NCBI RefSeq assembly: GCF_002214585.1
Contig: NZ_CP014862.1
Span: forward strand, 1,178,001 to 1,242,000
Origin: Thermococcus profundus
GTDB taxonomy: Archaea; Methanobacteriota_B; Thermococci; Thermococcales; Thermococcaceae
Direction: 5' to 3'
DNA length: 64,000 nt
Shown here: piece by piece, positions 1 to 64,000 of the stretch
Layout of the letters: every line of letters begins with the position of its first letter
Numbering within the stretch: the stretch's first letter is position 1
Notes under the pieces: model-generated
Database searches by the model: none
Told to the model about the DNA's origin: nothing
What the model saw: only the letters and a program-made list of their open reading frames with translations
Made by a program: the position numbers and the translations under genes

Positions 1-14
1 TTAGGAAAGCCTAA
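1..14. promoter_or_regulatory. Short inverted repeat upstream of the Bcp-type peroxiredoxin
   Basis: A perfect 5-base inverted repeat, TTAGG and CCTAA around a 4-base centre, lies just before the ribosome binding site of the peroxiredoxin gene. It shares TTAG...CTAA ends with the larger palindrome at 1410-1434 but the spacing differs, so a common regulator is only a guess. The promoter itself is outside the window. Confidence 0.25.
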
Positions 15-31
15 CTAATTTGGTGATGATC

Positions 32-496
32 GTGAACTATCTAGAAATAAAAGTGATTGACGAGAACGGGGAGGAGAAACCCCTTAAGGACTTTATCCTT
101 GGAAGATGGACCGTGCTGTACTTCTACCCCAAGGACAACACCCCCGGATGCACTACAGAGGCGAAAGAGTTCACAGAGCTGATCGAAGAGTTTGAGAAGC
201 TCGGAGTCCAGGTTATCGGTGTTTCAAGGGATTCGCCCAAGAGCCACAGGCGCTTCAAGGAAAAGCACGGGCTCAAGGTCAGGCTCCTCAGCGATCCAAA
301 CGCAGAGCTCCACAGGGCGTTGGGGGCGTGGGGCAGGAAGAAGAGCTACGGGCGGGAGTATGAGGGTGCGATCAGGAGTACGTTCATCCTTAATCCTGAA
401 GGAGAGATCGTCTGGAAGAAGATAAACGTCAGGGCGAAGGGACATGCCGCCAAAGTTCTAGAAGAGGTCAAAAAGCTAATAGGGAACAGGGAGTAA
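32..496 (+). CDS. bcp: Peroxiredoxin, Bcp/PrxQ type
   Basis: A thiol peroxidase that reduces H2O2 and alkyl hydroperoxides in the cytoplasm. The protein is about 154 aa with a thioredoxin fold; the motif YPKDNTPGCTTEAKEF places the peroxidatic Cys at residue 40, within PxxxTxxC, and the conserved Arg is in the later GAIRST segment. No cysteine follows five residues later, so it probably works as a 1-Cys or uses an external thiol. GTG at 32 was chosen because GGTGAT lies four bases upstream; TTG and GTG codons further upstream overlap that site. It is followed 17 bases later by a rubrerythrin-like gene, so the two are probably one transcript. Confidence 0.9.
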   Translation: MNYLEIKVIDENGEEKPLKDFILGRWTVLYFYPKDNTPGCTTEAKEFTELIEEFEKLGVQVIGVSRDSPKSHRRFKEKHGLKVRLLSDPNAELHRALGAWGRKKSYGREYEGAIRSTFILNPEGEIVWKKINVRAKGHAAKVLEEVKKLIGNRE

Positions 497-513
497 TCAA
501 TGGGGGTGATACC

Positions 514-990
514 ATGAACGAGCTTGAAGCCCTAGCCCTGGCACTTGAAGTTGAGAAGAACGAGCTCAAGTTTTACCTGAAGCTCGCAAGAAAGGCCAAA
601 GACGAGAGGGCTAGGAAGATGTTCCTCTTCCTGGCGAATGAGGAGGCCGAACACTGGAACCTCTTCGAGGAGAAGTTCGTCGAAGAGCTAATAGAGAAGT
701 GTGAGCTTCCGGCCGTTGACAGGGAGCTTGCCGAAAAACTGGTCGTTGAAGAACCTGAGACCCTCAGCGAGGTCGATGCAGTGAAGGTCGGCATGGAGCA
801 GGAAAAGCTCACCTGGGAGTTCTATGAGAAAGCTGCAAGAGAAGCTGAGCATGAGAGCGTTAGGAGGATTTTCGAGGAGCTAGCAAAGGTTGAGAAGGCC
901 CACTACGAGCTCCTGAAGGCTCAGTACGACGCAGTGATGAAGACGGGCATATGGATGGACTACCAGGACTTCAGCCTCGAGGTGGACTGA
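514..990 (+). CDS. Rubrerythrin-like ferritin-fold protein (no rubredoxin domain)
   Basis: A 158-aa di-iron four-helix-bundle protein, probably a peroxide-reducing rubrerythrin relative. It shows two symmetric halves: Glu-rich helices (EVEKNELKFY; MEQEKLTWEFYE) each followed by an ExxH helix (NEEAEHWNLFEE; KVEKAHYELL), supplying the usual diiron ligands. The C-terminal Cys4 rubredoxin domain of classical rubrerythrin is absent; a single Cys near residue 67 is not part of a metal motif. A strong site (GGGGGTGATACC) precedes the ATG. It is the second gene of a likely bcp operon and converges with the Fur-family regulator, whose stop is only a few bases away. Confidence 0.85.
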   Translation: MNELEALALALEVEKNELKFYLKLARKAKDERARKMFLFLANEEAEHWNLFEEKFVEELIEKCELPAVDRELAEKLVVEEPETLSEVDAVKVGMEQEKLTWEFYEKAAREAEHESVRRIFEELAKVEKAHYELLKAQYDAVMKTGIWMDYQDFSLEVD

Positions 991-993
991 TCT

Positions 994-1374
994 TCATCCT
1001 TTCACAAGCACGTTGACGAGCTTTACCTCTTTTCCCAGTCTCTTTTTCAGCGCCTCGATGATCTCCGGATCTTCAACGTCAACGACGCTCTCCCCGGTGA
1101 TGAGGTTTATATGGGGTTTTGTGTTGATCTCAACCCTCGTTTCCCCTTCTATTGAAAACAGTTCAACGAGTCCAAGCTCCCTGAGCGTAAGCAGGTTGGA
1201 GTAAAGAGTCGAAAAGCTAACCGTAGGGAAGTCATCCCTTATCCGCTCAAGGAGGCTGTTCATGGACGGATGCTCGCTTCCCATTTCATCCAGAACTTCT
1301 ATCAGCTTGAGCCTCTGAGGCGTTAGTTTGTGACCCCTTTTCTTCAGCGCGTTAACAGCTTCTTCCTTCCACAT
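994..1374 (-). CDS. perR: Fur/PerR-family transcriptional regulator lacking cysteines
   Basis: A 126-aa winged-helix regulator of the Fur family: HKLTPQRLKLIEVL and TVSFSTLYSNLLTLRELGLV are the DNA-binding elements. The dimerisation half keeps PHINLITGE and VVDVEDPE, the places where PerR-type proteins hold His/Asp ligands, but there is not one Cys in the protein, so the structural Cys4 zinc site of Bacillus PerR is missing. It sits head-to-head with a Dps-like gene across a perfect palindrome, and beside peroxiredoxin, rubrerythrin and ferritin genes, which argues for peroxide or iron sensing. The PerR label is inferred from family and context; specificity is not proven. Confidence 0.75.
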   Translation of the reverse strand: MWKEEAVNALKKRGHKLTPQRLKLIEVLDEMGSEHPSMNSLLERIRDDFPTVSFSTLYSNLLTLRELGLVELFSIEGETRVEINTKPHINLITGESVVDVEDPEIIEALKKRLGKEVKLVNVLVKG

Positions 1375-1395
1375 ATTTGGGCGTGAGGTTTTCCA

Positions 1396-1407
1396 GTTTA
1401 TAAGGCT
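1396..1407 (-). promoter_or_regulatory. TATA element of the Fur-family gene
   Basis: On the minus strand CCTTATAAAC lies about 25 bases before the expected transcript start of the regulator. The palindrome at 1410-1434 is immediately upstream, over the position of the BRE, as expected for repression by blocking TFB. Confidence 0.55.
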
Positions 1408-1409
1408 TC

Positions 1410-1434
1410 CTATTTAGAAATTACTTCTAAATAG
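1410..1434. promoter_or_regulatory. PerR/Fur-type operator palindrome
   Basis: Perfect 10-base arms, CTATTTAGAA and TTCTAAATAG, around a 5-base centre (ATTAC). The arm sequence TTAGAA...TTCTAA resembles bacterial PerR boxes. It lies in the divergent region between the Fur-family regulator and the Dps-like gene. It abuts the TATA element TTTATTAAG of the Dps-like gene on one side and TTATAAAC of the regulator on the other, so one bound dimer could control both promoters. Confidence 0.75.
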
Positions 1435-1479
1435 AAAGATTTATTAAGTAGGAATTACAACTGTCAACTGGTGAACCCA

Positions 1480-2031
1480 ATGTCAGAACACAACAGAAGG
1501 CTCGTCAAGAGAGCGGGCATAGATGTGGAGAGGCTCTTGGACATGCTTCTGAGAGCCGCCGCGGCGGAGTTTACAACCTACTACTATTACACCGTTTTGA
1601 GAAACCACGCGGCCGGTCTCGAAGGGGAGACCATAAAGGAGATCGTTGAGGACGCGCGCCTTGAGGACAGGAACCACTTTGAGGCTTTGGTGCCGAGGAT
1701 ATACGAACTTGGAGGAGAACTCCCGAGGGACATTGCTGACTTTTCAAAGATGGCGTGGTGCCGCGATGCTTACCTTCCGGAGGAGCCTACGGTTGAGAAC
1801 ATCCTGAAGGTTCTCCTCGAGGCTGAGCGCTGCGCTGTTGGTGTGTACACGGAGATATGCAACTACACCTTCGGCAAAGACCCAAGAACATACGACCTGG
1901 CTCTGGCGATCCTCCACGAGGAGATAGAGCATGAAGCCTGGTTTGAGGAGCTCCTCACCGGAAAGCCGAGCGGCCACTTCAGGAGGAGCAAGCCGGGGGA
2001 GAGCCCCTACGTCTCAAAGTTCCTGAGGTGA
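1480..2031 (+). CDS. Dps-like (DPSL, thioferritin-type) iron-storage/peroxide-protection protein
   Basis: A 183-aa ferritin-superfamily protein resembling the archaeal Dps-like proteins described from Pyrococcus furiosus and Sulfolobus. Diiron ligands appear in [11 protein letters not shown] (Glu), [12 protein letters not shown] (ExxH), [18 protein letters not shown] and [14 protein letters not shown]. The two Cys flanking the third helix are the pair that marks this class (thioferritin). It would oxidise Fe(II) with H2O2 inside a 12-mer cage. ATG at 1480 has GGTGA five bases upstream. It stands behind the PerR-like palindrome, divergent from the Fur-family gene, and is probably its main target. 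Confidence 0.85.
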
Positions 2032-2072
2032 AGGGTTATTAAGTTTGAACTCGACCTTAAGGTGGTGATACC

Positions 2073-2375
2073 ATGCTTGCCAAATACCCATTTGAACTCC
2101 CCAAGGATCGGCCCCTCACCAAGACGGAGATAGCGCAGGCCCTCCGCTGGGCGATTGAAGCTGAACTAGATGCCATAAACATCTACGAACAGCTGGCAGA
2201 GGGAATAGAGGACGAGAGGGTAAGGCACATCTTCCTGGATGTTGCCAACGAGGAGAAGGAGCACTTCGGAGAGTTCCTCGCGGCACTCCTTGAGATCGAT
2301 GAAGAGCTTGCAGAGTACCTCAAACACGGCTTTAAGGAAGTCGAAGAGGAAACGGGTATAAAGGTCAAACTCTGA
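2073..2375 (+). CDS. Free-standing encapsulin-type ferritin domain (EncFtn-like)
   Basis: A 100-aa ferritin-like protein: EAELDAINIYEQLAEG carries the first Glu and VANEEKEHFGEF the second Glu and His of a half-ferritin, so a diiron site would form across a dimer. From memory it closely follows the N-terminal ferritin domain fused to the encapsulin shell protein of Pyrococcus furiosus (AELDAINLYEQ, REEKAHVGEF, ELTGIEA). Here the reading frame stops right after TGIKVKL, where the fusion would continue into the shell. No shell gene is present within this block. It has its own TATA (GGTTATTAAG) and GGTGATACC before the ATG. Confidence 0.8.
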   Translation: MLAKYPFELPKDRPLTKTEIAQALRWAIEAELDAINIYEQLAEGIEDERVRHIFLDVANEEKEHFGEFLAALLEIDEELAEYLKHGFKEVEEETGIKVKL

Positions 2376-2500
2376 CTGCTTTCCCCCGTTTTTCAATGTT
2401 TTTCACTTTGATTTCAGATTAATCTTGGCGGTTGACGTACCTTAACGGACTATGAAAAACATTATTAAGGTTTGATGTTCATATTATCTCGGTGATGTCC
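2376..2500 (+). promoter_or_regulatory. T-rich terminator and promoter of the next ferritin-like gene
   Basis: After the EncFtn-like stop come the T runs CGTTTTTC and GTTTTTC (about 2388-2404), suitable for archaeal U-run termination. Then the TATA element CATTATTAAGG at 2459-2469 precedes the next gene by the usual distance. The TTATTAAG core recurs before three ferritin genes of this block. Confidence 0.45.
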
Positions 2501-2944
2501 ATGTCTGAACCACTTGTTAAGCATGCATATGAGACGGAGAAGAAAGCCGCCTCCAGCTATACCGACGGGTTGAAGCTCATACGAGGGCAGGGGCTTAGAT
2601 ACACCAAGGTCGAGGAGATAGTCGGGAGGATAGCCGTTGACACGGTTATACACAAGCATCTCATGGAGGCTATCCTCGACGCCCAGAAGGAGCTTGAGAA
2701 GCTCGCCGGTGAGGGGCCCATTGAGGAGGTAAAGGATGTTGAGCTCTCTCCAGAACAGAGGGCCTTGGTGAAGCGCTTCGCCGAGATGCACCTTGAGATT
2801 GAGAAGGACATGATAGAGACCTACCAGAAGATGGCCGAGAAGATGACTCACCCACTCTTCAAGGGGATCGCCGAAGCACTCGTTAAGAACGAGCAGGAGC
2901 ATCACAGACTTCTCGCTGAACTCATAGCCAAGTACAAGGAGTGA
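2501..2944 (+). CDS. Ferritin-like diiron domain protein
   Basis: A 147-aa helical protein with the pattern of a ferritin-like bundle. ETEKKAASSY, DTVIHKHLMEAI, HLEIEKDMIETYQ and VKNEQEHHRLLAEL contain the Glu and ExxH ligands, with an extra His pair (HKH) in helix 2. It belongs to the archaeal ferritin-like group next to rubrerythrin rather than classical ferritin. ATG at 2501 follows GGTGATGTCC; an in-frame ATG six bases earlier overlaps the site. It is monocistronic, with its own TATA. A role in peroxide or iron handling is inferred from fold and neighbours. Confidence 0.7.
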   Translation: MSEPLVKHAYETEKKAASSYTDGLKLIRGQGLRYTKVEEIVGRIAVDTVIHKHLMEAILDAQKELEKLAGEGPIEEVKDVELSPEQRALVKRFAEMHLEIEKDMIETYQKMAEKMTHPLFKGIAEALVKNEQEHHRLLAELIAKYKE

Positions 2945-3036
2945 TCTAAGAACCGATCTTGTAGGTTCTTCACTCTCCCCATTTCTTTGCGAAGTAAAAG
3001 GTGTAAAGCGACTGGATTTATTGGGAAGTGACCCTG

Positions 3037-3849
3037 ATGGCAACTCTTGATAAACCGCTCCCCTACGTGGGGATGAAACCTGTTCAGGTGATAACCGCGA
3101 TAGTTATCCTGATAGTTGGATACATCGTGGCAAAGATAGTGGTGGCCTCCTTCAAGAGAGGCTTAAAAAAGACGAAGCTCCCTGAGCTCGTCGTCGAGTT
3201 CCTTGGAAGGTTCCTGAGCGCGCTCCTCTACGTGGCGGTGATACTGTTAGCTGTGAGGGCGCTCGGCATCGCGGTTGGCTCTGTGGTTTTGGGCCTATCA
3301 GCTGTTATAGGCTTGATCCTGGGCTTCGGCATGCAGGACACGCTCACCAACTTGGCAGCGGGCGTGTGGATCGCAGCCCTCAGACCGATAGATATAGGCG
3401 AGGTCGTTGAGGTCGCTGGGAAGACCGGCAAAGTTAATTCTGTCGGCATAATGAGCACCGAGCTCTTAACCCCAGACAACGTGCTCATAACGGTCCCAAA
3501 CAAACTTGTTTGGGGAAGCGTGATAACCAACTACACCCGGATGCCCATTAGGAGGGTGGACGTTGACGTCGGTGTTGCCTACGGAACCGACCTCAACAGG
3601 GCCATAAAGATAGCCGTGGAGCTCATGAAGAACCACCCGAAGGTTCTCGATGATCCAGAACCCGGCGTCGTCATAACCGCCCTTGCAGACTCGTCGATAA
3701 ACCTCCAGCTTAGGGCGTGGACAAAGACGGAAGACTACTGGGCCGTCAAGGGAGACCTCACCAAGGGCATCTACGAGTCCTACATGAAGGAGGGCATTGA
3801 GATACCGTTCCCGCAGATGGACGTTCATGTGAAGGAAATGCCCCAGTGA
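3037..3849 (+). CDS. mscS: MscS-family mechanosensitive ion channel
   Basis: A 270-aa channel that would open under membrane tension to release solutes during osmotic downshock. Three N-terminal membrane helices are visible: VITAIVILIVGYIVAKIV, FLSALLYVAVILLAVRAL, and the Gly/Ala-rich pore helix around VLGLSAVIGLILGFGMQDTLTNLAAG. The beta domain typical of MscS follows (IDIGEVVEVAGKTGKV, TVPNKLVWGSVITNYT). A soluble alpha/beta C-terminus ends in IPFPQMDVHV. ATG at 3037 was chosen; a GTG nine bases upstream is possible. It converges with the ZIP transporter gene across a T-rich spacer. Confidence 0.9.
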   Translation: MATLDKPLPYVGMKPVQVITAIVILIVGYIVAKIVVASFKRGLKKTKLPELVVEFLGRFLSALLYVAVILLAVRALGIAVGSVVLGLSAVIGLILGFGMQDTLTNLAAGVWIAALRPIDIGEVVEVAGKTGKVNSVGIMSTELLTPDNVLITVPNKLVWGSVITNYTRMPIRRVDVDVGVAYGTDLNRAIKIAVELMKNHPKVLDDPEPGVVITALADSSINLQLRAWTKTEDYWAVKGDLTKGIYESYMKEGIEIPFPQMDVHVKEMPQ

Positions 3850-3868
3850 GGCCCTTTTTGTTTTATTC
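3850..3868 (+). terminator. T-rich terminator after mscS
   Basis: GGCCCTTTTTGTTTTATT directly follows the stop codon, in the short spacer between two convergent genes. This is the kind of U-run at which thermococcal RNA polymerase terminates. Confidence 0.4.
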
Positions 3869-3874
3869 CCGCGA

Positions 3875-4684
3875 TTACCCAAGCATCGAATCGAGGAAGA
3901 GCATCACATAAAACCCAATGAAGAAGCCGAGGGTAACTAACGTCTCGTTTTCCTCCCTCTTGTATATCTCGGGTATCATCTCCTTCACCGTAACGTAGAG
4001 CATTGCCCCACCTGCCATTCCAAGTCCATATGGTAAGAGAGAATGGAAGGCCGTGAAGAGGAGAGCCCCGAGGATGACCATAATCATCTCGGCGACACCG
4101 CTCAGTGCGCCCATTATTATGGGGACGAGGCGCTTCTTCTGGAGGGTCGCTAGGGGAAGCGAGACGACAGTCCCCTCAGGAAAGTCCTGGATTCCGATGG
4201 CTATGGCGGTTATTAACCCTGTCTTCAGGTCATAAACGAGTGAAGTCCCGACCGCCATTCCTTCCGGTAGGTTGTGGATGATGACCGCCAGAACAATAAG
4301 CCACACCACTCTGAGCTTCTCCTTGAACTCCTTGGGGCCTTCGTAGCCCTTTACTAGGTGCTCATGGGGAACGAAGCGATCGATGGCGTAGATCAGTAGA
4401 ACACCCAAGAGGATTCCAACGCCAGCTGGAGTAAATTTCCCAGTGGATTCTATCGCGGGCAGGATCAAGCTTGTAAAGCTCGCAACGATCATAACTCCAG
4501 CGGCGAAGGATAGGCTGACATCCACGCCCCACTCGGGCATTCTGTTGGCGAATATTGCGAGCAGGGCCCCAAAAGTTGTCATCAGTGCAACGAATATACC
4601 AGCGTAGACCGCCACCACCAGGAGACTGCCGCCCGAGATTGAGAGAAGCCACGACGAGAGGTTCGTTATAAACCCTTCCAGCAT
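3875..4684 (-). CDS. ZIP-family metal transporter (GufA type)
   Basis: A 269-aa integral membrane protein importing divalent metal (Zn, Fe or Mn). It has about eight hydrophobic segments. The signature metal site is HNLPEGMAVG in TM4 and QDFPEGTVVSLPL in TM5, with a Gln in place of the His seen in many ZIPs. A hydrophilic stretch with Glu and His (FVPHEHLVKG) lies between TM3 and TM4. ATG at 4684 is preceded by AGGTGG, and a TATA element (CTTTATAAAA) lies about 40 bases upstream. Its position within the ferritin block suggests iron or manganese supply, but the metal cannot be read from the sequence. Confidence 0.85.
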   Translation of the reverse strand: MLEGFITNLSSWLLSISGGSLLVVAVYAGIFVALMTTFGALLAIFANRMPEWGVDVSLSFAAGVMIVASFTSLILPAIESTGKFTPAGVGILLGVLLIYAIDRFVPHEHLVKGYEGPKEFKEKLRVVWLIVLAVIIHNLPEGMAVGTSLVYDLKTGLITAIAIGIQDFPEGTVVSLPLATLQKKRLVPIIMGALSGVAEMIMVILGALLFTAFHSLLPYGLGMAGGAMLYVTVKEMIPEIYKREENETLVTLGFFIGFYVMLFLDSMLG

Positions 4685-4778
4685 TGTTAGGCCCACCTAA
4701 AAACATTGGGAGAGCAAAATTTTATAAAGCTTTCGTTCTGCGAACCCTTCTGCTTGCCAGTAAAGTAAAGGAGAGAGC

Positions 4779-5303
4779 TCAAGGTCCGACGTGCATCATC
4801 TGGCCGTACATCTCCCAGTCGAGGAGGAGCTCGTATTCAGCTTTCAAGTTGTAGTAGTGGCCCCACTCCATATCGCTCAGATAACGCATGAGCCTCTTCT
4901 TCTCCTCGGTATCTACCATCTCCTCAAGCTTGGCGTAGAAGTTGGCCGCTATCTCCTCAGCCTTCATAGCCCAGCGGATGAGGTCTATGATGTCCTGCAC
5001 CCCGTTCAGCTCCCTCGCTACCGGCTGGAGCTCCGGCCCTATGTGCTCCTTCGGGAAGATAACCTCCTTCCCAGGGAACATGTTGGCGTAGATCCTTCTC
5101 AGAAGCTCCTCGTGCTTCTTTTCCTCCCCAGCCAGCCATTCTATCTTCTCCTTGAGCTCCTGGATGTCGATCCTCTCGGCGAGGCTCTCGTAGAACTTTC
5201 TAGCTCCTATCTCGGCCTTTATGGCCATCCCGAGGAGCTCCTCGAGGGAGAAGTCCTTCATCTTTTCGAGGGGAAGCCCCTCTTCAAGTTCAGGTGGAAC
5301 CAT
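4779..5303 (-). CDS. Rubrerythrin-like ferritin-fold protein
   Basis: A 174-aa four-helix diiron protein with two similar halves. AIKAEIGARKFYE and LAGEEKKHEELL form the first Glu/ExxH pair, AMKAEEIAANFYAKL and LSDMEWGHYYNL the second. There is no rubredoxin domain. ATG at 5303 is preferred: GGAGGGATT lies upstream, and the TATA element CCTTATAATG at 5337-5346 would put the transcript start near 5315, after the two upstream Met codons. It is the fifth ferritin-like gene within 5.3 kb and lies just downstream of the truncated NROR gene on the same strand, though with its own promoter. Confidence 0.8.
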   Translation of the reverse strand: MVPPELEEGLPLEKMKDFSLEELLGMAIKAEIGARKFYESLAERIDIQELKEKIEWLAGEEKKHEELLRRIYANMFPGKEVIFPKEHIGPELQPVARELNGVQDIIDLIRWAMKAEEIAANFYAKLEEMVDTEEKKRLMRYLSDMEWGHYYNLKAEYELLLDWEMYGQMMHVGP

Positions 5304-5356
5304 GGCTAATCCCTCCATCCAAACTTTGACTTTCAACATTATAAGGTCTGGGAAGG

Positions 5357-6037
5357 CTAGAGATCAGTAGGCTCAACGCCCTCCCGTATTCTCTTCTCGA
5401 TCTCGAACGCCCGCCTCGGGTTGCCGATAACGACGGCGCCAACGACCCTTTCCTCGTCCGTGAAAACTTTGACTCCCTCATCTAACCAGCGGCCCTCCCC
5501 ACGGGTTTTTCCAATGATTGCCAGGGGGAGATCACCGAACTTAAAGAGGGCCGAGCGGAAGGTGAAGTCATAACTGTCCTCCTTTCCAACCAGAAGGTTG
5601 GCCAGAACGCCAGCATGGCCGGTTGCACATTTTGCGGTGCCGCAGATTGTTCCACCGTACTCCGCACAGTCCCCTATCGCATAGACGTCCTTCGCAGACG
5701 TCCTGAAACGCTCATCTATGAGGATTCCCCGTCCTGCGTGTATTCCGCTTCTAACTGCGAGCTCCTTGTTGGGGACTATCCTAAAGGTACATACCTTGAG
5801 TGCGTCTGCGATATGCCCTTTATCGGTGTCCAGGCCCTTTTCATCTGCACTCAGAACGTTTGTGTTGAGATAAAACTCGACGCCGGATTCCTCAAGTTTC
5901 TCCCGAAGGATCCCCGTGAGTTTGTCGTCCAGTCTGAGAAGGCTTCCCCCTCTGTGAACGAGCCTGACTCTGTAACCTGCTTTAGCTATGTTCCCCGCGA
6001 GCTCAAGTGCTATAAAACCTCCTCCCAAGATCGTTTC
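5357..6037 (-). pseudogene. 5'-truncated NAD(P)H:rubredoxin oxidoreductase (NROR) remnant
   Basis: The readable protein starts at ETILGGGFIALELAGNI, the NAD-binding Rossmann fold that lies around residue 140 of full-length NROR. It continues to the normal C-terminus through the FAD-binding motif TSAKDVYAIGDCAEY. The N-terminal FAD fold (GxGxxG) and about 140 residues are missing, and TAG at 6038-6040 closes the frame upstream. In Pyrococcus furiosus this enzyme passes electrons from NADPH to rubredoxin for superoxide reductase and rubrerythrin. Without its first FAD half the fragment cannot be that enzyme. Upstream on the same strand is an intact peroxiredoxin, so the deletion joined its 3' flank to the gene interior. 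Confidence 0.85.
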
Positions 6038-6105
6038 CTAAACAAAAGGTCGGGGACAGAATTGAGCACTTCAAAAACAGAAACGTCCAAAAAGAAAGGA
6101 TGGGA

Positions 6106-6756
6106 TCACTCGAGCTTCTTGTAGCAGAACCACCAGTCGTAGCACTCGATCTCGCCCTTGGCCTTGGCCTCTTCCCTGGCCTTCTTCTCCTCGAGGTTGC
6201 TGGCAGGTGGAACGATAACCTTGTCGCCGATAAGCTCGTTGTTGGGCCACTTGTGCGGAAGGGCGACGCCCTTCTCGTCGCTGATCTTGAGGGCCTTGAC
6301 AAGGCGGAGTATCTCGTCCCAGTCCCTGCCGACCTCGGCCGGGTAGTAGACGATGGCCCTTATGACGCCCTTGTCGTCGACGACGAAGACTGCCCTGGCG
6401 GTTATGGTGGCACCGCTGGGTATCATCCCGAGCTTCTCTGCAAGGTCGCCCCTGTCGTCGGCGATGATCGGGAAGGTTATCTCCTCGCCGAGGTTCTCCT
6501 TGATCCACTCCATCCACTTGATGTGGCTGAAGACCTGGTCAACGCTGAGTCCGATGGGCTCAACGCCGAGCTCCCTGAACTGGTCAACCCTCTTCTGCAT
6601 GCCGTAGAACTCGGTCGTACAGACCGGGGTGAAGTCAGCCGGGTGGCTGAAGAGAACGAACCACTTGCCCTGCTCGGCGAAGTAGTCCGGGAGCTTTATC
6701 ACTCCGTGGGTGGTCTTGACCTCAACCTCTGGGAACTTTTCTCCTATGACGACCAT
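6106..6756 (-). CDS. Peroxiredoxin, archaeal Prx6-type (2-Cys)
   Basis: A 216-aa peroxidase of the decameric archaeal type studied in Aeropyrum and Pyrococcus. [13 protein letters not shown] holds the peroxidatic Cys46, Arg128-region residues follow in [12 protein letters not shown], and the C-terminal tail has Cys205 and Cys211 ([10 protein letters not shown]), the usual resolving pair. It detoxifies H2O2 with electrons from a thioredoxin-like partner. GGTGATGTAAG precedes the ATG. Upstream on the minus strand is GCTTTATATATTC, a TATA element, and a 13-base inverted repeat (AACCA, CAT, TGGTT) that may be an operator. Together with Bcp it gives this block two peroxide-removal routes. Confidence 0.93.
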
Positions 6757-6798
6757 CTTACATCACCTCTTCCTTTTTCCTGTGTCGTCTTCACTATA

Positions 6799-6832
6799 AA
6801 CCAATGTGGTTCGAATATATAAAGCTTTCGGT
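6799..6832 (-). promoter_or_regulatory. Promoter region of the Prx6-type peroxiredoxin
   Basis: Read on the minus strand, the TATA element CTTTATATATTC (about 6812-6824) is followed directly by the inverted repeat AACCACATTGGTT at 6799-6811, with 5-base arms. The repeat lies between TATA and transcript start, a position where a repressor would block polymerase. No known regulator motif was matched. Confidence 0.45.
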
Positions 6833-6884
6833 TTGTCTAACGGCATCATTATGGGATCCGGAAGTACCATTTTTCGGGGATTTA

Positions 6885-6930
6885 GGTTCCAGTTTTAGAA
6901 CAAAATCTTATAAGAAAAGGAACAAATTTT
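6885..6930 (+). promoter_or_regulatory. Conserved riboflavin-operon promoter element, copy 1
   Basis: GTTCCAGTTTTAGAACAAA is followed by the TATA element CTTATAAG and then GGAACAAATTTT. The GAAC repeats are 22 bases apart and flank the TATA box. The same arrangement with the same spacing occurs before ribBA (8561-8606). This pattern of identity outside coding sequence suggests an operator shared by the two riboflavin transcripts. The archaeal flavin regulator RbkR is a candidate ligand, by inference only. Confidence 0.65.
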
Positions 6931-6935
6931 TGAGC

Positions 6936-8018
6936 ATGAGAAGCGAAGACGAGAAGTTCATGAGGCTCGCCCTTGAGCTGGCGAAGCGAGGAGAGGGCTG
7001 GGTGAACCCGAATCCAATGGTTGGAGCCGTTATAGTCAAGAACGGAGAGATAATAGGCGTCGGCTGGCACAGGAAGTTCGGTGAGAAGCACGCCGAGGTA
7101 AACGCCATAGAGGACGCAAAGGCCAAAGGCCACGATGTCAGAGGGGCGACGATGTACGTAACCCTAGAACCCTGCTCCCACTGGGGGAAGCAGCCGCCCT
7201 GCGCCGACAGGATAATCAGAGAGGGCTTTGAGAGAGTTGTTGTAGCAATGGAGGACCCGAACCCGCTCGTCGCTGGCCAGGGAATAGAGAAGATGAGAAA
7301 GGCAGGTATAGAGGTCGAGGTGGGGCTTTTAGAGGAGGAAGCCAGAAAGCTCAACGAGATTTTTCTCAAGTACATAACCACCAAACTGCCCTTCGTCTCG
7401 ATAAAGCTTGCCCTCACGCTCGATGGATTCATAGCCACTCAAACAGGTTCCTCCCAGTGGATAACAGGAGAAAAAGCCCGCCATAGGGTACAGAAGCTCA
7501 GGAGGAAGCACATGGCAATAATGGTAGGTTCGGGAACGGTCCTAGCCGACAACCCAAGGCTCAACTGCCGGCTTGAGAACTGCCCTGAGAAGGTTAAAGT
7601 GATCCTTGACCGGTCGGGCAGGATAGCGGACGAAGTAAGCAATGGAAGAAAGTTCCGTCTCTTCGAGGACGGGAGGGTTATTTTCTTCACAGAGATGCCA
7701 GAGAAGTTCGAGGGGATAGCCGAGGCCTACTCGATAACTGAACCAGCGGAGATTCTGAAGAAGCTCGGCGAGCTCGGGATAGACAGCGTCCTGATAGAGG
7801 GCGGCAGGATAGCCTGCGGGTTCCTGCCTTTAGCTGATAAGTTCTACCTTTTCTACGGGCCTAAGCTCTTTGGCAACGGGATAAAGCCCTTCGAGTGCCT
7901 AAAAGTCAGCGACGCCAACGAGGCCCCCCTGCTGAGAATCGAGTCAATCGAGAGGCTGGGTGAGAGCTTCCTCGTCACCGCTTATCCGGGTGATAGGAAT
8001 GTTCACGGGGATAGTTGA
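6936..8018 (+). CDS. ribD: Bifunctional riboflavin deaminase/reductase RibD
   Basis: A 360-aa enzyme for the second and third steps of riboflavin synthesis. The N-terminal deaminase has the zinc site H52-A-E54 (KHAEVNAI) with C80 and C89 (EPCSHWGKQPPCA). The C-terminal reductase (about 146-360) begins PFVSIKLALTLDGFIAT and contains GSGTVLADNPRLNCR and LIEGGRIACGF. This is the bacterial-type fusion, not the separate archaeal reductase (ArfC type) used by methanogens, which fits the bacterial-type riboflavin synthase next to it. ATG at 6936 follows the TATA element by about 25 bases, so the mRNA has almost no leader. It overlaps ribE. Confidence 0.93.
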   Translation: MRSEDEKFMRLALELAKRGEGWVNPNPMVGAVIVKNGEIIGVGWHRKFGEKHAEVNAIEDAKAKGHDVRGATMYVTLEPCSHWGKQPPCADRIIREGFERVVVAMEDPNPLVAGQGIEKMRKAGIEVEVGLLEEEARKLNEIFLKYITTKLPFVSIKLALTLDGFIATQTGSSQWITGEKARHRVQKLRRKHMAIMVGSGTVLADNPRLNCRLENCPEKVKVILDRSGRIADEVSNGRKFRLFEDGRVIFFTEMPEKFEGIAEAYSITEPAEILKKLGELGIDSVLIEGGRIACGFLPLADKFYLFYGPKLFGNGIKPFECLKVSDANEAPLLRIESIERLGESFLVTAYPGDRNVHGDS

Positions 8019-8550
8019 GGGAACCGGAAGGGCCCGCTACTCCGCTGGGAAACTCTACGTTGAGCTCCCCTTCGATGTGAAGGAAGGGGACAGCGTGGCT
8101 GTAAACGGGGCTTGCTTGACTGTTGTTTCCTTTGACGGAAAAACTGCAGTCTTCGACGTTGGTGAGGAAACCCTCGCGAGGACGAACCTGAGGGAGGCCA
8201 GGGTTGTCAACCTTGAAAGGGCCATGCCAGCCAGCGGCCGCTTCGATGGACACATAGTTACTGGCCACGTTGACGGGACGATAAGGTTCGTGACAAAGAG
8301 GAGGAGCGGAAACACGACCTGGATGGCCTTTGAGATGCCGAAGGAGAAGTGGGGGGTTGCGGAAAAGGGTTCCATAGCCCTAAACGGTGTTTCCTTAACC
8401 GTTGCGAGGGTTGAGGTAAGCCGCTTTTGGATCCAGGTCATCCCCTACACCCTTGAAAAGACGAACCTCGACCTCCTGAAGCCGGGCGAAAAGGTCAACT
8501 ACGAGATAGATGTTCTAGCGAGATATGTGAAGAGGATACTTGAGCGCTAG
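7999..8550 (+). CDS. ribE: Riboflavin synthase alpha subunit, bacterial type
   Basis: A 183-aa protein that dismutates two 6,7-dimethyl-8-ribityllumazines to riboflavin. It starts with the family signature MFTGIVEGTG and has two lumazine-binding barrels, seen as the repeated pattern VNGACLTVV and LNGVSLTVA with the paired DGHIVTGHVDG. Most archaea use an unrelated riboflavin synthase derived from lumazine synthase, so this version points to an old transfer from bacteria together with RibD and RibBA. GGTGAT lies five bases before ATG at 7999, and the start overlaps the end of ribD by 20 bases. Confidence 0.93.
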   Translation: MFTGIVEGTGRARYSAGKLYVELPFDVKEGDSVAVNGACLTVVSFDGKTAVFDVGEETLARTNLREARVVNLERAMPASGRFDGHIVTGHVDGTIRFVTKRRSGNTTWMAFEMPKEKWGVAEKGSIALNGVSLTVARVEVSRFWIQVIPYTLEKTNLDLLKPGEKVNYEIDVLARYVKRILER

Positions 8551-8560
8551 CCCGTTTTTA

Positions 8561-8606
8561 GTTCCATTTTTAGAACAAATTTTTAAAAGATGTGGAACAA
8601 ATTTGT
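8561..8606 (+). promoter_or_regulatory. Conserved riboflavin-operon promoter element, copy 2
   Basis: GTTCCATTTTTAGAACAAA, the TATA-like TTTTTAAAAG and then GGAACAAATTTGTG repeat the element before ribD. Core letters are the same and the two GAAC motifs are again 22 bases apart. It drives ribBA-ribH. The first half is also an inverted repeat (GTTC, 8 bases, GAAC). Confidence 0.65.
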
Positions 8607-8622
8607 GACAGGGGAATGAGAA

Positions 8623-9783
8623 ATGAACTGGGACTCAATCAAAAACGCAGTTCTTGAGGGAAAGCCCGTTGTTCTCATCGACGACAGAAGGGAGTTTGAG
8701 GCAGATTTGATTTATCCGGCCGAGATAGCCTCTCCGGAGGTCGTCAACTTTATGCTCTCCATGAAAGGCCTCCTCTGCCTTACGATGGACATGGACGAAG
8801 CCTTAAAGAAGGGCTTCTTCCCGCTTCCGAGCAAGGAGGGAGAGACGAACTTTCTGGTTCCAGTTGACTATAAGGAAACCTTCACGGGCATAACTGCGGA
8901 GGAAAGGGCTTTAACAGCTAGAAAGGTTGCAGAAGGGCTTGGTGTTGAGGCCTTCCGCTATCCTGGCCACCTCCACCTCCTCGGCGGGATAGGCCTCAAC
9001 AGGAGGAGGGGGCACACCGAGAGCTCCCTCGAGCTTATGGAGATACTCGGCTTCAAGAGGTACGCCCTTATCGTTGAAATTCTCGACGAGGAGGGGGACT
9101 CTCACAACAGGGAGTACGCCCTAAAACTAGCAGAGGAGCACGGTCTTCCCGTCCTCACCACAGACGACGTCTGGAAGGAGTTCGTCAAGAGGAAGCAGCT
9201 GATGAGGATTTACGCCAACGCGAGGCTACCAACTCACTATGGAGAATTCAGGATAATAGCATTCGACAACGAGCTCGACTTTAAAGAACATGTCGCCATC
9301 GTCAAGGAGCCCTACGGGGAAGTTCCGCTCGTCAGGGTTCACTCCAAGTGCCTGACCGGGGACACCCTGACGTCACTCAAGTGCGACTGCGGCAGCCAGC
9401 TCGCCAACGCCCTCAGAATGATATCGCAAGAGGGGGGAATACTCCTCTACATGGATCAGGAAGGCAGGGGGATCGGCCTGAAGGAGAAGATAAAGGCCTA
9501 CGAGCTTCAGGACAGAGGTCTAGACACAGTCGAAGCCAATAAAGCCCTAGGACATGCAGAGGACGAGAGAACCTACGAGGCGGCATTCCAGATGCTCCGC
9601 GCGCTGGGAGTCTCGAAGGTTAGGCTGATAACCAACAATCCCCGGAAGGCACAGGCCCTTGAGGAGTTTGGGATAGAGGTTGTGGAGACTGTTCCGGCCC
9701 CTGGTGAGGTCACGGAGTACAACAGGATGTATCTTAAAGTCAAGGCCGAGAAGCTCGGCCACAAGCTTCCCTTCGAGGTCTGA
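8623..9783 (+). CDS. ribBA: Bifunctional DHBP synthase / GTP cyclohydrolase II (RibBA)
   Basis: A 386-aa fusion supplying both precursors of lumazine. Residues 1 to about 190 form 3,4-dihydroxy-2-butanone-4-phosphate synthase (IDDRREFEADLIYPAE, RRRGHTESS). About 195-386 form GTP cyclohydrolase II, with the zinc-binding cysteines in HSKCLTGDTLTSLKCDCGSQL and the motif DQEGRGIGL. Archaea usually make these precursors with a separate RibB and GTP cyclohydrolase III, so the bacterial fusion again marks an acquired pathway. A GGGGAATGAGAA leader precedes the ATG. ribH follows 62 bases later. Confidence 0.94.
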   Translation: MNWDSIKNAVLEGKPVVLIDDRREFEADLIYPAEIASPEVVNFMLSMKGLLCLTMDMDEALKKGFFPLPSKEGETNFLVPVDYKETFTGITAEERALTARKVAEGLGVEAFRYPGHLHLLGGIGLNRRRGHTESSLELMEILGFKRYALIVEILDEEGDSHNREYALKLAEEHGLPVLTTDDVWKEFVKRKQLMRIYANARLPTHYGEFRIIAFDNELDFKEHVAIVKEPYGEVPLVRVHSKCLTGDTLTSLKCDCGSQLANALRMISQEGGILLYMDQEGRGIGLKEKIKAYELQDRGLDTVEANKALGHAEDERTYEAAFQMLRALGVSKVRLITNNPRKAQALEEFGIEVVETVPAPGEVTEYNRMYLKVKAEKLGHKLPFEV

Positions 9784-9845
9784 TACCCCGTTCAATTATT
9801 TGACGGCATAAATGCACAACGGAGATTTGGAGAGGGGTGAACGGT

Positions 9846-10310
9846 ATGGACGTTCGGATCGTTGAAGGAGAATTTAAGGGTGAAGGGGTAAAGATCGGCA
9901 TTGTCGTCGCCAGGTTTAACGATCTCCTGACTGACGAGCTCCTCAGCGGCGCACTCGACTGTTTCGAGAGGCACGGAGTTGAGGAGGTTGATGTCGTAAA
10001 GGTGCCCGGAAGTTTCGAGATACCGCTTGTTGCCAAAAAGCTCGCCGAGAGCGGAAAGTACGACGCGGTTCTCACGCTGGGAGCAGTCGTCAGGGGAGAA
10101 ACGAAGCACTTCGATCTGGTTGCCAACGAGGTCGCCAAGGGAGTCGCCAGTGTCTCCCTCCAGAGCGGAGTTCCTGTTATCTTCGGCGTAATAACAGTCG
10201 AGGACGAGCTTCAGGGCTTCAACAGGGCTGGAGTTAAGAGCAACAAGGGCTTCGAGTACGCGATGGCCGCTTTGGAGATGGCAAACCTGATGAGGAAATT
10301 GAAAGGATAA
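9846..10310 (+). CDS. ribH: 6,7-dimethyl-8-ribityllumazine synthase
   Basis: A 154-aa enzyme joining 5-amino-6-ribitylaminouracil with dihydroxybutanone phosphate. Family marks are [16 protein letters not shown] at the start, [28 protein letters not shown] (catalytic His) and [14 protein letters not shown]. It usually assembles as a pentamer or a 60-mer shell. ATG at 9846 follows GGGGTGA with five bases between; an earlier in-frame GTG overlaps that site. Last gene of the ribBA-ribH transcript, with a CCCCTTTT terminator-like run after the stop. Confidence 0.93.
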
Positions 10311-10440
10311 GCCCCCTTTTCGGCAGAATGACGGAAATGCCTCTCCAAAGTTTCCATTTTTCATCGCTTTTCTGAAATCTCTTCGGAAAAAGATATAAGC
10401 CCCCTCGAGTTCTTCCGCCGACACACTTGGGGTGTCGACC
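10311..10440 (+). promoter_or_regulatory. Spacer with terminator run and symporter promoter
   Basis: The spacer starts with GCCCCCTTTT just after ribH. Toward its end GGAAAAAGATATAAGC (about 10385-10400) is a clear BRE/TATA pair, placing the transcript start near 10425, with GGGGTG before the ATG at 10441. I see no small RNA here. Confidence 0.5.
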
Positions 10441-11884
10441 ATGGACGTGATATGGACGACAATAGGGATTTACATGGTAGCGATGCTAGGGGTTTCAGCG
10501 TACGCGCGGAAGTACGTCAAGACCTCGGCCGACTTCCTCCTTGCTGGAAGGAGGCTGGGACTGGGACTTACGGTGGGTACCCTCGCAGCCACCCACTATG
10601 GTGGTGGCTTTCATCCTGGGCGGAGCTAGCTGGGGAGCGACCTACGGGTTAGGCGGCATCTGGTACGGCTTCGCCTGCGGTCTCGGGCTTCTGATTCTCG
10701 GACTGACCCTTGCGCGGCCAATGCGCCTTCTCGCCCGCTACACTGTCCCCGAAGTCCTTGAGATGCGCTACAAGAGCAAAGCGATCCGCCTGCTCGCGGC
10801 GACGCTGTCTCTGCTGGCGCTCGTTGGCATTCTAGGGGCGCAGGTATGGGCAGCTTCGGCGGTCTTCGAGGCGATAGGCCTTCCTGGAACTGCGGGGGCG
10901 GTGTTCGCGACGCTCGTGTTCATAGCCTACACCGCACTCTCGGGACTGTGGGCGGTGGCCTTAACGGACTTCATCCAGATCATAATCGGGAGCATAGGAA
11001 TACTCGTGGCGGTAATCCTGGGCCTGATTAAGGTCGGGGGCGTCTCGGGACTGAAGAGGGCACTGGACGGGATAAGCGGACTCCCGCAGCCGGCGGGACA
11101 GTACTTCAGCTTCACCTCGCTCGGCCCGTCACTGCTGGCACTGACGCTGATAGCGACGGTCATGTACACCCTCATCGGCCAGGACTTTTACCAGAGGCTC
11201 TTCGCGGCGAAAGACGAGAGGACGGCCAGGAAAGGCGCGGTGTACGCGGGAATCCTGCTCATGGCACTCTCAGTGCTCCCTGCCCTCGCGGGGATGCTGG
11301 CCATAGCCCTTTCCGGCAACCCCGGGACGGTGATAGACTCGCCGAAGACGGCAGTCCCGATGCTGGTCATTTCGGTCTTCGGCGGCACCGTGGGAGCGAT
11401 ATTCGTGGCGGCGGTACTTGCGGCCATTATGAGCACCGCGGACTCGCTGCTCTCAGCGGCGACCTCGCACATAGTCAAGGACTTCTACGAGGGGCTGGTA
11501 GGAAAAGCCGGCGACGAGAAGAAGCTCCTGAGGCTCTCGATGCTCACCACGATAGTGGTCGGGCTGCTGTCGCTGGGGGCGGCACTGGCGATCCAGGGGA
11601 TTGTGGAGCTCCTCATATACTCCTACGACGTCTACACCTCCGGCGTCTTCGTCCCGCTGGTGCTCGGCCTCTACTGGAAGAGGGTAACCAAGGAAGGGGC
11701 TTTGGCAGGAATGGTCGCCGGGTCTCTGGTGGCGGTGCTCGGAGCGGCGGGAGTCCTGAACTTCCCGTACTGGGAGTACATCTACGTGAGCGGGGCGGTT
11801 GTTTCTGCCCTCGTTATGGTGGCCGTCAGCGTCATGACTGAGGTCGAAGAAATCGACGAGGAGCTTGAAGCGGCATTTGGTTAG
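10441..11884 (+). pseudogene. Sodium:solute symporter (SSS family) with +1 frameshift
   Basis: Two frames together make one symporter of about 480 aa. The first 57 residues (MDVIWTTIGIYMVAMLG to ATHYGGGF) are in one frame, the rest (ILGGASWGATYGLGGIWYG onward) in another. One extra C at about 10612, in GGCTTTCATC, separates them; without it the read is GGGFILGG as expected for the family. About 12 membrane helices follow, with the usual SSS features (GLWAVALTDFIQ, STADSLLSAATSHIVKDFY). Substrate unknown. The rest of the gene is undamaged and G+C-rich like the host, so the mutation is very recent or a sequencing error. Confidence 0.85.
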
Positions 11885-12475
11885 CTACTCAGCCGTTCCA
11901 AGCTCCCATTCCTCTTTCCTTTCCACCACACCAATCGCCAGCACCCTGTTCTCAAAGGGAAGTCTCATAGCCCTCTCCGCCAGCTCCCTGGCCGTTGAGA
12001 AGCTCATCTCTACCTCCTGAAAGCCGTCAACGTTGTAGGTCGCCGTCAGGAAAGCTTTTCCTTCTTCGAGCTCAATCTCCCTCACCCAGAACTCTTCCCT
12101 GCCGGCAAAGCCCAGCCATCCCCTTCTTTCCCCGCGCTGGATTATCCCAGCTATCCTCGGAGTGTTGTAGCTATCTCTCTCGTAGTCAAGCGCATCCAGG
12201 ACGTGAACGAGGGCCTTCCTCGGCCTCTCCCACTCGAGGGCCTGAGCGATAAAGTCCGTGTGGAGGCCGTTGGTGACGACCGCGTACTCTCTCGTCAGCC
12301 TTACAACGGGGTAGCTTACGTAGGGGTTATCAGTCTCGGTCTGGTTGATTATGTAGGCGGCATTCCCCTTCCTCGCGGCTTTTCTGTTCGGGAAGGAGCG
12401 GGAGCAGAGGAGGTAGAAGGCGAAGGGTTTCCCCATGTTCAGCCCTATTCCGAGCGTTCTCCCCACGTACCTCAA
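11885..12475 (-). CDS. purO: Archaeal IMP cyclohydrolase PurO
   Basis: A 196-aa enzyme that closes FAICAR to IMP, the last step of purine synthesis in archaea that lack bacterial PurH. It shows the family N-terminus RYVGRTLGIGLN, then YIINQTETDNPYVSYPVVR and NTPRIAGII. The likely start is TTG at 12475, which overlaps the PurP stop codon (CTTGA), so translation is coupled. Last gene of the thiC-purC-purP-purO operon. It ends close to the convergent symporter gene with almost no spacer. Confidence 0.9.
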   Translation of the reverse strand: MRYVGRTLGIGLNMGKPFAFYLLCSRSFPNRKAARKGNAAYIINQTETDNPYVSYPVVRLTREYAVVTNGLHTDFIAQALEWERPRKALVHVLDALDYERDSYNTPRIAGIIQRGERRGWLGFAGREEFWVREIELEEGKAFLTATYNVDGFQEVEMSFSTARELAERAMRLPFENRVLAIGVVERKEEWELGTAE

Positions 12476-13404
12476 GTTACCACCTCCCCAAGCCTGTCCT
12501 CCTCTTCGGCAAGCCTGAGCTCCCTCGCAATCCTTCGCCCCATGCTGAGCCTCTCGCCCCAGTAAAGCTCCGAGTACCAGTGGTCGGCGTTGCTTCCACC
12601 GTCTATGCGGGAGGCTATACCTATCGCCCTGAAAGAGCCGTCGTAGGCGAAATGGAGGGCGAACGGACCGATAACTCCCGACGGTTCAAGCTCCCTCATG
12701 GCCTCGACGAAGGCCGTTCCGTAGTCGTAGAGCTTCGGAAGTAGCGACTCTCTAAGGGCTACCGCCCTGTTGCCGGATATCGTGTAGGGAAGAGGCTTCA
12801 CCGGCCAGCGGGCGTTTCCGTCCGCTATTAAAACTCTCTCGTCAACGCCGAGGAGCTCAAGCCTCTCCAGGATGGGCGAGTAGAAGAAGTGGACGTAGAG
12901 ATAAACGCCCGGAATGAAGCGCTCGATTCTGTAGGGTTCTTCAAGCGTTGAAATTCTCTCCTCAAGCTCGCTTCCCCTAGCTATAAAGTGGCCGCTCCCT
13001 CCCCTAGGTCCCTCGATTCTGACGAAGTAAAGTTCGTCCGACTTAACCTCCTCCAGCTCAACAACCTCTACCCTTGGAATACCAGCTCTGTCAAGGGCCC
13101 TATCCTGAAGCTCAAAGGTCGTCTCCCACTTGAGGAAGTGCCTGTTGCCAAAGAACTTCGCTTTGGCCTTTTCTATCGCCTCCAGGCCGAGGTAAGCAAC
13201 GAAGGAGCCGTGAGGAACAACGATGCCATCGTCGTTCAGGATGGCGCTCATGTCCTCTGTAACTACGAGATCATCAACAATCGGAAGTGAAGAGTAGAAA
13301 GCCCTTCTCTTGGGAGAAACGTAGAGCCTCGTCTTAAATCCTTCTTTCTTCGCCCCCAGGAGTATCTGAAGCGAGGAGTGGGAAGCTATGGTCGAGACTA
13401 TCAC
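12472..13404 (-). CDS. purP: FAICAR synthetase PurP (formate-dependent)
   Basis: A 310-aa ATP-grasp ligase formylating AICAR with formate and ATP, replacing the folate-dependent bacterial step. Visible are the N-terminal IVSTIASHSSLQILLGAKKEGFKT, the grasp region RFIPGVYLYVHFFYS, and the C-terminal GPFALHFAYD...FRAIGIASRIDGGSNADHWYS. It overlaps purC by four bases and purO by four. Thermococcales often have two PurP paralogues, one with weaker activity; which one this is cannot be told without comparison. Confidence 0.9.
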   Translation of the reverse strand: MIVSTIASHSSLQILLGAKKEGFKTRLYVSPKRRAFYSSLPIVDDLVVTEDMSAILNDDGIVVPHGSFVAYLGLEAIEKAKAKFFGNRHFLKWETTFELQDRALDRAGIPRVEVVELEEVKSDELYFVRIEGPRGGSGHFIARGSELEERISTLEEPYRIERFIPGVYLYVHFFYSPILERLELLGVDERVLIADGNARWPVKPLPYTISGNRAVALRESLLPKLYDYGTAFVEAMRELEPSGVIGPFALHFAYDGSFRAIGIASRIDGGSNADHWYSELYWGERLSMGRRIARELRLAEEEDRLGEVVT

Positions 13405-14060
13405 GCTATCACCTCCCTAAGCTCCTCTTGGCTCAGGAGCTTTCCATCTTTCATAACACGCATCGTGTCGCCGCTCAGTTCGTCTATTAGGATAAGCTCA
13501 CCGTTTCTCCGGCCGAACTCCAGCTTGAAATCAACGAGCTGGAGGCCTTTAGAAGAGAAAAAGCTCCTCAGGATCTCGGCGACCTTAAGCGTTGTCTCCT
13601 TCATCTCCTTGACTTCCTCTTTCCCTGCTATCCCCAGCTTTACTGTGGCTTCCTCTGTTATCAGCGGGTCCTTGAGGGAGTCGTCCTTCAGGGTGAACTC
13701 CACTATCCCGAGCGGCTTCAGCTCCTCCACCCAGCCCCTGTATCTCCTCAGGAAGCTCCCGTAGGCTAATTCGCGGTAGATGACCTCGAGCGGTATCCTC
13801 TCCGCTCTCAGGAAGCGCGCCCTCCTCCCGCCAATCCGCTCAACGAAGTGCGTCTTTATCCCCTTCTTCTCAAGCAAGCCGAAGAAGAACTCGGTTTCAT
13901 CGAGGACTGCACTTCCCTTGCCCTTTCTCTCGCCCACAACCTCGTTGCCGCCGGTGTCCTCCCTTCCTCCCTCACCGAGTATCGAGTCCTTGAAGTAGAA
14001 GACGAGGTAAGGGCCGTCCTCGTACACATCCTTAGTCTTTCCGCGGTAGATGGGCCTCAC
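13401..14060 (-). CDS. purC: SAICAR synthetase PurC
   Basis: A 219-aa enzyme joining CAIR and aspartate. Family features are the N-terminal YRGKTKDVYE, then FLRAERIPLEVIYRELAYGSFLRRY, LVDFKLEFG and LILIDELSGDTMRV. It overlaps the 3' end of thiC and the 5' end of purP by four bases each, so the four genes form one translationally coupled operon. PurB and the earlier purine genes are not in the window. Confidence 0.93.
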   Translation of the reverse strand: MRPIYRGKTKDVYEDGPYLVFYFKDSILGEGGREDTGGNEVVGERKGKGSAVLDETEFFFGLLEKKGIKTHFVERIGGRRARFLRAERIPLEVIYRELAYGSFLRRYRGWVEELKPLGIVEFTLKDDSLKDPLITEEATVKLGIAGKEEVKEMKETTLKVAEILRSFFSSKGLQLVDFKLEFGRRNGELILIDELSGDTMRVMKDGKLLSQEELREVIA

Positions 14061-15343
14061 TCCCGCTCACCCGCGAGCATGTCGTTGATGAGCTTTATCG
14101 CGCAGAGGTCGCCGCACATCGAGCAGGCCTCGGTCTTAGTCGGCCTCTCCTTCCTTATCTCGATGAACCGCTCCTTGTCCATTGAGAGCTCGTACTGCCT
14201 GGCCCAGTTGAGCTTCCCCCTCGCCAGCGCCATAAGGTAGTCCTTCCTGAAGTCGGCCTCGAAGCGGGTTAGATTGACCGCGTGGGCCGCTATCTTCGCC
14301 GCTATTACGCCCTGCCTAACGTGCTCCACATCTGGAAGGCCGAGGTGTTCAGCAGGAGTCACGTAGCAGAGGAAGTCAGCTCCGTTGAGGGCCGCTATTG
14401 CCCCACCTATCGCGGCCGTTATGTGATCGTAGCCAGGGAAGATGTCAGTAACTATCGGCCCGAGCACGTAGAAGGGCGCGTTGTCCGTTGCAACTTTAGC
14501 CAGCTTTACCTGGGCCGCTATCTGATCTATGGGGACGTGGCCCGGCCCTTCGACCATCGTCTGGACTCCAGCCTCTCTAGCTCTCCTCACGAGCCTTCCG
14601 AGGGTGTAAAGTTCGGCCATCTGGAGCTCGTCTCCAGCGTCAGGAAGGCCACCGGGCCTAAGTCCGTCGCCAAGGCTCAGAACAACATCGTACTCCTTGG
14701 CCAGCTCAAGAAGGTAGTCGTAGTCCTTGTAAAACGGGTTTTCCTCGCCCCAGTGGAGTATCCAAGCGGCCAAAAAAGTCCCACCGCGCGAGACCATACC
14801 GACGGTTCTCTTAGTTCTCTTCATCTTCTCGACGACCTCTTTTGTAACGCCGACGTGGATGGTCGTGTAGTCCACTCCGTCCCTGAAGTGCTTCTCAACG
14901 GCCTTCCACATGTCCTCCTCGGTCATCTCTATGATGGCCTTGCCTTTAGCGAGCATCTCCTCCGCGGCCTGGTAGATGGGGACGGTACCAATGGGAACAT
15001 CAACGGCGTGCATTATGGTCCTCCTTATCTCGTCGAGGTCGCCTCCTGTGGAGAGGTCCATTATCGTGTCGGCGCCGTATTTCACAGCTACCTTTGCCTT
15101 CTCTATCTCGGCCTTAACGTCAACGATGTCCCTCGAGGTGCCTATGTTCGCGTTCACCTTAACCCTAACTCCTTTACCCACTGCCACGGGCTTAACCCAG
15201 TCGTGGCGGACGTTGCGGAAGATGACGGTGTGGCCTTTAGCGACGTTCCTCCTCAGCTTCTCAGCGTCGATTCCCTCCCTCTCAGATATGAACTCCATTT
15301 CCTCCGTTATGATTCCCTTTCTGGCTTCCTCAAGCTGGGTCAT
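14057..15343 (-). CDS. thiC: Phosphomethylpyrimidine synthase ThiC
   Basis: A 428-aa radical SAM enzyme rearranging 5-aminoimidazole ribotide (AIR) to the thiamine pyrimidine HMP-P. The C-terminal 4Fe-4S motif is CSMCGDLCAIK; other family blocks are VNANIGTSRD, ADTIMDLSTGGD, MVEGPGHVP and GPIVTDIFPGYDHI. The start is ATG at 15343, four bases after GGTGAT. It heads an operon with purC, purP and purO, which is notable because AIR is the branch point between thiamine and purines. Confidence 0.94.
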   Translation of the reverse strand: MTQLEEARKGIITEEMEFISEREGIDAEKLRRNVAKGHTVIFRNVRHDWVKPVAVGKGVRVKVNANIGTSRDIVDVKAEIEKAKVAVKYGADTIMDLSTGGDLDEIRRTIMHAVDVPIGTVPIYQAAEEMLAKGKAIIEMTEEDMWKAVEKHFRDGVDYTTIHVGVTKEVVEKMKRTKRTVGMVSRGGTFLAAWILHWGEENPFYKDYDYLLELAKEYDVVLSLGDGLRPGGLPDAGDELQMAELYTLGRLVRRAREAGVQTMVEGPGHVPIDQIAAQVKLAKVATDNAPFYVLGPIVTDIFPGYDHITAAIGGAIAALNGADFLCYVTPAEHLGLPDVEHVRQGVIAAKIAAHAVNLTRFEADFRKDYLMALARGKLNWARQYELSMDKERFIEIRKERPTKTEACSMCGDLCAIKLINDMLAGERE

Positions 15344-15354
15344 GTCCATCACCC

Positions 15355-15428
15355 GGTTTTAAAACCAGTTTATAACAAAGTTTTTAAATTTCAAAACTTA
15401 GTTTTGAGTGCGGTTTAAAAGGTTTTAG
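15355..15428. promoter_or_regulatory. Divergent thiC / thi4 promoter with operator-like repeats
   Basis: Between the two divergent thiamine genes are three repeats. A perfect 12-base palindrome GGTTTTAAAACC at 15355-15366 lies between the thiC TATA (GTTATAAAC) and its start. An inverted repeat CAAAAC TTA GTTTTG lies at 15392-15406. A related GGTTTAAAAGGTTTT at 15412-15426 sits just before thi4. The thi4 TATA is probably TTTTTAAATTTC. The archaeal thiamine regulator ThiR (HTH-ThiN) is known to bind in front of such genes; its use here is inferred. No TPP riboswitch structure is visible. Confidence 0.55.
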
Positions 15429-15437
15429 GTGGTGGTC

Positions 15438-16193
15438 ATGAGGGAGGTAGAGATAAGCAGGGCGATAGTTGAAGCGTATTTCAACGACCTTCTCGGGAAC
15501 CTCCAGCTCGACGTTGCCGTAGTCGGAGCCGGCCCATCTGGGGTGGTCGCGGGTTATTACCTCGCCAAGGGCGGCGCGAAGGTGGCCATCTTCGAGAAGA
15601 AGCTCTCCATAGGAGGTGGAATCTGGGGAGGAGCTATGGGCTTCAATCGCGTCGTCGTCCAGGAGAGCGCGAGGGAAATACTCGACGAGTTTGGAGTTGA
15701 CTACAGGCCGGCTGGAAACGGACTCTACGTTCTCGATGCGATAGAGCTCGCCTCGACACTAGCGAGCAGGACGGTGAAGGCTGGTGTTAAGGTATTCAAC
15801 ATGATTGAGGTGGAAGACCTCCTCGTTAAGGACGGCAGGGTCTCTGGACTGGTTATAAACTGGACTCCAGTTATGATGACGGGCCTTCATGTTGATCCTC
15901 TGACTGTTGAGGCTCGCTTTGTGGTTGATTCAACGGGTCATGGAGCGCAAATAAGTCAGCACCTCCTCAAGCGCGGGCTGATAAAGGCCATACCCGGGGA
16001 GGGACCGATGTGGGCGGAGAAGGGCGAGGAGCTCACCGTAGAGCACACGAGGGAAGTCTTCCCAGGGTTATATGCAACGGGAATGGCAGCGAACGCTCTG
16101 GCTGGTGCACCGAGGATGGGCCCGATATTTGGCGGAATGCTCCTGAGCGGAAGGAAGGCGGCCCTTGAAATCCTCCAGAAGCTTGGAAAGTGA
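15438..16193 (+). CDS. thi4: Thiazole synthase Thi4 (archaeal, sulfide-dependent type)
   Basis: A 251-aa enzyme making the thiamine thiazole adenylate from NAD, glycine and sulfur. The FAD/NAD-type fold shows VVGAGPSGVVAGYYLA and the FEKKLSIGGGIWGGAMGF loop. At the position where yeast Thi4 has its sacrificial Cys, this protein reads MTGLHVDPLTV with His, as in the methanococcal enzymes that use free sulfide and turn over many times. ATG at 15438 follows GGTGGTGGTC. The stop overlaps the next ATG (TGATG), coupling it to thiD-thiN. Confidence 0.92.
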   Translation: MREVEISRAIVEAYFNDLLGNLQLDVAVVGAGPSGVVAGYYLAKGGAKVAIFEKKLSIGGGIWGGAMGFNRVVVQESAREILDEFGVDYRPAGNGLYVLDAIELASTLASRTVKAGVKVFNMIEVEDLLVKDGRVSGLVINWTPVMMTGLHVDPLTVEARFVVDSTGHGAQISQHLLKRGLIKAIPGEGPMWAEKGEELTVEHTREVFPGLYATGMAANALAGAPRMGPIFGGMLLSGRKAALEILQKLGK

Positions 16194-17491
16194 TGGAAAT
16201 GGCCGTGCTTATCATAGCTGGCCTTGATACTGGTGGAGGGGCTGGGCTTAAGGCGGACATCGAAACTGTTTCAGCTTTGAACGAGCACCCGCTTCCAGTG
16301 ATTTCCGCCATAACATATCAGAACCCCAAGGAAGTCAGGGGCATATTTCCAGTTCCGCCAGAAGTCATCGGGGAGCAGGTAAGGGCTGTCAGGGAGGTCT
16401 TTGATGTCACGGCCGTTAAAATTGGCCTCCTCCACGGCGGTGCGATAGACGTTGTGGCAGAGGAGACGAAGGGACTGACGAGGGTTCTCGATCCGGTTAT
16501 AGCCTCCTCATCGGGCTTCCAGTTTTTGAGTCCCGAAGATGTGGATGTGTTGAAGAAAAAGCTCGTTCCGGGCTCCATAGTCACGCCGAACGTCCCCGAG
16601 GCGGAGGCTCTGACGGGAGTTAAAATAAGCTCGGTAGGGGATATGAAAAAAGCCGTGAGGGTTCTCGTGGAAGAGCTGGATGCCGAGGCGGCAGTTATCA
16701 AAGGCGGACACCTGAACTTCACCGACGTCCTCTACTGGGATGGGCGAGATTTTGAGTTCCCTGGGGAGAGTGTTAAAGGCTTTACGCATGGAACCGGCTG
16801 TGCCTTCTCCTCAGCATTAGCAACTTTCATAGCCAAAGGCTTAGAGCTTCCAAGGGCAGTCGAGATGGCCAAGCGCTTCGTCGAGGGGGCGATAATGTTT
16901 TCAAATAGGGAGGGAAAGGCCGTCAACCCGCTCTGGGAGCTCCAGAGAGACGCCCAGAGATGGAAAGCAATGAGAGAGCTTGAAACTGCCGTAGATAAGC
17001 TTGTGAAAACCGGCGAGCTTTTAAACAGATACATCGCTGAAGTCGGCACGAACTTCGCCCTGGCAACGGACTTCAACGAAGTCTTCGCGGTTAAGGGAAG
17101 AATCGTCCGCTACGGCAAAACGATAAGGCCAGTGGGGCTGGTTGAGCTTAACGCCAGCGACCACCTGAGGAGGGCCCTCCTAAAGATGAGGGAGTTCTAT
17201 CCCGAAGTTAGGGCCGTAATAAACCTCCGTTATTCAGAGGAGCTAGTTGAGAGGGCAGAGAAGCTCGGGCTCAAAGTTTCCTTCTATGACCGGAGGGAGG
17301 AGCCGGAGGAAGTAAAGAGGGCTGAGAGAGGTACAATGGAGTGGGGCATCGAGAGCGCCGTGAGGAGGCTCGGGGAGAAGCCCGACGTGGTTTACCACCT
17401 CGGCGACTGGGGGAAGGAGCCGATGGTGCTGGTCTTTGGGGGGAACGCGGAGGAAGTCGTCGAGAGGGTGCACAGGCTCATTGAAGCCTGA
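16193..17491 (+). CDS. thiDN: HMP-P kinase / thiamine-phosphate synthase fusion (ThiD-ThiN)
   Basis: A 432-aa two-domain protein. Residues 1 to about 250 form ThiD, phosphorylating HMP-P (IAGLDTGGGAGLKADIETVSA, GTGCAFSSALATFIAKG). About 262-430 form ThiN (NRYIAEVGTNFALATDF, GKTIRPVGLVELNASDHLRRALL, MEWGIESAVRR), the archaeal thiamine-phosphate synthase replacing ThiE. With Thi4 upstream and ThiC opposite, the cell can join both halves of thiamine. ATG at 16193 overlaps the thi4 stop; ATG at 16199 is an alternative. Confidence 0.93.
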   Translation: MEMAVLIIAGLDTGGGAGLKADIETVSALNEHPLPVISAITYQNPKEVRGIFPVPPEVIGEQVRAVREVFDVTAVKIGLLHGGAIDVVAEETKGLTRVLDPVIASSSGFQFLSPEDVDVLKKKLVPGSIVTPNVPEAEALTGVKISSVGDMKKAVRVLVEELDAEAAVIKGGHLNFTDVLYWDGRDFEFPGESVKGFTHGTGCAFSSALATFIAKGLELPRAVEMAKRFVEGAIMFSNREGKAVNPLWELQRDAQRWKAMRELETAVDKLVKTGELLNRYIAEVGTNFALATDFNEVFAVKGRIVRYGKTIRPVGLVELNASDHLRRALLKMREFYPEVRAVINLRYSEELVERAEKLGLKVSFYDRREEPEEVKRAERGTMEWGIESAVRRLGEKPDVVYHLGDWGKEPMVLVFGGNAEEVVERVHRLIEA

Positions 17492-17498
17492 AGGCCAC

Positions 17499-18479
17499 TC
17501 AATCTCCCATTATCTTTTCCAGCCTCCTGCAGAGGTCAAGGTGGAAGAGGAACTCTCTCCGGATGTCACTGTCCCGGAATATCAGTTTAAGCTCGTTCAG
17601 CCTCCTCTTTCCCCCGAACTCCCCGTAGACCAGCGTCCCGTTTACCTCGATAAGGCCAAAGACTGCGGCTAGGTTGAAGATGAGCGTCCTGAGCTGGTAG
17701 GCCGAAACTTCGTGGGTTCCGAGCTTTGCCGTTGGATACTCGAAATAGAAGTACTCCAGTCCCTCCATTCTGGCGACGTCCGTTATCGCTAGATCTGCTG
17801 TCAGGAAAACAACCAAGGACGGGCTCATCTCGTCGTAGTGCTTGAGGGTCTTAACTATCAGCTCATCGTTGTTGTGGCCTTCCCCATAGCGCTCAACGAT
17901 TATCAGCCTGTCCCTCAGCGCTTCGAACTCCTTAAGGGCTATGTACGCCGCCTTCCTCGATTTCTTCGTCCTCCTGTTGCTCAGCTCCCTAAGGAGGTGC
18001 CCGTTCCTGACGGTCTCCATAATTTCGTGGAGGTAGTTTGAGCGGTACTTGTAGTTCATGGCCCCCTCTATCTCGTTCTTCACGTCCTCGGCGATGGCAA
18101 TCTGATAGCCGTCAAGGGGATGGTAGTTCGATATAAAGCGGTGGTAGAAGACGTTAGTATCGGGGGCAAAGACGACGCCCTTTTTGAGAACCCGGTATAG
18201 TTCAAGCATCCTCTCAAAGCTCTCTATGTTGTCGTAGGTTATTACGCCTGAGGAGATGAAAGCCTCATAGAAGTCCGAGTATGTGGGCAGTTCGGGATGC
18301 CTCACGCGGAAGTCCCTCTTCTCGGCCTTCACCTGGACGGTGTAGCCCCTCTCGGAGGGCTTAGCCGTGAAGAGGAGAGCATCATAAATGGGAAAGGAAA
18401 CGCGGACTTCGCCCATCTCTTGGAGGAGGTTGACTAGTATCTGAAGCTCGGGCTTCTCGATGACGACATCATCGGTCAT
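17499..18479 (-). CDS. PIN-domain nuclease paired with a CARF-like protein
   Basis: A 326-aa protein with an uncharacterised N-terminal part (about 1-105) and a PIN-type nuclease fold. FAPDTNVFYHRF gives the first acidic residue, IAEDVKNEIEG the second and LTADLAITDVARM the third; DNDE-like residues also occur in GHNNDELIVKTL. It ends in an all-alpha/beta tail. ATG at 18479 follows GGTGAGGAGA and overlaps the CARF-like gene by 11 bases. By family it should cut RNA or DNA; by position its activity may be governed by the CARF-like partner. Target, partner binding and toxicity are unknown. Confidence 0.7.
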   Translation of the reverse strand: MTDDVVIEKPELQILVNLLQEMGEVRVSFPIYDALLFTAKPSERGYTVQVKAEKRDFRVRHPELPTYSDFYEAFISSGVITYDNIESFERMLELYRVLKKGVVFAPDTNVFYHRFISNYHPLDGYQIAIAEDVKNEIEGAMNYKYRSNYLHEIMETVRNGHLLRELSNRRTKKSRKAAYIALKEFEALRDRLIIVERYGEGHNNDELIVKTLKHYDEMSPSLVVFLTADLAITDVARMEGLEYFYFEYPTAKLGTHEVSAYQLRTLIFNLAAVFGLIEVNGTLVYGEFGGKRRLNELKLIFRDSDIRREFLFHLDLCRRLEKIMGD

Positions 18480-18942
18480 TCTCCTCACCCAGGAAGTTCT
18501 TGAGCACCTGCATGTGCTTGGGAAGCATCATATATGGTCTATTCGGGAACTGGACGTCGAGGAGGGCCATGTAGAGTATTTCCTTGACTTTTGACTCCCT
18601 GCTGTGAATTATCGCGGCGGCCACCAAAGCCTTCCTTCCGGAGGTCATGTTCAGGACTATGTCGCCATCTTCCTCCTTCAGCTCCGAGAACAGGTTCTTG
18701 AGAACCCGGTCGGCCTCTCTGAAATCGTCGTCAGGTATGACGAGGGTTCCCACCTCGGGGGAGAATCCGTAGGCATTCGAGATTTCCTTTACCGCCTCGG
18801 TTATCTTGGGGAGGTTGTGCGAATACCTCCTCTCGGTCACAATGTAGACCTCCCTCGGCCTCTCGCCCCCCATGACGGAGGCGTAGTAGGTGTTCACCAG
18901 CGCCCAGGGCGTTCTTCCGAGAAGGGCTATGTGGACGCTCAT
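18469..18942 (-). CDS. Stand-alone CARF-like (CRISPR-associated Rossmann fold) domain protein
   Basis: A 157-aa single-domain protein with the pattern of CARF sensors from the Csx1/Csm6 group. It opens with HIALLGRTPWALVNTYYAS, continues with VYIVTERRY after the first strand, has GTLVIPDDDFREADRVL, and carries the loop motif LNMTSGRKALVAAAII, equivalent to the N-x-T-(G/S)-G-x-K ligand loop that binds cyclic oligoadenylates. No effector is fused to it. It overlaps the DUF2284 gene by four bases and the PIN gene by 11, so all three are made together. Ligand binding is inferred from the motif. Confidence 0.65.
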   Translation of the reverse strand: MSVHIALLGRTPWALVNTYYASVMGGERPREVYIVTERRYSHNLPKITEAVKEISNAYGFSPEVGTLVIPDDDFREADRVLKNLFSELKEEDGDIVLNMTSGRKALVAAAIIHSRESKVKEILYMALLDVQFPNRPYMMLPKHMQVLKNFLGEENDR

Positions 18943-19400
18943 TCCACCATCACCATCCCGTAGAGGACGCTTTCGGAGAAGTCGATCTCAACCAGCGAGC
19001 TTACCTCAATCCCGATGGCGTCTATGCTCGGCCTCACCTTCTCCGGCATCCTGCAGGGCTCACCCCTTTCGAATGGGCAGTCGTCGCAGAGGTTGCAGTT
19101 GCCGGGAAAGAGTGCCATCGCATAGAGCTTCCCGTCCCTGAATAGCTCGGCCTCCCTCTTCAGAAGCCACAGAAGGACCTTTCTCTTCTCGTTTTCGAAG
19201 TCCTTCATATCAATCTCAAACTTCACGAGGAGGGCTTTCCTGAAAGACTGCACCCACTCTTTAGCTTCTTTCCAGTCAGGAGCATACGGCGGACAGCTCG
19301 GTCTCTTCCCGTACATCGGGCATGCCCGGCACTTCCACACCGGCCTTGGTGAGACCCTTATCCTCTCCGCTGGGATTTCCCTCTCCCATACCACCCGCAT
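18939..19400 (-). CDS. DUF2284 cysteine-rich putative metal-binding protein
   Basis: A 153-aa protein with two cysteine clusters: CRACPMYGKRPSCPPYAP near the N-terminus and CNLCDDCPFERGEPCRMPEKVRPS in the second half, the hallmark of DUF2284. The spacing suggests an iron-sulfur or zinc site; the function of the family is unknown. ATG at 19400 is preferred, with GTG at 19409 possible. The minus-strand TATA (CGTTTTAACC at 19432-19441) makes it the first gene of the operon with the CARF-like and PIN genes. Confidence 0.7.
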   Translation of the reverse strand: MRVVWEREIPAERIRVSPRPVWKCRACPMYGKRPSCPPYAPDWKEAKEWVQSFRKALLVKFEIDMKDFENEKRKVLLWLLKREAELFRDGKLYAMALFPGNCNLCDDCPFERGEPCRMPEKVRPSIDAIGIEVSSLVEIDFSESVLYGMVMVE

Positions 19401-19445
19401 TTTTGCCACAGAAAAGAGTAGGGAGGGAAAGGTTAAAACGTTTCC

Positions 19446-20168
19446 TCAATCCATCAGCCTGCCGCCGTTGACGTCTACCACCTCTCCGGTAACGTGGTCG
19501 TTTTCGAGGAGGAAGATAACAGCGTGGGCTATGTCCTCTGGCTTCGCTATCTCACCGGTCAGAGAAAGCTTCCTGAGCTTCTCCTTTATCTCCGGGCTTA
19601 TCAGCCCAGTATCGACCGGGCCGGGTGCAACAGCGTTGACGAGTATGTTCGGGGCGAGGTGCCTCGCGAGGTTGAAGGTGAGAGCTATCAGCCCGCCCTT
19701 CGAGGCCGCGTAGTGCGGCCCGACGGTTCCGCCGTCCTTGCCTGCTATAGAGGCTATGTTCACAATCTTGCCCTTCTTCATGTACCTGAGGACTTCCTGG
19801 GTAACTATGAAGGCCCCCTTAAGGTTGACCCCAAGGACTGCATCCCAGTCTTCATCGGTAACCTCCATCGGCGTTAGCGCCCTTCCGAGGATTCCAGCGT
19901 TGTTGACGAGGATGTCTATTCCCCCGAAGCGGTCAACGACTTTCTCCACCATGGCCTTTACTTCCTCCCGGCTCCTGACGTCGGCCTTCACAACCATTGC
20001 CTCTGCCCCAGCCTCCCTGCAGAGCCTCTCGGTCTCCCTTGCCCCACCCTCGTCGCGAGCGTAGTTTATGGCCACCTTCACCCCCTTCTTCGCAAGTGCC
20101 ACCGCTATTGCCCTCCCAATCCCCCTAGAGGCCCCAGTAACTAGGGCAACTTTTCCGGCCAGCTCCAT
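19446..20168 (-). CDS. Short-chain dehydrogenase/reductase (FabG-like)
   Basis: A 240-aa NAD(P)-dependent oxidoreductase. The Rossmann motif is TGASRGIGRAI, followed by NNAG, the catalytic Ser-Tyr-Lys in SIAGK...HYAASKGG, and the PGPVDTG loop. The C-terminus EVVDVNGGRLMD is usual. Thermococci lack fatty-acid synthase, so the FabG resemblance does not tell the substrate. GGTGATGGT precedes the ATG, and the promoter region is shared with the divergent PEBP gene. Confidence 0.88.
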   Translation of the reverse strand: MELAGKVALVTGASRGIGRAIAVALAKKGVKVAINYARDEGGARETERLCREAGAEAMVVKADVRSREEVKAMVEKVVDRFGGIDILVNNAGILGRALTPMEVTDEDWDAVLGVNLKGAFIVTQEVLRYMKKGKIVNIASIAGKDGGTVGPHYAASKGGLIALTFNLARHLAPNILVNAVAPGPVDTGLISPEIKEKLRKLSLTGEIAKPEDIAHAVIFLLENDHVTGEVVDVNGGRLMD

Positions 20169-20237
20169 ACCATCACCGCAGAAATTTCGGTGCTTTCTCC
20201 CAAAAACCTTTTTACTCCCAACAGCGTAACCAAAATC

Positions 20238-20786
20238 ATGAGGGGCGTGCTTCCGCTGCTGCTTGCTCTACTGGTTGTCGCTTCCGGATGCCTCTCAGGA
20301 GGAGGTGAGAAGATGGAAAAGACCCTCGAGGTAGGCTCCGTCTTCCACGACGGGGAGTTCATACCGAAGGAGTACACCTGTGAGGGGGATGACATTAACC
20401 CGCCCATCTACATCGGAAAGCTTCCCCCGGAGACTAAATCACTCGTCCTCATCGTGGACGACCCCGACGCCCCGGGAGGAACGTTTACCCACTGGATAGC
20501 CTGGAACATACCCCCAACCGGTGAGATTCCCATGGGAGTGCCCAAAGAGAAAGCGATTAACGAGCCGATCCGTGCTACCCAGGGAAAGAACGACTTCGGG
20601 AAGATCGGCTACAACGGCCCCTGCCCGCCGAGGGGACACGGAGTTCACCACTACCACTTCAAGGTCTACGCATTAGACACCGAACTGCACCTGAAGGGCG
20701 GTTCCAGCAGGAGCGAACTGGAAAAGGCGATGGAAGGGCACGTGCTAGCGTGGGGGGAAGTCGTGGGGCTGTACGAGAGGAAGTGA
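20238..20786 (+). CDS. YbhB/YbcL-type PEBP-family lipoprotein
   Basis: A 182-aa phosphatidylethanolamine-binding-protein-like protein. The N-terminus MRGVLPLLLALLVVASGC is a lipoprotein signal with a lipobox (VASGC), so the mature protein should be anchored outside the membrane. The PEBP core shows EYTCEGDDINPPI, LVLIVDDPDAPGGTFTHWIAWNIP and YNGPCPPRGHGVHHYHFKVYALD. In other organisms the family binds phospholipid headgroups or inhibits kinases and proteases; the archaeal role is unknown. ATG at 20238 was chosen because the signal peptide begins there. Confidence 0.88.
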   Translation: MRGVLPLLLALLVVASGCLSGGGEKMEKTLEVGSVFHDGEFIPKEYTCEGDDINPPIYIGKLPPETKSLVLIVDDPDAPGGTFTHWIAWNIPPTGEIPMGVPKEKAINEPIRATQGKNDFGKIGYNGPCPPRGHGVHHYHFKVYALDTELHLKGGSSRSELEKAMEGHVLAWGEVVGLYERK

Positions 20787-20869
20787 CTTCTCCTGTTTTC
20801 CCCTGCTCTTTTTAGACCGCGACCGGCTTCGTGCCAAAACAAATTCAATTATGATGTTTTTCTCACAAT
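20787..20869 (+). terminator. T-rich terminator region after the PEBP gene
   Basis: CTCCTGTTTTCCCCTGCTCTTTTTAG follows within 30 bases of the stop; the T runs fit archaeal termination. A weak TATA-like AATTATGAT near 20844 may serve the methyltransferase. Confidence 0.35.
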
Positions 20870-21637
20870 TTGGTGGTCTGTATACACGAGCTCTACACAG
20901 TTCTCGCCGAGTACTACGACACGATCTACGGGGAGAGGGTCGAGAGGGTTAAGGGCGAGATAGACTTCGTGGAGGAGATCTTTAGAGAGGACGCGGAGAG
21001 GGAAATCAAACGGGTTCTCGACCTCGCCTGCGGCACGGGCGTCCCGACCCTTGAACTTGCCATGAGGGGCTACGAGGTTGTGGGTTTGGACCTCCACGAG
21101 GAGATGCTGACGGTAGCGAAGGAGAAGGCGAAGGTTCGAGGGCTGAACGTCAGGTTCATTCAGGGCGATGCCCTCGATATCAACTTCGAGAACGAGTTCG
21201 ACGCCGTCACGATGTTCTTCTCATCAATTACCTATTTCAATGATTCCGTAATTCAACAGTTATTTAATTCTGTGAAGAGTGCGCTCAGGCCGGGAGGAGT
21301 CTTCGTAGCTGATTTTCCATGCGGGTTCTACGGGGGAAGCAACGGGCCAACAGTATGGGACGAAAAGAAGGGGGATGAGAGGCTGATAATTACGGACTGG
21401 CGGGAGGTAGAGCCAGCGTTCCAAAAGCTACACTTCAAGAGGCTTGTTCAGATCATCAAACCGGACAGAAGCATCAGGGCAGTCTTTGTGGACGATGAGC
21501 TCAACATCTATACGCCGAGGGAGATGAGGCTTTTGGCAGAGAAGTACTTCAGTGAGGTCAGAATTTACGGGAACATGCATCGCGGGCTGAAGCCGAAAGA
21601 GGGGAGGTACTGGCTCGTCGCCATCAAGCGACCCTAA
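20870..21637 (+). CDS. Class I SAM-dependent methyltransferase
   Basis: About 251-255 aa with a Rossmann methyltransferase fold. Motif I is VLDLACGTGVPTLELA, then VVGLDLHEEML, IQGDALDI and the LRPGGVFVADFP strand. From memory it is very close to the structurally solved PH1305 of Pyrococcus horikoshii. Substrate unknown. The start is odd: the codon aligning with the homologue's initiator Met is ATA at 20882, at the ideal four-base distance from GGTGGT. In-frame TTG (20870) and GTG (20873) overlap that site and are the standard alternatives. Confidence 0.85.
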   Translation: MVVCIHELYTVLAEYYDTIYGERVERVKGEIDFVEEIFREDAEREIKRVLDLACGTGVPTLELAMRGYEVVGLDLHEEMLTVAKEKAKVRGLNVRFIQGDALDINFENEFDAVTMFFSSITYFNDSVIQQLFNSVKSALRPGGVFVADFPCGFYGGSNGPTVWDEKKGDERLIITDWREVEPAFQKLHFKRLVQIIKPDRSIRAVFVDDELNIYTPREMRLLAEKYFSEVRIYGNMHRGLKPKEGRYWLVAIKRP

Positions 21638-21737
21638 AATTTTTAAACCCCTGCCCATTCCTGTACGTGGGTGATGCCTATCGTCCATCGAAAGAGGGGA
21701 GCGTGGTCTGAAATGGGGCTACACAGCAACGGCGCTG

Positions 21738-22886
21738 GTGAGTTCTCTAAGCTCGGCGACCCTCGGGCCGTACTTGAGCCTCTGGCTTAAAGCAATCGGC
21801 TTGAGCTTTTCTGAGATAGGTTTAGTCCAAAGCGTTTCTGAACTCACGCAGCTCCTCACGGACTTCCCGACGGGAGGCTTTGCCGACAGATACGGCAGAG
21901 TAAAGACGTACTCCGCTGGGAGCATTCTCTTTGGGCTGGGATTGACCACCATAGCCCTATCCGACGGCCTAAAGCCCGCGCTTCTTGGGGCTGGTCTCTC
22001 TGGCCTCGGGAGTGCACTCATCAGCGGAACGATGGTACCCTGGCTCTACGACGCCCTCGGCGACAGAAAGGCTGTCAAGGAAGTTCTAGGGAGGATAAAG
22101 GAGCTATCCGGCCCGGTGAGGTTCATCGGTGGCTTCCTCAGTGGTTACCTTGCGTCATTTGCTCCCAACGTTCCAGTGCTGACAGCGGGACTGCTTTCAA
22201 TTACGTCGGCGGTTCTAGCTGTCCTCCTGCTTCCAGATAACAGGGGCAAAGTTGAGCTTGGCTACTTAGGGATCCTGAGAAACGGACTCAGCGAGGTACT
22301 TCGAAACCGGGCCCTTCACCTTCTCCTGGCGTCATCATTCCTCCTCAGCTTCACGGCCAGAGCGTTCTTTACTTTCTGGATGATCCTTCTCGAAAAGAGG
22401 GGGCTCCCAACCAAGTACATCGGGCCCCTGTTCGCCTTAATGCTCCTCTCGACCTCGGTCGGTGCGGTTGCCTCAAGAAGGCTTGAAGCAACGCCCAGTG
22501 TTCTGGGGGCACTGACGGCCCTTCTCGGCGCAGAGATCCTGCTCTTAGGCATCTCTTCCAATCTGTGGGCCGGTATCGCACTGCTCTTCGCGGTGGAAGT
22601 TACGCTGGGAGCCAGAGGGCCATTAATGTCAGTGCTCAGAAACGACTTTATCCCAAGTGGGACTCGCTCTACAGTGAACTCAACACTGAGTACCACAGCA
22701 AGCGCTTTCATGGCAATTGCGAACTTTGTGGTTGGGAGTCTCGCCGAAAGTTTCACTCTTGGATGGGCATACGTTTTGGCCGGCCTCCTCGGCCTACTTT
22801 CTGCCTTCCCCATCTTGGGATTAACCTTTTTAAAAGCCCCTGACGAAGGGGAGAACATCCATGAAAAACAACGGAGGATGATATAA
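21738..22886 (+). CDS. Major facilitator superfamily transporter (5' end uncertain)
   Basis: At least 382 aa and about 12 membrane helices. The MFS loop 2-3 motif reads GGFADRYGRVKTYSAG. The first available start, GTG at 21738, falls inside TM1. The frame stays open upstream to 21675 and reads KWGYTATALVSSLSSATLG, clearly part of the protein, but has no ATG, GTG or TTG. A good site plus ATG (GGGTGATG, ATG at 21674) exists in another frame. A small frameshift near 21680-21713 is therefore likely, natural or technical. The 3' end overlaps valS by one base (TAATG). Substrate unknown. Confidence 0.75.
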   Translation: MSSLSSATLGPYLSLWLKAIGLSFSEIGLVQSVSELTQLLTDFPTGGFADRYGRVKTYSAGSILFGLGLTTIALSDGLKPALLGAGLSGLGSALISGTMVPWLYDALGDRKAVKEVLGRIKELSGPVRFIGGFLSGYLASFAPNVPVLTAGLLSITSAVLAVLLLPDNRGKVELGYLGILRNGLSEVLRNRALHLLLASSFLLSFTARAFFTFWMILLEKRGLPTKYIGPLFALMLLSTSVGAVASRRLEATPSVLGALTALLGAEILLLGISSNLWAGIALLFAVEVTLGARGPLMSVLRNDFIPSGTRSTVNSTLSTTASAFMAIANFVVGSLAESFTLGWAYVLAGLLGLLSAFPILGLTFLKAPDEGENIHEKQRRMI

Positions 22887-25552
22887 TGTTGCCTAAAACC
22901 TACGACCCCAACGAGATTGAGCCCAAGTGGCAGAAGTTCTGGCTCGACGAGAAGGTGTATAAATACGAGCTCGATGAAAAGAGGCCGAGCTACGCGATAG
23001 ACACCCCGCCCCCGTTCACGAGCGGAACGCTCCACCTCGGCCACGTGCTCAGCCACACCTGGATCGACATCATAGCCAGGTATAAGAGAATGACCGGCTA
23101 CAACGTGCTCTTCCCGCAGGGCTTCGACAACCACGGGCTTCCAACGGAGCTGAAGGTCGAGAAGGAGTTCGGTATAAGCAAGGACCAGCCGGAGAAGTTC
23201 CTCCAGAAGTGTATCGAGTGGACGTGGCAGGCCATCGAAGCGATGAGAAACCAGTTCATCCGCATAGGATATTCTGCCGACTGGGAGCTGGAATATCACA
23301 CTATGGACGACTGGTATAAAGCAGCTGTGCAGAAGTCGCTCATCGAGTTCTACAAGAAGGGGATGCTCTACCGCGATGAGCACCCGGTTTACTGGTGCCC
23401 GCGCTGCAGGACGAGTCTCGCCAAAGCCGAGGTCGGCTACGTTGAGGAGGAGGGCTTCCTCTACTACATCAAGCTCCCGCTGGCAGACGGTTCCGGTCAC
23501 GTTCCGATAGCCACCACCAGGCCCGAACTCATGCCTGCCTGTGTTGCCGTGTTTGTGCACCCCGATGACGAGCGCTACAAGGACGTGGTTGGCAAGAAGG
23601 TGAAGCTCCCGATATTCGAGAGGGAAGTCCCGGTTATAGCCGATGCAGACGTTGACCCCGAGTTCGGAACCGGGGCGGTCTACAACTGTACCTACGGTGA
23701 CGAGCAAGACGTGGTATGGCAGAAGCGCTACAACCTGCCGGTTATCATAGCCATCAACGAGGACGGAACGATGAACGAGAGGGCCGGGCCTTACAAGGGA
23801 CTTAAGACGGAGGAAGCAAGGAAGAAGATAGCCGAAGACCTCGAGAAGATGGGTCTTCTCTACGACAGGAAGAAGATACACCACCGCGTTCTGAGGCACA
23901 CCGAAAGGAGCTCCTGTATGGCCCCGATTGAGCTCCTGCCCAAGAAGCAGTGGTTCATCAAGGTGAAGGACTTCACGGATGAGATAGTCAAAGTCGCCGA
24001 GCAGATCAACTGGTACCCACCCGACATGTTCCTCCGCCTCAAGGACTGGGCCGAGTCAATGGACTGGGACTGGGTCATCAGCAGGCAGAGGGTCTTTGGA
24101 ACACCGATACCGTTCTGGGTCTGCGATAACGGTGAGGTAATCCTCCCGAACGAGGAAGACCTGCCGGTTGACCCGCGCTTCGACAAGCCTCCGAGGAAGT
24201 GCTCTGACGGCAGCGAGCCCAAGCCCGTAACCGACGTCCTCGACTGCTGGGTCGACTCGAGCCTCACAGCACTGATCATAAGCAGGTGGCACGATGCCAT
24301 CAAGGGAGATGCTGAAGGAAAGCGCTGGTTCGAGCACAACTTCCCGACGGCCCTGAGGCCACAGGGAACCGACATCATAAGGACGTGGGCGTTCTACACG
24401 ATATTCAGAACCTGGGTTCTCACGGGAGAGAAGCCCTGGAACGACATCCTAATCAACGGTATGGTCGCCGGCCCGGACGGCAGGAAGATGAGCAAGAGCT
24501 ATGGAAACGTCGTTGCTCCAGACGAGGTCATTCCGAAGTACGGTGCAGACGCTCTTAGACTCTGGACCGCCCTCGCTCCACCCGGAGAGGACCACCCGTT
24601 CAAGTGGGAGACAGTCGACTACAACTACCGCTTCCTCCAGAAAGTCTGGAACATCTACCGCTTCGCGGAGAGGCATCTGGAAGACTTCGATCCTGCAAAT
24701 GCTCCGAAGGAGCTTGAACCTCTCGACCGCTGGATACTCAGCAGGCTCCACAGGCTCATCAAGTTTGCAACTGAGGAGATGGAGAAATACCGCTTCAACC
24801 TGCTCACAAGGGAGCTCATGACTTTCGTCTGGCACGAGGTTGCGGATGACTACATCGAGATGATCAAGTACAGGCTCTACGGCGACGACGAAGAGAGCAA
24901 GCTGAAGGCAAAGGCTTCGCTGTACGAGCTGCTCTACAACGTGATGCTCCTCCTCGCTCCGTTCACTCCACACATCACGGAGGAGCTATACCAGAACCTC
25001 TTCCGCGATAGGATAGGGGCCAAGAGTGTCCACCTCCTTGAGTGGCCGAAGTACGACGAGGCCAGGATTGACGAGGAGGCCGAGAGGCTCGGAGAGCTCG
25101 CCCGCGAGATAGTCGGCGTTATGAGGCGCTACAAGAACGGCCACGGCCTTGCCCTCAACGCCAAGCTCAAGCACGTCGCCATTTACGCGACCGACTCCTA
25201 CGAGAAGCTCAAGACTATTGAGAAGGACATCGCAGGAACGATGAACATTGAGAAGCTAGAGATAATCAGGGGTGAGCCAGAGCTCGAGGAGAGGATCACC
25301 GAGATAAAGCCGAACTTCAGGACGGTTGGGCCGCGCTATGGAAAGCTCGTGCCGAAGATAACCGCCTACCTCAAGGAGAACGCGGAAGAAGTTGCGAAAG
25401 CACTCAAGGAGAGCGGAAAGATCGAGTTTGAGGTTGACGGCCAGAAGGTCGAGCTGACAAAGGACGACATCGTGCTCAGGAAGGCAGTCTTCAGCGAGGG
25501 AGAAGAGGTCGAGACGGCGGTAGTTGGAGACGCCGTCGTTCTCTTCTTCTGA
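22886..25552 (+). CDS. valS: Valyl-tRNA synthetase
   Basis: An 888-aa class I synthetase. HLGH is at residues 50-53 in TPPPFTSGTLHLGHVL, the KMSKS loop near residue 535 (DGRKMSKSYGN), and the editing domain lies between (TTRPELMPACVAVFVHP). A zinc-knuckle region YWCPRCRTSLAKAEV is present. The anticodon-binding domain follows, and the C-terminal part is the short archaeal form without the long coiled coil. GGAGGATGATATA precedes the ATG. It follows the MFS gene with a one-base overlap. After the stop come T runs (CTGTTTTC, CTTTTTG). Confidence 0.97.
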   Translation: MLPKTYDPNEIEPKWQKFWLDEKVYKYELDEKRPSYAIDTPPPFTSGTLHLGHVLSHTWIDIIARYKRMTGYNVLFPQGFDNHGLPTELKVEKEFGISKDQPEKFLQKCIEWTWQAIEAMRNQFIRIGYSADWELEYHTMDDWYKAAVQKSLIEFYKKGMLYRDEHPVYWCPRCRTSLAKAEVGYVEEEGFLYYIKLPLADGSGHVPIATTRPELMPACVAVFVHPDDERYKDVVGKKVKLPIFEREVPVIADADVDPEFGTGAVYNCTYGDEQDVVWQKRYNLPVIIAINEDGTMNERAGPYKGLKTEEARKKIAEDLEKMGLLYDRKKIHHRVLRHTERSSCMAPIELLPKKQWFIKVKDFTDEIVKVAEQINWYPPDMFLRLKDWAESMDWDWVISRQRVFGTPIPFWVCDNGEVILPNEEDLPVDPRFDKPPRKCSDGSEPKPVTDVLDCWVDSSLTALIISRWHDAIKGDAEGKRWFEHNFPTALRPQGTDIIRTWAFYTIFRTWVLTGEKPWNDILINGMVAGPDGRKMSKSYGNVVAPDEVIPKYGADALRLWTALAPPGEDHPFKWETVDYNYRFLQKVWNIYRFAERHLEDFDPANAPKELEPLDRWILSRLHRLIKFATEEMEKYRFNLLTRELMTFVWHEVADDYIEMIKYRLYGDDEESKLKAKASLYELLYNVMLLLAPFTPHITEELYQNLFRDRIGAKSVHLLEWPKYDEARIDEEAERLGELAREIVGVMRRYKNGHGLALNAKLKHVAIYATDSYEKLKTIEKDIAGTMNIEKLEIIRGEPELEERITEIKPNFRTVGPRYGKLVPKITAYLKENAEEVAKALKESGKIEFEVDGQKVELTKDDIVLRKAVFSEGEEVETAVVGDAVVLFF

Positions 25553-25590
25553 CCTGTTTTCATATTCCTTCCGATTCTTGCCTTTTTGTC
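25553..25590 (+). terminator. T-run terminator after valS
   Basis: CTGTTTTC follows the stop directly, and GCCTTTTTG lies about 30 bases on. The neighbouring trm10 gene converges from the other side. Confidence 0.4.
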
Positions 25591-25635
25591 TGATAATATT
25601 CCGGGAAAGCATTCAGAGTAAGTGCAGTGCCTTTC

Positions 25636-26754
25636 TCAGCAGTTGTAGCACAGCATCGCGGCTCTCTTTAGGAGTATGACCCTGTAGAGCCTGCCGTTGA
25701 TTATCCGCGGATTGGATATCTTGTTGAGGTGGTGGATCCTCTTCCTCTCCAGGGCAATAAGGCCGAGCTCGCGGAGAACCTTCACGAAGTCCTCCCAGCG
25801 GATTTTCAGCCATCTGGAGTACTCGTCGAAGAGCTCCTTCTCCACGACGCGGTAGATCCTCCCGTCCACTTTATAGCGGATGGCGTGTTTTGGCAGCTCC
25901 TTCCTGAGGCGCCAGCGCGCATGGAGGGGTTCCTGCATCTCGTAAACTGCCCTGTCCATGTCCTTCCCTTCCACCATCATCTTCAGGATTATGCCGAGGA
26001 TACGGTTTATCCTGTCGGGGACGCCAACAATGTCCCCCTTCAGAACGATCTTTCTCCTGCGAACCTTTATTCCAGCGTTCTCAAGCTCTTCACCGATCTT
26101 CGGGGTTGTCTTCTTCTTGGTGCCCCCGGTATCGACAATGCCGCCGATTATGAAAGCCTTAACTCCAAAATCTTTCTCATTCAGAACTTCCTCTGCCCAA
26201 GGGTCGAGGAGGACGACCTCGTCTATTCCCTTCCCCTTCAGGAATTCCGCGGTTGGCCCTTCGTAGATGGTTATCCTGTCGAGAGGGCCGTTGAACATCT
26301 TTTTGAACTCGTCGTTGGCCCAGGTGACGGCCAGCTCGCTCCCGGTGAAGTAATCCCTCAAGAGACCGTAGCTCTGCGTAACCTGCAGGCAGATCTTGCC
26401 CTTCTCCTTTTGTGTGTGCTTCTCCCAGTGGTAGAGGTCGATTATGAAGTACGGCCAGTTTGGAAGCTTCGAGCGAAGTTCCTCAGGCGTAAGGACAGGT
26501 TCGAACTTCTCCTTCATGCAGAGCGGAGCGTAAGCGTAATAAGAGCCATCAACGCGGTTTCCGTCGAGATCCCAGGCCACCACCGTCTTCTCCGGAACCC
26601 TGAAGATTGCTCCCTTCCCGTGAACTATCTCTATCGCAATGTCCTGGAGCTTGTTTTTAGATTTCCTGAAGCGCTTTGATAGGGTTCCTATGCTCTCTAT
26701 GCCCCTTTCCCTGAGGGCCTCTCTGAAGACGTCGGCGAGCGTCATCATGGGCAT
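25636..26754 (-). CDS. trm10: tRNA m1G9/m1A9 methyltransferase Trm10 (archaeal)
   Basis: About 372 aa. The central SPOUT-type domain shows FIIDLYHWEKHTQKEKGKICLQVTQS, VVLLDPWAEEVL and the knot region FIIGGIVDTGG followed by LKGDIVGVPDRINRILGIIL. The archaeal enzyme of Thermococcus kodakarensis methylates both A and G at position 9 of tRNA. N- and C-terminal parts outside the SPOUT core should bind tRNA. The TATA (TTTTTAAACC, about 26774-26783) puts the transcript start near ATG 26754; ATGs at 26748 and 26745 are alternatives. It is divergent from tRNA-Glu. Confidence 0.88.
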   Translation of the reverse strand: MPMMTLADVFREALRERGIESIGTLSKRFRKSKNKLQDIAIEIVHGKGAIFRVPEKTVVAWDLDGNRVDGSYYAYAPLCMKEKFEPVLTPEELRSKLPNWPYFIIDLYHWEKHTQKEKGKICLQVTQSYGLLRDYFTGSELAVTWANDEFKKMFNGPLDRITIYEGPTAEFLKGKGIDEVVLLDPWAEEVLNEKDFGVKAFIIGGIVDTGGTKKKTTPKIGEELENAGIKVRRRKIVLKGDIVGVPDRINRILGIILKMMVEGKDMDRAVYEMQEPLHARWRLRKELPKHAIRYKVDGRIYRVVEKELFDEYSRWLKIRWEDFVKVLRELGLIALERKRIHHLNKISNPRIINGRLYRVILLKRAAMLCYNC

Positions 26755-26776
26755 CGGTTGAGGGTTGGGCCGGGGT

Positions 26777-27091
26777 TTAAAAAGATTGCCGGGGCCTCCC
26801 ATACGAAAGATTTTTAAACGCTCCCCCTTCCCTTATATCGAGCCCCGGTGGTGTAGCCCGGTCAAACATGCGGGCCTTTCGAGCCCGCGCCCCGGGTTCA
26901 AATCCCGGCCGGGGCACCAGAATTGTGCTTCTCTCATCCAAAGGCTGTTCTTCCAGTGAGAGCCGCGCTCTAATGGCATCTTCAATGAAACGAGACCTGT
27001 TATAAGTCGCACTATCCAAGAGTTTGAGGACCTCTGGATCTAAAGTGATGTGAACGGGAATTCTACGCCTTCTCAGCCCTCTTTTAGGCAT
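26777..27091 (-). CDS. Ribbon-helix-helix DNA-binding protein with a tail antisense to tRNA-Glu
   Basis: About 104 aa. Residues 1-50 are an RHH/CopG-type domain: RIPVHITLDPEVLKLL forms the DNA-contacting strand and helix, SRFIEDAIRARL the second helix. After EEQPLDERST the frame enters the tRNA gene in antisense (LVPRPGFEPGARARK, the usual translation of an antisense T arm) and stops 65 bases beyond it. The tail therefore looks like host sequence captured when the gene's own 3' end was lost. ATG at 27091 follows GGAGAG; an earlier ATG at 27190, also after GGTGAT, is possible. Three 10-bp repeats at its promoter suggest self-repression. Confidence 0.65.
   Translation of the reverse strand: MPKRGLRRRRIPVHITLDPEVLKLLDSATYNRSRFIEDAIRARLSLEEQPLDERSTILVPRPGFEPGARARKARMFDRATPPGLDIREGGAFKNLSYGRPRQSF
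26803..26819 (+). promoter_or_regulatory. Promoter of tRNA-Glu
   Basis: ACGAAAGATTTTTAAAC is a textbook BRE (CGAAAG) and TATA element, about 25-30 bases before the 5' end of the mature tRNA. Confidence 0.75.
26842..26919 (+). tRNA. tRNA-Glu (anticodon TTC), CCA encoded
   Basis: GCCCCGG pairs with CCGGGGC to form the acceptor stem. The anticodon arm is CGGGC CTTTCGA GCCCG, so the loop reads CT-TTC-GA and the anticodon is UUC. The T arm contains GTTCAAATC inside a CCGGG/CCCGG stem. A discriminator A and encoded CCA complete the gene. A strong promoter precedes it. The minus-strand frame of the neighbouring ribbon-helix-helix gene runs antisense through it, and A+T-richer DNA begins right after, so it is probably an integration site. 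Confidence 0.95.
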
Positions 27092-27119
27092 GTAAAGCAC
27101 TCTCCACGGCTCTATTTGT

Positions 27120-27150
27120 GTGGCCACACGTGGCCACATGTGGCTACACG
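27120..27150 (-). promoter_or_regulatory. Three tandem 10-bp operator-like repeats at the RHH promoter
   Basis: On the plus strand the units TGGCCACACG, TGGCCACATG and TGGCTACACG follow each other without gaps, each containing the near-palindrome GTGG(C/T)CAC or GTGGCTAC. The minus-strand TATA of the RHH gene (GGCTATAAAAATGG, 27166-27179) puts the transcript start near 27148, inside the array. A 10-bp period places each unit on the same face of the helix, as in operators bound cooperatively by RHH dimers. Confidence 0.7.
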
Positions 27151-27199
27151 CCGAAAATCCGCGCCCCATTTTTATAGCCATTGTGGTCATGAGAATCAC

Positions 27200-27371
27200 C
27201 TCGGCAGTTCTTCAGAACGTCCTCTGCCTGTATCTGTTGAGTAGTAAATGATGTATTCCAGGTACTTGTGGCCGGGTGATTTTCGCGATAATCTGTGGCT
27301 AAACCCAAGTAGGGAATCAACGATACGATGAAATATTTTAAGGTTGAAAATATGAAAAAGAAAGGCTAGAA
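27200..27371. other. Non-coding A+T-rich stretch inside the element
   Basis: I see no gene or RNA here. A TATA-like GAAATATTTTAAGG lies near 27330-27343 but no credible coding sequence follows it on the plus strand. Confidence 0.4.
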
Positions 27372-27671
27372 CTAGAATATGGTCTCTGCAAAGGCACTAA
27401 AGAACTCGGTGATTGGATATGGGACACCGAAGAAGGCACTGAAAAAAGTTGTTGAATATGCTATTATTGGGGTAGTTATTAGAGTTGTAGTACTTACCCT
27501 CTTTTGACTTTTGAGTATTACTAAGGGGAACAAGTCTATTCCGGTTTTGATGATGGCTTTGTTTGCAGCACTTCTTACCTTATTCTCACTCCAGCCAATT
27601 GCTGTTGTAAGTACTGACCATGTGAACACTGCAATGAAAATGAAGCCCATTATGACTTGCACCATGAGCAC
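27372..27671 (-). CDS. Small membrane protein of the element
   Basis: About 99-102 aa with two hydrophobic segments (VIMGFIFIAVFTWSVLTTAIGW and TTLITTPIIAYSTTFFSAFFG) joined by a basic linker. No family recognised. It has its own TATA (TTTTATAAATAC, about 27758-27770), a leader with a hairpin and a strong GGAGGTGA site. The codon four bases after that site is ATA at 27680; the nearest standard starts are GTG at 27671 and ATG at 27665, both further from the site than is usual in this genome. Role unknown. Confidence 0.5.
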   Translation of the reverse strand: MLMVQVIMGFIFIAVFTWSVLTTAIGWSENKVRSAANKAIIKTGIDLFPLVILKSQKRVSTTTLITTPIIAYSTTFFSAFFGVPYPITEFFSAFAETIF

Positions 27672-27706
27672 TACTTCTATATTCTCACCTCCTAGGGAAA
27701 CTCGGC

Positions 27707-27722
27707 CCTCGCAAGAGCGAGG
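27707..27722 (-). other. Hairpin in the leader of the small membrane protein gene
   Basis: CCTCGC and GCGAGG form a perfect 6-bp G+C-rich stem around a 4-base loop. It lies between the gene's TATA and its ribosome binding site, so it would be in the 5' leader. No T run follows, which speaks against a terminator. Confidence 0.4.
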
Positions 27723-27897
27723 ACTCGTTTTCCCCAATATAATTGTGGTTGTTTTGTATTTATAAAACAAAGCAAGAAAGTATGTACAATAGTCGTAAAA
27801 CATTCCAAAAATTGACGTAATTCAGGAGCGAAATGTTCTTATATGTGCTCGTAATAAGAGTATTGCATTATCAAAAGGAGCGGGGGAGGGCCTTGGA

Positions 27898-28929
27898 ATG
27901 GGAAAAGGTGTTACTGTAGCGTTGGTGATTCTGCTAGTTCTTTCTCTAGGTGCGAATGTTGTAATGTTTAAGTCTCACGCTGATTTGGCCTCTAAGGCTC
28001 TTGAAGCTGAGCAGCTTCAGTCTGAGGTCAAGGCTTTGAGGACCAATATAACGCTCTTGCAGAACAACATCTCAAGCCTTCAGGCGCTCGTCGAGATGCA
28101 CAAGCGGAATGAGGCGACGCTGGAGAAGGTGAACAAGGAGCTTGAGAATGAGCTTGTTGAGTTGAAGAACAAGTACAACTCTCTTCAGCTAACGCTCCAG
28201 GACTATCAAACAATGGAAGCCAACTATGAGAAATACTACGAGTTCTCAAGGAAGTATTTCATGCTTCAGGACTTCTTGGAGAGCGTGCTGACCTCTGACC
28301 AGGAAACTGCGCTGAAGCCGCACGTTCTGGCCGCTGTTTCCCACCCGGATTACACTGCCAATTCCCTGGCAGATATTACTGAGTACGTCGCAGATCATGT
28401 AAAGTATGCGCAGGATCAGCCGGTTCCACTCCCCCCTTCTCCAGAGGAACTTAAGTATGGTTATTATTCTCCAATGACGGCTCCAAATGTGTTCTTGCCG
28501 CCAGCGGATACAATAGAGAAGGGTTATGGTGACTGTGATGATATTAACACACTCCTTGCAGCCATGGTCAAGGTGTACTTCAAAGATGTCTATGGCCATG
28601 ATTATGCTGTCTATCTCGTCGTAGGGACTCGCAGGCACGGTTCCGGCCATCTCTTTGTGATGGTGCCTGTCAAGAGAGGCAAGATTGTAATTCTGGACGC
28701 GTCAGGATCGCCATACTGGACTGGAAAGTCGCTCCTAGACTCCCTCCTTGGTAATGATGCCGCCGAGGCAAAGCCTATCAGAGAGGCATGGGATGAGTAC
28801 AGGGACCGTATTGGTTCGTCTTTTGACGAGATTGAAATATACTACATTGACTTTTATGGTGATGCCAGGAAAATGTTTGAGGGCACTCCTGCGGAGATGC
28901 TCAACTGGTTGGAGGAGAACACGCAGTAA
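27898..28929 (+). CDS. Membrane-anchored coiled-coil protein with transglutaminase-like domain
   Basis: 343 aa. An N-terminal membrane helix (VALVILLVLSLGANVVMF) is followed by a long coiled coil (about 35-120), so the rest should face outside. The C-terminal domain has the transglutaminase-like triad: Cys213 in KGYGDCDDINTLL, His251 in GSGHLFVMV and Asp267 in VILDASGS. Such domains act as cysteine peptidases or crosslinkers. A TATA (TTCTTATATG) lies about 55 bases upstream, with GGAGGG before the ATG. It leads a group of three membrane-protein genes. Similar secreted modules occur in thermococcal integrated elements, but this match is from memory. Confidence 0.7.
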   Translation: MGKGVTVALVILLVLSLGANVVMFKSHADLASKALEAEQLQSEVKALRTNITLLQNNISSLQALVEMHKRNEATLEKVNKELENELVELKNKYNSLQLTLQDYQTMEANYEKYYEFSRKYFMLQDFLESVLTSDQETALKPHVLAAVSHPDYTANSLADITEYVADHVKYAQDQPVPLPPSPEELKYGYYSPMTAPNVFLPPADTIEKGYGDCDDINTLLAAMVKVYFKDVYGHDYAVYLVVGTRRHGSGHLFVMVPVKRGKIVILDASGSPYWTGKSLLDSLLGNDAAEAKPIREAWDEYRDRIGSSFDEIEIYYIDFYGDARKMFEGTPAEMLNWLEENTQ

Positions 28930-28964
28930 TGACGGGGGTTGGTCGGCTGCTGTGAGGTGAAATA

Positions 28965-29397
28965 ATGGGAGGAGATCCTTTTTCCGGAATTGGGGACAGT
29001 TTCGAGGATGCCATCGGATTCCTTCTCATTTCTCTATTGGCTGGAATTTTTGGAATGATATTCACAATTCTTGCCAATGTAGCTATTCAAATGAATATTC
29101 CAGAGGCCACGTCTTGGACCTTGAGGATAGGGAGTTTGTATCTTTTGATGATTGGGTATTGTAGATATCTTTGGAGTCTTTGCTCTTGGAATGATGGGTC
29201 TTTTTGCATCTATATCTTATGTGGTTGGTAGAATTGTTGGGTATGCCGTTATGTATTGGTTCTTTTCGTTGATACAGCAGGCGATTACCATAATAAAAAT
29301 CCCAACTACCTCCATCCTACTGAATACTCTCCTCCTTTTTATATTATTGGTGGCTAGAATCAGTATGGAAGGAGGCCAGACCACTTGGGGGTGGTGA
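28965..29397 (+). pseudogene. Polytopic membrane protein, apparently frameshifted
   Basis: Two overlapping frames make one sensible protein of about 143 aa with four membrane helices. The first frame gives MGGDPFSGIGDSFEDAIGFLL to LYLLMIG; the second continues IVDIFGVFALGMMG to GGQTTWGW. Removing one G from the GGG at 29154-29156 joins them. The second frame alone would have to start at a TTG without a binding site. GAGGTGAAATA precedes ATG at 28965. No family recognised. It could be a real inactivation in a decaying element or a homopolymer error. Confidence 0.55.
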
Positions 29398-29399
29398 AT

Positions 29400-29822
29400 A
29401 TGGAATATGAAAAGGTGCAAGTATATGGTGTGAGTTTAGCAGACATTGAGCAGATACTCAGGAGGGAGGGGTTCCAAGACACCCTCCTCCAAGTGCAAAA
29501 GCCTGGACAAGTTTTTGGTCTTGTAAAGCGTTTGAACCCACCATGGGAAATGCATGTTCGTGGGTTTGAAGATGGACATTTGGAGGCAGAGATTGAGATT
29601 TCCAGAGATTACTTGGAGCACTTGAATGACAGCTATAGAAGGTCCGCAGCTACAGAGTTATCTCAGCTTCTTAGTAAGTATGGCATTCCGCATACTGTTA
29701 AAAGGGACAGCAATGTTAAACTTGATTTAGAAGTTCCCGAAACATTAACACCCTGGAAGCCAATAGTGGCGGCCTTGGGCGTGATAATACTCACTTCGTA
29801 CATTCTACGTAAAAAAGAATAA
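29400..29822 (+). CDS. C-tail membrane-anchored protein of the element
   Basis: A 140-aa protein with a soluble alpha/beta N-terminal part (about 1-112) and one C-terminal membrane helix, PIVAALGVIILTSYIL, ending in RKKE. No family recognised. GGTGGTGAAT precedes ATG at 29400, which overlaps the preceding membrane gene's end by none and follows its stop by two bases, so they are co-transcribed. The A+T-rich codon use matches the rest of the element and ends here. Confidence 0.6.
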   Translation: MEYEKVQVYGVSLADIEQILRREGFQDTLLQVQKPGQVFGLVKRLNPPWEMHVRGFEDGHLEAEIEISRDYLEHLNDSYRRSAATELSQLLSKYGIPHTVKRDSNVKLDLEVPETLTPWKPIVAALGVIILTSYILRKKE

Positions 29823-29869
29823 GGGTAATTTATTCTTTCTCCTTTATCACCCCCGGGAACATGTCCTGA

Positions 29870-30025
29870 TTCTCTGCAATGATGACCTTTAGCAGCCGGA
29901 CAGCCCTCTCGATACCTGTCCACGACCTCTACTGGGGATCCGGGAGGGCGATATGGAACAACGACCACGATACCGCTTACCTCTACAATTCCCAGGGCGA
30001 GCTGGTGGACGAGTTTAGCTGGTGA
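29870..30025 (+). pseudogene. C-terminal remnant of a lamin-tail domain (LTD) protein
   Basis: The open frame ends in a typical LTD strand set: ALSIPVHDLYWGSGRAIW, then NNDHDTAYLY and GELVDEFSW before the TGA. Only about 45 residues remain and TGA at 29867-29869 closes the frame upstream. Codon use here is host-like again, so the rest of the gene was probably lost when the A+T-rich element came in. LTDs in thermococci are often fused to nucleases or surface proteins; which one cannot be told. Confidence 0.7.
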
Positions 30026-30071
30026 GCATCACTCTGAAAATCTTTTTAACCCTCTCTCCAATCCCTCTCCG

Positions 30072-31064
30072 ATGCTCGCCGTAAAAGTCCCCAAGCGCGA
30101 AGCAGAGAAGGTTAGAAGAAAGCTCCTCGAACTTGGCGTTCTGGCTAAAGGGTACTCTCCAAAGCGCGAAGGCGATTTTGTGTTCTTCCCCGTCACGGAG
30201 CCGGTCGAGGGATTTGAACTCGTCGAGGCCGAGTTTGAGAAGACCGAAAAAAGGCCCCACAGCTACCGTGAGGTTGTGGAAGTTCCTAACGAGCTGAGGC
30301 CCCTCCTCCCGAGTTCGTTTGACATAATAGGAGACATCGCGATAATCGAGCTCCCGAAGGAACTAATGGAACACGGAAAAGCCATCGGGAAGGCTATCCT
30401 CAAAGTCCACCGCCACATAAAGGCTGTTTTTGCAAAGGGAAGTAAGGTTTCAGGGGAGTACCGCGTGAGGGAATTGATCCATCTGGCGGGTGAGAAAAGA
30501 ACCGAAACGCTCCACCGCGAGAACGGGATAAGGCTGAGGCTCGACGTTGCGAGGGTTTACTACACGCCGAGGCTCGCCACAGAGAGGATGAGGGTCTTCG
30601 AGAAGACCCGGCCGGGAGAGATAGTCTTTGACATGTTCGCCGGCGTTGGACCATACTCAATCCTCCTGGCGAAGAAGGCAAAGCTCGTCTTCGCCTGCGA
30701 CCTCAACCCCTGGGCGATAAAATATCTCGAAGAGAACAGGAGGCTCAACAAAGCTTTCAACGTCATCCCCATCCTTGGAGATGTCAGGAAGGTCGCAGGC
30801 AGGGTGAAGGCCGACCGTGTTGTAATGAACCTCCCCAAGTTCGCGGATATGTTTTTGAAGGAGGCCCTGATGAGCGTTAAATCCGGCGGGGTCGTCCACT
30901 ACTACGGCTTCGGTCCCGAGGAAGATCTTTTCTCCGAGCATGAGGCGAAGATAAAAGCTGTGGCGCGGGAACTGGGGCTAAAAGTGGAGTTCCTCGACGA
31001 GAGGAAGGTCCGTCCTTATGCGCCTAGGCAGTTCAACATCGCGATAGACTTCAGGGTTGAGTGA
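30072..31064 (+). CDS. trm5: tRNA (guanine37-N1)-methyltransferase Trm5
   Basis: A 330-aa class I methyltransferase making m1G37 next to the anticodon, needed to prevent frameshifting and for wyosine synthesis. The SAM site is FDMFAGVGPYSILLAKKA, followed by ACDLNPWAIKYLEEN and the catalytic NLPK (VVMNLPKFADMFL). The NLPK form resembles the archaeal Trm5b class more than Trm5a/Taw22, which also makes imG2. The N-terminal D1 domain (LAVKVPKREAEKVRRKL) is present. TATA (CTTTTTAACC) about 30 bases upstream puts the transcript start very near the ATG, so it is nearly leaderless. Confidence 0.92.
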   Translation: MLAVKVPKREAEKVRRKLLELGVLAKGYSPKREGDFVFFPVTEPVEGFELVEAEFEKTEKRPHSYREVVEVPNELRPLLPSSFDIIGDIAIIELPKELMEHGKAIGKAILKVHRHIKAVFAKGSKVSGEYRVRELIHLAGEKRTETLHRENGIRLRLDVARVYYTPRLATERMRVFEKTRPGEIVFDMFAGVGPYSILLAKKAKLVFACDLNPWAIKYLEENRRLNKAFNVIPILGDVRKVAGRVKADRVVMNLPKFADMFLKEALMSVKSGGVVHYYGFGPEEDLFSEHEAKIKAVARELGLKVEFLDERKVRPYAPRQFNIAIDFRVE

Positions 31065-31097
31065 TGTTTTCTGCACAGAACAATCTTTTTAAATAGA

Positions 31098-31117
31098 ATG
31101 TTTTATGTATAAAACAT
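31098..31117. promoter_or_regulatory. Palindrome over the start of the AAA+ ATPase gene
   Basis: ATGTTTTAT and ATAAAACAT are perfect 9-base arms around a 2-base centre. The palindrome lies just after the TATA element (CTTTTTAAATAG, about 31085-31096) and runs into the ATG of the gene, where a bound dimer would block transcription start. Confidence 0.5.
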
Positions 31118-32384
31118 GATTGAACGTGCAACATGGGAAGAGGTAATCTCGGACTATCTGGAGCTGAAGGTTGAGTATACCAGGCGGGAAATCCAGGTTA
31201 GACTCCCCCGGAGCCGCGCCCTGGCCATTGTCGGGCCGAGGCGTGCTGGAAAGACTTTCTTCCTCTTTCAGCTGTGGGACGAACTCGATCCGGAGAGGGG
31301 AAGAAGCCTCTACGTAAACTTCGAGGATCCACGCCTTATGGGGGCAACCGCTGAGGACTTGATGGAGATGCTGAGGAGCTATTACTCCCTGATGTCCGTT
31401 CCCAAAGGCGAGAAACTCCTTTTCCTGCTCGATGAAGTCCAGGTGGTTGAGGGCTGGGAGCGCTTCGTCAGGTACGCCCTCGATATGGGCCACAGTGTAG
31501 CCCTGACGGGTTCCTCCTCAAAGCTACTCTCAAAGGAGATAGCAACCGTCCTGAGGGGAAGGGCGATAACGGTGAACCTCTACCCCTTTTCGCTCTCGGA
31601 GGTTCTGAGGGTTAAGGGACTTGAGAAAACCCTTCCTGGTCTTGAGGTAAGGGGAAAGCTCTTGGGAGCCGTACGGGAATGCCTCGAGTGGGGCTGCTAT
31701 CCGGAAGTCGTCTTTCAGCAGGAGCTCAGGCGCGAGATTCTGCGCGAGATCCTTGACGTCACAATTTACCGCGACGTTGTCGAGAGGTGGCGCGTTGACA
31801 ACCTCAAAGCGCTGAGATTTCTCTTCAAGCTCCTGGCATCATCAAGCCACACCTCGATAACCAAGCTCCACTCCACTATGAAGAGCCTGGGCATAGCTGT
31901 CGGAAAGCCAACGCTGGCCAATTACGTTGAGTACCTCAGCGACGCCCTGGTTGTGTTCCCGCTCAGGGCCCACGTGAAGTCCGAAAAGAAGAAAGAACTC
32001 CTCGGCTTCAAGCCGTACTTCGTTGACAACGGCCTGCTCCATGTTCTCGGAGTCAGCGACCGCGGGAGGCTCCTGGAGAATCTCGTGTTCACCGAGCTTC
32101 TCAAGCGTGATCTCACGCCGAACGAGGACTTCTTCTTCTACGTAACCGGGGGTGGAGGGGAGGTTGACTTCATAATCCCCGGGGAGGAGCTGATACAGGT
32201 CTCGTGGAAACTCCATCCGGAAAACAGGGAGAGGGAGCTATCGGCACTTATTGAAGCCTCTGCCGAAACAGGGATTAGAGAGCTAACGGTGGTCACGTGG
32301 GAAAAGGGGAAAGAGCGGATTGCTAAGCCCGGGGGACGCGTTATCAGGCTTCTGTCCGTGGAGGAATGGATAAAGAAAGGGTAG
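31116..32384 (+). CDS. AAA+ ATPase with DUF4143 C-terminal domain
   Basis: 422 aa. Walker A is GPRRAGKT at about residues 40-47, Walker B LLFLLDEVQ; TGSSSKLLSKE is the sensor region. The C-terminal half carries a helix-turn-helix and the PD-(D/E)XK-like DUF4143 fold (DNGLLHVLG, LLENLVFTELLKR, GGGGEVDFII, IQVSWKL). These archaeal ATPases are common, variable between strains and often mobile; their function is unknown, though some behave as toxin-like or defence genes. A palindrome lies over the start codon. Confidence 0.85.
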   Translation: MIERATWEEVISDYLELKVEYTRREIQVRLPRSRALAIVGPRRAGKTFFLFQLWDELDPERGRSLYVNFEDPRLMGATAEDLMEMLRSYYSLMSVPKGEKLLFLLDEVQVVEGWERFVRYALDMGHSVALTGSSSKLLSKEIATVLRGRAITVNLYPFSLSEVLRVKGLEKTLPGLEVRGKLLGAVRECLEWGCYPEVVFQQELRREILREILDVTIYRDVVERWRVDNLKALRFLFKLLASSSHTSITKLHSTMKSLGIAVGKPTLANYVEYLSDALVVFPLRAHVKSEKKKELLGFKPYFVDNGLLHVLGVSDRGRLLENLVFTELLKRDLTPNEDFFFYVTGGGGEVDFIIPGEELIQVSWKLHPENRERELSALIEASAETGIRELTVVTWEKGKERIAKPGGRVIRLLSVEEWIKKG

Positions 32385-33710
32385 TCACTTCCCCGCTATC
32401 TTAACTCCCTCGAACTTTATGTGGGGCGTTATCATCGTGGCCATGAAGGGCATGATCGTCTGCTCCTTGGTGACTTCACTAGCCTGCTGGAGAAGCTCGT
32501 AGACGTTACCCGCTATCAGGAAGACGCTCGCACCCTTAACCTCGCCGTCCTCTATGAGGAAGGCTGGATTTGCCGTTACCGCGAAGTTTCCGTTGTCCGG
32601 GTTGCTTGAGTGCGCACCCTGGAGGCCGTCAACGAGGTAGCCCCTATCTATTTCGGAGATTATGTCCTCAAGGGGGCGCTTGCCGTTCTCGATGACGACG
32701 CTGTGGAAGCCTATGCTTATTCCGCCGCTCTTCGTGTCCCTCTTTCCGTTTCCGGTGCTCTCAGTGCCGTAAACCTTTGCCCAGTAGTTGTCCCAGACGA
32801 AGCCCTTGAAGGTTCCGTTTTCAATGAGAACGTTCTTCCTCGTCGGGACGCCTTCACCGTCCGCTATAACAGGTTCAAGGGAGAGCGGGTGGAACGGGTC
32901 GTCGTAGAGGGTAATTACATCACTCGCTATCTTCTCCCCAACCTTTCCGGCGAGCGGCGTGGTCTCCTTGACTAAGCGTTCACCGCTGAAGGCCGGAAGC
33001 AGGGCATAACTGAAGAGCCCGGCAATCGCCCACGGGCCGAGGATCAGCGGCACTTCCTCGTTCTTGCTCGGCAGGACGTTGTAGGCCCACTGGACCTTCT
33101 GGGCGGCTCTCTCAACAACCCCCTCAACGTCGAGGTTGAGGTCTCTCCTCGCGTCGAAGTCGAATATCCCCGGTGTTACAACGCTTCCCTTCCTCCCGAC
33201 GAACTCGAGGAAGAAGAACGCCGCTCCGCCCTCTTGGGAGACATCTATCCCATGGGAGTTAAGGATTCTCCTCTCCTCCCAGCTCACGCCGCCCTCACCG
33301 CCGGCAACGACGAGGTTCTCGTCCTTCTCGCGGGCGAGCTTGACACCTTTGACCAGCATATCAACGAGGGCATCAGGCGAGGCCTCCTTGAGCTCGTAGT
33401 TAGGCTTCGGCTTCTCCCTGTATTTTCCGGGCCCTGGCAGGGAGACCCACTTTTCGTCGGGGGAATTAAGCTTCGCCATCTTGGCAGCCTGCTCTATGGC
33501 CTCCTTTACCTTCTCGGGCTCGTCGCTGTCTACAATAGCTAGCCCGAGGCGCTTGTCCTTGATTCCGCGAATTATCGTTAAGGCTCCGCTCCTCGTCGAG
33601 GCCATCGAAATCTCGTTGAGCTCAACACTAGCCGAGACATCCCTTGAGCGGTAAACGGCTATCTCAAGCTCGTCGAAAAACTTCTCGCCGAAGCGTATGA
33701 GATTCTCCAT
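32385..33710 (-). CDS. tldE: TldE/PmbA-family metalloprotease subunit
   Basis: A 441-aa partner of TldD that lacks the HExxxH zinc site itself. Visible are MENLIRFGEKF at the start, SASVELNEISMASTRSGAL, DARRDLNLDVEGVVERAAQK, and the C-terminal block TGNFAVTANPAF-like sequence DNGNFAVTANPAFLIEDGEV. With TldD it forms a heterodimeric peptidase degrading unfolded peptides or maturing ribosomal peptides in other organisms. The start is ATG at 33710, four bases after GGTGAT. It follows tldD by ten bases in the same transcript. Confidence 0.92.
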   Translation of the reverse strand: MENLIRFGEKFFDELEIAVYRSRDVSASVELNEISMASTRSGALTIIRGIKDKRLGLAIVDSDEPEKVKEAIEQAAKMAKLNSPDEKWVSLPGPGKYREKPKPNYELKEASPDALVDMLVKGVKLAREKDENLVVAGGEGGVSWEERRILNSHGIDVSQEGGAAFFFLEFVGRKGSVVTPGIFDFDARRDLNLDVEGVVERAAQKVQWAYNVLPSKNEEVPLILGPWAIAGLFSYALLPAFSGERLVKETTPLAGKVGEKIASDVITLYDDPFHPLSLEPVIADGEGVPTRKNVLIENGTFKGFVWDNYWAKVYGTESTGNGKRDTKSGGISIGFHSVVIENGKRPLEDIISEIDRGYLVDGLQGAHSSNPDNGNFAVTANPAFLIEDGEVKGASVFLIAGNVYELLQQASEVTKEQTIMPFMATMITPHIKFEGVKIAGK

Positions 33711-33720
33711 CTCCATCACC

Positions 33721-35088
33721 TCAACCGATGATTATTCCTCCGTCGAAGCGCATGTGCGGGCCACCCGAGCTGACGAAGGCAGTCTGCCCCTTACCGCAGA
33801 AGCCGACCTCAATGCCGAAGTCCTTGCCAACCGCTGAAATCTTCTTGAGCGCCTCGATGGCGACTCCAGTGATTGAGGTGTCCCTTATCGGCTCGGCGAT
33901 TTCGCCGTTCCTGATTACGTAGCCCTCCTGGATTCCGACCTGGAAGGCGCTGTTCAGCTGAGCCTGACCACCGCGGAAGTCAACGACGTAGTAGCCGAAC
34001 TTGATGTCCTCTATCAGCTCTTCAAAGGAGTGGTCACCGGGCTCGAAGAGCGTGTTGCGCATCCTGATTATCGGCGGGTAGCGGTAGCTCTCAGCCCTTG
34101 CATGCCCGTTCGGCTCCATACCCCACTTAGCAGCATACTCGCGGTTGAGCATAATCTGCTTGAGGATTCCGTTCTCGATGATGTGGATGTCTTTAACCGG
34201 AACGCCCTCGTCATCATAGCGGTCGTTTCCAAAGCCCCCATCCACGTAGCGCTCGCTCATCGTTACGTACTCTGGAGCTATCTGCTTGCCGATTAAGTCC
34301 TTGAACGGCGAGTTTATCGTCAGGTCAGCCTCGGCAAGGTGGCCAAGGGCCTCGTGCGCTATGATTCCGACCACTATCGGACCGGCAACGATGGGGAACT
34401 CACCGCGCTTCGGAGCTACACCCTTGAGCTGGCTCCACATCTTTCTCTTCAGTCTCTCGGCTACTTTCTCGTTGGGCTCTCTCTCGGTCATGAGCTCCCA
34501 TCCGTAGTCGACGGCCCCAATGCTGTCCCTCGCCATGGCAAGCTTCCCATCGGCCTTGCCGGTAACGTAGGCCCCCTGGTAGAGGTAGTTGTAGTCCCAC
34601 TCTATCCTCGTGCCTTCATTGGTGAGGAGGATCTTCTTACCTCCGCCATCCTCGTAGCGTATCTGGACGCTCTTAACCGCCTCGTCCTCCTTGAGAAGCT
34701 TCTCCAGCTCGCGGAGGTGGTTCACCTTCTCCTCGATGTCGACTTCCCTCGGCTTGACCTTCATTCCGCTCTCAACGAAGTCCTCGACAGGCTTTATCTC
34801 TGCCAGCTCTATCTTCTCCTTCTTCGTCTGTGCTGCGGCTTTAGCTAACTTGTAAGCCTCTTCAATCTTCTTCTCGAGGTCGGTCAAATCGCTGGTTGAA
34901 GCGAACCCCCACGCTCCATCAGCTAGAACCCTAATCGCCAGCCCACGGTGGAGCTTTCCGGTAAAGCTCGTAAAAACACCGTCCTTGAGACCGAGCGTTG
35001 TCTTCTTCAGATCCTCATAGCGGAGCTCTATGTACTCCGCCTTTAGATTGTCCTCAGCCCATCGAAGGGCCTTTTCAAGTGCCTCCAT
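33721..35088 (-). CDS. tldD: TldD metalloprotease
   Basis: A 455-aa zinc protease. HEALGHLAEAD gives the HExxxH metal site in the conserved IIAHEALGH block; a third ligand is expected in the C-terminal Cys region (VGFCGKGQ). Other family marks are RGLAIRVLADGAWGFASTSDL and RYVDGGFGNDRYDDEG. ATG at 35088 follows GGTGATGACC. A minus-strand TATA (CTTTTATATCC, about 35130-35140) drives tldD-tldE. The divergent cupin gene uses the rest of the spacer. The substrate in thermococci is unknown. Confidence 0.93.
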   Translation of the reverse strand: MEALEKALRWAEDNLKAEYIELRYEDLKKTTLGLKDGVFTSFTGKLHRGLAIRVLADGAWGFASTSDLTDLEKKIEEAYKLAKAAAQTKKEKIELAEIKPVEDFVESGMKVKPREVDIEEKVNHLRELEKLLKEDEAVKSVQIRYEDGGGKKILLTNEGTRIEWDYNYLYQGAYVTGKADGKLAMARDSIGAVDYGWELMTEREPNEKVAERLKRKMWSQLKGVAPKRGEFPIVAGPIVVGIIAHEALGHLAEADLTINSPFKDLIGKQIAPEYVTMSERYVDGGFGNDRYDDEGVPVKDIHIIENGILKQIMLNREYAAKWGMEPNGHARAESYRYPPIIRMRNTLFEPGDHSFEELIEDIKFGYYVVDFRGGQAQLNSAFQVGIQEGYVIRNGEIAEPIRDTSITGVAIEALKKISAVGKDFGIEVGFCGKGQTAFVSSGGPHMRFDGGIIIG

Positions 35089-35214
35089 GGTCATCACCGT
35101 TGATGTTTGTCCAAGGTATGTTCTCCCCAGGATATAAAAGTCTTTTGAGGGCTTCGATGTGAGTCGAAATGGAAAGCTTTTCAACCTCAAACGAAATTTT
35201 AGGTTGGTGATGGA

Positions 35215-35559
35215 ATGAAAGCCGAAATCAAAAACCTCATCGACCGCGGAACATACCGAAAACTCCCGCTCTTCGATGGGGAACTGCCGGAGGGGAGCTA
35301 CGCCCAGATAGTAGAGGTCAAACCGGGGCAGACGGTTAAGAAGCACTACCACGAGCGCCAGTACGAGCTGTTCTACATTATCAGCGGCGAGGCAAAGCTT
35401 GGAATAGGGGATACCGAATACCTGGCAAGGCCTGGAGACATTTTCCTCGTCAAGCCGAAGACCGTTCACTGGGTCGTCAACGAGAGGGACGAGCCGTTCA
35501 GGCTCTTCGTCGTCAAGCTGAACTACTACGGCGACGACTCGGTATGGCTGGAGGAGTGA
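35215..35559 (+). CDS. Small cupin-domain protein
   Basis: A 114-aa beta-barrel protein. KKHYHERQYELFYIISGEAKL is cupin motif 1 with its His and Glu metal ligands, and PGDIFLVKPKTVHWVVN is motif 2 with the last His. It could bind Mn, Zn or Fe and a small acidic or sugar ligand; no reaction can be assigned. GGTTGGTGATGGA precedes the ATG. The aspartate racemase-like gene follows 17 bases after its stop on the same strand, so the two may share a transcript. Confidence 0.82.
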   Translation: MKAEIKNLIDRGTYRKLPLFDGELPEGSYAQIVEVKPGQTVKKHYHERQYELFYIISGEAKLGIGDTEYLARPGDIFLVKPKTVHWVVNERDEPFRLFVVKLNYYGDDSVWLEE

Positions 35560-35576
35560 CGTAAGCTGGTGGGATC

Positions 35577-36275
35577 ATGAAAGAGCGTGTTATTGGCATT
35601 CTGGGCGGGATGGGACCTTTAGCGACGGCCGACCTTTTCAGGCGGATAGTCGAGAAAACGCCCGCGAAGCGCGACCAGGACCATCCGAGGATAATCATCT
35701 ACGACAACCCAAAGATACCGGACAGGACTGCCTTCATCCTTGGAAAAGGCAAGGATCCGAGGCCGGAACTCATAGCCAGCGCCAGAAAACTCGAAAGCTG
35801 GGGCGCGGACTTCATAATAATGCCCTGCAACACGGCGCACTTCTTCGCGGAGACAATCCAGAGGGCGATAGGGGTTCCGCTCGTCAGCATGATAGAGGAG
35901 ACGGCGAAAACCGTCAAGGGGATGGGACTGAGAAAAGTCGGTCTGCTCGCCACCGACGGAACCATAAAGGGCCTCGTCTACCACAGGGCGCTCCTGAAAC
36001 ACGGCGTCCAGATAGCGGTACCCAACAGGAAAGATCAGGGACTCGTTATGAAGGCCATCTACGATGGGGTGAAAGCTGGGGACATCGAGACGGGCAGGAG
36101 ACTGCTTCTGGAAGTGGCGAAGAGGCTGGAAAAGCGCTCCGACGGCATCATAGCCGGCTGCACTGAGGTGAGCGTGGCGTTAAGGCCGGGGGATTTAAGG
36201 GTCCCCCTCATCGACCCGATGGACGTGATAGCAGAAAAAGCAGTAAAGCTGGCCCTTGGCCTTGAGGACTTCTAA
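35577..36275 (+). CDS. Aspartate/glutamate racemase family protein
   Basis: A 232-aa cofactor-free racemase. Two catalytic cysteines sit in the usual places: [11 protein letters not shown] and [12 protein letters not shown]. The N-terminal [15 protein letters not shown] is the family opening. Pyrococcus has such an aspartate racemase, making D-aspartate; glutamate or hydantoin specificity is possible. GGTGGGATC precedes the ATG. The 3' end overlaps the end of the convergent corA gene by four bases. Confidence 0.88.
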
Positions 36276-37240
36276 ATCCACCCCTTTCTCCTGAAGTACA
36301 CCAGCATGCCGAGGGCGATGCCAAGCATTAGGAGCAAAACCACCGGGTAGCCGTAGCGCCACTGAAGCTCGGGCATGTGCCGGAAGTTCATTCCGTAGAG
36401 GCCGGTTATGAAGGTCAGGGGGATGAATATCGTCGAGACAACAGTAAGGATCCTCATGACCTCGTTGGTCCGCATCGAGATTGTGGAGTAGTAGAACTCA
36501 ACGAGGCTGTCCGCGAGCTCTTTCTGGGTTTCGATGATACCGAGAATATCACGCACGTGGTCGTGGAGTTCCTCAAACTGCTTTGCTGTTTCATCCCCAA
36601 AGAAGCTCGCTCCCTCCATCCTGAGCCGTCTGAAGAACTCTAGGAGGGGAAAAACTGTGCGCCTCATGAAAAGGACCTCGCGTCTCATGTGGTGGATCTT
36701 TTTAAGGATCACCTGGTCGGGTTTCCTGAGGATCAGGGATTCGGTTTTCTCCATCTCGGCGCTTATGCGCTCCAATATTGGGACATAGTTTTCTACTATG
36801 GCTTCCAGGAGCGCAAAGAGGAGGTAGTCGGCGCCGCGCTTTCTAATGAGTCCCTCCCCCTCGCGGATCCTCTCGCGAACTCTGTTGAACACGTCCCCCT
36901 TTACCTCCTGAATCGTTACAAGGACGTTGCCCCTAAGGATGAGACCGATCTTCTCCCTCTTCAGACCTCCCTCCACCTCGTAAACCTGGTGGAGAAGAAG
37001 AAAGAGGTGATCGTCGAAGAACATGGCCCTGACCTCTGGGGCCTTTCTCCTCATGGCCCGCACGATGGTTTCATTGAGTTTGAAGTACTCCCCTATGGAC
37101 TCTATCTCCTCGAGGCCGGTTACGTTTACCCAGACCACAGGATAATCGAGGTACCTTTCGAGCTCCTCCAGCGATCCAAGCTTCCTGCTCATGAAGTCCT
37201 CATTGGAGTACGCTATCAGGGTTATCCCCGGCTCGGCCAT
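36272..37240 (-). CDS. corA: CorA-family divalent cation (Mg2+/Co2+) channel
   Basis: A 322-aa protein with a large cytoplasmic N-terminal domain and two C-terminal membrane helices. The selectivity motif YGMNF ends TM1 ([21 protein letters not shown]); TM2 is [21 protein letters not shown] with a basic RRKG tail. The long stalk helix around [21 protein letters not shown] is visible. ATG at 37240 overlaps the stop of the upstream CGP-CTERM gene by one base (TAATG). Magnesium uptake is the normal role. Confidence 0.93.
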
Positions 37241-38760
37241 TATTCTCCTCTCCTTCTGAGGAGGAGCGGTACGATAGCTAGTCCAATGAGAGCGGCAGGA
37301 CCGCAGATTCCCCCACCACCCTTCTTGCTGGAAGTAGTGGTGGTCGTTGTCGTAGTCGGCCCAGAAGTCGTCGTGGTATCCTCGCCGAGCGGGGCGGTAG
37401 TCGAGATAATGCCAGTTGTCGTCGTGGTCGCGGTTGAGGAAGTGGTCGTTGTCGTTTGAGCCTGGGAGCATGCGTTCAGGATCTCCTCGTTAAGGTTCTT
37501 GGTATTGAGTTTCGCCGCCCTGGCCACCACGCTAACACTCGGGGGGTTGCTTACCGCGGCCCCCTCCGCAACGGATATGTTAGCGTCCATCACCTTGAAC
37601 GGGGGCCTCCTGAATGCCAGGGAACAACCGCTTCCCAGATCATCGAGGCTCACGTCTCTCAGGATCCCGATTAGGGGATAGTTTTTCACCAGGTTTCCGA
37701 GCTGGTTTGCCTTTCCGTCCACTCCTCCAGCCAGAACGAGTTCACCGTTGGGACCGCTCGTCAGGGCCCTTATCCAGTCCATCCCTGCCCCTCCGAACGT
37801 GATCCACCTCTTAACGTCTCCCCACGTGTCCATAACCACCAGCCAGGCCTGGGCTTCCCCGGTTGAATACGATATGCCCCCGAGAACGAGATCCCCCGAG
37901 GGCAGGAGGGTGACGGCGTTTGCCCATTCCTCCATTGGACTGCCCACAGCTTTGGCCCACTTAACCCTGCCCGAGAGATCTGTTCTGACGACTAGGAGGT
38001 CAACCGCCCCGGAGCCGAAGGACGAGGTGTAGCCGACCAAGGTCACCCCAGCTCCGTCCAGCTCGGCGTCGTAGAGCTTTTCAGTGCCGTTTCCGCCGTA
38101 TGTCCTCTGCCATACCACCTTTCCATCGGGCGTTATCTGTGCAAGCCAGAAGTCTGGAGAGCCAGTTTTAGGGGAGTTTTTTATCCCCGCGATGAATATC
38201 TGACCCCCCGGAAGGGCCATTATCTTCACCGGTAAGGCGGTTTCGTTGGGCGTCAGCAGGTATGCCCCTCTAACGTTTCCATCCTGATCCAGGGACAGAA
38301 GTGTGGGAATCCCAGACGTCGAGGAAACGGCCAGGAAGCCATTTGAATACGGGACGATCGAATAGACCATGTCAACGTTGTACACCTTACTCCAGAGGGC
38401 GCTTCCGTCAGACCCTACCCGGAACACCCATCCGCCCCCAAGGGAGGTGCTTCCACCTGTGACCACGGAGCTCCCATCGGGCAGGGCCTTAAGGGAGTAG
38501 AGGATGTCCCTCCCGCTTCCACCGTAGGCCTTTGCCCATCTAAGGGTCCCGTTGGGAGTGAGGGCCATTAGAAACGCGTCGAAGTCCCCAAGACCGGTTC
38601 CGTTTGAGATCCCTCCGATTATTACACTCCCCCCGGAAGAATCGGCCGCTATTGGTGATGTGAGGCCGGGCATCTTCACTTCGATGAAGGAAGCCCCCGA
38701 GAACCCGGTGAACAGAAGCAGGATCATGACCGAACCTATGAGAGCAATCCTCCCCTTCAA
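37240..38760 (-). CDS. Secreted beta-propeller-like protein with CGP-CTERM anchor
   Basis: 506 aa. An N-terminal hydrophobic signal (IALIGSVMILLLFTGFSGA) is followed by repeats of about 50 residues with GG(I/S)S, LRWAKAYGG, VWQRTYGG, VKWAKAVG and similar motifs, a propeller of the delta-60/SBBP type. A Thr-rich linker follows, then GGGGICGPAALIGLAIVPLLLRRRGE, the CGP-CTERM sorting signal known from Thermococcales. The protein should be displayed on the cell surface; its ligand is unknown. The start is probably TTG at 38760, after GGAGGTG. The 3' end is nearly the same as in the next gene. Confidence 0.85.
   Translation of the reverse strand: MKGRIALIGSVMILLLFTGFSGASFIEVKMPGLTSPIAADSSGGSVIIGGISNGTGLGDFDAFLMALTPNGTLRWAKAYGGSGRDILYSLKALPDGSSVVTGGSTSLGGGWVFRVGSDGSALWSKVYNVDMVYSIVPYSNGFLAVSSTSGIPTLLSLDQDGNVRGAYLLTPNETALPVKIMALPGGQIFIAGIKNSPKTGSPDFWLAQITPDGKVVWQRTYGGNGTEKLYDAELDGAGVTLVGYTSSFGSGAVDLLVVRTDLSGRVKWAKAVGSPMEEWANAVTLLPSGDLVLGGISYSTGEAQAWLVVMDTWGDVKRWITFGGAGMDWIRALTSGPNGELVLAGGVDGKANQLGNLVKNYPLIGILRDVSLDDLGSGCSLAFRRPPFKVMDANISVAEGAAVSNPPSVSVVARAAKLNTKNLNEEILNACSQAQTTTTTSSTATTTTTGIISTTAPLGEDTTTTSGPTTTTTTTTSSKKGGGGICGPAALIGLAIVPLLLRRRGE
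37253..37377 (-). repeat. Near-identical CGP-CTERM coding segment, copy 1
   Basis: This segment matches 38851-38975 in the same orientation with about eight mismatches in 125 bases. It encodes the end of the Thr-rich linker and the sorting signal. DNA identity is well above that of the rest of the two genes, so recent duplication or gene conversion is likely. Confidence 0.8.
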
Positions 38761-38840
38761 AAGACACACCTCCAGGGGAAGAGAGGCAAGGGAAATAAAA
38801 AGTTTGCTGAATTTACCAAAAATGGAAGAACGGGAAAAAC

Positions 38841-41156
38841 TCACTCCTTTCTTCTGAGGAGGAGCGGCATGATAGCTAGTCCAATGAGAGCGGCAGGACC
38901 GCAGATTCCCCCACCACCCTTCTTGCTGGAAGTAGTGGTAGTCGTTGTCGTAGTTGGCTTGGAAGTCGTCGTGGTCTTACCCGGGGAAGTCGTGGTTGTC
39001 GTGCTGGTTGTTGTGATTGTCGTCGTTGTCGTGGTGGTCGTCGTGCTTTCAAGCGGGACCAGCTCCACGTTGAAGGTCAGCTCCTTGTTCTCGAGGATGG
39101 AGACGTTGAAGGACTCCTCCCTGTATCCGTCCATCTTCACGGTAACCTCATGGGTTCCAACTGGCAGCCTGTACTCTTCGATGGGTGTCTTGCCGACTTC
39201 CTTACCGTCGATGAGAACAGTGGCGCCGCTTGGATTGGACGTCACCGTGAGCATTCCAGTTTTCGGGGTCAAGGTTATGGGGATGGACAGCGATCCGGGC
39301 GTTATTGAAACGTTGAACTCTTCGGTCATGTATCCGGAGAGCTGGAGCTTAACGACGTGGAGCCCAAGCGGGAGGGCGAGGTTCTCTACCGGAGTCTTTC
39401 CGACGTTGAAGCCGTCGATGATGACATTGGCCCCGCTGGGTTCGCTAGTTATGGTGAGGTAGCCCGTCTGAACCAGGGGGACCAGCCTAACAACGGCCAG
39501 GCTCTTTGAGCTGACGTTGTAGCTTTTGAGCTGTTCTTCCTGACTCTCTATAAACCAGTCCGGAACGAGGAGATCCATGACGCGCGGGGCAACGCCGGCT
39601 TCAACGGCGGCGGGGTCGGCGCCGCCAATTACCCACTGATCCGCGTTAGCACCCACATCTCTCCACTGGTCAACACCAAAGCCGTCCTGACTGCCGACCA
39701 GAACCGCGATCCTCGGGAACTTCGGTCCCTCCACCTTCAGGTCTCCGATGTACTTGGCGGGCACGGTAACGCTTACAGTGTTGCTCTCCCCGTCGGTGAA
39801 GGTCTGGAGATCCTCGATGACCGTTCCGTTCGGGAGGAAGAGGTCGGATCCCCATCCAGTTATCCTCAGGGAAACGTCCCATGGATGATCCGGATCGAGC
39901 CTCACGTTCGGCCCGGGTCCTATCGTGGAGGTGTTTCCACCGTCCTTGAAGTCAAAGTAAGCTTCAATTATCTGCAGGCTGAAGCCGTTAGGGGCTCCCC
40001 ACGGGTTGCCGCCGAGGTTCTTGAAGTGGAAGCTGAAAACGTAATCGTTCCCGGCCCTCTCAACGTCAAGCCCGGTTATGTCGAAGAGGCCGCTCCCGTT
40101 GAAGGCCAAGTCAGTTGGATAAGTGTAGGTGCCGGGTCCGTTGTCGTCACCAACCGGGTCGCTCAAGCTGAAGAGCCTTTCAGGGGCACCCTTGGCCGCT
40201 ACAAACGCCGCCCAGTGGATAACGTTGCTGACGAACTGAGGACCGTCAAGCTTGGTTCCCCACGCGAGCGGGCTCCATATGGGTTCATAATCGCCGTATG
40301 GACTCTCGCCGCTCACGATGAGAACGCTCCTCTTCCCGCTGTCGAGCTGGACTATCTGCGCGGCCATGAGGGTGAAGACGCCGGTATCGTCGGCTGTGTA
40401 GGCGTTTGCTGGCTGGTCGTTGTTCTCGACAATGGTGCCGTTCTCGCTGGTGACCACGATCCGGTATGTATTCTCGGGCATGCTCCCATCCGTTAAGGGG
40501 TGCCAGGTGCCGTTGGCGTCAACCCACGCCAGGGGGCCCGGACCGTGGAAGAGAACTTTTCCCCCGTAAACGAAGTTCTGTGTCAGAAGGCCCTTAAACG
40601 GGATTCCATCATCCGGGGAGACATAGGCAACGAGGCTGAATGGTTTCCCCGTGTTGCTAACGGGATCGTCAACGGAGCAGAGGTCAACGCGAAGACTGCT
40701 TATCTCCCGAAGAAGAGCGTTTACTGCACTCTGAGTCCTGTTTCCCGAGCCGAAATCACTGTCGCCCGCCACCCAGAGAACCTTTCCTCCCTCCAGGAAC
40801 CACTCCTTAATGGCCTGGATTTCATCCTGGGTGAGGGGCTCCCTTGGCTGCCCCAGTATCAGGATATCGACGTTCTCAAGGCCCTCCTGAGTTATTGAAT
40901 CCCCGAGGTTCTGGATCTTGTCAGCGGGGAGCAGGCTGGGGTCTCCGAAATACGCCCACTTGACGTCCCCAATAGCGTCGACGATTGAAGGGGCCACTAT
41001 ACGGCTCTTATTCTCCCGATCCAGGACTGGGTCCACTAGGTACCTTGTATTTTCCCCGTGAGAGAGATCAACGGCCACAGTGGTAGCACTGACCATCGCA
41101 CTTCCAAAGACCCCAAAGAGAACGAACAAGGATATGAGTAGGGCAAACCGCCTCAT
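38841..41156 (-). CDS. Surface protein with glucodextranase-type C-domain, PEGA repeats and CGP-CTERM anchor
   Basis: 771 aa in clear modules. Signal peptide MRRFALLISLFVLFGVFGSA. Then a GATase/DUF4350-like region (about 20-320) with DILILGQPREPLT and GGKVLWVAGDSDFGSG. Then a glucodextranase/amylopullulanase-type carbohydrate-binding module (about 330-590; GDDNGPGTYTYPTD, FDITGLDVE, FSLQIIEAYFD). Then two PEGA domains (TSEPSGANVIIDGFNVGKTP, TSNPSGATVLIDGKEVGKTP), a Thr-rich linker and GGGGICGPAALIGLAIMPLLLRRKE. It is probably an anchored sugar-binding protein. ATG at 41156 follows GGTGATAAC. Confidence 0.88.
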   Translation of the reverse strand: MRRFALLISLFVLFGVFGSAMVSATTVAVDLSHGENTRYLVDPVLDRENKSRIVAPSIVDAIGDVKWAYFGDPSLLPADKIQNLGDSITQEGLENVDILILGQPREPLTQDEIQAIKEWFLEGGKVLWVAGDSDFGSGNRTQSAVNALLREISSLRVDLCSVDDPVSNTGKPFSLVAYVSPDDGIPFKGLLTQNFVYGGKVLFHGPGPLAWVDANGTWHPLTDGSMPENTYRIVVTSENGTIVENNDQPANAYTADDTGVFTLMAAQIVQLDSGKRSVLIVSGESPYGDYEPIWSPLAWGTKLDGPQFVSNVIHWAAFVAAKGAPERLFSLSDPVGDDNGPGTYTYPTDLAFNGSGLFDITGLDVERAGNDYVFSFHFKNLGGNPWGAPNGFSLQIIEAYFDFKDGGNTSTIGPGPNVRLDPDHPWDVSLRITGWGSDLFLPNGTVIEDLQTFTDGESNTVSVTVPAKYIGDLKVEGPKFPRIAVLVGSQDGFGVDQWRDVGANADQWVIGGADPAAVEAGVAPRVMDLLVPDWFIESQEEQLKSYNVSSKSLAVVRLVPLVQTGYLTITSEPSGANVIIDGFNVGKTPVENLALPLGLHVVKLQLSGYMTEEFNVSITPGSLSIPITLTPKTGMLTVTSNPSGATVLIDGKEVGKTPIEEYRLPVGTHEVTVKMDGYREESFNVSILENKELTFNVELVPLESTTTTTTTTTITTTSTTTTTSPGKTTTTSKPTTTTTTTTSSKKGGGGICGPAALIGLAIMPLLLRRKE
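38851..38975 (-). repeat. Near-identical CGP-CTERM coding segment, copy 2
   Basis: The partner of 37253-37377, at the 3' end of the PEGA-domain gene. The shared part runs from just inside the stop codon through the GGGGICGPAALIG signal into the Thr-rich linker. Upstream of it the two genes are unrelated. Confidence 0.8.
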
Positions 41157-41251
41157 GTTATCACCTGAGTAGTTTATCCGCGAAAAGTTATAAATCTTGC
41201 CAACTGGGGCAGTGAAAAGGGGAAATGTCCCAACTTGGGAAGCGCCTTCCC

Positions 41252-42022
41252 TCAACCCAGCTCGGAAAGGAGGTTATGAAAATCAACATTCGCCGTCATG
41301 TCGATGTTTATGGGGGTGATGCTGATCTTTCTCTCCATCTTGAGCGCATACGCATCCGTCCCCGGCTCGAATTCAGTGGTTCTCCTTCCCACTATCCAGT
41401 AGTAGGGGTGTCCTCTGGGATCGATCCGCTCCTCCACCGTCGGGCAGTAGCGCTTTCTGGCAAGTCTCGTTATGGCGATGGGCGTTTCCGGCGTAGCGTC
41501 GCTCGGCACGTTCACGTTGAGCATGTCCACCCCCTTGGGAAGTCCCCTCCTGAGAACTTTCTCGGCGATTCTGCGGAGGAAAAGGGCCGACACAGAGAAG
41601 TCGATGCCCTCGCCCTCTCCAAGGGTCTTCTTCCAGTCAACCTCAAGGCTCATCGCGATGCTTGGAATTCCGTGGGTGGCGGCTTCTATCGCGGCTGAGG
41701 CAGTCCCGGAAACGGTTATCTCGGTGCTGAGGTTCTCCCCAAGGTTTATTCCGCTAACCGCAAGGTTGAACTTTCCGAAGCGCGCTATTGCAAAGATGAC
41801 GCAGTCCGTCGGGGTGCCGTCTATCCCGTAGGCGACCTTTGCACCTGGAACGTCAACGAGCTTCGCCCTTATCGGCCTGTGGAGCGTCATGGCCCTTCCG
41901 CTCGCACTCCTCTGAAAGAGAGGAGCAACCACGTAGACCTCGCCGAGCTCGCTGAGTGCTTTAACCGCCGCCCTGATCCCGTTGGAGTATATCCCGTCGT
42001 CGTTGGTGAGGAGTATCCTCAT
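41252..42022 (-). CDS. surE: 5'/3'-nucleotidase SurE
   Basis: A 256-aa survival-protein phosphatase that removes phosphate from nucleoside monophosphates. The metal site is MRILLTNDDGIYSNG; SAMTLHR-type sequence ASGRAMTLHRP, GTPTDCV and SGINLGENLSTEITVSGTASAA follow. It binds a divalent ion and acts in nucleotide salvage. It starts two bases from the end of vapC on the same strand, so vapB-vapC-surE may be one transcript. Confidence 0.93.
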   Translation of the reverse strand: MRILLTNDDGIYSNGIRAAVKALSELGEVYVVAPLFQRSASGRAMTLHRPIRAKLVDVPGAKVAYGIDGTPTDCVIFAIARFGKFNLAVSGINLGENLSTEITVSGTASAAIEAATHGIPSIAMSLEVDWKKTLGEGEGIDFSVSALFLRRIAEKVLRRGLPKGVDMLNVNVPSDATPETPIAITRLARKRYCPTVEERIDPRGHPYYWIVGRRTTEFEPGTDAYALKMERKISITPINIDMTANVDFHNLLSELG

Positions 42023-42023
42023 T

Positions 42024-42440
42024 TCAATCCCTCACAACCTTAACATCGAGCCTCTCAAAGTCCCTGTCAAAGGTATAGACCTCGGAGATGCCAGCTTCCT
42101 TCATTTTCACGTAAGCCAAGGCGTCGTTTATTCCGAGGTTCTTTTCCTCTGCCATGAGGGCCGCTTTCAAATAATCAGAGGTCGACACGTCCAGCACTTT
42201 GATGTTCTCCGCCGTTAGTATGCCCATCAGTATCTCAACTGCTTTTTTCTTCCCCGCCCTGCTCTCGATTACGTTGGCAACCTCGCTGATGTGGACGACA
42301 GTGGTAACTACCTCTTCTCCCTCGCTGACCCTTTTGAGTATCTCCTTAGCCATCTCCTTGATGGTTCTGACGTTCTCCGGCGGTTCCTTTTTAGGCTTGA
42401 GGAACGCATATATGAAAACGTTGGCATCTATGAACCTCAC
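42024..42440 (-). CDS. vapC: VapC-type PIN-domain toxin
   Basis: A 138-aa PIN ribonuclease. Acidic residues are FIDANVFIYAF (D), HISEVANVI (E), LGINDALAYVKM (D) and TFDRDFERL (D). GTG at 42440 overlaps the antitoxin's TGA (GTGA), the usual coupling of such pairs; another GTG at 42449 is possible. It would cleave tRNA or rRNA when freed from VapB. It is followed at two bases by surE. Confidence 0.88.
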   Translation of the reverse strand: MRFIDANVFIYAFLKPKKEPPENVRTIKEMAKEILKRVSEGEEVVTTVVHISEVANVIESRAGKKKAVEILMGILTAENIKVLDVSTSDYLKAALMAEEKNLGINDALAYVKMKEAGISEVYTFDRDFERLDVKVVRD

Positions 42441-42655
42441 TTCGACCACAGCTCCCTCTTAAGTTTCTCCCATTCGTCGAGCTCCTCAATCTCGACGCTG
42501 TCAAAGAACTTAGTGAAATTAACCTTTTTCCTCGGAAGGAGCTCAACCCTGTCCCCGAGGTCAACTATGATTACTTCATCCCCCAGCTTCTCCCTCAGCT
42601 CCTTCGGGAGGAGAAGCCTCCCCTGGGAATCCAGTCTCTTCACCAAAACTTCCAT
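42437..42655 (-). CDS. vapB: VapB-type antitoxin, AbrB/SpoVT fold
   Basis: A 72-aa protein. The first 45 residues, VLVKRLDSQGRLLLPKELREKL with VIIVDLGDRVELLPRK, form an AbrB swapped-hairpin DNA-binding domain. The C-terminal tail (FTKFFDSVEIEELDEWEKLKR) should wrap the toxin. ATG at 42655 follows GGTGAGAAA. It normally represses its own operon. Confidence 0.85.
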   Translation of the reverse strand: MEVLVKRLDSQGRLLLPKELREKLGDEVIIVDLGDRVELLPRKKVNFTKFFDSVEIEELDEWEKLKRELWSK

Positions 42656-42744
42656 TTTCTCACCATTTTTCCGTTGGTTCGCCAGGTATAAATAGGTTCC
42701 GCCATTCCCTTTGACCACCCGAAAGTCTTAAAAAGATTCCAACC

Positions 42745-42769
42745 AGAATCATTCTTATGAGAATCATTC
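42745..42769 (+). repeat. Direct repeat spanning an ATPase start codon
   Basis: AGAATCATTC occurs twice, at 42745-42754 and 42760-42769, 15 bases apart, with the ATG of the ATPase gene (42757) between them. A TATA element (CTTAAAAAGATT) lies just upstream. It may be an operator or a chance repeat. Confidence 0.4.
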
Positions 42770-44004
42770 CACGCAGAACCGAACTTGAGAAGATCAATGT
42801 GTCAGGCTGGAAGATGATCTACGGGAGGAGGAAAACGGGAAAGACATTCCTGGCCAGGAACTTCATTGACTACAGGAGGTACTTCTTCGTCAACAGGAAT
42901 GGGAGCATCCTCGACGTGGACTCCAGAAAGGTTCTAACGTACGAGGATTTCAAGGACGAGCTTCTCAGAGAGCTGGAAAATGGAAGGATTGTAGTTGACG
43001 AGTTCCACCGCCTTCCGGAGGAGTTCCTCGACCTCCTCCACGCATATTCCGGAAATGGCGAGCTCCTACTGATAACCTCAACGCTCTGGCTCGCCATGAG
43101 GCTCCTGGGGAAAAGGGAAAGCCCTCTCCTGGGGACGGTCCTTCCAGTTAAGGTGGGTCTCATAGATGAGAGGGAAATAGTGATGGAGCTTTCGAAGGAG
43201 GTGAGTGGAAAAGAGCTGGTGGAGGCGGCAACTTACCTGAGAGAGCCGGTTCTCGTTCCCCTCTACCAGCCCCCACTCAGGCAGTTCCTGGCTTCCTATC
43301 TACAATCATCTGGGGCCATGATAGCAGAGCTCGTTGGAGAAGCCTTCTCCGAGGAAGAGGTCAGCCTTTCGGAGGTTTATCTGGCGGTTCTCCATTCAAT
43401 AGCGGACGGGAAGTCAAAGAGCGGGGAGATAGGGAACTACCTCCTCTCGCGGGGCCTCATAGAGTCCCCCTCAAGCGTTCAGAAGTACCTCAAGGTTCTC
43501 ACGGCAATGGGGCTGATAGAGAAAAGACCCATCCATGGAAAGAAGAAGCGGTTCCGCTACGCCATAGCCTCTCCCCTTCTGGATCTCCACTTCTACCTTG
43601 AAGCCAAGTACGGTTACACCGAGATGGACACACCCCTGGAGTTCATAAGGCGCGTAATAGACGAGAAGCTTCCCAGGCACATTGAAAGCTTCACCGAATC
43701 CCTGCTGGCCAAAGTCTACGGCTTAAGACCAGTTAGCGTTGAGCTACCGGAGCTTGAGCTCGACATAGCCCTTCAGGGATTCCGGAAGCTCGAAATCGTT
43801 GGGGAGGTCAAGTGGAAAGTCCGCGTCAAACGCGAGGAGATAGCGAAGATCGAGGACAAACTGGGCCAGTTTGACTGCAGAAAGCTCCTCATAGTGCCCG
43901 ATGAAGCAGTACTGGAGCGCAAGCCCGAGGGAATCGAAGTTTTGACACCATCGGATCTCGTGGAGCTCGCCGAAAAGAGCCTAGGGGAAAGCACTCACCT
44001 TTAA
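42757..44004 (+). CDS. Archaeal ATPase (DUF234-type, AAA family)
   Basis: 415 aa. Walker A is IYGRRKTGKTFL at about residues 22-30; RIVVDEFHRLPEE is Walker B, with ITSTLWLAMRLL as sensor. A winged helix follows (SKSGEIGNYLLSRG, SSVQKYLKVLTAMGLIEKR), then a nuclease-like C-terminal part (ESLLAKVYGL, ELELDIALQGF, EIVGEVKWKVR). It is of the same broad group as the ATPase at 31116 but a different subfamily, without the usual arginine finger context of DUF4143. Function unknown. Confidence 0.8.
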   Translation: MRIIPRRTELEKINVSGWKMIYGRRKTGKTFLARNFIDYRRYFFVNRNGSILDVDSRKVLTYEDFKDELLRELENGRIVVDEFHRLPEEFLDLLHAYSGNGELLLITSTLWLAMRLLGKRESPLLGTVLPVKVGLIDEREIVMELSKEVSGKELVEAATYLREPVLVPLYQPPLRQFLASYLQSSGAMIAELVGEAFSEEEVSLSEVYLAVLHSIADGKSKSGEIGNYLLSRGLIESPSSVQKYLKVLTAMGLIEKRPIHGKKKRFRYAIASPLLDLHFYLEAKYGYTEMDTPLEFIRRVIDEKLPRHIESFTESLLAKVYGLRPVSVELPELELDIALQGFRKLEIVGEVKWKVRVKREEIAKIEDKLGQFDCRKLLIVPDEAVLERKPEGIEVLTPSDLVELAEKSLGESTHL

Positions 44005-44038
44005 AAACCCTAACCACCAGCCGCTCTCAGGTGAGAAG

Positions 44039-45013
44039 ATGACGTACTGGACGAGCGAGGACAACGTGGCCGGAAAGACGGGGACGGCCCTCTTCATAAT
44101 CCTGCCAACGATAGGCTGCTACCGCTTCCGCGTCGGTGAGCCGTGCTACATGTGCGCCTATCCAACCGCCGCGCCGAAGGTGATGTGGAGCCAGGAGGCA
44201 ATAGTGGACTACGTGAGGGAAGCACTCAAAAAGATTGAAGGAAAGAAGGGGCCCTTTGCCGTGAGGATGTTCACCTCGGGCTCATTCCTCGACAACGGCG
44301 AGCTCAAACCGGAAACGAGGAGGAAAATCTTCGAAATCCTCTCCGAGCTTGATGATGTTGAGGAGATAGTCATCGAGAGCAGGAGCGAGCTCGTCAGATA
44401 CGACGCCGTTAAAGAGCTTGCTGAGATAGTCCCGGACAAGCACTTTGAGGTCGCCATCGGTCTTGAGACTGCCAACGATGAGATAGCCGACGTCTCCATC
44501 AACAAGGGAAATACGTTCTCCGAATTTGTGAAAGCAGCCGAAATAACCCACAAAGCCGGCGCCAAGGTCAAAACCTACCTCCTCCTCAAGCCGATCTTCC
44601 TCTCCGAGCGCGACGGGATTGAAGATGCAAAGGCGAGCATAATCAAGGCTGAGCCCTACACGGACACGTTCTCAATCAACATAACAGACATCCAGAAGGG
44701 GACGCTCTACGAGAGGCTGTGGGAGAAGAAGGAGTACAGGCCGCCGTGGCTCTGGAGTGCGGTTGAGGTCCTAACCTGGGCAAAGAAGAAGTTCCCCCAC
44801 AAGAGAATCCTGAGCGACCCCGTTGGTGCCGGTTCTAGGAGGGGACCGCACAACTGCCTCACCGACTACGACAGAATCATCGGAAGGGCGATAAAGAAGT
44901 TCTCGGCAACCCAGGATTTGAGCTACTTGGAGAACCTCGAGCCGGAATGCCGCGAGCGCTGGAGATACATCGTCGAGAATGGCCTCTTAGACTGGCAGCT
45001 AGTGACGTGGTGA
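44039..45013 (+). CDS. raSEA: Archaeosine biosynthesis radical SAM protein RaSEA
   Basis: A 324-aa radical SAM lyase. In Thermococcus kodakarensis it works with ArcS, which attaches lysine to preQ0 in tRNA; RaSEA then cleaves the adduct to give archaeosine at G15. The Fe-S cysteines are in CYRFRVGEPCYMCAYP, an Elp3-like arrangement. Other marks are MFTSGSFLDNGEL, IVIESRSELV, VAIGLETANDEIA and DPVGAGSRRGPHNC. GGTGAGAAG precedes the ATG. ArcS is not in the window, but two other archaeosine-pathway candidates are (QueD-like and MptA). Confidence 0.9.
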   Translation: MTYWTSEDNVAGKTGTALFIILPTIGCYRFRVGEPCYMCAYPTAAPKVMWSQEAIVDYVREALKKIEGKKGPFAVRMFTSGSFLDNGELKPETRRKIFEILSELDDVEEIVIESRSELVRYDAVKELAEIVPDKHFEVAIGLETANDEIADVSINKGNTFSEFVKAAEITHKAGAKVKTYLLLKPIFLSERDGIEDAKASIIKAEPYTDTFSINITDIQKGTLYERLWEKKEYRPPWLWSAVEVLTWAKKKFPHKRILSDPVGAGSRRGPHNCLTDYDRIIGRAIKKFSATQDLSYLENLEPECRERWRYIVENGLLDWQLVTW

Positions 45014-45164
45014 ATTTCCTTCTGCCTTTCGGCTCATTTCTTCCAGCTTTTTTATGGGGTGTATAAACCCGGCCGGCACATCTTTTGTGGACATTAATGG
45101 CCATCCACGAAAGCTTTAAATGTTGACAAACGTAAAAAGGCTTAGCAAATTGCGGGTGATGATT
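45014..45164 (+). promoter_or_regulatory. Terminator-like run and promoter of the kor operon
   Basis: CAGCTTTTTTATGG (about 45044-45056) is a U-run terminator candidate for RaSEA. CGAAAGCTTTAAATG at 45108-45122 is a strong BRE/TATA pair, putting the transcript start near 45142. GGTGATGATT then precedes ATG at 45165. Confidence 0.7.
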
Positions 45165-45437
45165 ATGGCAGACGTCGAAGGGAAAACCGTTGTCGTAAAG
45201 GAGAACTACCTGGTGACTGGCAAAGCGGAGGGCGTCGTTGAAATTGACGTCGACACTTTTCTATGCAAGGGGTGCGGGATCTGCGTTGAGATGTGCCCCA
45301 GAAAGGTCTTTGAGTGGAGCAAGGAGCTCAGTGAAAAGGGCGTCCACTACCCAGTCCCGGTTCACGCGGAGAAGTGCGTCAAGTGCAAGCTCTGCGAGCT
45401 GCTCTGCCCCGACTTCGCCATCTCGGTAAGGTGGTGA
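45165..45437 (+). CDS. korD: 2-oxoacid:ferredoxin oxidoreductase delta subunit (2[4Fe-4S] ferredoxin)
   Basis: A 90-aa ferredoxin-like subunit with two CxxCxxCxxxCP clusters: CKGCGICVEMCP and CVKCKLCELLCP. It carries electrons from the thiamine-diphosphate site to free ferredoxin. It precedes the alpha and beta genes and may serve both sets, since only one delta gene is present. ATG at 45165 follows GGTGATGATT; upstream in-frame codons fall before the transcript start. Confidence 0.92.
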   Translation: MADVEGKTVVVKENYLVTGKAEGVVEIDVDTFLCKGCGICVEMCPRKVFEWSKELSEKGVHYPVPVHAEKCVKCKLCELLCPDFAISVRW

Positions 45438-45440
45438 CGC

Positions 45441-46631
45441 ATGATTATCCGCGGCGACGAGCCTGAGCAGATCAGGCTCATCAAGAAGCTCTACAAGCCG
45501 GGCAACTACTTCATGCAGGGAAACGAGGCTCTATCCTACGGCGCGCTCTTCGCAGGATGCCGCTTCTACGCTGGCTACCCGATAACCCCCTCAAGCGAAA
45601 TAGCGGAGACGATGGCGAGGGAGCTTCCGAAGCTCGGCGGGTACTACCTCCAGATGGAGGATGAGATAGGGAGCATAGCCGCGATGGTTGGAGCCTCCTG
45701 GACGGGCTTCAAAGTCATGACGGCAACTGCTGGCCCTGGCTTCTCCCTCATGCAGGAGAACCTAGGATACGCCGTGATGACAGAAACACCTTTGGTTCTC
45801 GTCGATGTCCAGAGGAGCGGTCCGAGCACGGGTCAGGCCACTAAAGGAGCGCAGGGGGACTTCTTCCAGGCGAGGTGGGGAACCCACGGCGACCATCCCA
45901 TAGTGGCACTTTCCCCAACGAGCGGACAGGATGCCTTTTGGGAAGTAATAAGGGCGTTCAACATTGCCGAAAGGCTTAGAACACCGGTTGTGGTTCTCTT
46001 CGATGGTGTTCTGGCACACACGAGGGAGCTCGTCAAAATACCCGACGTAGAGGAAGTCGAGATAACCTACCGCAAGCTTCCAGCTAACGAGGAGGAGGCT
46101 AAGCTTCCATTTGGAGACCCGCACGGTGACGGAGTTCCGCCGATGCCACTCTTCGGCCACGGCTACTTCACCCACGTTACCGGCTCGACCCACAAGGAGA
46201 ACGGGTTAAGAGATGTTTACACTCCTGAGGTTCACGACAAGCTCGTAAGGCGCATCCACAGGAAGATAGAGCAGAACAGGCACGTTTACGAGAAGTACGA
46301 GGAGCACTTCACAGACGACGCTGAGATACTCGTGGTGAGCTGGGGGGTAACAGCTCGCCCGGCACTTGGAGCGGTCCTTAAGGCTAGGGAAGAGGGAATA
46401 AAAGCCGGCCTCTTCGTGCCGAAGACCGTCCATCCGTTCCCTGGCGAGAGAATGAGGGAACTCGGAAAGAAGGTCAGGGCTGTTCTCGTCGCAGAGATGA
46501 ACCTCGGACAGATGATAATCGAGGTCGAGCGCTACCTCAACGACGACGTTCTGCTCAAGGGAGTGAACAAGATAGGCGGCGTTCCGCTCACCGTTGAGGA
46601 AATCCTGCGCGAGATAAGGGGTGTTGCCTGA
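45441..46631 (+). CDS. korA: 2-oxoglutarate:ferredoxin oxidoreductase alpha subunit, set 1
   Basis: A 396-aa subunit. It shows GNEALSYGALFAGCRFYAGYPITPSSEIAE, the block QMEDEIGSIAAMVGASWTG, GPGFSLMQENLGYAVM and the Thr of the active-site loop. It turns 2-oxoglutarate, CoA and oxidised ferredoxin into succinyl-CoA, CO2 and reduced ferredoxin, mainly for biosynthesis in thermococci. Substrate is assigned by similarity to the P. furiosus cluster. Four bases separate it from the delta gene; its stop overlaps the korB ATG. Confidence 0.92.
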   Translation: MIIRGDEPEQIRLIKKLYKPGNYFMQGNEALSYGALFAGCRFYAGYPITPSSEIAETMARELPKLGGYYLQMEDEIGSIAAMVGASWTGFKVMTATAGPGFSLMQENLGYAVMTETPLVLVDVQRSGPSTGQATKGAQGDFFQARWGTHGDHPIVALSPTSGQDAFWEVIRAFNIAERLRTPVVVLFDGVLAHTRELVKIPDVEEVEITYRKLPANEEEAKLPFGDPHGDGVPPMPLFGHGYFTHVTGSTHKENGLRDVYTPEVHDKLVRRIHRKIEQNRHVYEKYEEHFTDDAEILVVSWGVTARPALGAVLKAREEGIKAGLFVPKTVHPFPGERMRELGKKVRAVLVAEMNLGQMIIEVERYLNDDVLLKGVNKIGGVPLTVEEILREIRGVA

Positions 46632-47497
46632 TGGCGAAGGAGATCTACTCGAAGTACCCACTCATCAAATACCTGAGAAAAGAAGCACTTCCAACCGCCC
46701 TCTGTCCTGGCTGTGGGGGTGGAACAGTCCTCAACGCTTTTGCAAATGCCGTTGATCAGCTCAAGATAGACCCGAAGGACCTCGTTGTCGTCAGCGGCAT
46801 AGGCTGTTCTGCCTGGATTGCCTCCCCCTACTTCCTCGCGGATACACTCCACACGACTCATGGGAGGGCAATAGCCTTCGCCACGGGCGTCAAGGTCGGC
46901 CTTCCAGACAAGAAGGTCGTCGTAATAAGCGGGGACGGTGATTTAGCCAGCATAGGCGGAAACCACCTCATCCACGCCGCGAGGAGGAACATAGACATAA
47001 CGGTTATCCTCGTCAACAACTTCATCTACGGAATGACCGGCGGCCAGGTCGCTCCAACAACGCCCTTCGGGGCAAAGACCACCACCAGTCCCTACAGGAA
47101 CATCGAGCACCCGCTCCAGATTTCCGAGACCGTTGCCGCTGCAGGAGCATCTTACGTTGCAAGATGGACCACCGCTCACGTTTACCAGCTCATAGAGAGC
47201 ATAAAGAAGGCCCTTCAGGTCAAGGGATTCTCGCTCGTTGAGGTCATATCCCAGTGTCCGGTTCAGTTCGGAAGGAGGAACCAGATGAAAGAACCAGCTG
47301 AAATGCTCCGCTGGTACCTCAAGAACTCAGTCCCAATAAGCAAGGCCAAGAACATGTCCCCAGAGGAGCTTGAGGGCAAGTTCGTCATTGGAGAGTTCGT
47401 TAACAGGGAGAGGCCCGAGTTCGTTACCGAGCTCAACAAGCTCATAGATGAGGTTCAAGAGCACTTCGGGCTTAAGGGTGAATCAGATGGAGTTTGA
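46631..47497 (+). CDS. korB: 2-oxoglutarate:ferredoxin oxidoreductase beta subunit, set 1
   Basis: A 288-aa thiamine-diphosphate subunit. ALCPGCGGGTVLNAF and GIGCSAW are Fe-S/TPP contacts, and GDGDLASIGGNHLIHAARRN with NNFIYGMTGGQ is the GDG...N motif for Mg-TPP. Its last 11 bases overlap the start of an MNT nucleotidyltransferase gene, not of the gamma gene as would be expected, so the operon has been interrupted. Confidence 0.92.
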   Translation: MAKEIYSKYPLIKYLRKEALPTALCPGCGGGTVLNAFANAVDQLKIDPKDLVVVSGIGCSAWIASPYFLADTLHTTHGRAIAFATGVKVGLPDKKVVVISGDGDLASIGGNHLIHAARRNIDITVILVNNFIYGMTGGQVAPTTPFGAKTTTSPYRNIEHPLQISETVAAAGASYVARWTTAHVYQLIESIKKALQVKGFSLVEVISQCPVQFGRRNQMKEPAEMLRWYLKNSVPISKAKNMSPEELEGKFVIGEFVNRERPEFVTELNKLIDEVQEHFGLKGESDGV

Positions 47498-47771
47498 GCT
47501 CGTGGGCAGGAGAATAAGGGAGGCCTTCGGCGACAGGGTTAAGGAGGTCATTATCTTCGGTTCGAGGGCTAGGGGGGACTACAGAGAAGATAGCGACTTT
47601 GACATCCTCCTTATCCTTCGAGACGGAATACGGCCAGAAGACTGGGACATTATCGGGGAGCTCAGTGCGGAGCTTACCCTCGAGCTGGGGGTCTCGGTCA
47701 TGATAGTGCCCCACACCTCCAGAAATGACAGCCTCTACATCACGGCGAAGACGGAGGGAATTGCAGTATGA
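47487..47771 (+). CDS. mntA: MNT-domain nucleotidyltransferase (antitoxin of an MNT-HEPN pair)
   Basis: A 94-aa minimal nucleotidyltransferase. GSRARGDYREDSDFDILLI is the GSxARG...SDxD motif with both catalytic Asp. Members of this group inactivate HEPN toxins by adding AMP residues to them. ATG at 47487 follows GGGTGAATC and overlaps the korB end by 11 bases. The HEPN gene starts inside its stop (ATGA). Confidence 0.85.
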   Translation: MEFELVGRRIREAFGDRVKEVIIFGSRARGDYREDSDFDILLILRDGIRPEDWDIIGELSAELTLELGVSVMIVPHTSRNDSLYITAKTEGIAV

Positions 47772-48163
47772 ACGGGGACGAGATCAGGGCGCTCCTTAGA
47801 AAGGCTGAAGAGAGACTTCGGGCAACTGAGGAGCTCTTCGAGAGAGGGCACTATGCATTCGCCATCTCAAGCGCCTACTACGTCATGTTCTACTGTGCTA
47901 GGGCGCTCCTCCTTTCAAGGGGCATAGCCCCGAAAAGCCATGCCGGTGTTCACTCCCAGCTCGGGAAAGAGTTCGTGAAAACCGGTGAGATGCCTGCAAG
48001 ACTTTATACAGGCTACTCCAAAGCCCTCAACATGCGCCATACAGCCGATTATGACGCTTTCGTTGAGTACACCGAAAGAGAAGCCGGAGAGGTTTTGGAA
48101 TATGCGGAGGAGTTTTTGACTTTCACAAAATCCTATCTGGAGGGTAGAGACGATGCAGATTAG
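47768..48163 (+). CDS. HEPN-domain protein (toxin of an MNT-HEPN pair)
   Basis: A 131-aa helical HEPN protein. AISSAYYVMFYCARALLLSRGI and KSHAGVHSQLGKEFVKTG are the family core, and MRHTADYDAF replaces the Rx4-6H RNase motif, with R and H next to each other and R..ADY as in the COG1895 subfamily. RNase activity is therefore uncertain. It overlaps the MNT gene by four bases and korC by 11, so the pair is fully coupled into the oxidoreductase operon. Confidence 0.83.
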   Translation: MNGDEIRALLRKAEERLRATEELFERGHYAFAISSAYYVMFYCARALLLSRGIAPKSHAGVHSQLGKEFVKTGEMPARLYTGYSKALNMRHTADYDAFVEYTEREAGEVLEYAEEFLTFTKSYLEGRDDAD

Positions 48164-48665
48164 GCTCGCGGGTATAGGTGGCCAGGGCGTCGTCCTGGCC
48201 GGGGTCATCCTCGGAGAGGCCGCCGCGATTGAAGGATTAAACGTCCTTCAGACCCAGGACTACAGCTCGGCCAGCAGGGGCGGTCATTCCATAGCGGACG
48301 TGATAATCTCAAAGGAGCCCATCTACGACGTGATAGTCACGAAGGCGGACGTTCTGGTGGCTCTGGCCCAGCTAGGCTACGACACTGTTAAGGACTCTCT
48401 GAAGGAAGATGGACTTCTTATCATCGAGACGGACCTCGTGAAGCCCGATAGGGACTACATAGGCGCCCCCTTCACGAGGCTTGCAGAGGAGAGCACGGGG
48501 CTGGCTCTGACCGTGAACATGGTGGCCCTCGGCTACCTCGTGGCGAAGACGGGTGTTGTGAAGAAGGAAAACGTGGAAGAGGCCATAAGGAGGCACGTTC
48601 CCAAGGGAACGGAGGAGATAAACCTCAGGGCCTTTAGGGTTGGTTTTGAGGAGGGATCAAAATGA
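48153..48665 (+). CDS. korC: 2-oxoglutarate:ferredoxin oxidoreductase gamma subunit, set 1
   Basis: A 170-aa subunit with the gamma-family opening RLAGIGGQGVVLAGVILGEAA, then QTQDYSSASRGGHSIADVI and PKGTEEINLRAFRVGF. It binds CoA in related enzymes. It is separated from its beta gene by the MNT-HEPN pair. Its stop overlaps the next alpha gene by four bases. Confidence 0.9.
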   Translation: MQIRLAGIGGQGVVLAGVILGEAAAIEGLNVLQTQDYSSASRGGHSIADVIISKEPIYDVIVTKADVLVALAQLGYDTVKDSLKEDGLLIIETDLVKPDRDYIGAPFTRLAEESTGLALTVNMVALGYLVAKTGVVKKENVEEAIRRHVPKGTEEINLRAFRVGFEEGSK

Positions 48666-49810
48666 GGTACCCATTTCCAGTCGGAAAGGCCGATTTCATA
48701 GCCGGTGACGAGGCTATAGCGAGGGCGGCTATTTTAGCCGGATGCCGCTTCTACGCGGGCTACCCAATAACGCCCGCAAGCGAGATATTTGAGGCAATGG
48801 CACTGTACATGCCGCTGGTTGACGGTGTGAGCATACAGATGGAGGACGAACTTGGAAGCATAGCGGCTGTAATAGGAGCATCCTGGGCCGGGGCAAAGGC
48901 CATGACTGCAACGAGCGGCCCGGGTTTCTCCCTCATGCAGGAGAACCTGGGATACGCCATCATGACCGAGACGCCGATAGTGGTCGTCAACATGATGCGT
49001 GGAGGCCCAAGCACGGGGCAGCCGACGTTTCCGTCTCAGGGAGACATAATGCAGGCCATCTGGGGCACGCATGGAGACCACATGCTGATAGTCCTCAGCC
49101 CATCGACCGTCCAGGAGACATTTGATCTGACCATCAGGGCATTCAACCTGGCCGAGAAGTACAGAACACCGGTCGTTCTCCTCGGCGACGCGGAGCTGGC
49201 CCACATGCGCGAGCGCGTATACATTCCAACTCCCGATGAGATCGAGATCATTGACAGAAAGCTCCCCGCCAACGAGGAGGAGGCCAAGCTTCCCTTTGGA
49301 GACCCGCACGGCGATGGCGTTCCGCCGATGCCGATCTTTGGAAAGGGCTACCGCACTTATGTTACCGGCCTGACTCACGACGAGTACGGCCATCCGAGGA
49401 CTGTGGAGCCCGAGGTCCAGGAGAAGCTCATCGGCAGGATCTACAGGAAGATTCTGGATCACAAGGATGACATAATCAGCTACGAGAAGTTCGAGCTGGA
49501 TGATGCCGAGATTGCCATAGTCTCCACGGGAATAGTCTCGCGCTCGGCCATCAGGGCAGTGAAGATGCTCCGCGAGAGGGGCGTTAAAGCGGGACTCCTG
49601 AAGCTCAACACGATATGGCCGTTCGACTTCGACATGATAGAGGAGCTTGCCGAGCAGGTGAGGAAGATATTCGTTCCGGAGATGAACATGGGGCAGCTCT
49701 ACCACCTCGTCAAGGAAGGAGCGAACGGGAAGGCCGAGGTTGAGCTGATAAGCAAGATAGGTGGAGAAGTTCACACACCGATGGAGATCATTGAGAAGGT
49801 GGTGGGATGA
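48662..49810 (+). CDS. 2-oxoacid:ferredoxin oxidoreductase alpha subunit, set 2
   Basis: A 382-aa alpha subunit, close to KorA of set 1: GDEAIARAAILAGCRFYAGYPITPASEIFE, QMEDELGSIAAVIGASWAG, GPGFSLMQENLGYAIM. The substrate of the second set in Thermococcales is not clear; it may act on a different 2-oxoacid. It overlaps korC and the next beta gene by four bases each. Confidence 0.9.
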   Translation: MRYPFPVGKADFIAGDEAIARAAILAGCRFYAGYPITPASEIFEAMALYMPLVDGVSIQMEDELGSIAAVIGASWAGAKAMTATSGPGFSLMQENLGYAIMTETPIVVVNMMRGGPSTGQPTFPSQGDIMQAIWGTHGDHMLIVLSPSTVQETFDLTIRAFNLAEKYRTPVVLLGDAELAHMRERVYIPTPDEIEIIDRKLPANEEEAKLPFGDPHGDGVPPMPIFGKGYRTYVTGLTHDEYGHPRTVEPEVQEKLIGRIYRKILDHKDDIISYEKFELDDAEIAIVSTGIVSRSAIRAVKMLRERGVKAGLLKLNTIWPFDFDMIEELAEQVRKIFVPEMNMGQLYHLVKEGANGKAEVELISKIGGEVHTPMEIIEKVVG

Positions 49811-50655
49811 TGTACCTCAAGGACGCTTATGAGGTAAGGGACAAGTACCTCAGGAAGGACATGCTGCCGACTATTTTCTGCCCAGGCTGTGGTATAGGCT
49901 CGGCCCTCCAGTTCACCCTGAGGGCGATAGACGAACTCGGCTACAGCCAGGACGAAATAGTCTGGGTCAGCGGAATCGGCTGCTCCTCCCGCGTTCCAGG
50001 ATACGTTAACTTCGACGGTCTGCACACCACCCACGGAAGGGCCCTGGCGTTTGCAACCGGCATAAAGCTGGCAAACCCCGACCTCAAGATAATAGCCTTC
50101 ATGGGCGATGGAGACACGGCAGCAATAGGTGGAAACCACTTCATCCACGCGATAAGGAGGAACCTCGACGTCACGGTCATACTCATCAACAACTTCACCT
50201 ACGGAATGACCGGCGGCCAGGTTGCCCCAACGACTCTAAAGGGCCTCAGGGGCACCACCGCCCCGTACGGCCAGTTTGAGAACCCCTTCGACATAGCCGG
50301 CCTGGCGGTTGCGGCCGGGGCGAACTACGTCGCCAGGTGGAGCGTCTTCAACTACCTCCAGGGAATGAACAGCATAAAGAAGGCCCTCCAGAAGGAAGGC
50401 TTCTCCCTGGTGGAATTCCTCTCCCCGTGTCCCGTCAGCTTTGGAAGAAGGAACAGGATGAAGACCGCACCGGAACTCCTCCGCTGGTATCAGAAGATAA
50501 CTGTACCATTGAACAAGGCCAAGAAGATGTCCCCAGAAGAGCTTGAGGGGAAGGTCGTTATCGGTGAGTTCGCGGACAGGGACAGGCCGGGCCTTGTGAG
50601 GTCGTACATGGAATACAGGAAGCGCGCCAAGAAGATTATGGGGTGGGAAGAATGA
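49807..50655 (+). CDS. 2-oxoacid:ferredoxin oxidoreductase beta subunit, set 2
   Basis: A 282-aa Mg-TPP subunit. FCPGCGIGSALQFTL, GIGCSSRVPGYVNFDGLHTTHGR and GDGDTAAIGGNHFIHAIRRN...NNFTYGMTGGQ are the expected motifs. The residues around the substrate pocket differ from set 1 (SSRVPGYVNFDG against SAWIASPYFLAD), which fits a different substrate. It overlaps its gamma gene by four bases. Confidence 0.9.
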   Translation: MMYLKDAYEVRDKYLRKDMLPTIFCPGCGIGSALQFTLRAIDELGYSQDEIVWVSGIGCSSRVPGYVNFDGLHTTHGRALAFATGIKLANPDLKIIAFMGDGDTAAIGGNHFIHAIRRNLDVTVILINNFTYGMTGGQVAPTTLKGLRGTTAPYGQFENPFDIAGLAVAAGANYVARWSVFNYLQGMNSIKKALQKEGFSLVEFLSPCPVSFGRRNRMKTAPELLRWYQKITVPLNKAKKMSPEELEGKVVIGEFADRDRPGLVRSYMEYRKRAKKIMGWEE

Positions 50656-51212
50656 GGAAGGAAGTCCTATTCAGCGGCTTCGGCGGTCAGGGTGTCATAC
50701 TGGCCGGCGTCATTCTGGGAAGGGCTGCGGCAGTTTACGAGAACCTCTACGCCGTCCAGACGCAGGCCTACGGTCCAGAGTCCAGGGGAGGCGCGAGCAA
50801 GGCCGAGGTAGTCATAAGCGACGAGCCCATTGACTACCCCAAAACTCTCCAGCCAGAGTACGCGATCTTCTTCTCCCAGGAGGCCTACAGCAAGTACCTC
50901 CACAGCGTGAAGGAGGGTGCCAAAGTAATCGTCGAAAAGGACCTTGTCCCCAACCGCGACCTCGATTTCGAGAAGAAGCTCGATGTGATATCCCTCCCGC
51001 TGACGGAGATAGCAGAGGAGACGACCGGGCTGAGCCTCACGATGAACATCCTAACTTTGGGCCTCCTCACAGCTTGGACGGAAATCGTCAGCAGGGATGC
51101 CATAGAGAAGGCAGTCCTCGACGCCGTTCCCAAGGGGACGGAGGAGATAAACCTCAGGGCCCTAAAGAAGGGCTTTGAACTCGGAGAGAAGGCTAAGAGA
51201 GGGGAGCTTTGA
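50652..51212 (+). CDS. 2-oxoacid:ferredoxin oxidoreductase gamma subunit, set 2
   Basis: A 186-aa gamma subunit: LFSGFGGQGVILAGVILGRAAAV, QTQAYGPESRGGASKAEVVIS and PKGTEEINLRALKKGFELG. ATG at 50652 follows GGGTGGGAAGA. There is no second delta gene, so the ferredoxin subunit at the start of the operon may be shared. Its 3' end overlaps that of the convergent prefoldin-like gene by 20 bases. Confidence 0.9.
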   Translation: MRKEVLFSGFGGQGVILAGVILGRAAAVYENLYAVQTQAYGPESRGGASKAEVVISDEPIDYPKTLQPEYAIFFSQEAYSKYLHSVKEGAKVIVEKDLVPNRDLDFEKKLDVISLPLTEIAEETTGLSLTMNILTLGLLTAWTEIVSRDAIEKAVLDAVPKGTEEINLRALKKGFELGEKAKRGEL

Positions 51213-51492
51213 GTTTTGAGAGCTCCTCCATAATCTCTTTCTCCCTCTTCTTGAGCCTCTCGATTTCCCTCTTGTAAACGAGTCTGCTCCTCTCGATGTG
51301 TTCTATTGCCTCGTCCTTGCTTATCTCCACCAGAAGGTCGCTGAAGGCCCTGTAGAGCCTCCTTTCGGGTTTAATGGAGGTTATAATGCCCTCTGCATAA
51401 TCAAGTTCCTTCATCTTGAGCTCGAGGCTCTGCCTGAGGCCCCTTATCTGCTGGAGCTCGAGCTGGAGCTCGTAGGCCTTTAGAGTCTGCAC
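51193..51492 (-). CDS. Prefoldin beta-like coiled-coil subunit
   Basis: A 99-aa protein, nearly all coiled coil: AYELQLELQQIRGLRQSLELKMKELDYAEGIIT, a short middle and RSRLVYKREIERLKKREKEIMEELSKL. The shape and its position directly after a prefoldin alpha gene suggest the beta partner of an accessory, perhaps stress-related, prefoldin. It lacks recognisable strand motifs, so the family call is moderate. The start is GTG at 51492, after GGGGGTGATCAT. Confidence 0.65.
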   Translation of the reverse strand: MQTLKAYELQLELQQIRGLRQSLELKMKELDYAEGIITSIKPERRLYRAFSDLLVEISKDEAIEHIERSRLVYKREIERLKKREKEIMEELSKLKAPLS

Positions 51493-51523
51493 ATGATCAC
51501 CCCCAGAAAAGGAAAGAATGAGA

Positions 51524-51961
51524 TCACTTCCTAGACTTCTTGGGCTTCGGCTCCATGGCCTCAAGCTCCTTGAGGAGCTCCGTGACCTTCCTGCTGTCCT
51601 CCTCTATCTTCCTGAGCAGGGCAAGGCGGAGCTCCATCAGGGTGTTTATCCTCTTCTCGATGTTCTCCCTGGCCTCGTCTATGCTCGCCCCGACCAGTAT
51701 GCCGGCCCCAACGTCGATTATAACGTCATCGGGCTTCTCTATCTTGCCCTTTATGGCTATGCCGCTTCCCAGGGGGATGTATATCTCCTTGCCTTCGCCC
51801 TTCTCCTTGATGTACGCGAGGGTGGCGTCGACCGTCCTGAGGTCGGCGATGGTGGCGTCGATCGCTCCAACCTGGCTCCTGAGATACTCTATCTCACCGA
51901 GGTAGCTCCTTATCTCGTCCTGAACCCTCTCAGGAGTCCTCTTAACCTTGGTCTCGGCCAT
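51524..51961 (-). CDS. pfdA: Prefoldin alpha subunit (second paralogue type)
   Basis: A 145-aa prefoldin alpha. Two long helices (YLGEIEYLRSQVGAIDATIADLRTVDATLAYI and EARENIEKRINTLMELRLALLRKIEEDSRKV) flank the hairpin strands KEIYIPLGSGIAIKGKI and VIIDVGAGILVGASI. It delivers unfolded proteins to the thermosome. Thermococcus has two alpha and two beta subunits; this may be the heat-inducible set. ATG at 51961 follows GGTGGTGGGG. A minus-strand TATA (AATTTTTAAATAC) lies upstream. Confidence 0.88.
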   Translation of the reverse strand: MAETKVKRTPERVQDEIRSYLGEIEYLRSQVGAIDATIADLRTVDATLAYIKEKGEGKEIYIPLGSGIAIKGKIEKPDDVIIDVGAGILVGASIDEARENIEKRINTLMELRLALLRKIEEDSRKVTELLKELEAMEPKPKKSRK

Positions 51962-52056
51962 CCCCACCACCCCTGTCCTTTCCATATTTTAGTTACATTT
52001 TGTATTTAAAAATTTTTCGCCGTTAGGGTTATTAAGCGGACCGAGAAATGAAGAAC

Positions 52057-52530
52057 ATGATAACCAACGAGACCAAGGGTAAAACCTGGCACGGGACGGT
52101 TAAGCTCGCCGATAACTTCTTCAAGCGCTTTAGGGGTTTAATGCTTGTCAGCAACGTAAACTACGCCCTGATCTTCGTTCTCCCGGCCGAAACGAAGGCC
52201 AACGCATCAATCCACATGTTCTTCATGCTGAGCGACATAGACGTTATATGGCTCGACTCAGCGAGGCGCGTCGTGGACTTCAAGACTGCGAGAAGATGGC
52301 GCATCTACGCCCCGAAGAAAGCAGCAAAGTACATAATCGAAGGGCCGGTCGGACTGATAAAGACGCTCGAAGTGGAGGAGGGGGATCTGATAGACTGGAC
52401 CCCCACTGAAGAAAAAGGGCGGACGGTTCCAGTTAAATCCCTCATTCCTGGAAAGATAGATCTGAACGGTTCTAAAAATGGGATTGCAATGGTCGAGAGC
52501 GTCAAAGAAGTAAAGGCCAAGGAGATTTAA
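52057..52530 (+). CDS. DUF192 family protein
   Basis: About 157 aa with the DUF192 fold: [17 protein letters not shown], an inner strand [21 protein letters not shown], then [15 protein letters not shown] and [19 protein letters not shown]. The family's function is unknown. The TATA-like GGTTATTAAG near 52028-52036 places the transcript start close to ATG 52057, so it may be leaderless; ATG at 52048 is an alternative. It converges with the QueD-like gene and overlaps its end by four bases. Confidence 0.75.
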
Positions 52531-52874
52531 AACTCGAACTCCACCCCGTTTTCATCTCCCTCCCAGAGGACGATGCGCTGAAGCTTTACACCCGTGGGGA
52601 GCTTTTCCTGGACTTTTTCTGCAATCCAGAGGGCAAGGTTCTCCGTTGTGGGGTTCTCAAAGAGCGAGTTGAGGTTCCGATGATCGAGCTTCCCGAGTAT
52701 TCCCTCCACGATTGCCCTGAGCTCCAGAAAGTCGATGACGTAGCCGTTCTCCAGGGGGCCCTCAACGGCAACCTCAAGGCGAAAAGTGTGGCCATGTATC
52801 TCCTCCGCCTGTCCGTTTATGATGACGGCGTGTGCCGCCTCGAACTTGAAGCGCTCGACGACGCGGGATTTCAT
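52527..52874 (-). CDS. queD: QueD/6-pyruvoyl-tetrahydropterin synthase family protein without the usual Cys
   Basis: A 115-aa T-fold protein. The zinc ligands are seen in FEAAHAV and [12 protein letters not shown]; the Glu that binds pterin is in the late part ([12 protein letters not shown]). QueD makes 6-carboxytetrahydropterin for preQ0 and archaeosine. The catalytic Cys normally four residues before HGH is Ala here, with two Glu just after (QAEEIHGH), similar to the PTPS-III group that uses Glu. The true reaction may thus differ. Archaeosine genes elsewhere in the window (RaSEA, MptA) support a role in that pathway. Confidence 0.75.
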
Positions 52875-52876
52875 GA

Positions 52877-53338
52877 TTATCCCTCCAGCTCATTCGGGGA
52901 GGATATTAGCGATATTCCCTCCCGTTTACATGCATCCAAGAAGTCCGAATCAAGGGATACTAGAGCCTCTACCCCGTAGTATTCCGCAGTGGGAAGCATT
53001 AGGGCACCGTTGGACAGAAGTCCGTACTCAGAGGAAAGCCTCACCGCAATAGTAACCACATCGTAGTTGACCTCGAGAAAGTCGGGAATTGCAAGAAGGG
53101 GCAGGACAACATCCTCAAACTCCTGAACGGCAGATTTGACGAGTTCAGGTTTCTTCTTTGCTCTCCAATACGAACCAACCCTGATGCGAAGATAATGATA
53201 AAAGACCTCGCTGAAAACAACGTCGTTTATGAAAACACGGCAGTTTGAGTGGAACAGCTTTGAGAGAAGGATTTGTGCATCGGCATTACCTTTAAGGGCC
53301 TCAACGAACACGTTACTGTCCACGAGAAAGCTCCTCAT
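52877..53338 (-). CDS. PIN-domain toxin (VapC-like)
   Basis: A 153-aa PIN protein. FLVDSNVFVEALKG gives the first Asp, FSEVFYHYLRI the Glu and LVSLDSDFLDACK the last acidic residues; the third position (GLLSNGALMLPTAEYY) has Asn instead of Asp. This may weaken the metal site. The start overlaps the upstream partner gene by 26 bases. The stop is just before the QueD-like gene. Confidence 0.78.
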   Translation of the reverse strand: MRSFLVDSNVFVEALKGNADAQILLSKLFHSNCRVFINDVVFSEVFYHYLRIRVGSYWRAKKKPELVKSAVQEFEDVVLPLLAIPDFLEVNYDVVTIAVRLSSEYGLLSNGALMLPTAEYYGVEALVSLDSDFLDACKREGISLISSPNELEG

Positions 53339-53495
53339 AGAGCTCAGCCTCCAGCTCGCGCCAGGACTTCTCGGACCTTATGGAGCCAAAAGCCCGTTTG
53401 AGAACATCATCAAGGTTCGCCCTCGCCTTTGCCCTGAGTTCGTCCATTCTGACCCGCCACTCCCTGTTGAGGGATACGTATCCCGTTTTCTCCAC
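53313..53495 (-). CDS. Probable antitoxin partner of the PIN protein
   Basis: About 60 aa, charged and helical: SLNREWRVRMDELRAKARANLDDVLKRAF then RSEKSWRELEAELYEELSRGQ. No DNA-binding fold is recognised, but its size, polarity and 26-base overlap with the PIN gene are typical of an antitoxin. GTG at 53495 is five bases after GGTGA; ATG at 53507 is an alternative. Confidence 0.6.
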   Translation of the reverse strand: MEKTGYVSLNREWRVRMDELRAKARANLDDVLKRAFGSIRSEKSWRELEAELYEELSRGQ

Positions 53496-53605
53496 GTATC
53501 TCACCATCGGTAAATTCAGGATGGGAATACATAAACTTTCCCACCGAAAGGCTAATCTGCTGGATATACCAATACTCATTTTGGGTGATGCCGGTGGGCT
53601 GTGGA

Positions 53606-53851
53606 ATGGCCGTCGATGCCAACCGTGTTATTGCTGGAGGAGTTTTGGTCTTCGTTGAGCCGGAAACCTTCAAGAAGTTCCTGGAGCTGAAGGAGAAGCC
53701 CCTCGTGATAGTCGGCGAAACGGGAGGTTTTAAGAAGGTTAAACTCACCATGACGACCTACGACGGGGCTCTGATAATAACGCGCGGCGAGGTCGAGCTG
53801 CCGGAGACGGCGATAGTAGTGACGGCGAAGGAGCTGTCGGTTGGGAAGTGA
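53606..53851 (+). CDS. Hypothetical 81-aa protein
   Basis: A small alpha/beta protein with no family recognised: NRVIAGGVLVFVEPETFKKFL, then KPLVIVGETGGFKKVKLTMTTYDGALIITRGEVELP and AIVVTAKELSVGK. The strand-rich pattern resembles a small barrel. ATG at 53606 has GGTGG eight bases upstream and fits the TATA-like GGATATACC near 53570; GTG at 53594 and ATG at 53588 are possible. It sits alone between two minus-strand genes. Confidence 0.6.
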   Translation: MAVDANRVIAGGVLVFVEPETFKKFLELKEKPLVIVGETGGFKKVKLTMTTYDGALIITRGEVELPETAIVVTAKELSVGK

Positions 53852-53871
53852 GAGAAAAAAGCTAAAATGAA

Positions 53872-55537
<1,666 letters not shown>

Positions 55538-55539
55538 CC

Positions 55540-55854
55540 TCAGTCCTCCGCGATGAACAGGGCCCTCTCTGTCTCGACGGCACTCGCTATCACGCAGTCT
55601 CCAAGGAACCTGCCATAGACCTTTACGTGATCCCCAGCGCCTATGCAGGGGCTTCCCGAGAACTCCACGCGTATACTGCCGAGTGAAAACGTCGTCCTGT
55701 AACTTGGCAGCTCCATTGGCAGGAACTCGATGGTGGGTTTGCCCTCAACTGCCCCCTCAAAAACAACGTTCTTTCCCCTAAAAGACCCGGATTTCAGCTC
55801 TTCCACGCCCACCACGTAGTAGTAGTGATGCCCGAGTTTTACCCGCCTCGGCAT
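55540..55854 (-). CDS. Hypothetical protein, probable OB-like beta barrel
   Basis: A 104-aa strand-rich protein: KLGHHYYYVVGVEELKSG, NVVFEGAVEGKPTIEFLP, IRVEFSGSPCIGAGDHVKVYGRFLGDCVIAS. The last part, GDHVKVYGRFLG, has the look of a nucleic-acid-binding OB fold. No family recognised. It is co-transcribed with the HD hydrolase and divergent from the small GTPase. Confidence 0.6.
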   Translation of the reverse strand: MPRRVKLGHHYYYVVGVEELKSGSFRGKNVVFEGAVEGKPTIEFLPMELPSYRTTFSLGSIRVEFSGSPCIGAGDHVKVYGRFLGDCVIASAVETERALFIAED

Positions 55855-55935
55855 ATAGCGTCCGCCCCATCAGTTTATATAACCCCATTTTGAGATGGTT
55901 GCCAATGGGAAGATAAACCTTGCGGGGGTGGGAGG

Positions 55936-56505
55936 TTGATAAAGGTTGCTATCATAGGTGCCGAAAACGTCGGGAAATCAACCCTTATGAACGCCCTAAT
56001 CGGGGGAAACGTTAGCGAGGTGGAGAACCTGCCGGGAACTACCAAGGGAGTGATAAGAAGACGATTCGGCAAGCTCAAGATCCCGAAGAGCATGAAGAAT
56101 CCTCTCGGAGGGGCGGACGAGTTCGTTCTCATAGACACAGCAGGACTCTTCGATCCAAGACACGAGCTCAGGGGAAAGGTTCTGAGCGAGGAGAAGTTCC
56201 GTGAGATAGTGCGCGAGATAGCCTCGGCCGATGTGGTCATCCACATGGTCGATGCGACCGTCGGCCTCCACAGGGGGATGGAGAAGCTCCACCACCTCCT
56301 CAAGTTCCGCTACGATAAGCCCATCATCGTGGTGATAAACAAGATCGACCTTGTCCCTTCCGAGAGGGTTGAGGAACTTAAGGGGACGATAAAGAAGAGG
56401 CTGGAGCAGGAGGCGATACCCCTCTCACTCGCCACCTTCGAGGGGTTCAACGACCTCCTCAAGGCGATAGCCTACTACGCGCAGTACTCAACCCAAAAGA
56501 GGTAA
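55936..56505 (+). CDS. Small Era/Der-like GTPase
   Basis: A 189-aa single-domain GTP-binding protein. The P loop is GAENVGKSTLMNAL, then G2 PGTTKG, G3 LIDTAGLFD and G4 INKID; G5 is not clear (SLAT). There is no KH domain, so it is not Era proper; it resembles the archaeal TrmE-Era-EngA group of stand-alone GTPases. TTG at 55936 follows GGGGGTGGGAGG. The role is perhaps in ribosome assembly or tRNA, as for relatives, but unproven. Confidence 0.8.
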   Translation: MIKVAIIGAENVGKSTLMNALIGGNVSEVENLPGTTKGVIRRRFGKLKIPKSMKNPLGGADEFVLIDTAGLFDPRHELRGKVLSEEKFREIVREIASADVVIHMVDATVGLHRGMEKLHHLLKFRYDKPIIVVINKIDLVPSERVEELKGTIKKRLEQEAIPLSLATFEGFNDLLKAIAYYAQYSTQKR

Positions 56506-56547
56506 CAGGCAGATGGGTGATTTAGTATTAATGGCATCTTCCATCCG

Positions 56548-56814
56548 TTAGGAGTACACATTTTCGCGCTTTCCTACTCTCAGGATTTTTACAATCCGTG
56601 CTTCTCTGTCGTATTCAAATATCACCCTGTATTCACCAACGCGAAGGCGGTAAAGATTACTGTACCCCCTCAGCTTTTGGACATCAAGCTTTGCCAGTGG
56701 AAATAGGGCGAGCTTTGAGATTCTGTCTTTTATTAAGTCCCTCCGGCCTGCGGGGATCTCCTGCAACTCTTTAAGGGCATTCTTGCTTACAAGAATCCTG
56801 TTCTCAAAGCTCAT
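56548..56814 (-). CDS. relE: RelE-type toxin
   Basis: An 88-aa RelE/ParE-fold protein: SKNALKELQEIPAGRRDLIKDRI, then LDVQKLRGYSNLYRLRVGEYRVIFEYD and RIVKILRVGKRENVY. The Arg residues in the RLRVGEYRV strand match those used for mRNA cleavage in the Pyrococcus RelE. It overlaps the antitoxin gene by 11 bases. Confidence 0.9.
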   Translation of the reverse strand: MSFENRILVSKNALKELQEIPAGRRDLIKDRISKLALFPLAKLDVQKLRGYSNLYRLRVGEYRVIFEYDREARIVKILRVGKRENVYS

Positions 56815-56989
56815 CTTTGATCACGTCCCATTCAAGGAACTCATCCTCCCTCCGTTTTGCAATGTCTTTGACTTCCCACTCTTCTGGCTCAGATTCTTCA
56901 ATGAGCTGGAGGTTTACCTCTATGAGCTCTTGGAGGAACCGCTCTATTTCATTTATTTTCCGCTGTATTTCGGCAAGAGTAGCGCTCAT
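56804..56989 (-). CDS. relB: RelB-type antitoxin
   Basis: A 61-aa helical, acidic protein: LAEIQRKINEIERFLQELIEVNLQLIEESEPEEWE and KDIAKRREDEFLEWDVIKDEL. It resembles the Pyrococcus RelB that wraps RelE, without a DNA-binding domain. The next downstream gene is relE, overlapping. Confidence 0.83.
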   Translation of the reverse strand: MSATLAEIQRKINEIERFLQELIEVNLQLIEESEPEEWEVKDIAKRREDEFLEWDVIKDEL

Positions 56990-57038
56990 TATTGACCCCC
57001 CATAAGGAATGATGAAAAGAGGTAAATTAATCTTTCCC

Positions 57039-57845
57039 TCAGCTCCACGTCTCGGCGATAACGTCGTGCTTGTGGATGCTCTCGTTGCTGACGACCTTCA
57101 CATGGATCCTCCCACCAAAGCGCTCCTTAGCCTTGGCGAATATCTCCCTGGCGACATCCTCAACGAACTTGGGGTTGGAGAACATCCTCTGAACCACGGC
57201 GTTTTCGTCAGGGGTTTTCAGCAGGGTGTACGTAGGCGAACTGAAGGAGCTTTCAACGACGTCTATCATCTCTTCCAGGGGGATTTCCTCCTCAAAGGGC
57301 GCCCTTACCTCAAGCTCCCCAACGGCCCTCTGGATGTGGGTCTTGCCGTCGTTGTTGGCCATCGCGTGGGGGCAGACGGTGTTTCCTACCACCCTAACGC
57401 GAAGAACCTTCTCGAAGGAGCCGTCCTCGTTCTTGATGACGCCAACCTCAACGTCGTAGGGCTCGTAGCTCGTCTTTCCGCTGGCGGGCGTCTCGCGCGG
57501 GATGATCAGGTGTGTCTTTACCCAGACCTCTGCCCGTCTGTGTGGGTGCTTGCCCTCAAGGCGCTTTATTACGCACTTTCCGAGCTCCTCAAGGGAGCTG
57601 TGGGCTTTCATAACCTCCTCCTCGACGGCCTCGCTCATGGCATCAGTCACGCTCTCAATAAGCCTGCTCATGTGGATGCCCTTCTTCTCAGCCGGAAGGT
57701 CTATGGTTATCTCGAAGAGCGGGAGGAACGTGTAGACCTTCCCTTTCCAGTTTATCCTTGCAACGCTCCTGAGGTTTGTTATCCCCACCCTCCTCAGAGG
57801 TTCCATAATCCTGGGGGTTTCCTCCTGCGTCTCGAATATGGGCAT
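57039..57845 (-). CDS. mptA: GTP cyclohydrolase MptA (FolE2 family)
   Basis: A 268-aa Fe(II)- or Zn-dependent cyclohydrolase of the FolE2/MptA group, acting on GTP at the head of the pterin and archaeosine precursors. Visible are [60 protein letters not shown] and [23 protein letters not shown] with the metal-binding Cys and His. ATG at 57845 follows GGTGATGCTA. Together with the QueD-like gene it would supply preQ0. Confidence 0.92.
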
Positions 57846-57903
57846 TAGCATCACCTCTTCCGATACTGACTGGGCTTGGAGGAGGATCTTTTAACCTTTG
57901 GGT

Positions 57904-58686
57904 CTATCTCAGGTATCTCATCAGACGCTCATAGCTCTCCCTGGCAAGTTTGACGTCCTCTGGCTCCAGCCTGTCGGCGTACTTTGCCTTCTCGAACAGC
58001 CTAGTGAGAACGTCAAGATCTCCGAGATCCGGGAATATCTCCCTCAGCCTCTCCTCGTGCTCCCTGTGGGTCCAGCTCTTCTGATAGGGATAGCCCTTGA
58101 GTACCAGCCCGGCCACCACGTTCCTGTACATCCTAATGACCCGCTCCTTGGGAGGACCGCTGATGTCCTCGTACCTGAGGTCGGGTTCAAACCTAACCTT
58201 CGGACCGCCAATGGAAGGAGACCTTCCGAGCCTCCTCTTGATGATGAGGAAGATGGGCACGACAATAAGGAGGAGGTATGGAATCAGATAAGCGGAGCTG
58301 GGGAGCGCATTGTACAGGGCCTCTATACCGCCTTTTATCCGCTGGAAGCTTCCGGGATGGGGAATCCCCGTTTGGTTCGTTGGATGCTGAGGGCTGGGTC
58401 GGGGGTTGAAGAGGAGGTATACAGCTACCCCGAATGCTATTATCCAGAGGAGACCTGAAATTATTGCGTACCTGCTCTTTTTTCTCCTCCGCGGTCCTCC
58501 CCTGAGGCGTAGGTAGGAGAGGCCGTAGCCTATGAGGAAAAACGACAGCAGAAGACCGATGAAGTACAGGAGGTCAACGTTAACGGACGTCACGCCAAAA
58601 GAGACGGTCGAGCTCATCAGGAGGGCTATCGAGAAGAGAAGGGACAGGAAGAGAAGGGTTATCTTGAGGGGGGCTTTTTGGAGCAT
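57904..58686 (-). CDS. Membrane protein with C-terminal DUF4129 domain
   Basis: A 260-aa protein with four membrane segments (ITLLFLSLLFSIALLM, LLYFIGLLLSFFLIGYGLSYL, YAIISGLLWIIAFGVAVYLLF, AYLIPYLLLIVVPIFLII) and a cytoplasmic tail that matches DUF4129 (FPDLGDLDVLTRLFEKAKYADRLEPEDV). DUF4129 usually occurs at the end of transglutaminase-like membrane proteins; that domain is absent here. The start overlaps the DUF1699 gene by 28 bases. Last gene of the top6 operon. Confidence 0.75.
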   Translation of the reverse strand: MLQKAPLKITLLFLSLLFSIALLMSSTVSFGVTSVNVDLLYFIGLLLSFFLIGYGLSYLRLRGGPRRRKKSRYAIISGLLWIIAFGVAVYLLFNPRPSPQHPTNQTGIPHPGSFQRIKGGIEALYNALPSSAYLIPYLLLIVVPIFLIIKRRLGRSPSIGGPKVRFEPDLRYEDISGPPKERVIRMYRNVVAGLVLKGYPYQKSWTHREHEERLREIFPDLGDLDVLTRLFEKAKYADRLEPEDVKLARESYERLMRYLR

Positions 58687-59087
58687 CCGCCCACCTCTGA
58701 GGCCCTCTCAATTAGGTAGTAGACCGTCCTCAGGGGTATTCCAAGGGTTCTGCTGATCTCCTTCGGCCCCTTCCCGGAGGAAAACATGTTAAGAACGGTC
58801 CTGACGGTCTCCTCCTTGTACTTCCTCGGCCTTCCCCTGGGATAACCCTCGGGAACGAGCTGAACGCCGATCTGGGCGAGGGCATTGATTATCTTTTTGG
58901 AGACCTTCGGGTAGAGACTGGGTGGACAGCTTATCCTCCTCACGTTGGGGGCGTTCTCCAAGATCCTCACAACTATCTCCTTCGTCGGGCGGAGGTTTAT
59001 GTAGACTTCAGTGACGTCCGGACCGAGGCTCTCGCGGAGCTTCCTTATAAGTTCGCCGTTGTTCCTGGCCTTGACCTCCACCCTCAT
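58659..59087 (-). CDS. DUF1699 family protein with C-terminal helix-turn-helix
   Basis: A 142-aa protein. The N-terminal part (VEVKARNNGELIRKLRESLGPDVTEVYINLRPTKEIV) matches DUF1699; the C-terminal 50 residues, GRPRKYKEETVRTVLNMFSSGKGPKEISRTLGIPLRTVYYLIERA, form a resolvase-type HTH. It is probably a DNA-binding regulator, maybe of this operon. ATG at 59087 follows GGTGATTCC and lies close after DUF530. Confidence 0.75.
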   Translation of the reverse strand: MRVEVKARNNGELIRKLRESLGPDVTEVYINLRPTKEIVVRILENAPNVRRISCPPSLYPKVSKKIINALAQIGVQLVPEGYPRGRPRKYKEETVRTVLNMFSSGKGPKEISRTLGIPLRTVYYLIERASEVGGCSKKPPSR

Positions 59088-59091
59088 GGAA

Positions 59092-60339
59092 TCACCCCTG
59101 GAGGAGGGCCAAGAACTGCCTCGCCCTGTCGCTCTTGGGCATGAACTTCTCGAATTTTCCGGTATCTGCAAAGAGGGTGTTGTGGAGACCCGAAATCACG
59201 AACTTCCTTATGCCGTCTTCCAGTTCATCGCGGGGAATTCCGAGGAGTTTGGACACCTTAGCCTCGTCCCAGGGGGTCATTCCGTACAGAAGAACCCCTC
59301 CAAGGATGTGGTTGGGGACGCCGCTTATATCGGTCCTCCTGCCGGACAGCATTCCCTCCATCTCACACTTTCTCATGACGAGCATGCTCCCGTAGCCGGT
59401 CTTGAAGTCGGGCTCGTCCTGGAATGGGATGTCGAATATCGAGTAGTGGCAGTCGATGCAGAGCCTTATGTCCGGGTAAAGGCCCAGTCCCATCCTTTCG
59501 GTCTCGGAGGTCAAGAAGTAGTAGCGGAAGAGGTCGAGACCGAGCTTTTTGGCACCGTTCTCTGGATCTAGGGTCGAGTAAGCCAGCGCAAGGTTGTCCA
59601 CGGTGTAGTGGTTGTTTATGAGGACCCCCTTTGCCTTGACGAAGCTGAGGACCCTCCAGCGGAATCTCCTTCCGTAGCGCTTCCTCAGCTCTCCCTCTAT
59701 GTCGGAGTCGGCCGGAAGGTCTATCCTGTCCTTCTTAAGCCTGTTTTCACTCCAGTACTCCACCTCTATCCTGAGCCCCCTCGTCTGAACGGTCCCCTTC
59801 TCCCTCAGCTTTCCCTTTATGAACTTGAAGGACTCCCTGACCTCCAGACCTTCCCTCGCGAGCAATCTCAGCACATCGCCGGAGTAGGCCAAATGGGGGA
59901 GGATTTCAATGCGGCCCAGTCTGATCTGTTTTGGAACCGCTTTAACCTCTCCAAGGTTTTCCTGCTTGATGTTGCCGGGGTTTATCTCCTTCTTTCCGAT
60001 CCTGAGGGAGTAGTTGGCGGATATTAAAGCGAGGGCCATTTTATGTGCCGTTATAGAAGCCTTGAGCCTCTCGATGGCGAGGATACGATTCCTCTTCTTC
60101 CTGTAAACCCATTGGAGGTGGGGATCGCGGTTCTTCCTGTCGTAGGAGGTCGGGGAGGAAGGGAGCTCTCCAACCCTTCTCTCCAGCTCCTCCTCGAGAT
60201 CGCTCAGTATCGAGAGGTTTCTGTTCAGGTAATACGAAAGGGTGGGAACGTCGAAATCCTCAAATAACCCTGCCATGTCTATCCCAATATCGTCCAGTAT
60301 CTTGTTAACCTGCGCGACGAGTTCTTCCGTCGTCGTCAT
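59092..60339 (-). CDS. DUF530 family protein
   Basis: A 415-aa archaeal protein of unknown function, recognised as DUF530. It has a helical N-terminus (about 1-130), a basic middle ([33 protein letters not shown]), and a C-terminal part with a Cys pair ([26 protein letters not shown]) and a winged-helix-like end. Its start overlaps the end of top6A by four bases, which ties it to topoisomerase VI. Confidence 0.75.
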
Positions 60340-61496
60340 GGCAGGAGATCACCGCTGTTTATCTTTTCCGGCAGGTATTCCTTAGCGACGAACTCGAGGG
60401 ACTTATTGGCTAAAGCCTGCTGCTCAATCCTGACCCCCATCTTAAGGGCCATCTTAAGCTGCCTCTGCCACTCCTTGTTCTGGAACCAGGGGTAGTTCAT
60501 CTCCTCGATAATCCTCTTGTAGTCGCCCGTTGGGCCTCCCTTCTTGTTGGGCGGGATTCCCTTGAGCTTTTCAGTGACGTTCCTGAGTCCGTAGCGTTCT
60601 ATGTCATCCATCGTCATCCCAACAAACTTGGCTTCAGGAGTCGCGAGCTTCTCGCTGAGGTAGGCGAGGTTTATCGAGCCCTGCTTTATGGTCGAGTAGA
60701 TGTACCAACCGTAGGGGTCTCCATCGGTGAAGACTATTATTGGAAGCCCCTCCTCGTAGTGGAGCCTGTGGATGAGCCTCCTAACTCCACGTGAAGCCTG
60801 GCCCTGGGTAGCTATTATCAATGCGTTCTGCTTTTGGGCAAACTTTTCCTCGATTAGACGGTCGGCCATAGCAGCGGTCTCGACGACGAGCGCGTAATCG
60901 ACGTTTATCTCTGGGAACTGAAGGTGCTCAACTGTTCCGGGGACGGCCCAGCCTCCCATACCGAGCTTGCCGGCGTTGAACTCGTCCTCCCCGTCCTTGA
61001 TGACGATGTCGCCGTAGATGTAGCCGCGCCTGTCCGCGGTGAGGTGCATCTCCTCCCTCAAAACGCCCATCATCCTCTCGAGGTCCTCTATTATCGGGTC
61101 GCTCTCGCGCTGGTCCTCGAAGGTGTTCTCCTTCGTTCCCGGAATCGTGTGCTTGTTGGCGTAGTAGGCTTCACGAAGGCTCGCGTGCTTGTTTTCACTC
61201 ACCAACCTCTTAACGTACGCCATGAGCAAAAGCGTTTGCATGAACTTCCTAGTGTGGGCAACGTTGAGGAAGTACCTCCTTGAGAGCTTGTCTCCCATCC
61301 TGATGACGCGCCTCTTCTCGTCGAAGTAGACGTTGCTAAGCCCGCGCATCGGGATGTCAAAGTAGGGATTCTTGCCCGCTTTGATGTCCTCGAGGATCCT
61401 CCTCCCGTACTCTTCCAGCTTTGTGAGCACCTTGGTCGGGTCGTAAGAAAACCTCTCCCTGGGCTTCTCGCGGTGGATTGCTCTGCGTTTAGGCAT
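60336..61496 (-). CDS. top6A: DNA topoisomerase VI subunit A (Spo11-like)
   Basis: A 386-aa cleavage subunit. The catalytic Tyr lies in [14 protein letters not shown] within the winged helix; the Toprim domain has Glu in [12 protein letters not shown] and the acidic [18 protein letters not shown] motif. With subunit B it relaxes supercoils and decatenates by double-strand passage. ATG at 61496 follows GGTGGGTGAGA. It overlaps top6B by eight bases. Confidence 0.96.
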
Positions 61497-63189
61497 TCTC
61501 ACCCACCTCCGCTGGGGCGGCCTCCTTCTCCTTGGCCGCGAAGTGGTTCTCTATGTATGATATGAAGTAGGCCTTAATGGCGTCCTCGGGCTCACCCGTG
61601 AGTATGCTCAAGGCCCTTGCTATCTCGGGCACGTACTTCTCGAAGGTCTTCCTCCTCTTCACCTGGGCCAGCTTTCTGTGCTTGCCGCTTAGGTAAGTTT
61701 GAAGCCTCCTCGCAGCGTCCATTATTGCCAGGCGGATCTCGCTGTAGATCTCGTCAACGTTGGCTATGCTCTGCTTTCCGGTTCCGGTGTAGGGAACGTG
61801 GACCGAAACGACGTTTATCATGACGACGAGAGGGGTTCTCTCGGGGTCGTCAACCTTGTAGCGCTTCCAGTCTATTGAGCGTGCCGCTATGGTCGTTACA
61901 CAGGAACCAGCGTCAAAGAGAAGCGGAACGCGGTTGGCGTAGCGGAAGACGTCAAAGCCGCTCTGGATCTCGCCGCCGTAGGCTATCCCAACCTCGACCT
62001 GGAAGGGTATTCCACCGGAGTACACCTTGGGCGGTCTCGTCACGGCAGTCACGAACTCAGGCTTGAGAATCCCCTTCAGACCCTTCTCGATGTTCTCCTC
62101 CCCTATTGGCCTTAAGCCGTGGGTTGGCGGGGCAAGGAACTTCATGTACTTGAAGGCCTCAACTATCTCCTCAGCCTCGTGCCAGGTGAGCTTTTCCGGC
62201 GGCTTCTCCATAATCTTTGCCACCTGCTTGACGACCTTTGTGTAGCCCCTGAAGGAGCGGAGAACCTCCTTAACCTCACCCTTTGCGAGCCTCTCGTAGA
62301 GCTGTTCCTGAACCTTCTTGTCCTTCTCCGTTTTTATGAGCCTGAGCGCGGCGATGTACTCGACCAGCTCGTCGACCTTCTTGTCGCTTATCCTGGAGAA
62401 CTCTCCTATGAGGAAGCGCTTTACGGTGTTTCTCCTCGTCTTCTTGGCCATCCTGTAGACGTCGTCCGTGAGAACTCCGCGTGGGTGGGGCTTCATTTCG
62501 ACGGGCGGCTCCGGCACTTCATCGCTCGAACGCGGGAAGACTATGAGCTTTCCGTCGGGTTCAATCAACTCGATGTGGGCGTGGGGGTTGGCTATAGCAG
62601 TGAGCTTGAGGTACCAGTAAACCCCCTGCCTCGAGCGGATGTAGCGGACGTTCTTAACCTCAAGTTCAATTCTAGTTCCCCGCCAGCCGGTTGGATTGGG
62701 CTTTTTCTCCTTCTTGACGATTTTACCCTCGTTTTTGTCAACGTCGATTTTAACCCAGGCTTCGATTATAGTGTCGCCGCCAGTGGAAGTTATGACGCGC
62801 GTTGCCTTTCCGCTCGTTATCTGGGCGAACATGACGGCGCCGCTGATGCCTATACCCTGTTGCCCTCTGCTCTGTATGTTCCTGTGGGCCTTGGTTCCGG
62901 CGAGCATCTTTCCGAAGACGTGGGTTATGTACTTTTCCGGGATTCCGGGCCCGTTGTCTTCAACAACAACCTTGTAGTGCTCGCTTCCAAGCTCCTCTAT
63001 CTCAACCCTGACGTAGGGCGGTATTCCTGCCTCTTCGCACGCATCAAGGGAGTTCGTTACAGCTTCATGGACTAAAGTTGTCAGCGAGCGGACCTTGCCC
63101 GTGTAGCCGAGCATTGCCGCGTTTCTTCTGAAGAACTCGCTGACACTCTGGATTTTGAATTCCTTAAAGAGCTGAGTTGCTTCGGCCAT
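61489..63189 (-). CDS. top6B: DNA topoisomerase VI subunit B
   Basis: A 566-aa GHKL ATPase subunit. [19 protein letters not shown] is the N box with Glu and Asn, [13 protein letters not shown] is G1, and [13 protein letters not shown] is G2. The H2TH region and transducer domain follow, with the switch Lys near [12 protein letters not shown]. The C-terminal extension is short, without the Ig-like domain of Methanosarcina. ATG at 63189 follows a GGAGTGAAT site. It lies between the KH-domain gene and top6A. Confidence 0.96.
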
Positions 63190-63191
63190 AT

Positions 63192-63911
63192 TCACTCCTC
63201 TCCTTCCTCATTATCTTTGAGCTCAACGGGGGGCGCCCCTCCTTCGAGGGCCTCGTAGTAGGCGGTGCTCTCTAGCTCGAGATCCTTCTTCCTCCTTTCG
63301 AGGTACTTGTAAACGACGCCGTGAGGCGATCCCCTGGCGAGCTTCTCTATAGCGGTTTTTGCCACTTCCACCTGTATGGGGTTTCCTATTATGGCCACGG
63401 TCTTTCCGTAGACGCTCACGTCGGTGCCGCTCATCTCCTCGATTATTTCCCTGGTCCTCCCCTTTCTGCCTATTATGCGCCCCCTTACCCTTGGAAGGGC
63501 GTTTTTATCGTTTCCAACGATGACATCCGTTAGATTGATGACCTCAAGGGTCTCACCCTCGTTCAAGAGCCTGAACGCTCTCTCCGGGGAGAACCCCCTT
63601 CCTATGGCTAGAACTATGTCCCTCGCCTTCCAGACGGCGAGGGGGTCTTTGGCTTCCTTGGTCGCGGTTATGAAGACCTCACCTGTATCGCTGTCTATCT
63701 CGATCTTCGTCCCGGTTCTCCTCTCTATCTCCCTCTTCGTCTCCCCCTTCTTTCCGATAACTACGGCTATCCTCTCCTTGGGGATCCGGACGAACTCCTC
63801 CTGCTCGCCCTCGGCCGCGTAGGTTATGCCCTCCTCGGGTTCATCATCAACGGGCCTTCCGTCCTTGTCGACCCTCTCGTACTTCCTCAGCAGTCTCTCG
63901 AACTCGTCCAT
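63192..63911 (-). CDS. KH-domain RNA-binding protein (archaeal Dim2/Pno1)
   Basis: A 239-aa protein with two KH domains. The first has VVIGKKGETKREIERRTG; the second, of the diverged Dim2 type, has GRIIGRKGRTREIIEEMSG. In eukaryotes Pno1/Dim2 binds the 3' end of small-subunit rRNA precursors, and the archaeal form does likewise with the help of Nob1 and Rio1. Its acidic N- and C-terminal tails are visible. The RIO1 gene ends 12 bases upstream on the same strand. Confidence 0.9.
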   Translation of the reverse strand: MDEFERLLRKYERVDKDGRPVDDEPEEGITYAAEGEQEEFVRIPKERIAVVIGKKGETKREIERRTGTKIEIDSDTGEVFITATKEAKDPLAVWKARDIVLAIGRGFSPERAFRLLNEGETLEVINLTDVIVGNDKNALPRVRGRIIGRKGRTREIIEEMSGTDVSVYGKTVAIIGNPIQVEVAKTAIEKLARGSPHGVVYKYLERRKKDLELESTAYYEALEGGAPPVELKDNEEGEE

Positions 63912-63922
63912 ACTCTCACCCC

Positions 63923-64000
63923 TCAGATGCCAGCGAGCTGGCGAAACTTTTCTTCCGGATCTTCGGTGTCAACACCCCTCTTCCGGAAATAGCTGATTAC
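63923..64000 (-). CDS. rio1: 3' end of a RIO1-type serine/threonine protein kinase (partial)
   Basis: Only the last 25 codons are in the window; they read VISYFRKRGVDTEDPEEKFRQLAGI before TGA. The end of a kinase lobe helix followed by a short acidic tail, together with the linked Dim2/Pno1 gene, suggests RIO1, as found next to Dim2 in other archaea. The call rests mainly on this context, since no catalytic motif is in view. Confidence 0.6.
   Translation of the reverse strand, partial: VISYFRKRGVDTEDPEEKFRQLAGI

Follow-up and report, generated by a model that had tools for sequence, protein, structure and literature searches.

An EncFtn-type ferritin-like protein of 100 residues, encoded in the 64-kb stretch of DNA analysed here (the window), appears to belong, as a free-standing form, to the archaeal "fusion-FLP" lineage of EncFtn proteins. 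We think it probable that such free-standing proteins serve as soluble ferroxidases or as peroxide- or O2-consuming enzymes for which the encapsulin shell is optional, the shell having been lost at least four times at this locus. More tentatively, the shell-free form may be the common archaeal state of the lineage, a self-sufficient, cage-less iron/peroxide enzyme whose dispensable shell has been repeatedly lost, swapped between genera by recombination, and retained alongside a PerR-DPSL cassette. The EncFtn-shell fusion of P. furiosus is well studied, and EncFtn is described as a cargo that needs the encapsulin cage for iron storage; here, most genomes that carry the lineage are cage-free. 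In the literature searched, we found no paper on shell-free archaeal EncFtn or its repeated origin.

The identity of the protein is given by sequence and predicted fold alike. Its top sequence matches in the PDB are 5n5e (E=1.1e-26), the excised P. furiosus EncFtn domain, and 2e0z (E=4.8e-26), the fused P. furiosus particle, with the alignment spanning residues 2-98, as far as the TGI motif. An AlphaFold2 model of the monomer (pLDDT 92) again has 5n5e at the top of its structural matches (E=8e-8, TM 0.85), and the two-helix half-ferritin fold related to 5n5e and 5da5 is seen in both sequence and model. A sequence-only reading of this DNA had taken the protein for the P. furiosus EncFtn domain ending where the shell begins, and these matches bear it out. 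Against family profiles the protein scores 26.4 bits with the Pfam EncFtn-like model PF22277 (gathering cut-off 27.0), and its best NCBIfam match, EncB_fam, stands at 72 bits, under that model's 90-bit cut-off. The chain stops two residues past the TGIKV junction at which the fused homologues run on into linker and shell, and no targeting-peptide tail or fusion linker was found at its C-terminus; likewise, 66 of 74 free forms terminate within two residues of the junction.

The putative active site is fully conserved. The Glu, Glu, His and Tyr of the R. rubrum ferroxidase site (E32, E62, H65 and Tyr39) are all present in the window protein, and E31, E61 and H64, together with the adjoining Y38, are invariant in 169/169 aligned EncFtn proteins. 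By analogy with the excised P. furiosus domain, which forms a decamer with measured ferroxidase activity (PMC8346489; PMC11202242), the window protein would very probably assemble as a ring-shaped decamer, in which E31, E61 and H64 from each of two subunits would make up a di-iron ferroxidase center at the subunit interface. Purifying selection is evident across ten EncFtn pairs (dN/dS 0.03–0.09), including a fused and a free protein compared directly (G075 and G079, 0.07) and two shell-loss proteins compared with each other (0.03). At residue 63 (window 2259-2261), which adjoins the iron-binding His64, 83 of 132 free proteins have Glu and each of the 37 fused ones has Thr or Ala. The contrast tracks the tree and is inseparable from ancestry; it may reflect either ancestry or adaptation to the absence of a shell.

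Neither a family-1 shell gene nor a cargo tail accompanies this protein. A profile search with PF04454, the family-1 shell model, over the whole 2.04-Mb genome (completeness 99.96%) gave no match at E<=1, while the same model detects the shell in ten relatives at E values of 1e-17 to 1e-22. Within the 64-kb window, tblastn with ten thermococcal shells returned nothing convincing (best E=0.015) and a shell HMM run against six-frame open reading frames returned nothing above chance (best E=0.76). No shell sequence was found in the 1.5 kb 3' of the gene (best E=0.2), and tblastn with the ten shells found no remnant above chance 3' of 74 free EncFtn genes. A highly diverged container, below the thresholds of these searches, could exist. 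By eye, the spacer that follows the gene shows the T-runs usual in archaeal terminators and, ahead of the next gene, a TATA-like ATTATTAAGG, just as the sequence-only reading had described it in speaking of only a terminator and promoter; that reading had also named a shell gene elsewhere in the genome, or a frameshifted shell remnant, as what would count against it, and for family 1 neither turned up. Its broader statement that there is no shell gene stands for family 1 and fails in another respect, as the source genome does contain two family-4 A-domain encapsulin genes (PF08967; G000:C1:889657-889932 and 190913-191140), of a kind general in Thermococcus genomes.

The free form is not the rarity that the sequence-only reading implied. 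EncFtn occurs in all 74 near-complete Thermococcaceae genomes (65 free, nine shell-fused), retained under strong constraint although most of these genomes lack the cage, and among 94 Thermococcaceae genomes 75 are classed as free, ten as fused, and none as having both. In a sample of 250 Thermoproteota genomes, 98 carry EncFtn, in 38 of these inside an open frame long enough for a fusion; PF04454 is found in 0/56 of the free-form genomes, as opposed to 11/11 of the fused. The closest bacterial and methanogen relatives (L061-L075) also have free EncFtn reading frames in genomes that lack PF04454. Given the free-form majority in these counts, the shell-free condition is the usual state.

Two observations from this survey stand somewhat apart. 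One class-Thermococci genome with a free EncFtn (G365) carries on another contig a separate 304-aa PF04454 reading frame (C51:6422-6982), which may be an unfused shell, a viral capsid, or a binning error. Some free EncFtn proteins from the Thermoproteota sample (L161 of G356, and L159/L160) group with Thermococcales, one of them being 73% identical to a Pyrococcus-type fused domain, and cross-phylum transfer is possible.

The gene lies in a cluster whose features are collected in the table below. Free and fused loci share one order, namely archaeoferritin-like gene, PerR (reverse), DPSL, EncFtn with or without shell, and FlpB, with the PerR-DPSL part optional; the order in P. furiosus is likewise PF1196-PF1195-PF1193-PF1192 (PMC3401498; PMC5012862).

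Features of the EncFtn locus, in window coordinates
Feature	Position	Strand	Evidence or remark
Archaeoferritin-like protein	514..990	+	PF02915; corresponds to P. furiosus PF1196 in position and motifs
Fur/PerR-family regulator, divergent from DPSL	994..1374	-	PF01475, 6e-21
Palindrome TTTAGAA-N5-TTCTAAA, PerR-DPSL intergenic, probable operator	1413..1431	.	exact match
Dps-like protein (DPSL, archaeal DPS), directly 5' of EncFtn	1480..2031	+	NF040955
EncFtn-type ferritin-like gene, 100 aa, free-standing, without shell domain or targeting peptide	2073..2375	+	sequence and fold matches; start ATG 2073, stop TGA 2375
Spacer at the site of the ~240-aa shell in fused homologues	2376..2491	+	T-runs, TATA-like box, no shell remnant
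FlpB, conserved four-helix protein	2498..2944	+	weak rubrerythrin similarity, PF02915 26 bits

The archaeoferritin-like protein has two E-x6-Y and two ExxH motifs, as described for P. furiosus AFR. The regulator, for which the best NCBIfam match is PerR (under cut-off), corresponds in position to P. furiosus PF1195 (PMC3401498). The palindrome between regulator and DPSL, with spacer ATTAC, is exact, where 0.24 occurrences with up to two mismatches would be expected in 64 kb. It recurs with 0–3 mismatches at 36 of 41 DPSL loci and is a probable PerR operator. DPSL, placed two genes away in the sequence-only reading, is indeed present, as the immediate upstream neighbor of EncFtn; with a gap of only 41 nt, holding a Shine-Dalgarno-like GGTGGTGA, EncFtn is probably the second gene of an operon and co-transcribed with DPSL. 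On the other side, FlpB (148 aa, with ExxHH near its C-terminus) follows EncFtn in both free and fused loci, being found in nine of ten fused and 31 of 74 free ones; it has no PDB match, and its predicted structure (pLDDT 76) is of low confidence and too weak to use.

Where DPSL matches occur, they sit at the archaeoferritin-EncFtn locus, PerR and DPSL forming a cassette between these two genes in about half of the genomes and in all of the shell-fused ones. Three genomes have a DPSL with a stop, frame break, or truncation beside EncFtn (G069 C4:143574-144119, G077 C1:1123265-1123812, and G080 C1:1701417-1701584), so that the gene seems to decay in some genomes. At another locus (L128, in G005), archaeoferritin-like fragments lie at -396 and -123 upstream of EncFtn, probably a decaying gene.

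How, then, would a cage-less EncFtn dispose of its iron? The sequence-only reading had proposed handover to the Dps-like protein, and indeed an EncFtn that oxidizes iron and passes it to an adjacent DPSL cage, which replaces the shell, would suit a pair of adjoining, probably co-transcribed genes behind a conserved PerR-box-like palindrome. The distribution of DPSL across genomes is the reverse of that expected for a replacement, however, and makes it quite improbable that the proposal holds in general. Of 94 Thermococcaceae, 41 carry DPSL, comprising all ten fused genomes and 31 of the 75 free ones (Fisher test p=0.002, a descriptive value that ignores relatedness). Among the 65 near-complete free-form genomes 37 have no DPSL, and those with the clearest shell losses (G002, G079, G084, and G093) are of this number. 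DPSL as a substitute cage is thus contradicted by its co-occurrence with the shell. We give almost no credence to the idea that either of the family-4 A-domain encapsulins packages EncFtn, even though two such genes are there in the genome: family-4 cargo genes adjoin the A-domain gene, with the enzyme gene directly upstream of PF08967, whereas EncFtn lies far from both copies and carries no extra tail. One copy, moreover, immediately follows a deoC-like gene, an arrangement and a partner type known from family 4 (PMC8346489), and the copy at 889.7 kb has no obvious partner; we reject these shells as hosts on the grounds of the wrong neighborhood. Archaeoferritin, which in P. furiosus stores iron via iron-driven assembly (PMC3401498), occurs in 67 of the 74 near-complete Thermococcaceae genomes; it is missing from some genomes that keep EncFtn, and was rejected as an obligate sink. 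Four near-complete genomes (G005, G009, G011, and G021) have a free EncFtn and lack a PF00210 cage (E<=1e-8), DPSL, archaeoferritin (E<=1e-30), and a PF04454 shell, so that EncFtn cannot rely on any one container everywhere; other rubrerythrin-like proteins are possible partners. Container-free iron handling is directly testable in these four genomes.

The direction of change between free and fused forms is best read from the EncFtn tree (93 proteins, 100 columns). Its root rests on an outgroup in which both states occur, and its bootstrap support is not fully settled, so that shell gain may have taken place in part of the tree. The ten fused proteins do not form one clade, a single fused clade being rejected (AU p=0.0026), and the tree requires a minimum of four switches between free and fused. 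The main free clade, which includes the window protein, has support of 100/99; the free proteins of G093, G079/G084, and G002 are nested among fused ones, and the ten thermococcal shells form a single clade (100/100). Free proteins nested among fused ones, together with monophyletic shells, make a fused ancestor with repeated shell loss the simplest reading. The evidence thus favors a fused ancestor at this locus within Thermococcaceae and at least four later losses of what would have been an optional second domain, one of them at the root of the large clade to which the window gene belongs. The sequence-only reading had left the choice between deletion of the shell and an ancestral free form; within Thermococcaceae it is the former that is favored and the latter that is not. 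Rather unlikely, in our estimation, is the converse history, in which the free form is ancestral and the fused genomes gained their shell here, whether by fusion or by taking up an EncFtn-shell unit horizontally. In the deeper archaeal tree, where the free form may be ancestral, free proteins equal or outnumber fused ones, and they are common too in the nearest bacterial relatives, in genomes without PF04454, and horizontal movement is clear: in G068 the flanks are near those of free Thermococcus and the EncFtn-shell is near that of G001. More precisely, this genome, of the same genus as the window, is 92% identical to it in archaeoferritin and 97% in DPSL and only 63% in EncFtn, while its EncFtn-shell DNA is 85–97% (mostly >90%) identical to that of G001, from another genus, as against 62–92% in the upstream flanks; from this contrast the EncFtn(-shell) unit has probably moved between genera. 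A history of pure gain, however, would require the same shell to have been gained independently several times, always at one junction, to account for the nested free proteins and the one shell clade.

Most probably the window protein would act as a soluble cytosolic ferroxidase, or a peroxide or oxygen consumer, that uses up Fe(II) along with O2 or peroxide and leaves Fe(III) to whichever sink is present, potentially the ferritin encoded elsewhere in the source genome (PF00210, E=4e-46; G000:C1:262816), DPSL, or the archaeoferritin upstream in the cluster. EncFtn ferroxidase activity is much higher with the shell than without it in R. rubrum and T. maritima (PMC11202242), and without its shell the R. 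rubrum protein forms precipitates at high iron (PMC5012862), observations from which it follows that a free form may perform poorly as an iron enzyme. The genomes G075 (fused) and G079 (free), with 95% identity between their EncFtn sequences and 98% between their archaeoferritins, offer a natural experiment on what the shell contributes.

Among known systems, the closest solved relative is the P. furiosus fusion-FLP encapsulin PF1192/PFC_05175 (5n5e, 2e0z), with ~55% domain identity, the same di-iron residues, and a common neighborhood (PF1196-PF1195-PF1193-PF1192); the window protein differs in having no shell domain and in bearing Glu rather than Ala or Thr at residue 63. Short EncFtn proteins without a targeting peptide, the s-FLPs, are a recognized class that was once considered non-encapsulated (PMC11202242). 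One such protein, NE0167 of Nitrosomonas europaea (3k6c), resembles the window protein in fold (TM 0.70), but it is bacterial and only ~22% identical, whereas the archaeal free form derives, on our reading, from the fusion-FLP lineage. The FLP-TP cargo proteins EncC and EncB of M. xanthus (7s8t, 7s5c) have the EncFtn fold and di-iron site in common with it; unlike the window protein, they carry a C-terminal targeting peptide and reside inside a shell. Finally, P. furiosus archaeoferritin PF1196 (PMC3401498), whose counterpart lies upstream in the same cluster, likewise acts without a preformed cage, but it does so as a two-repeat four-helix protein that assembles on iron and belongs to a different branch of the superfamily.
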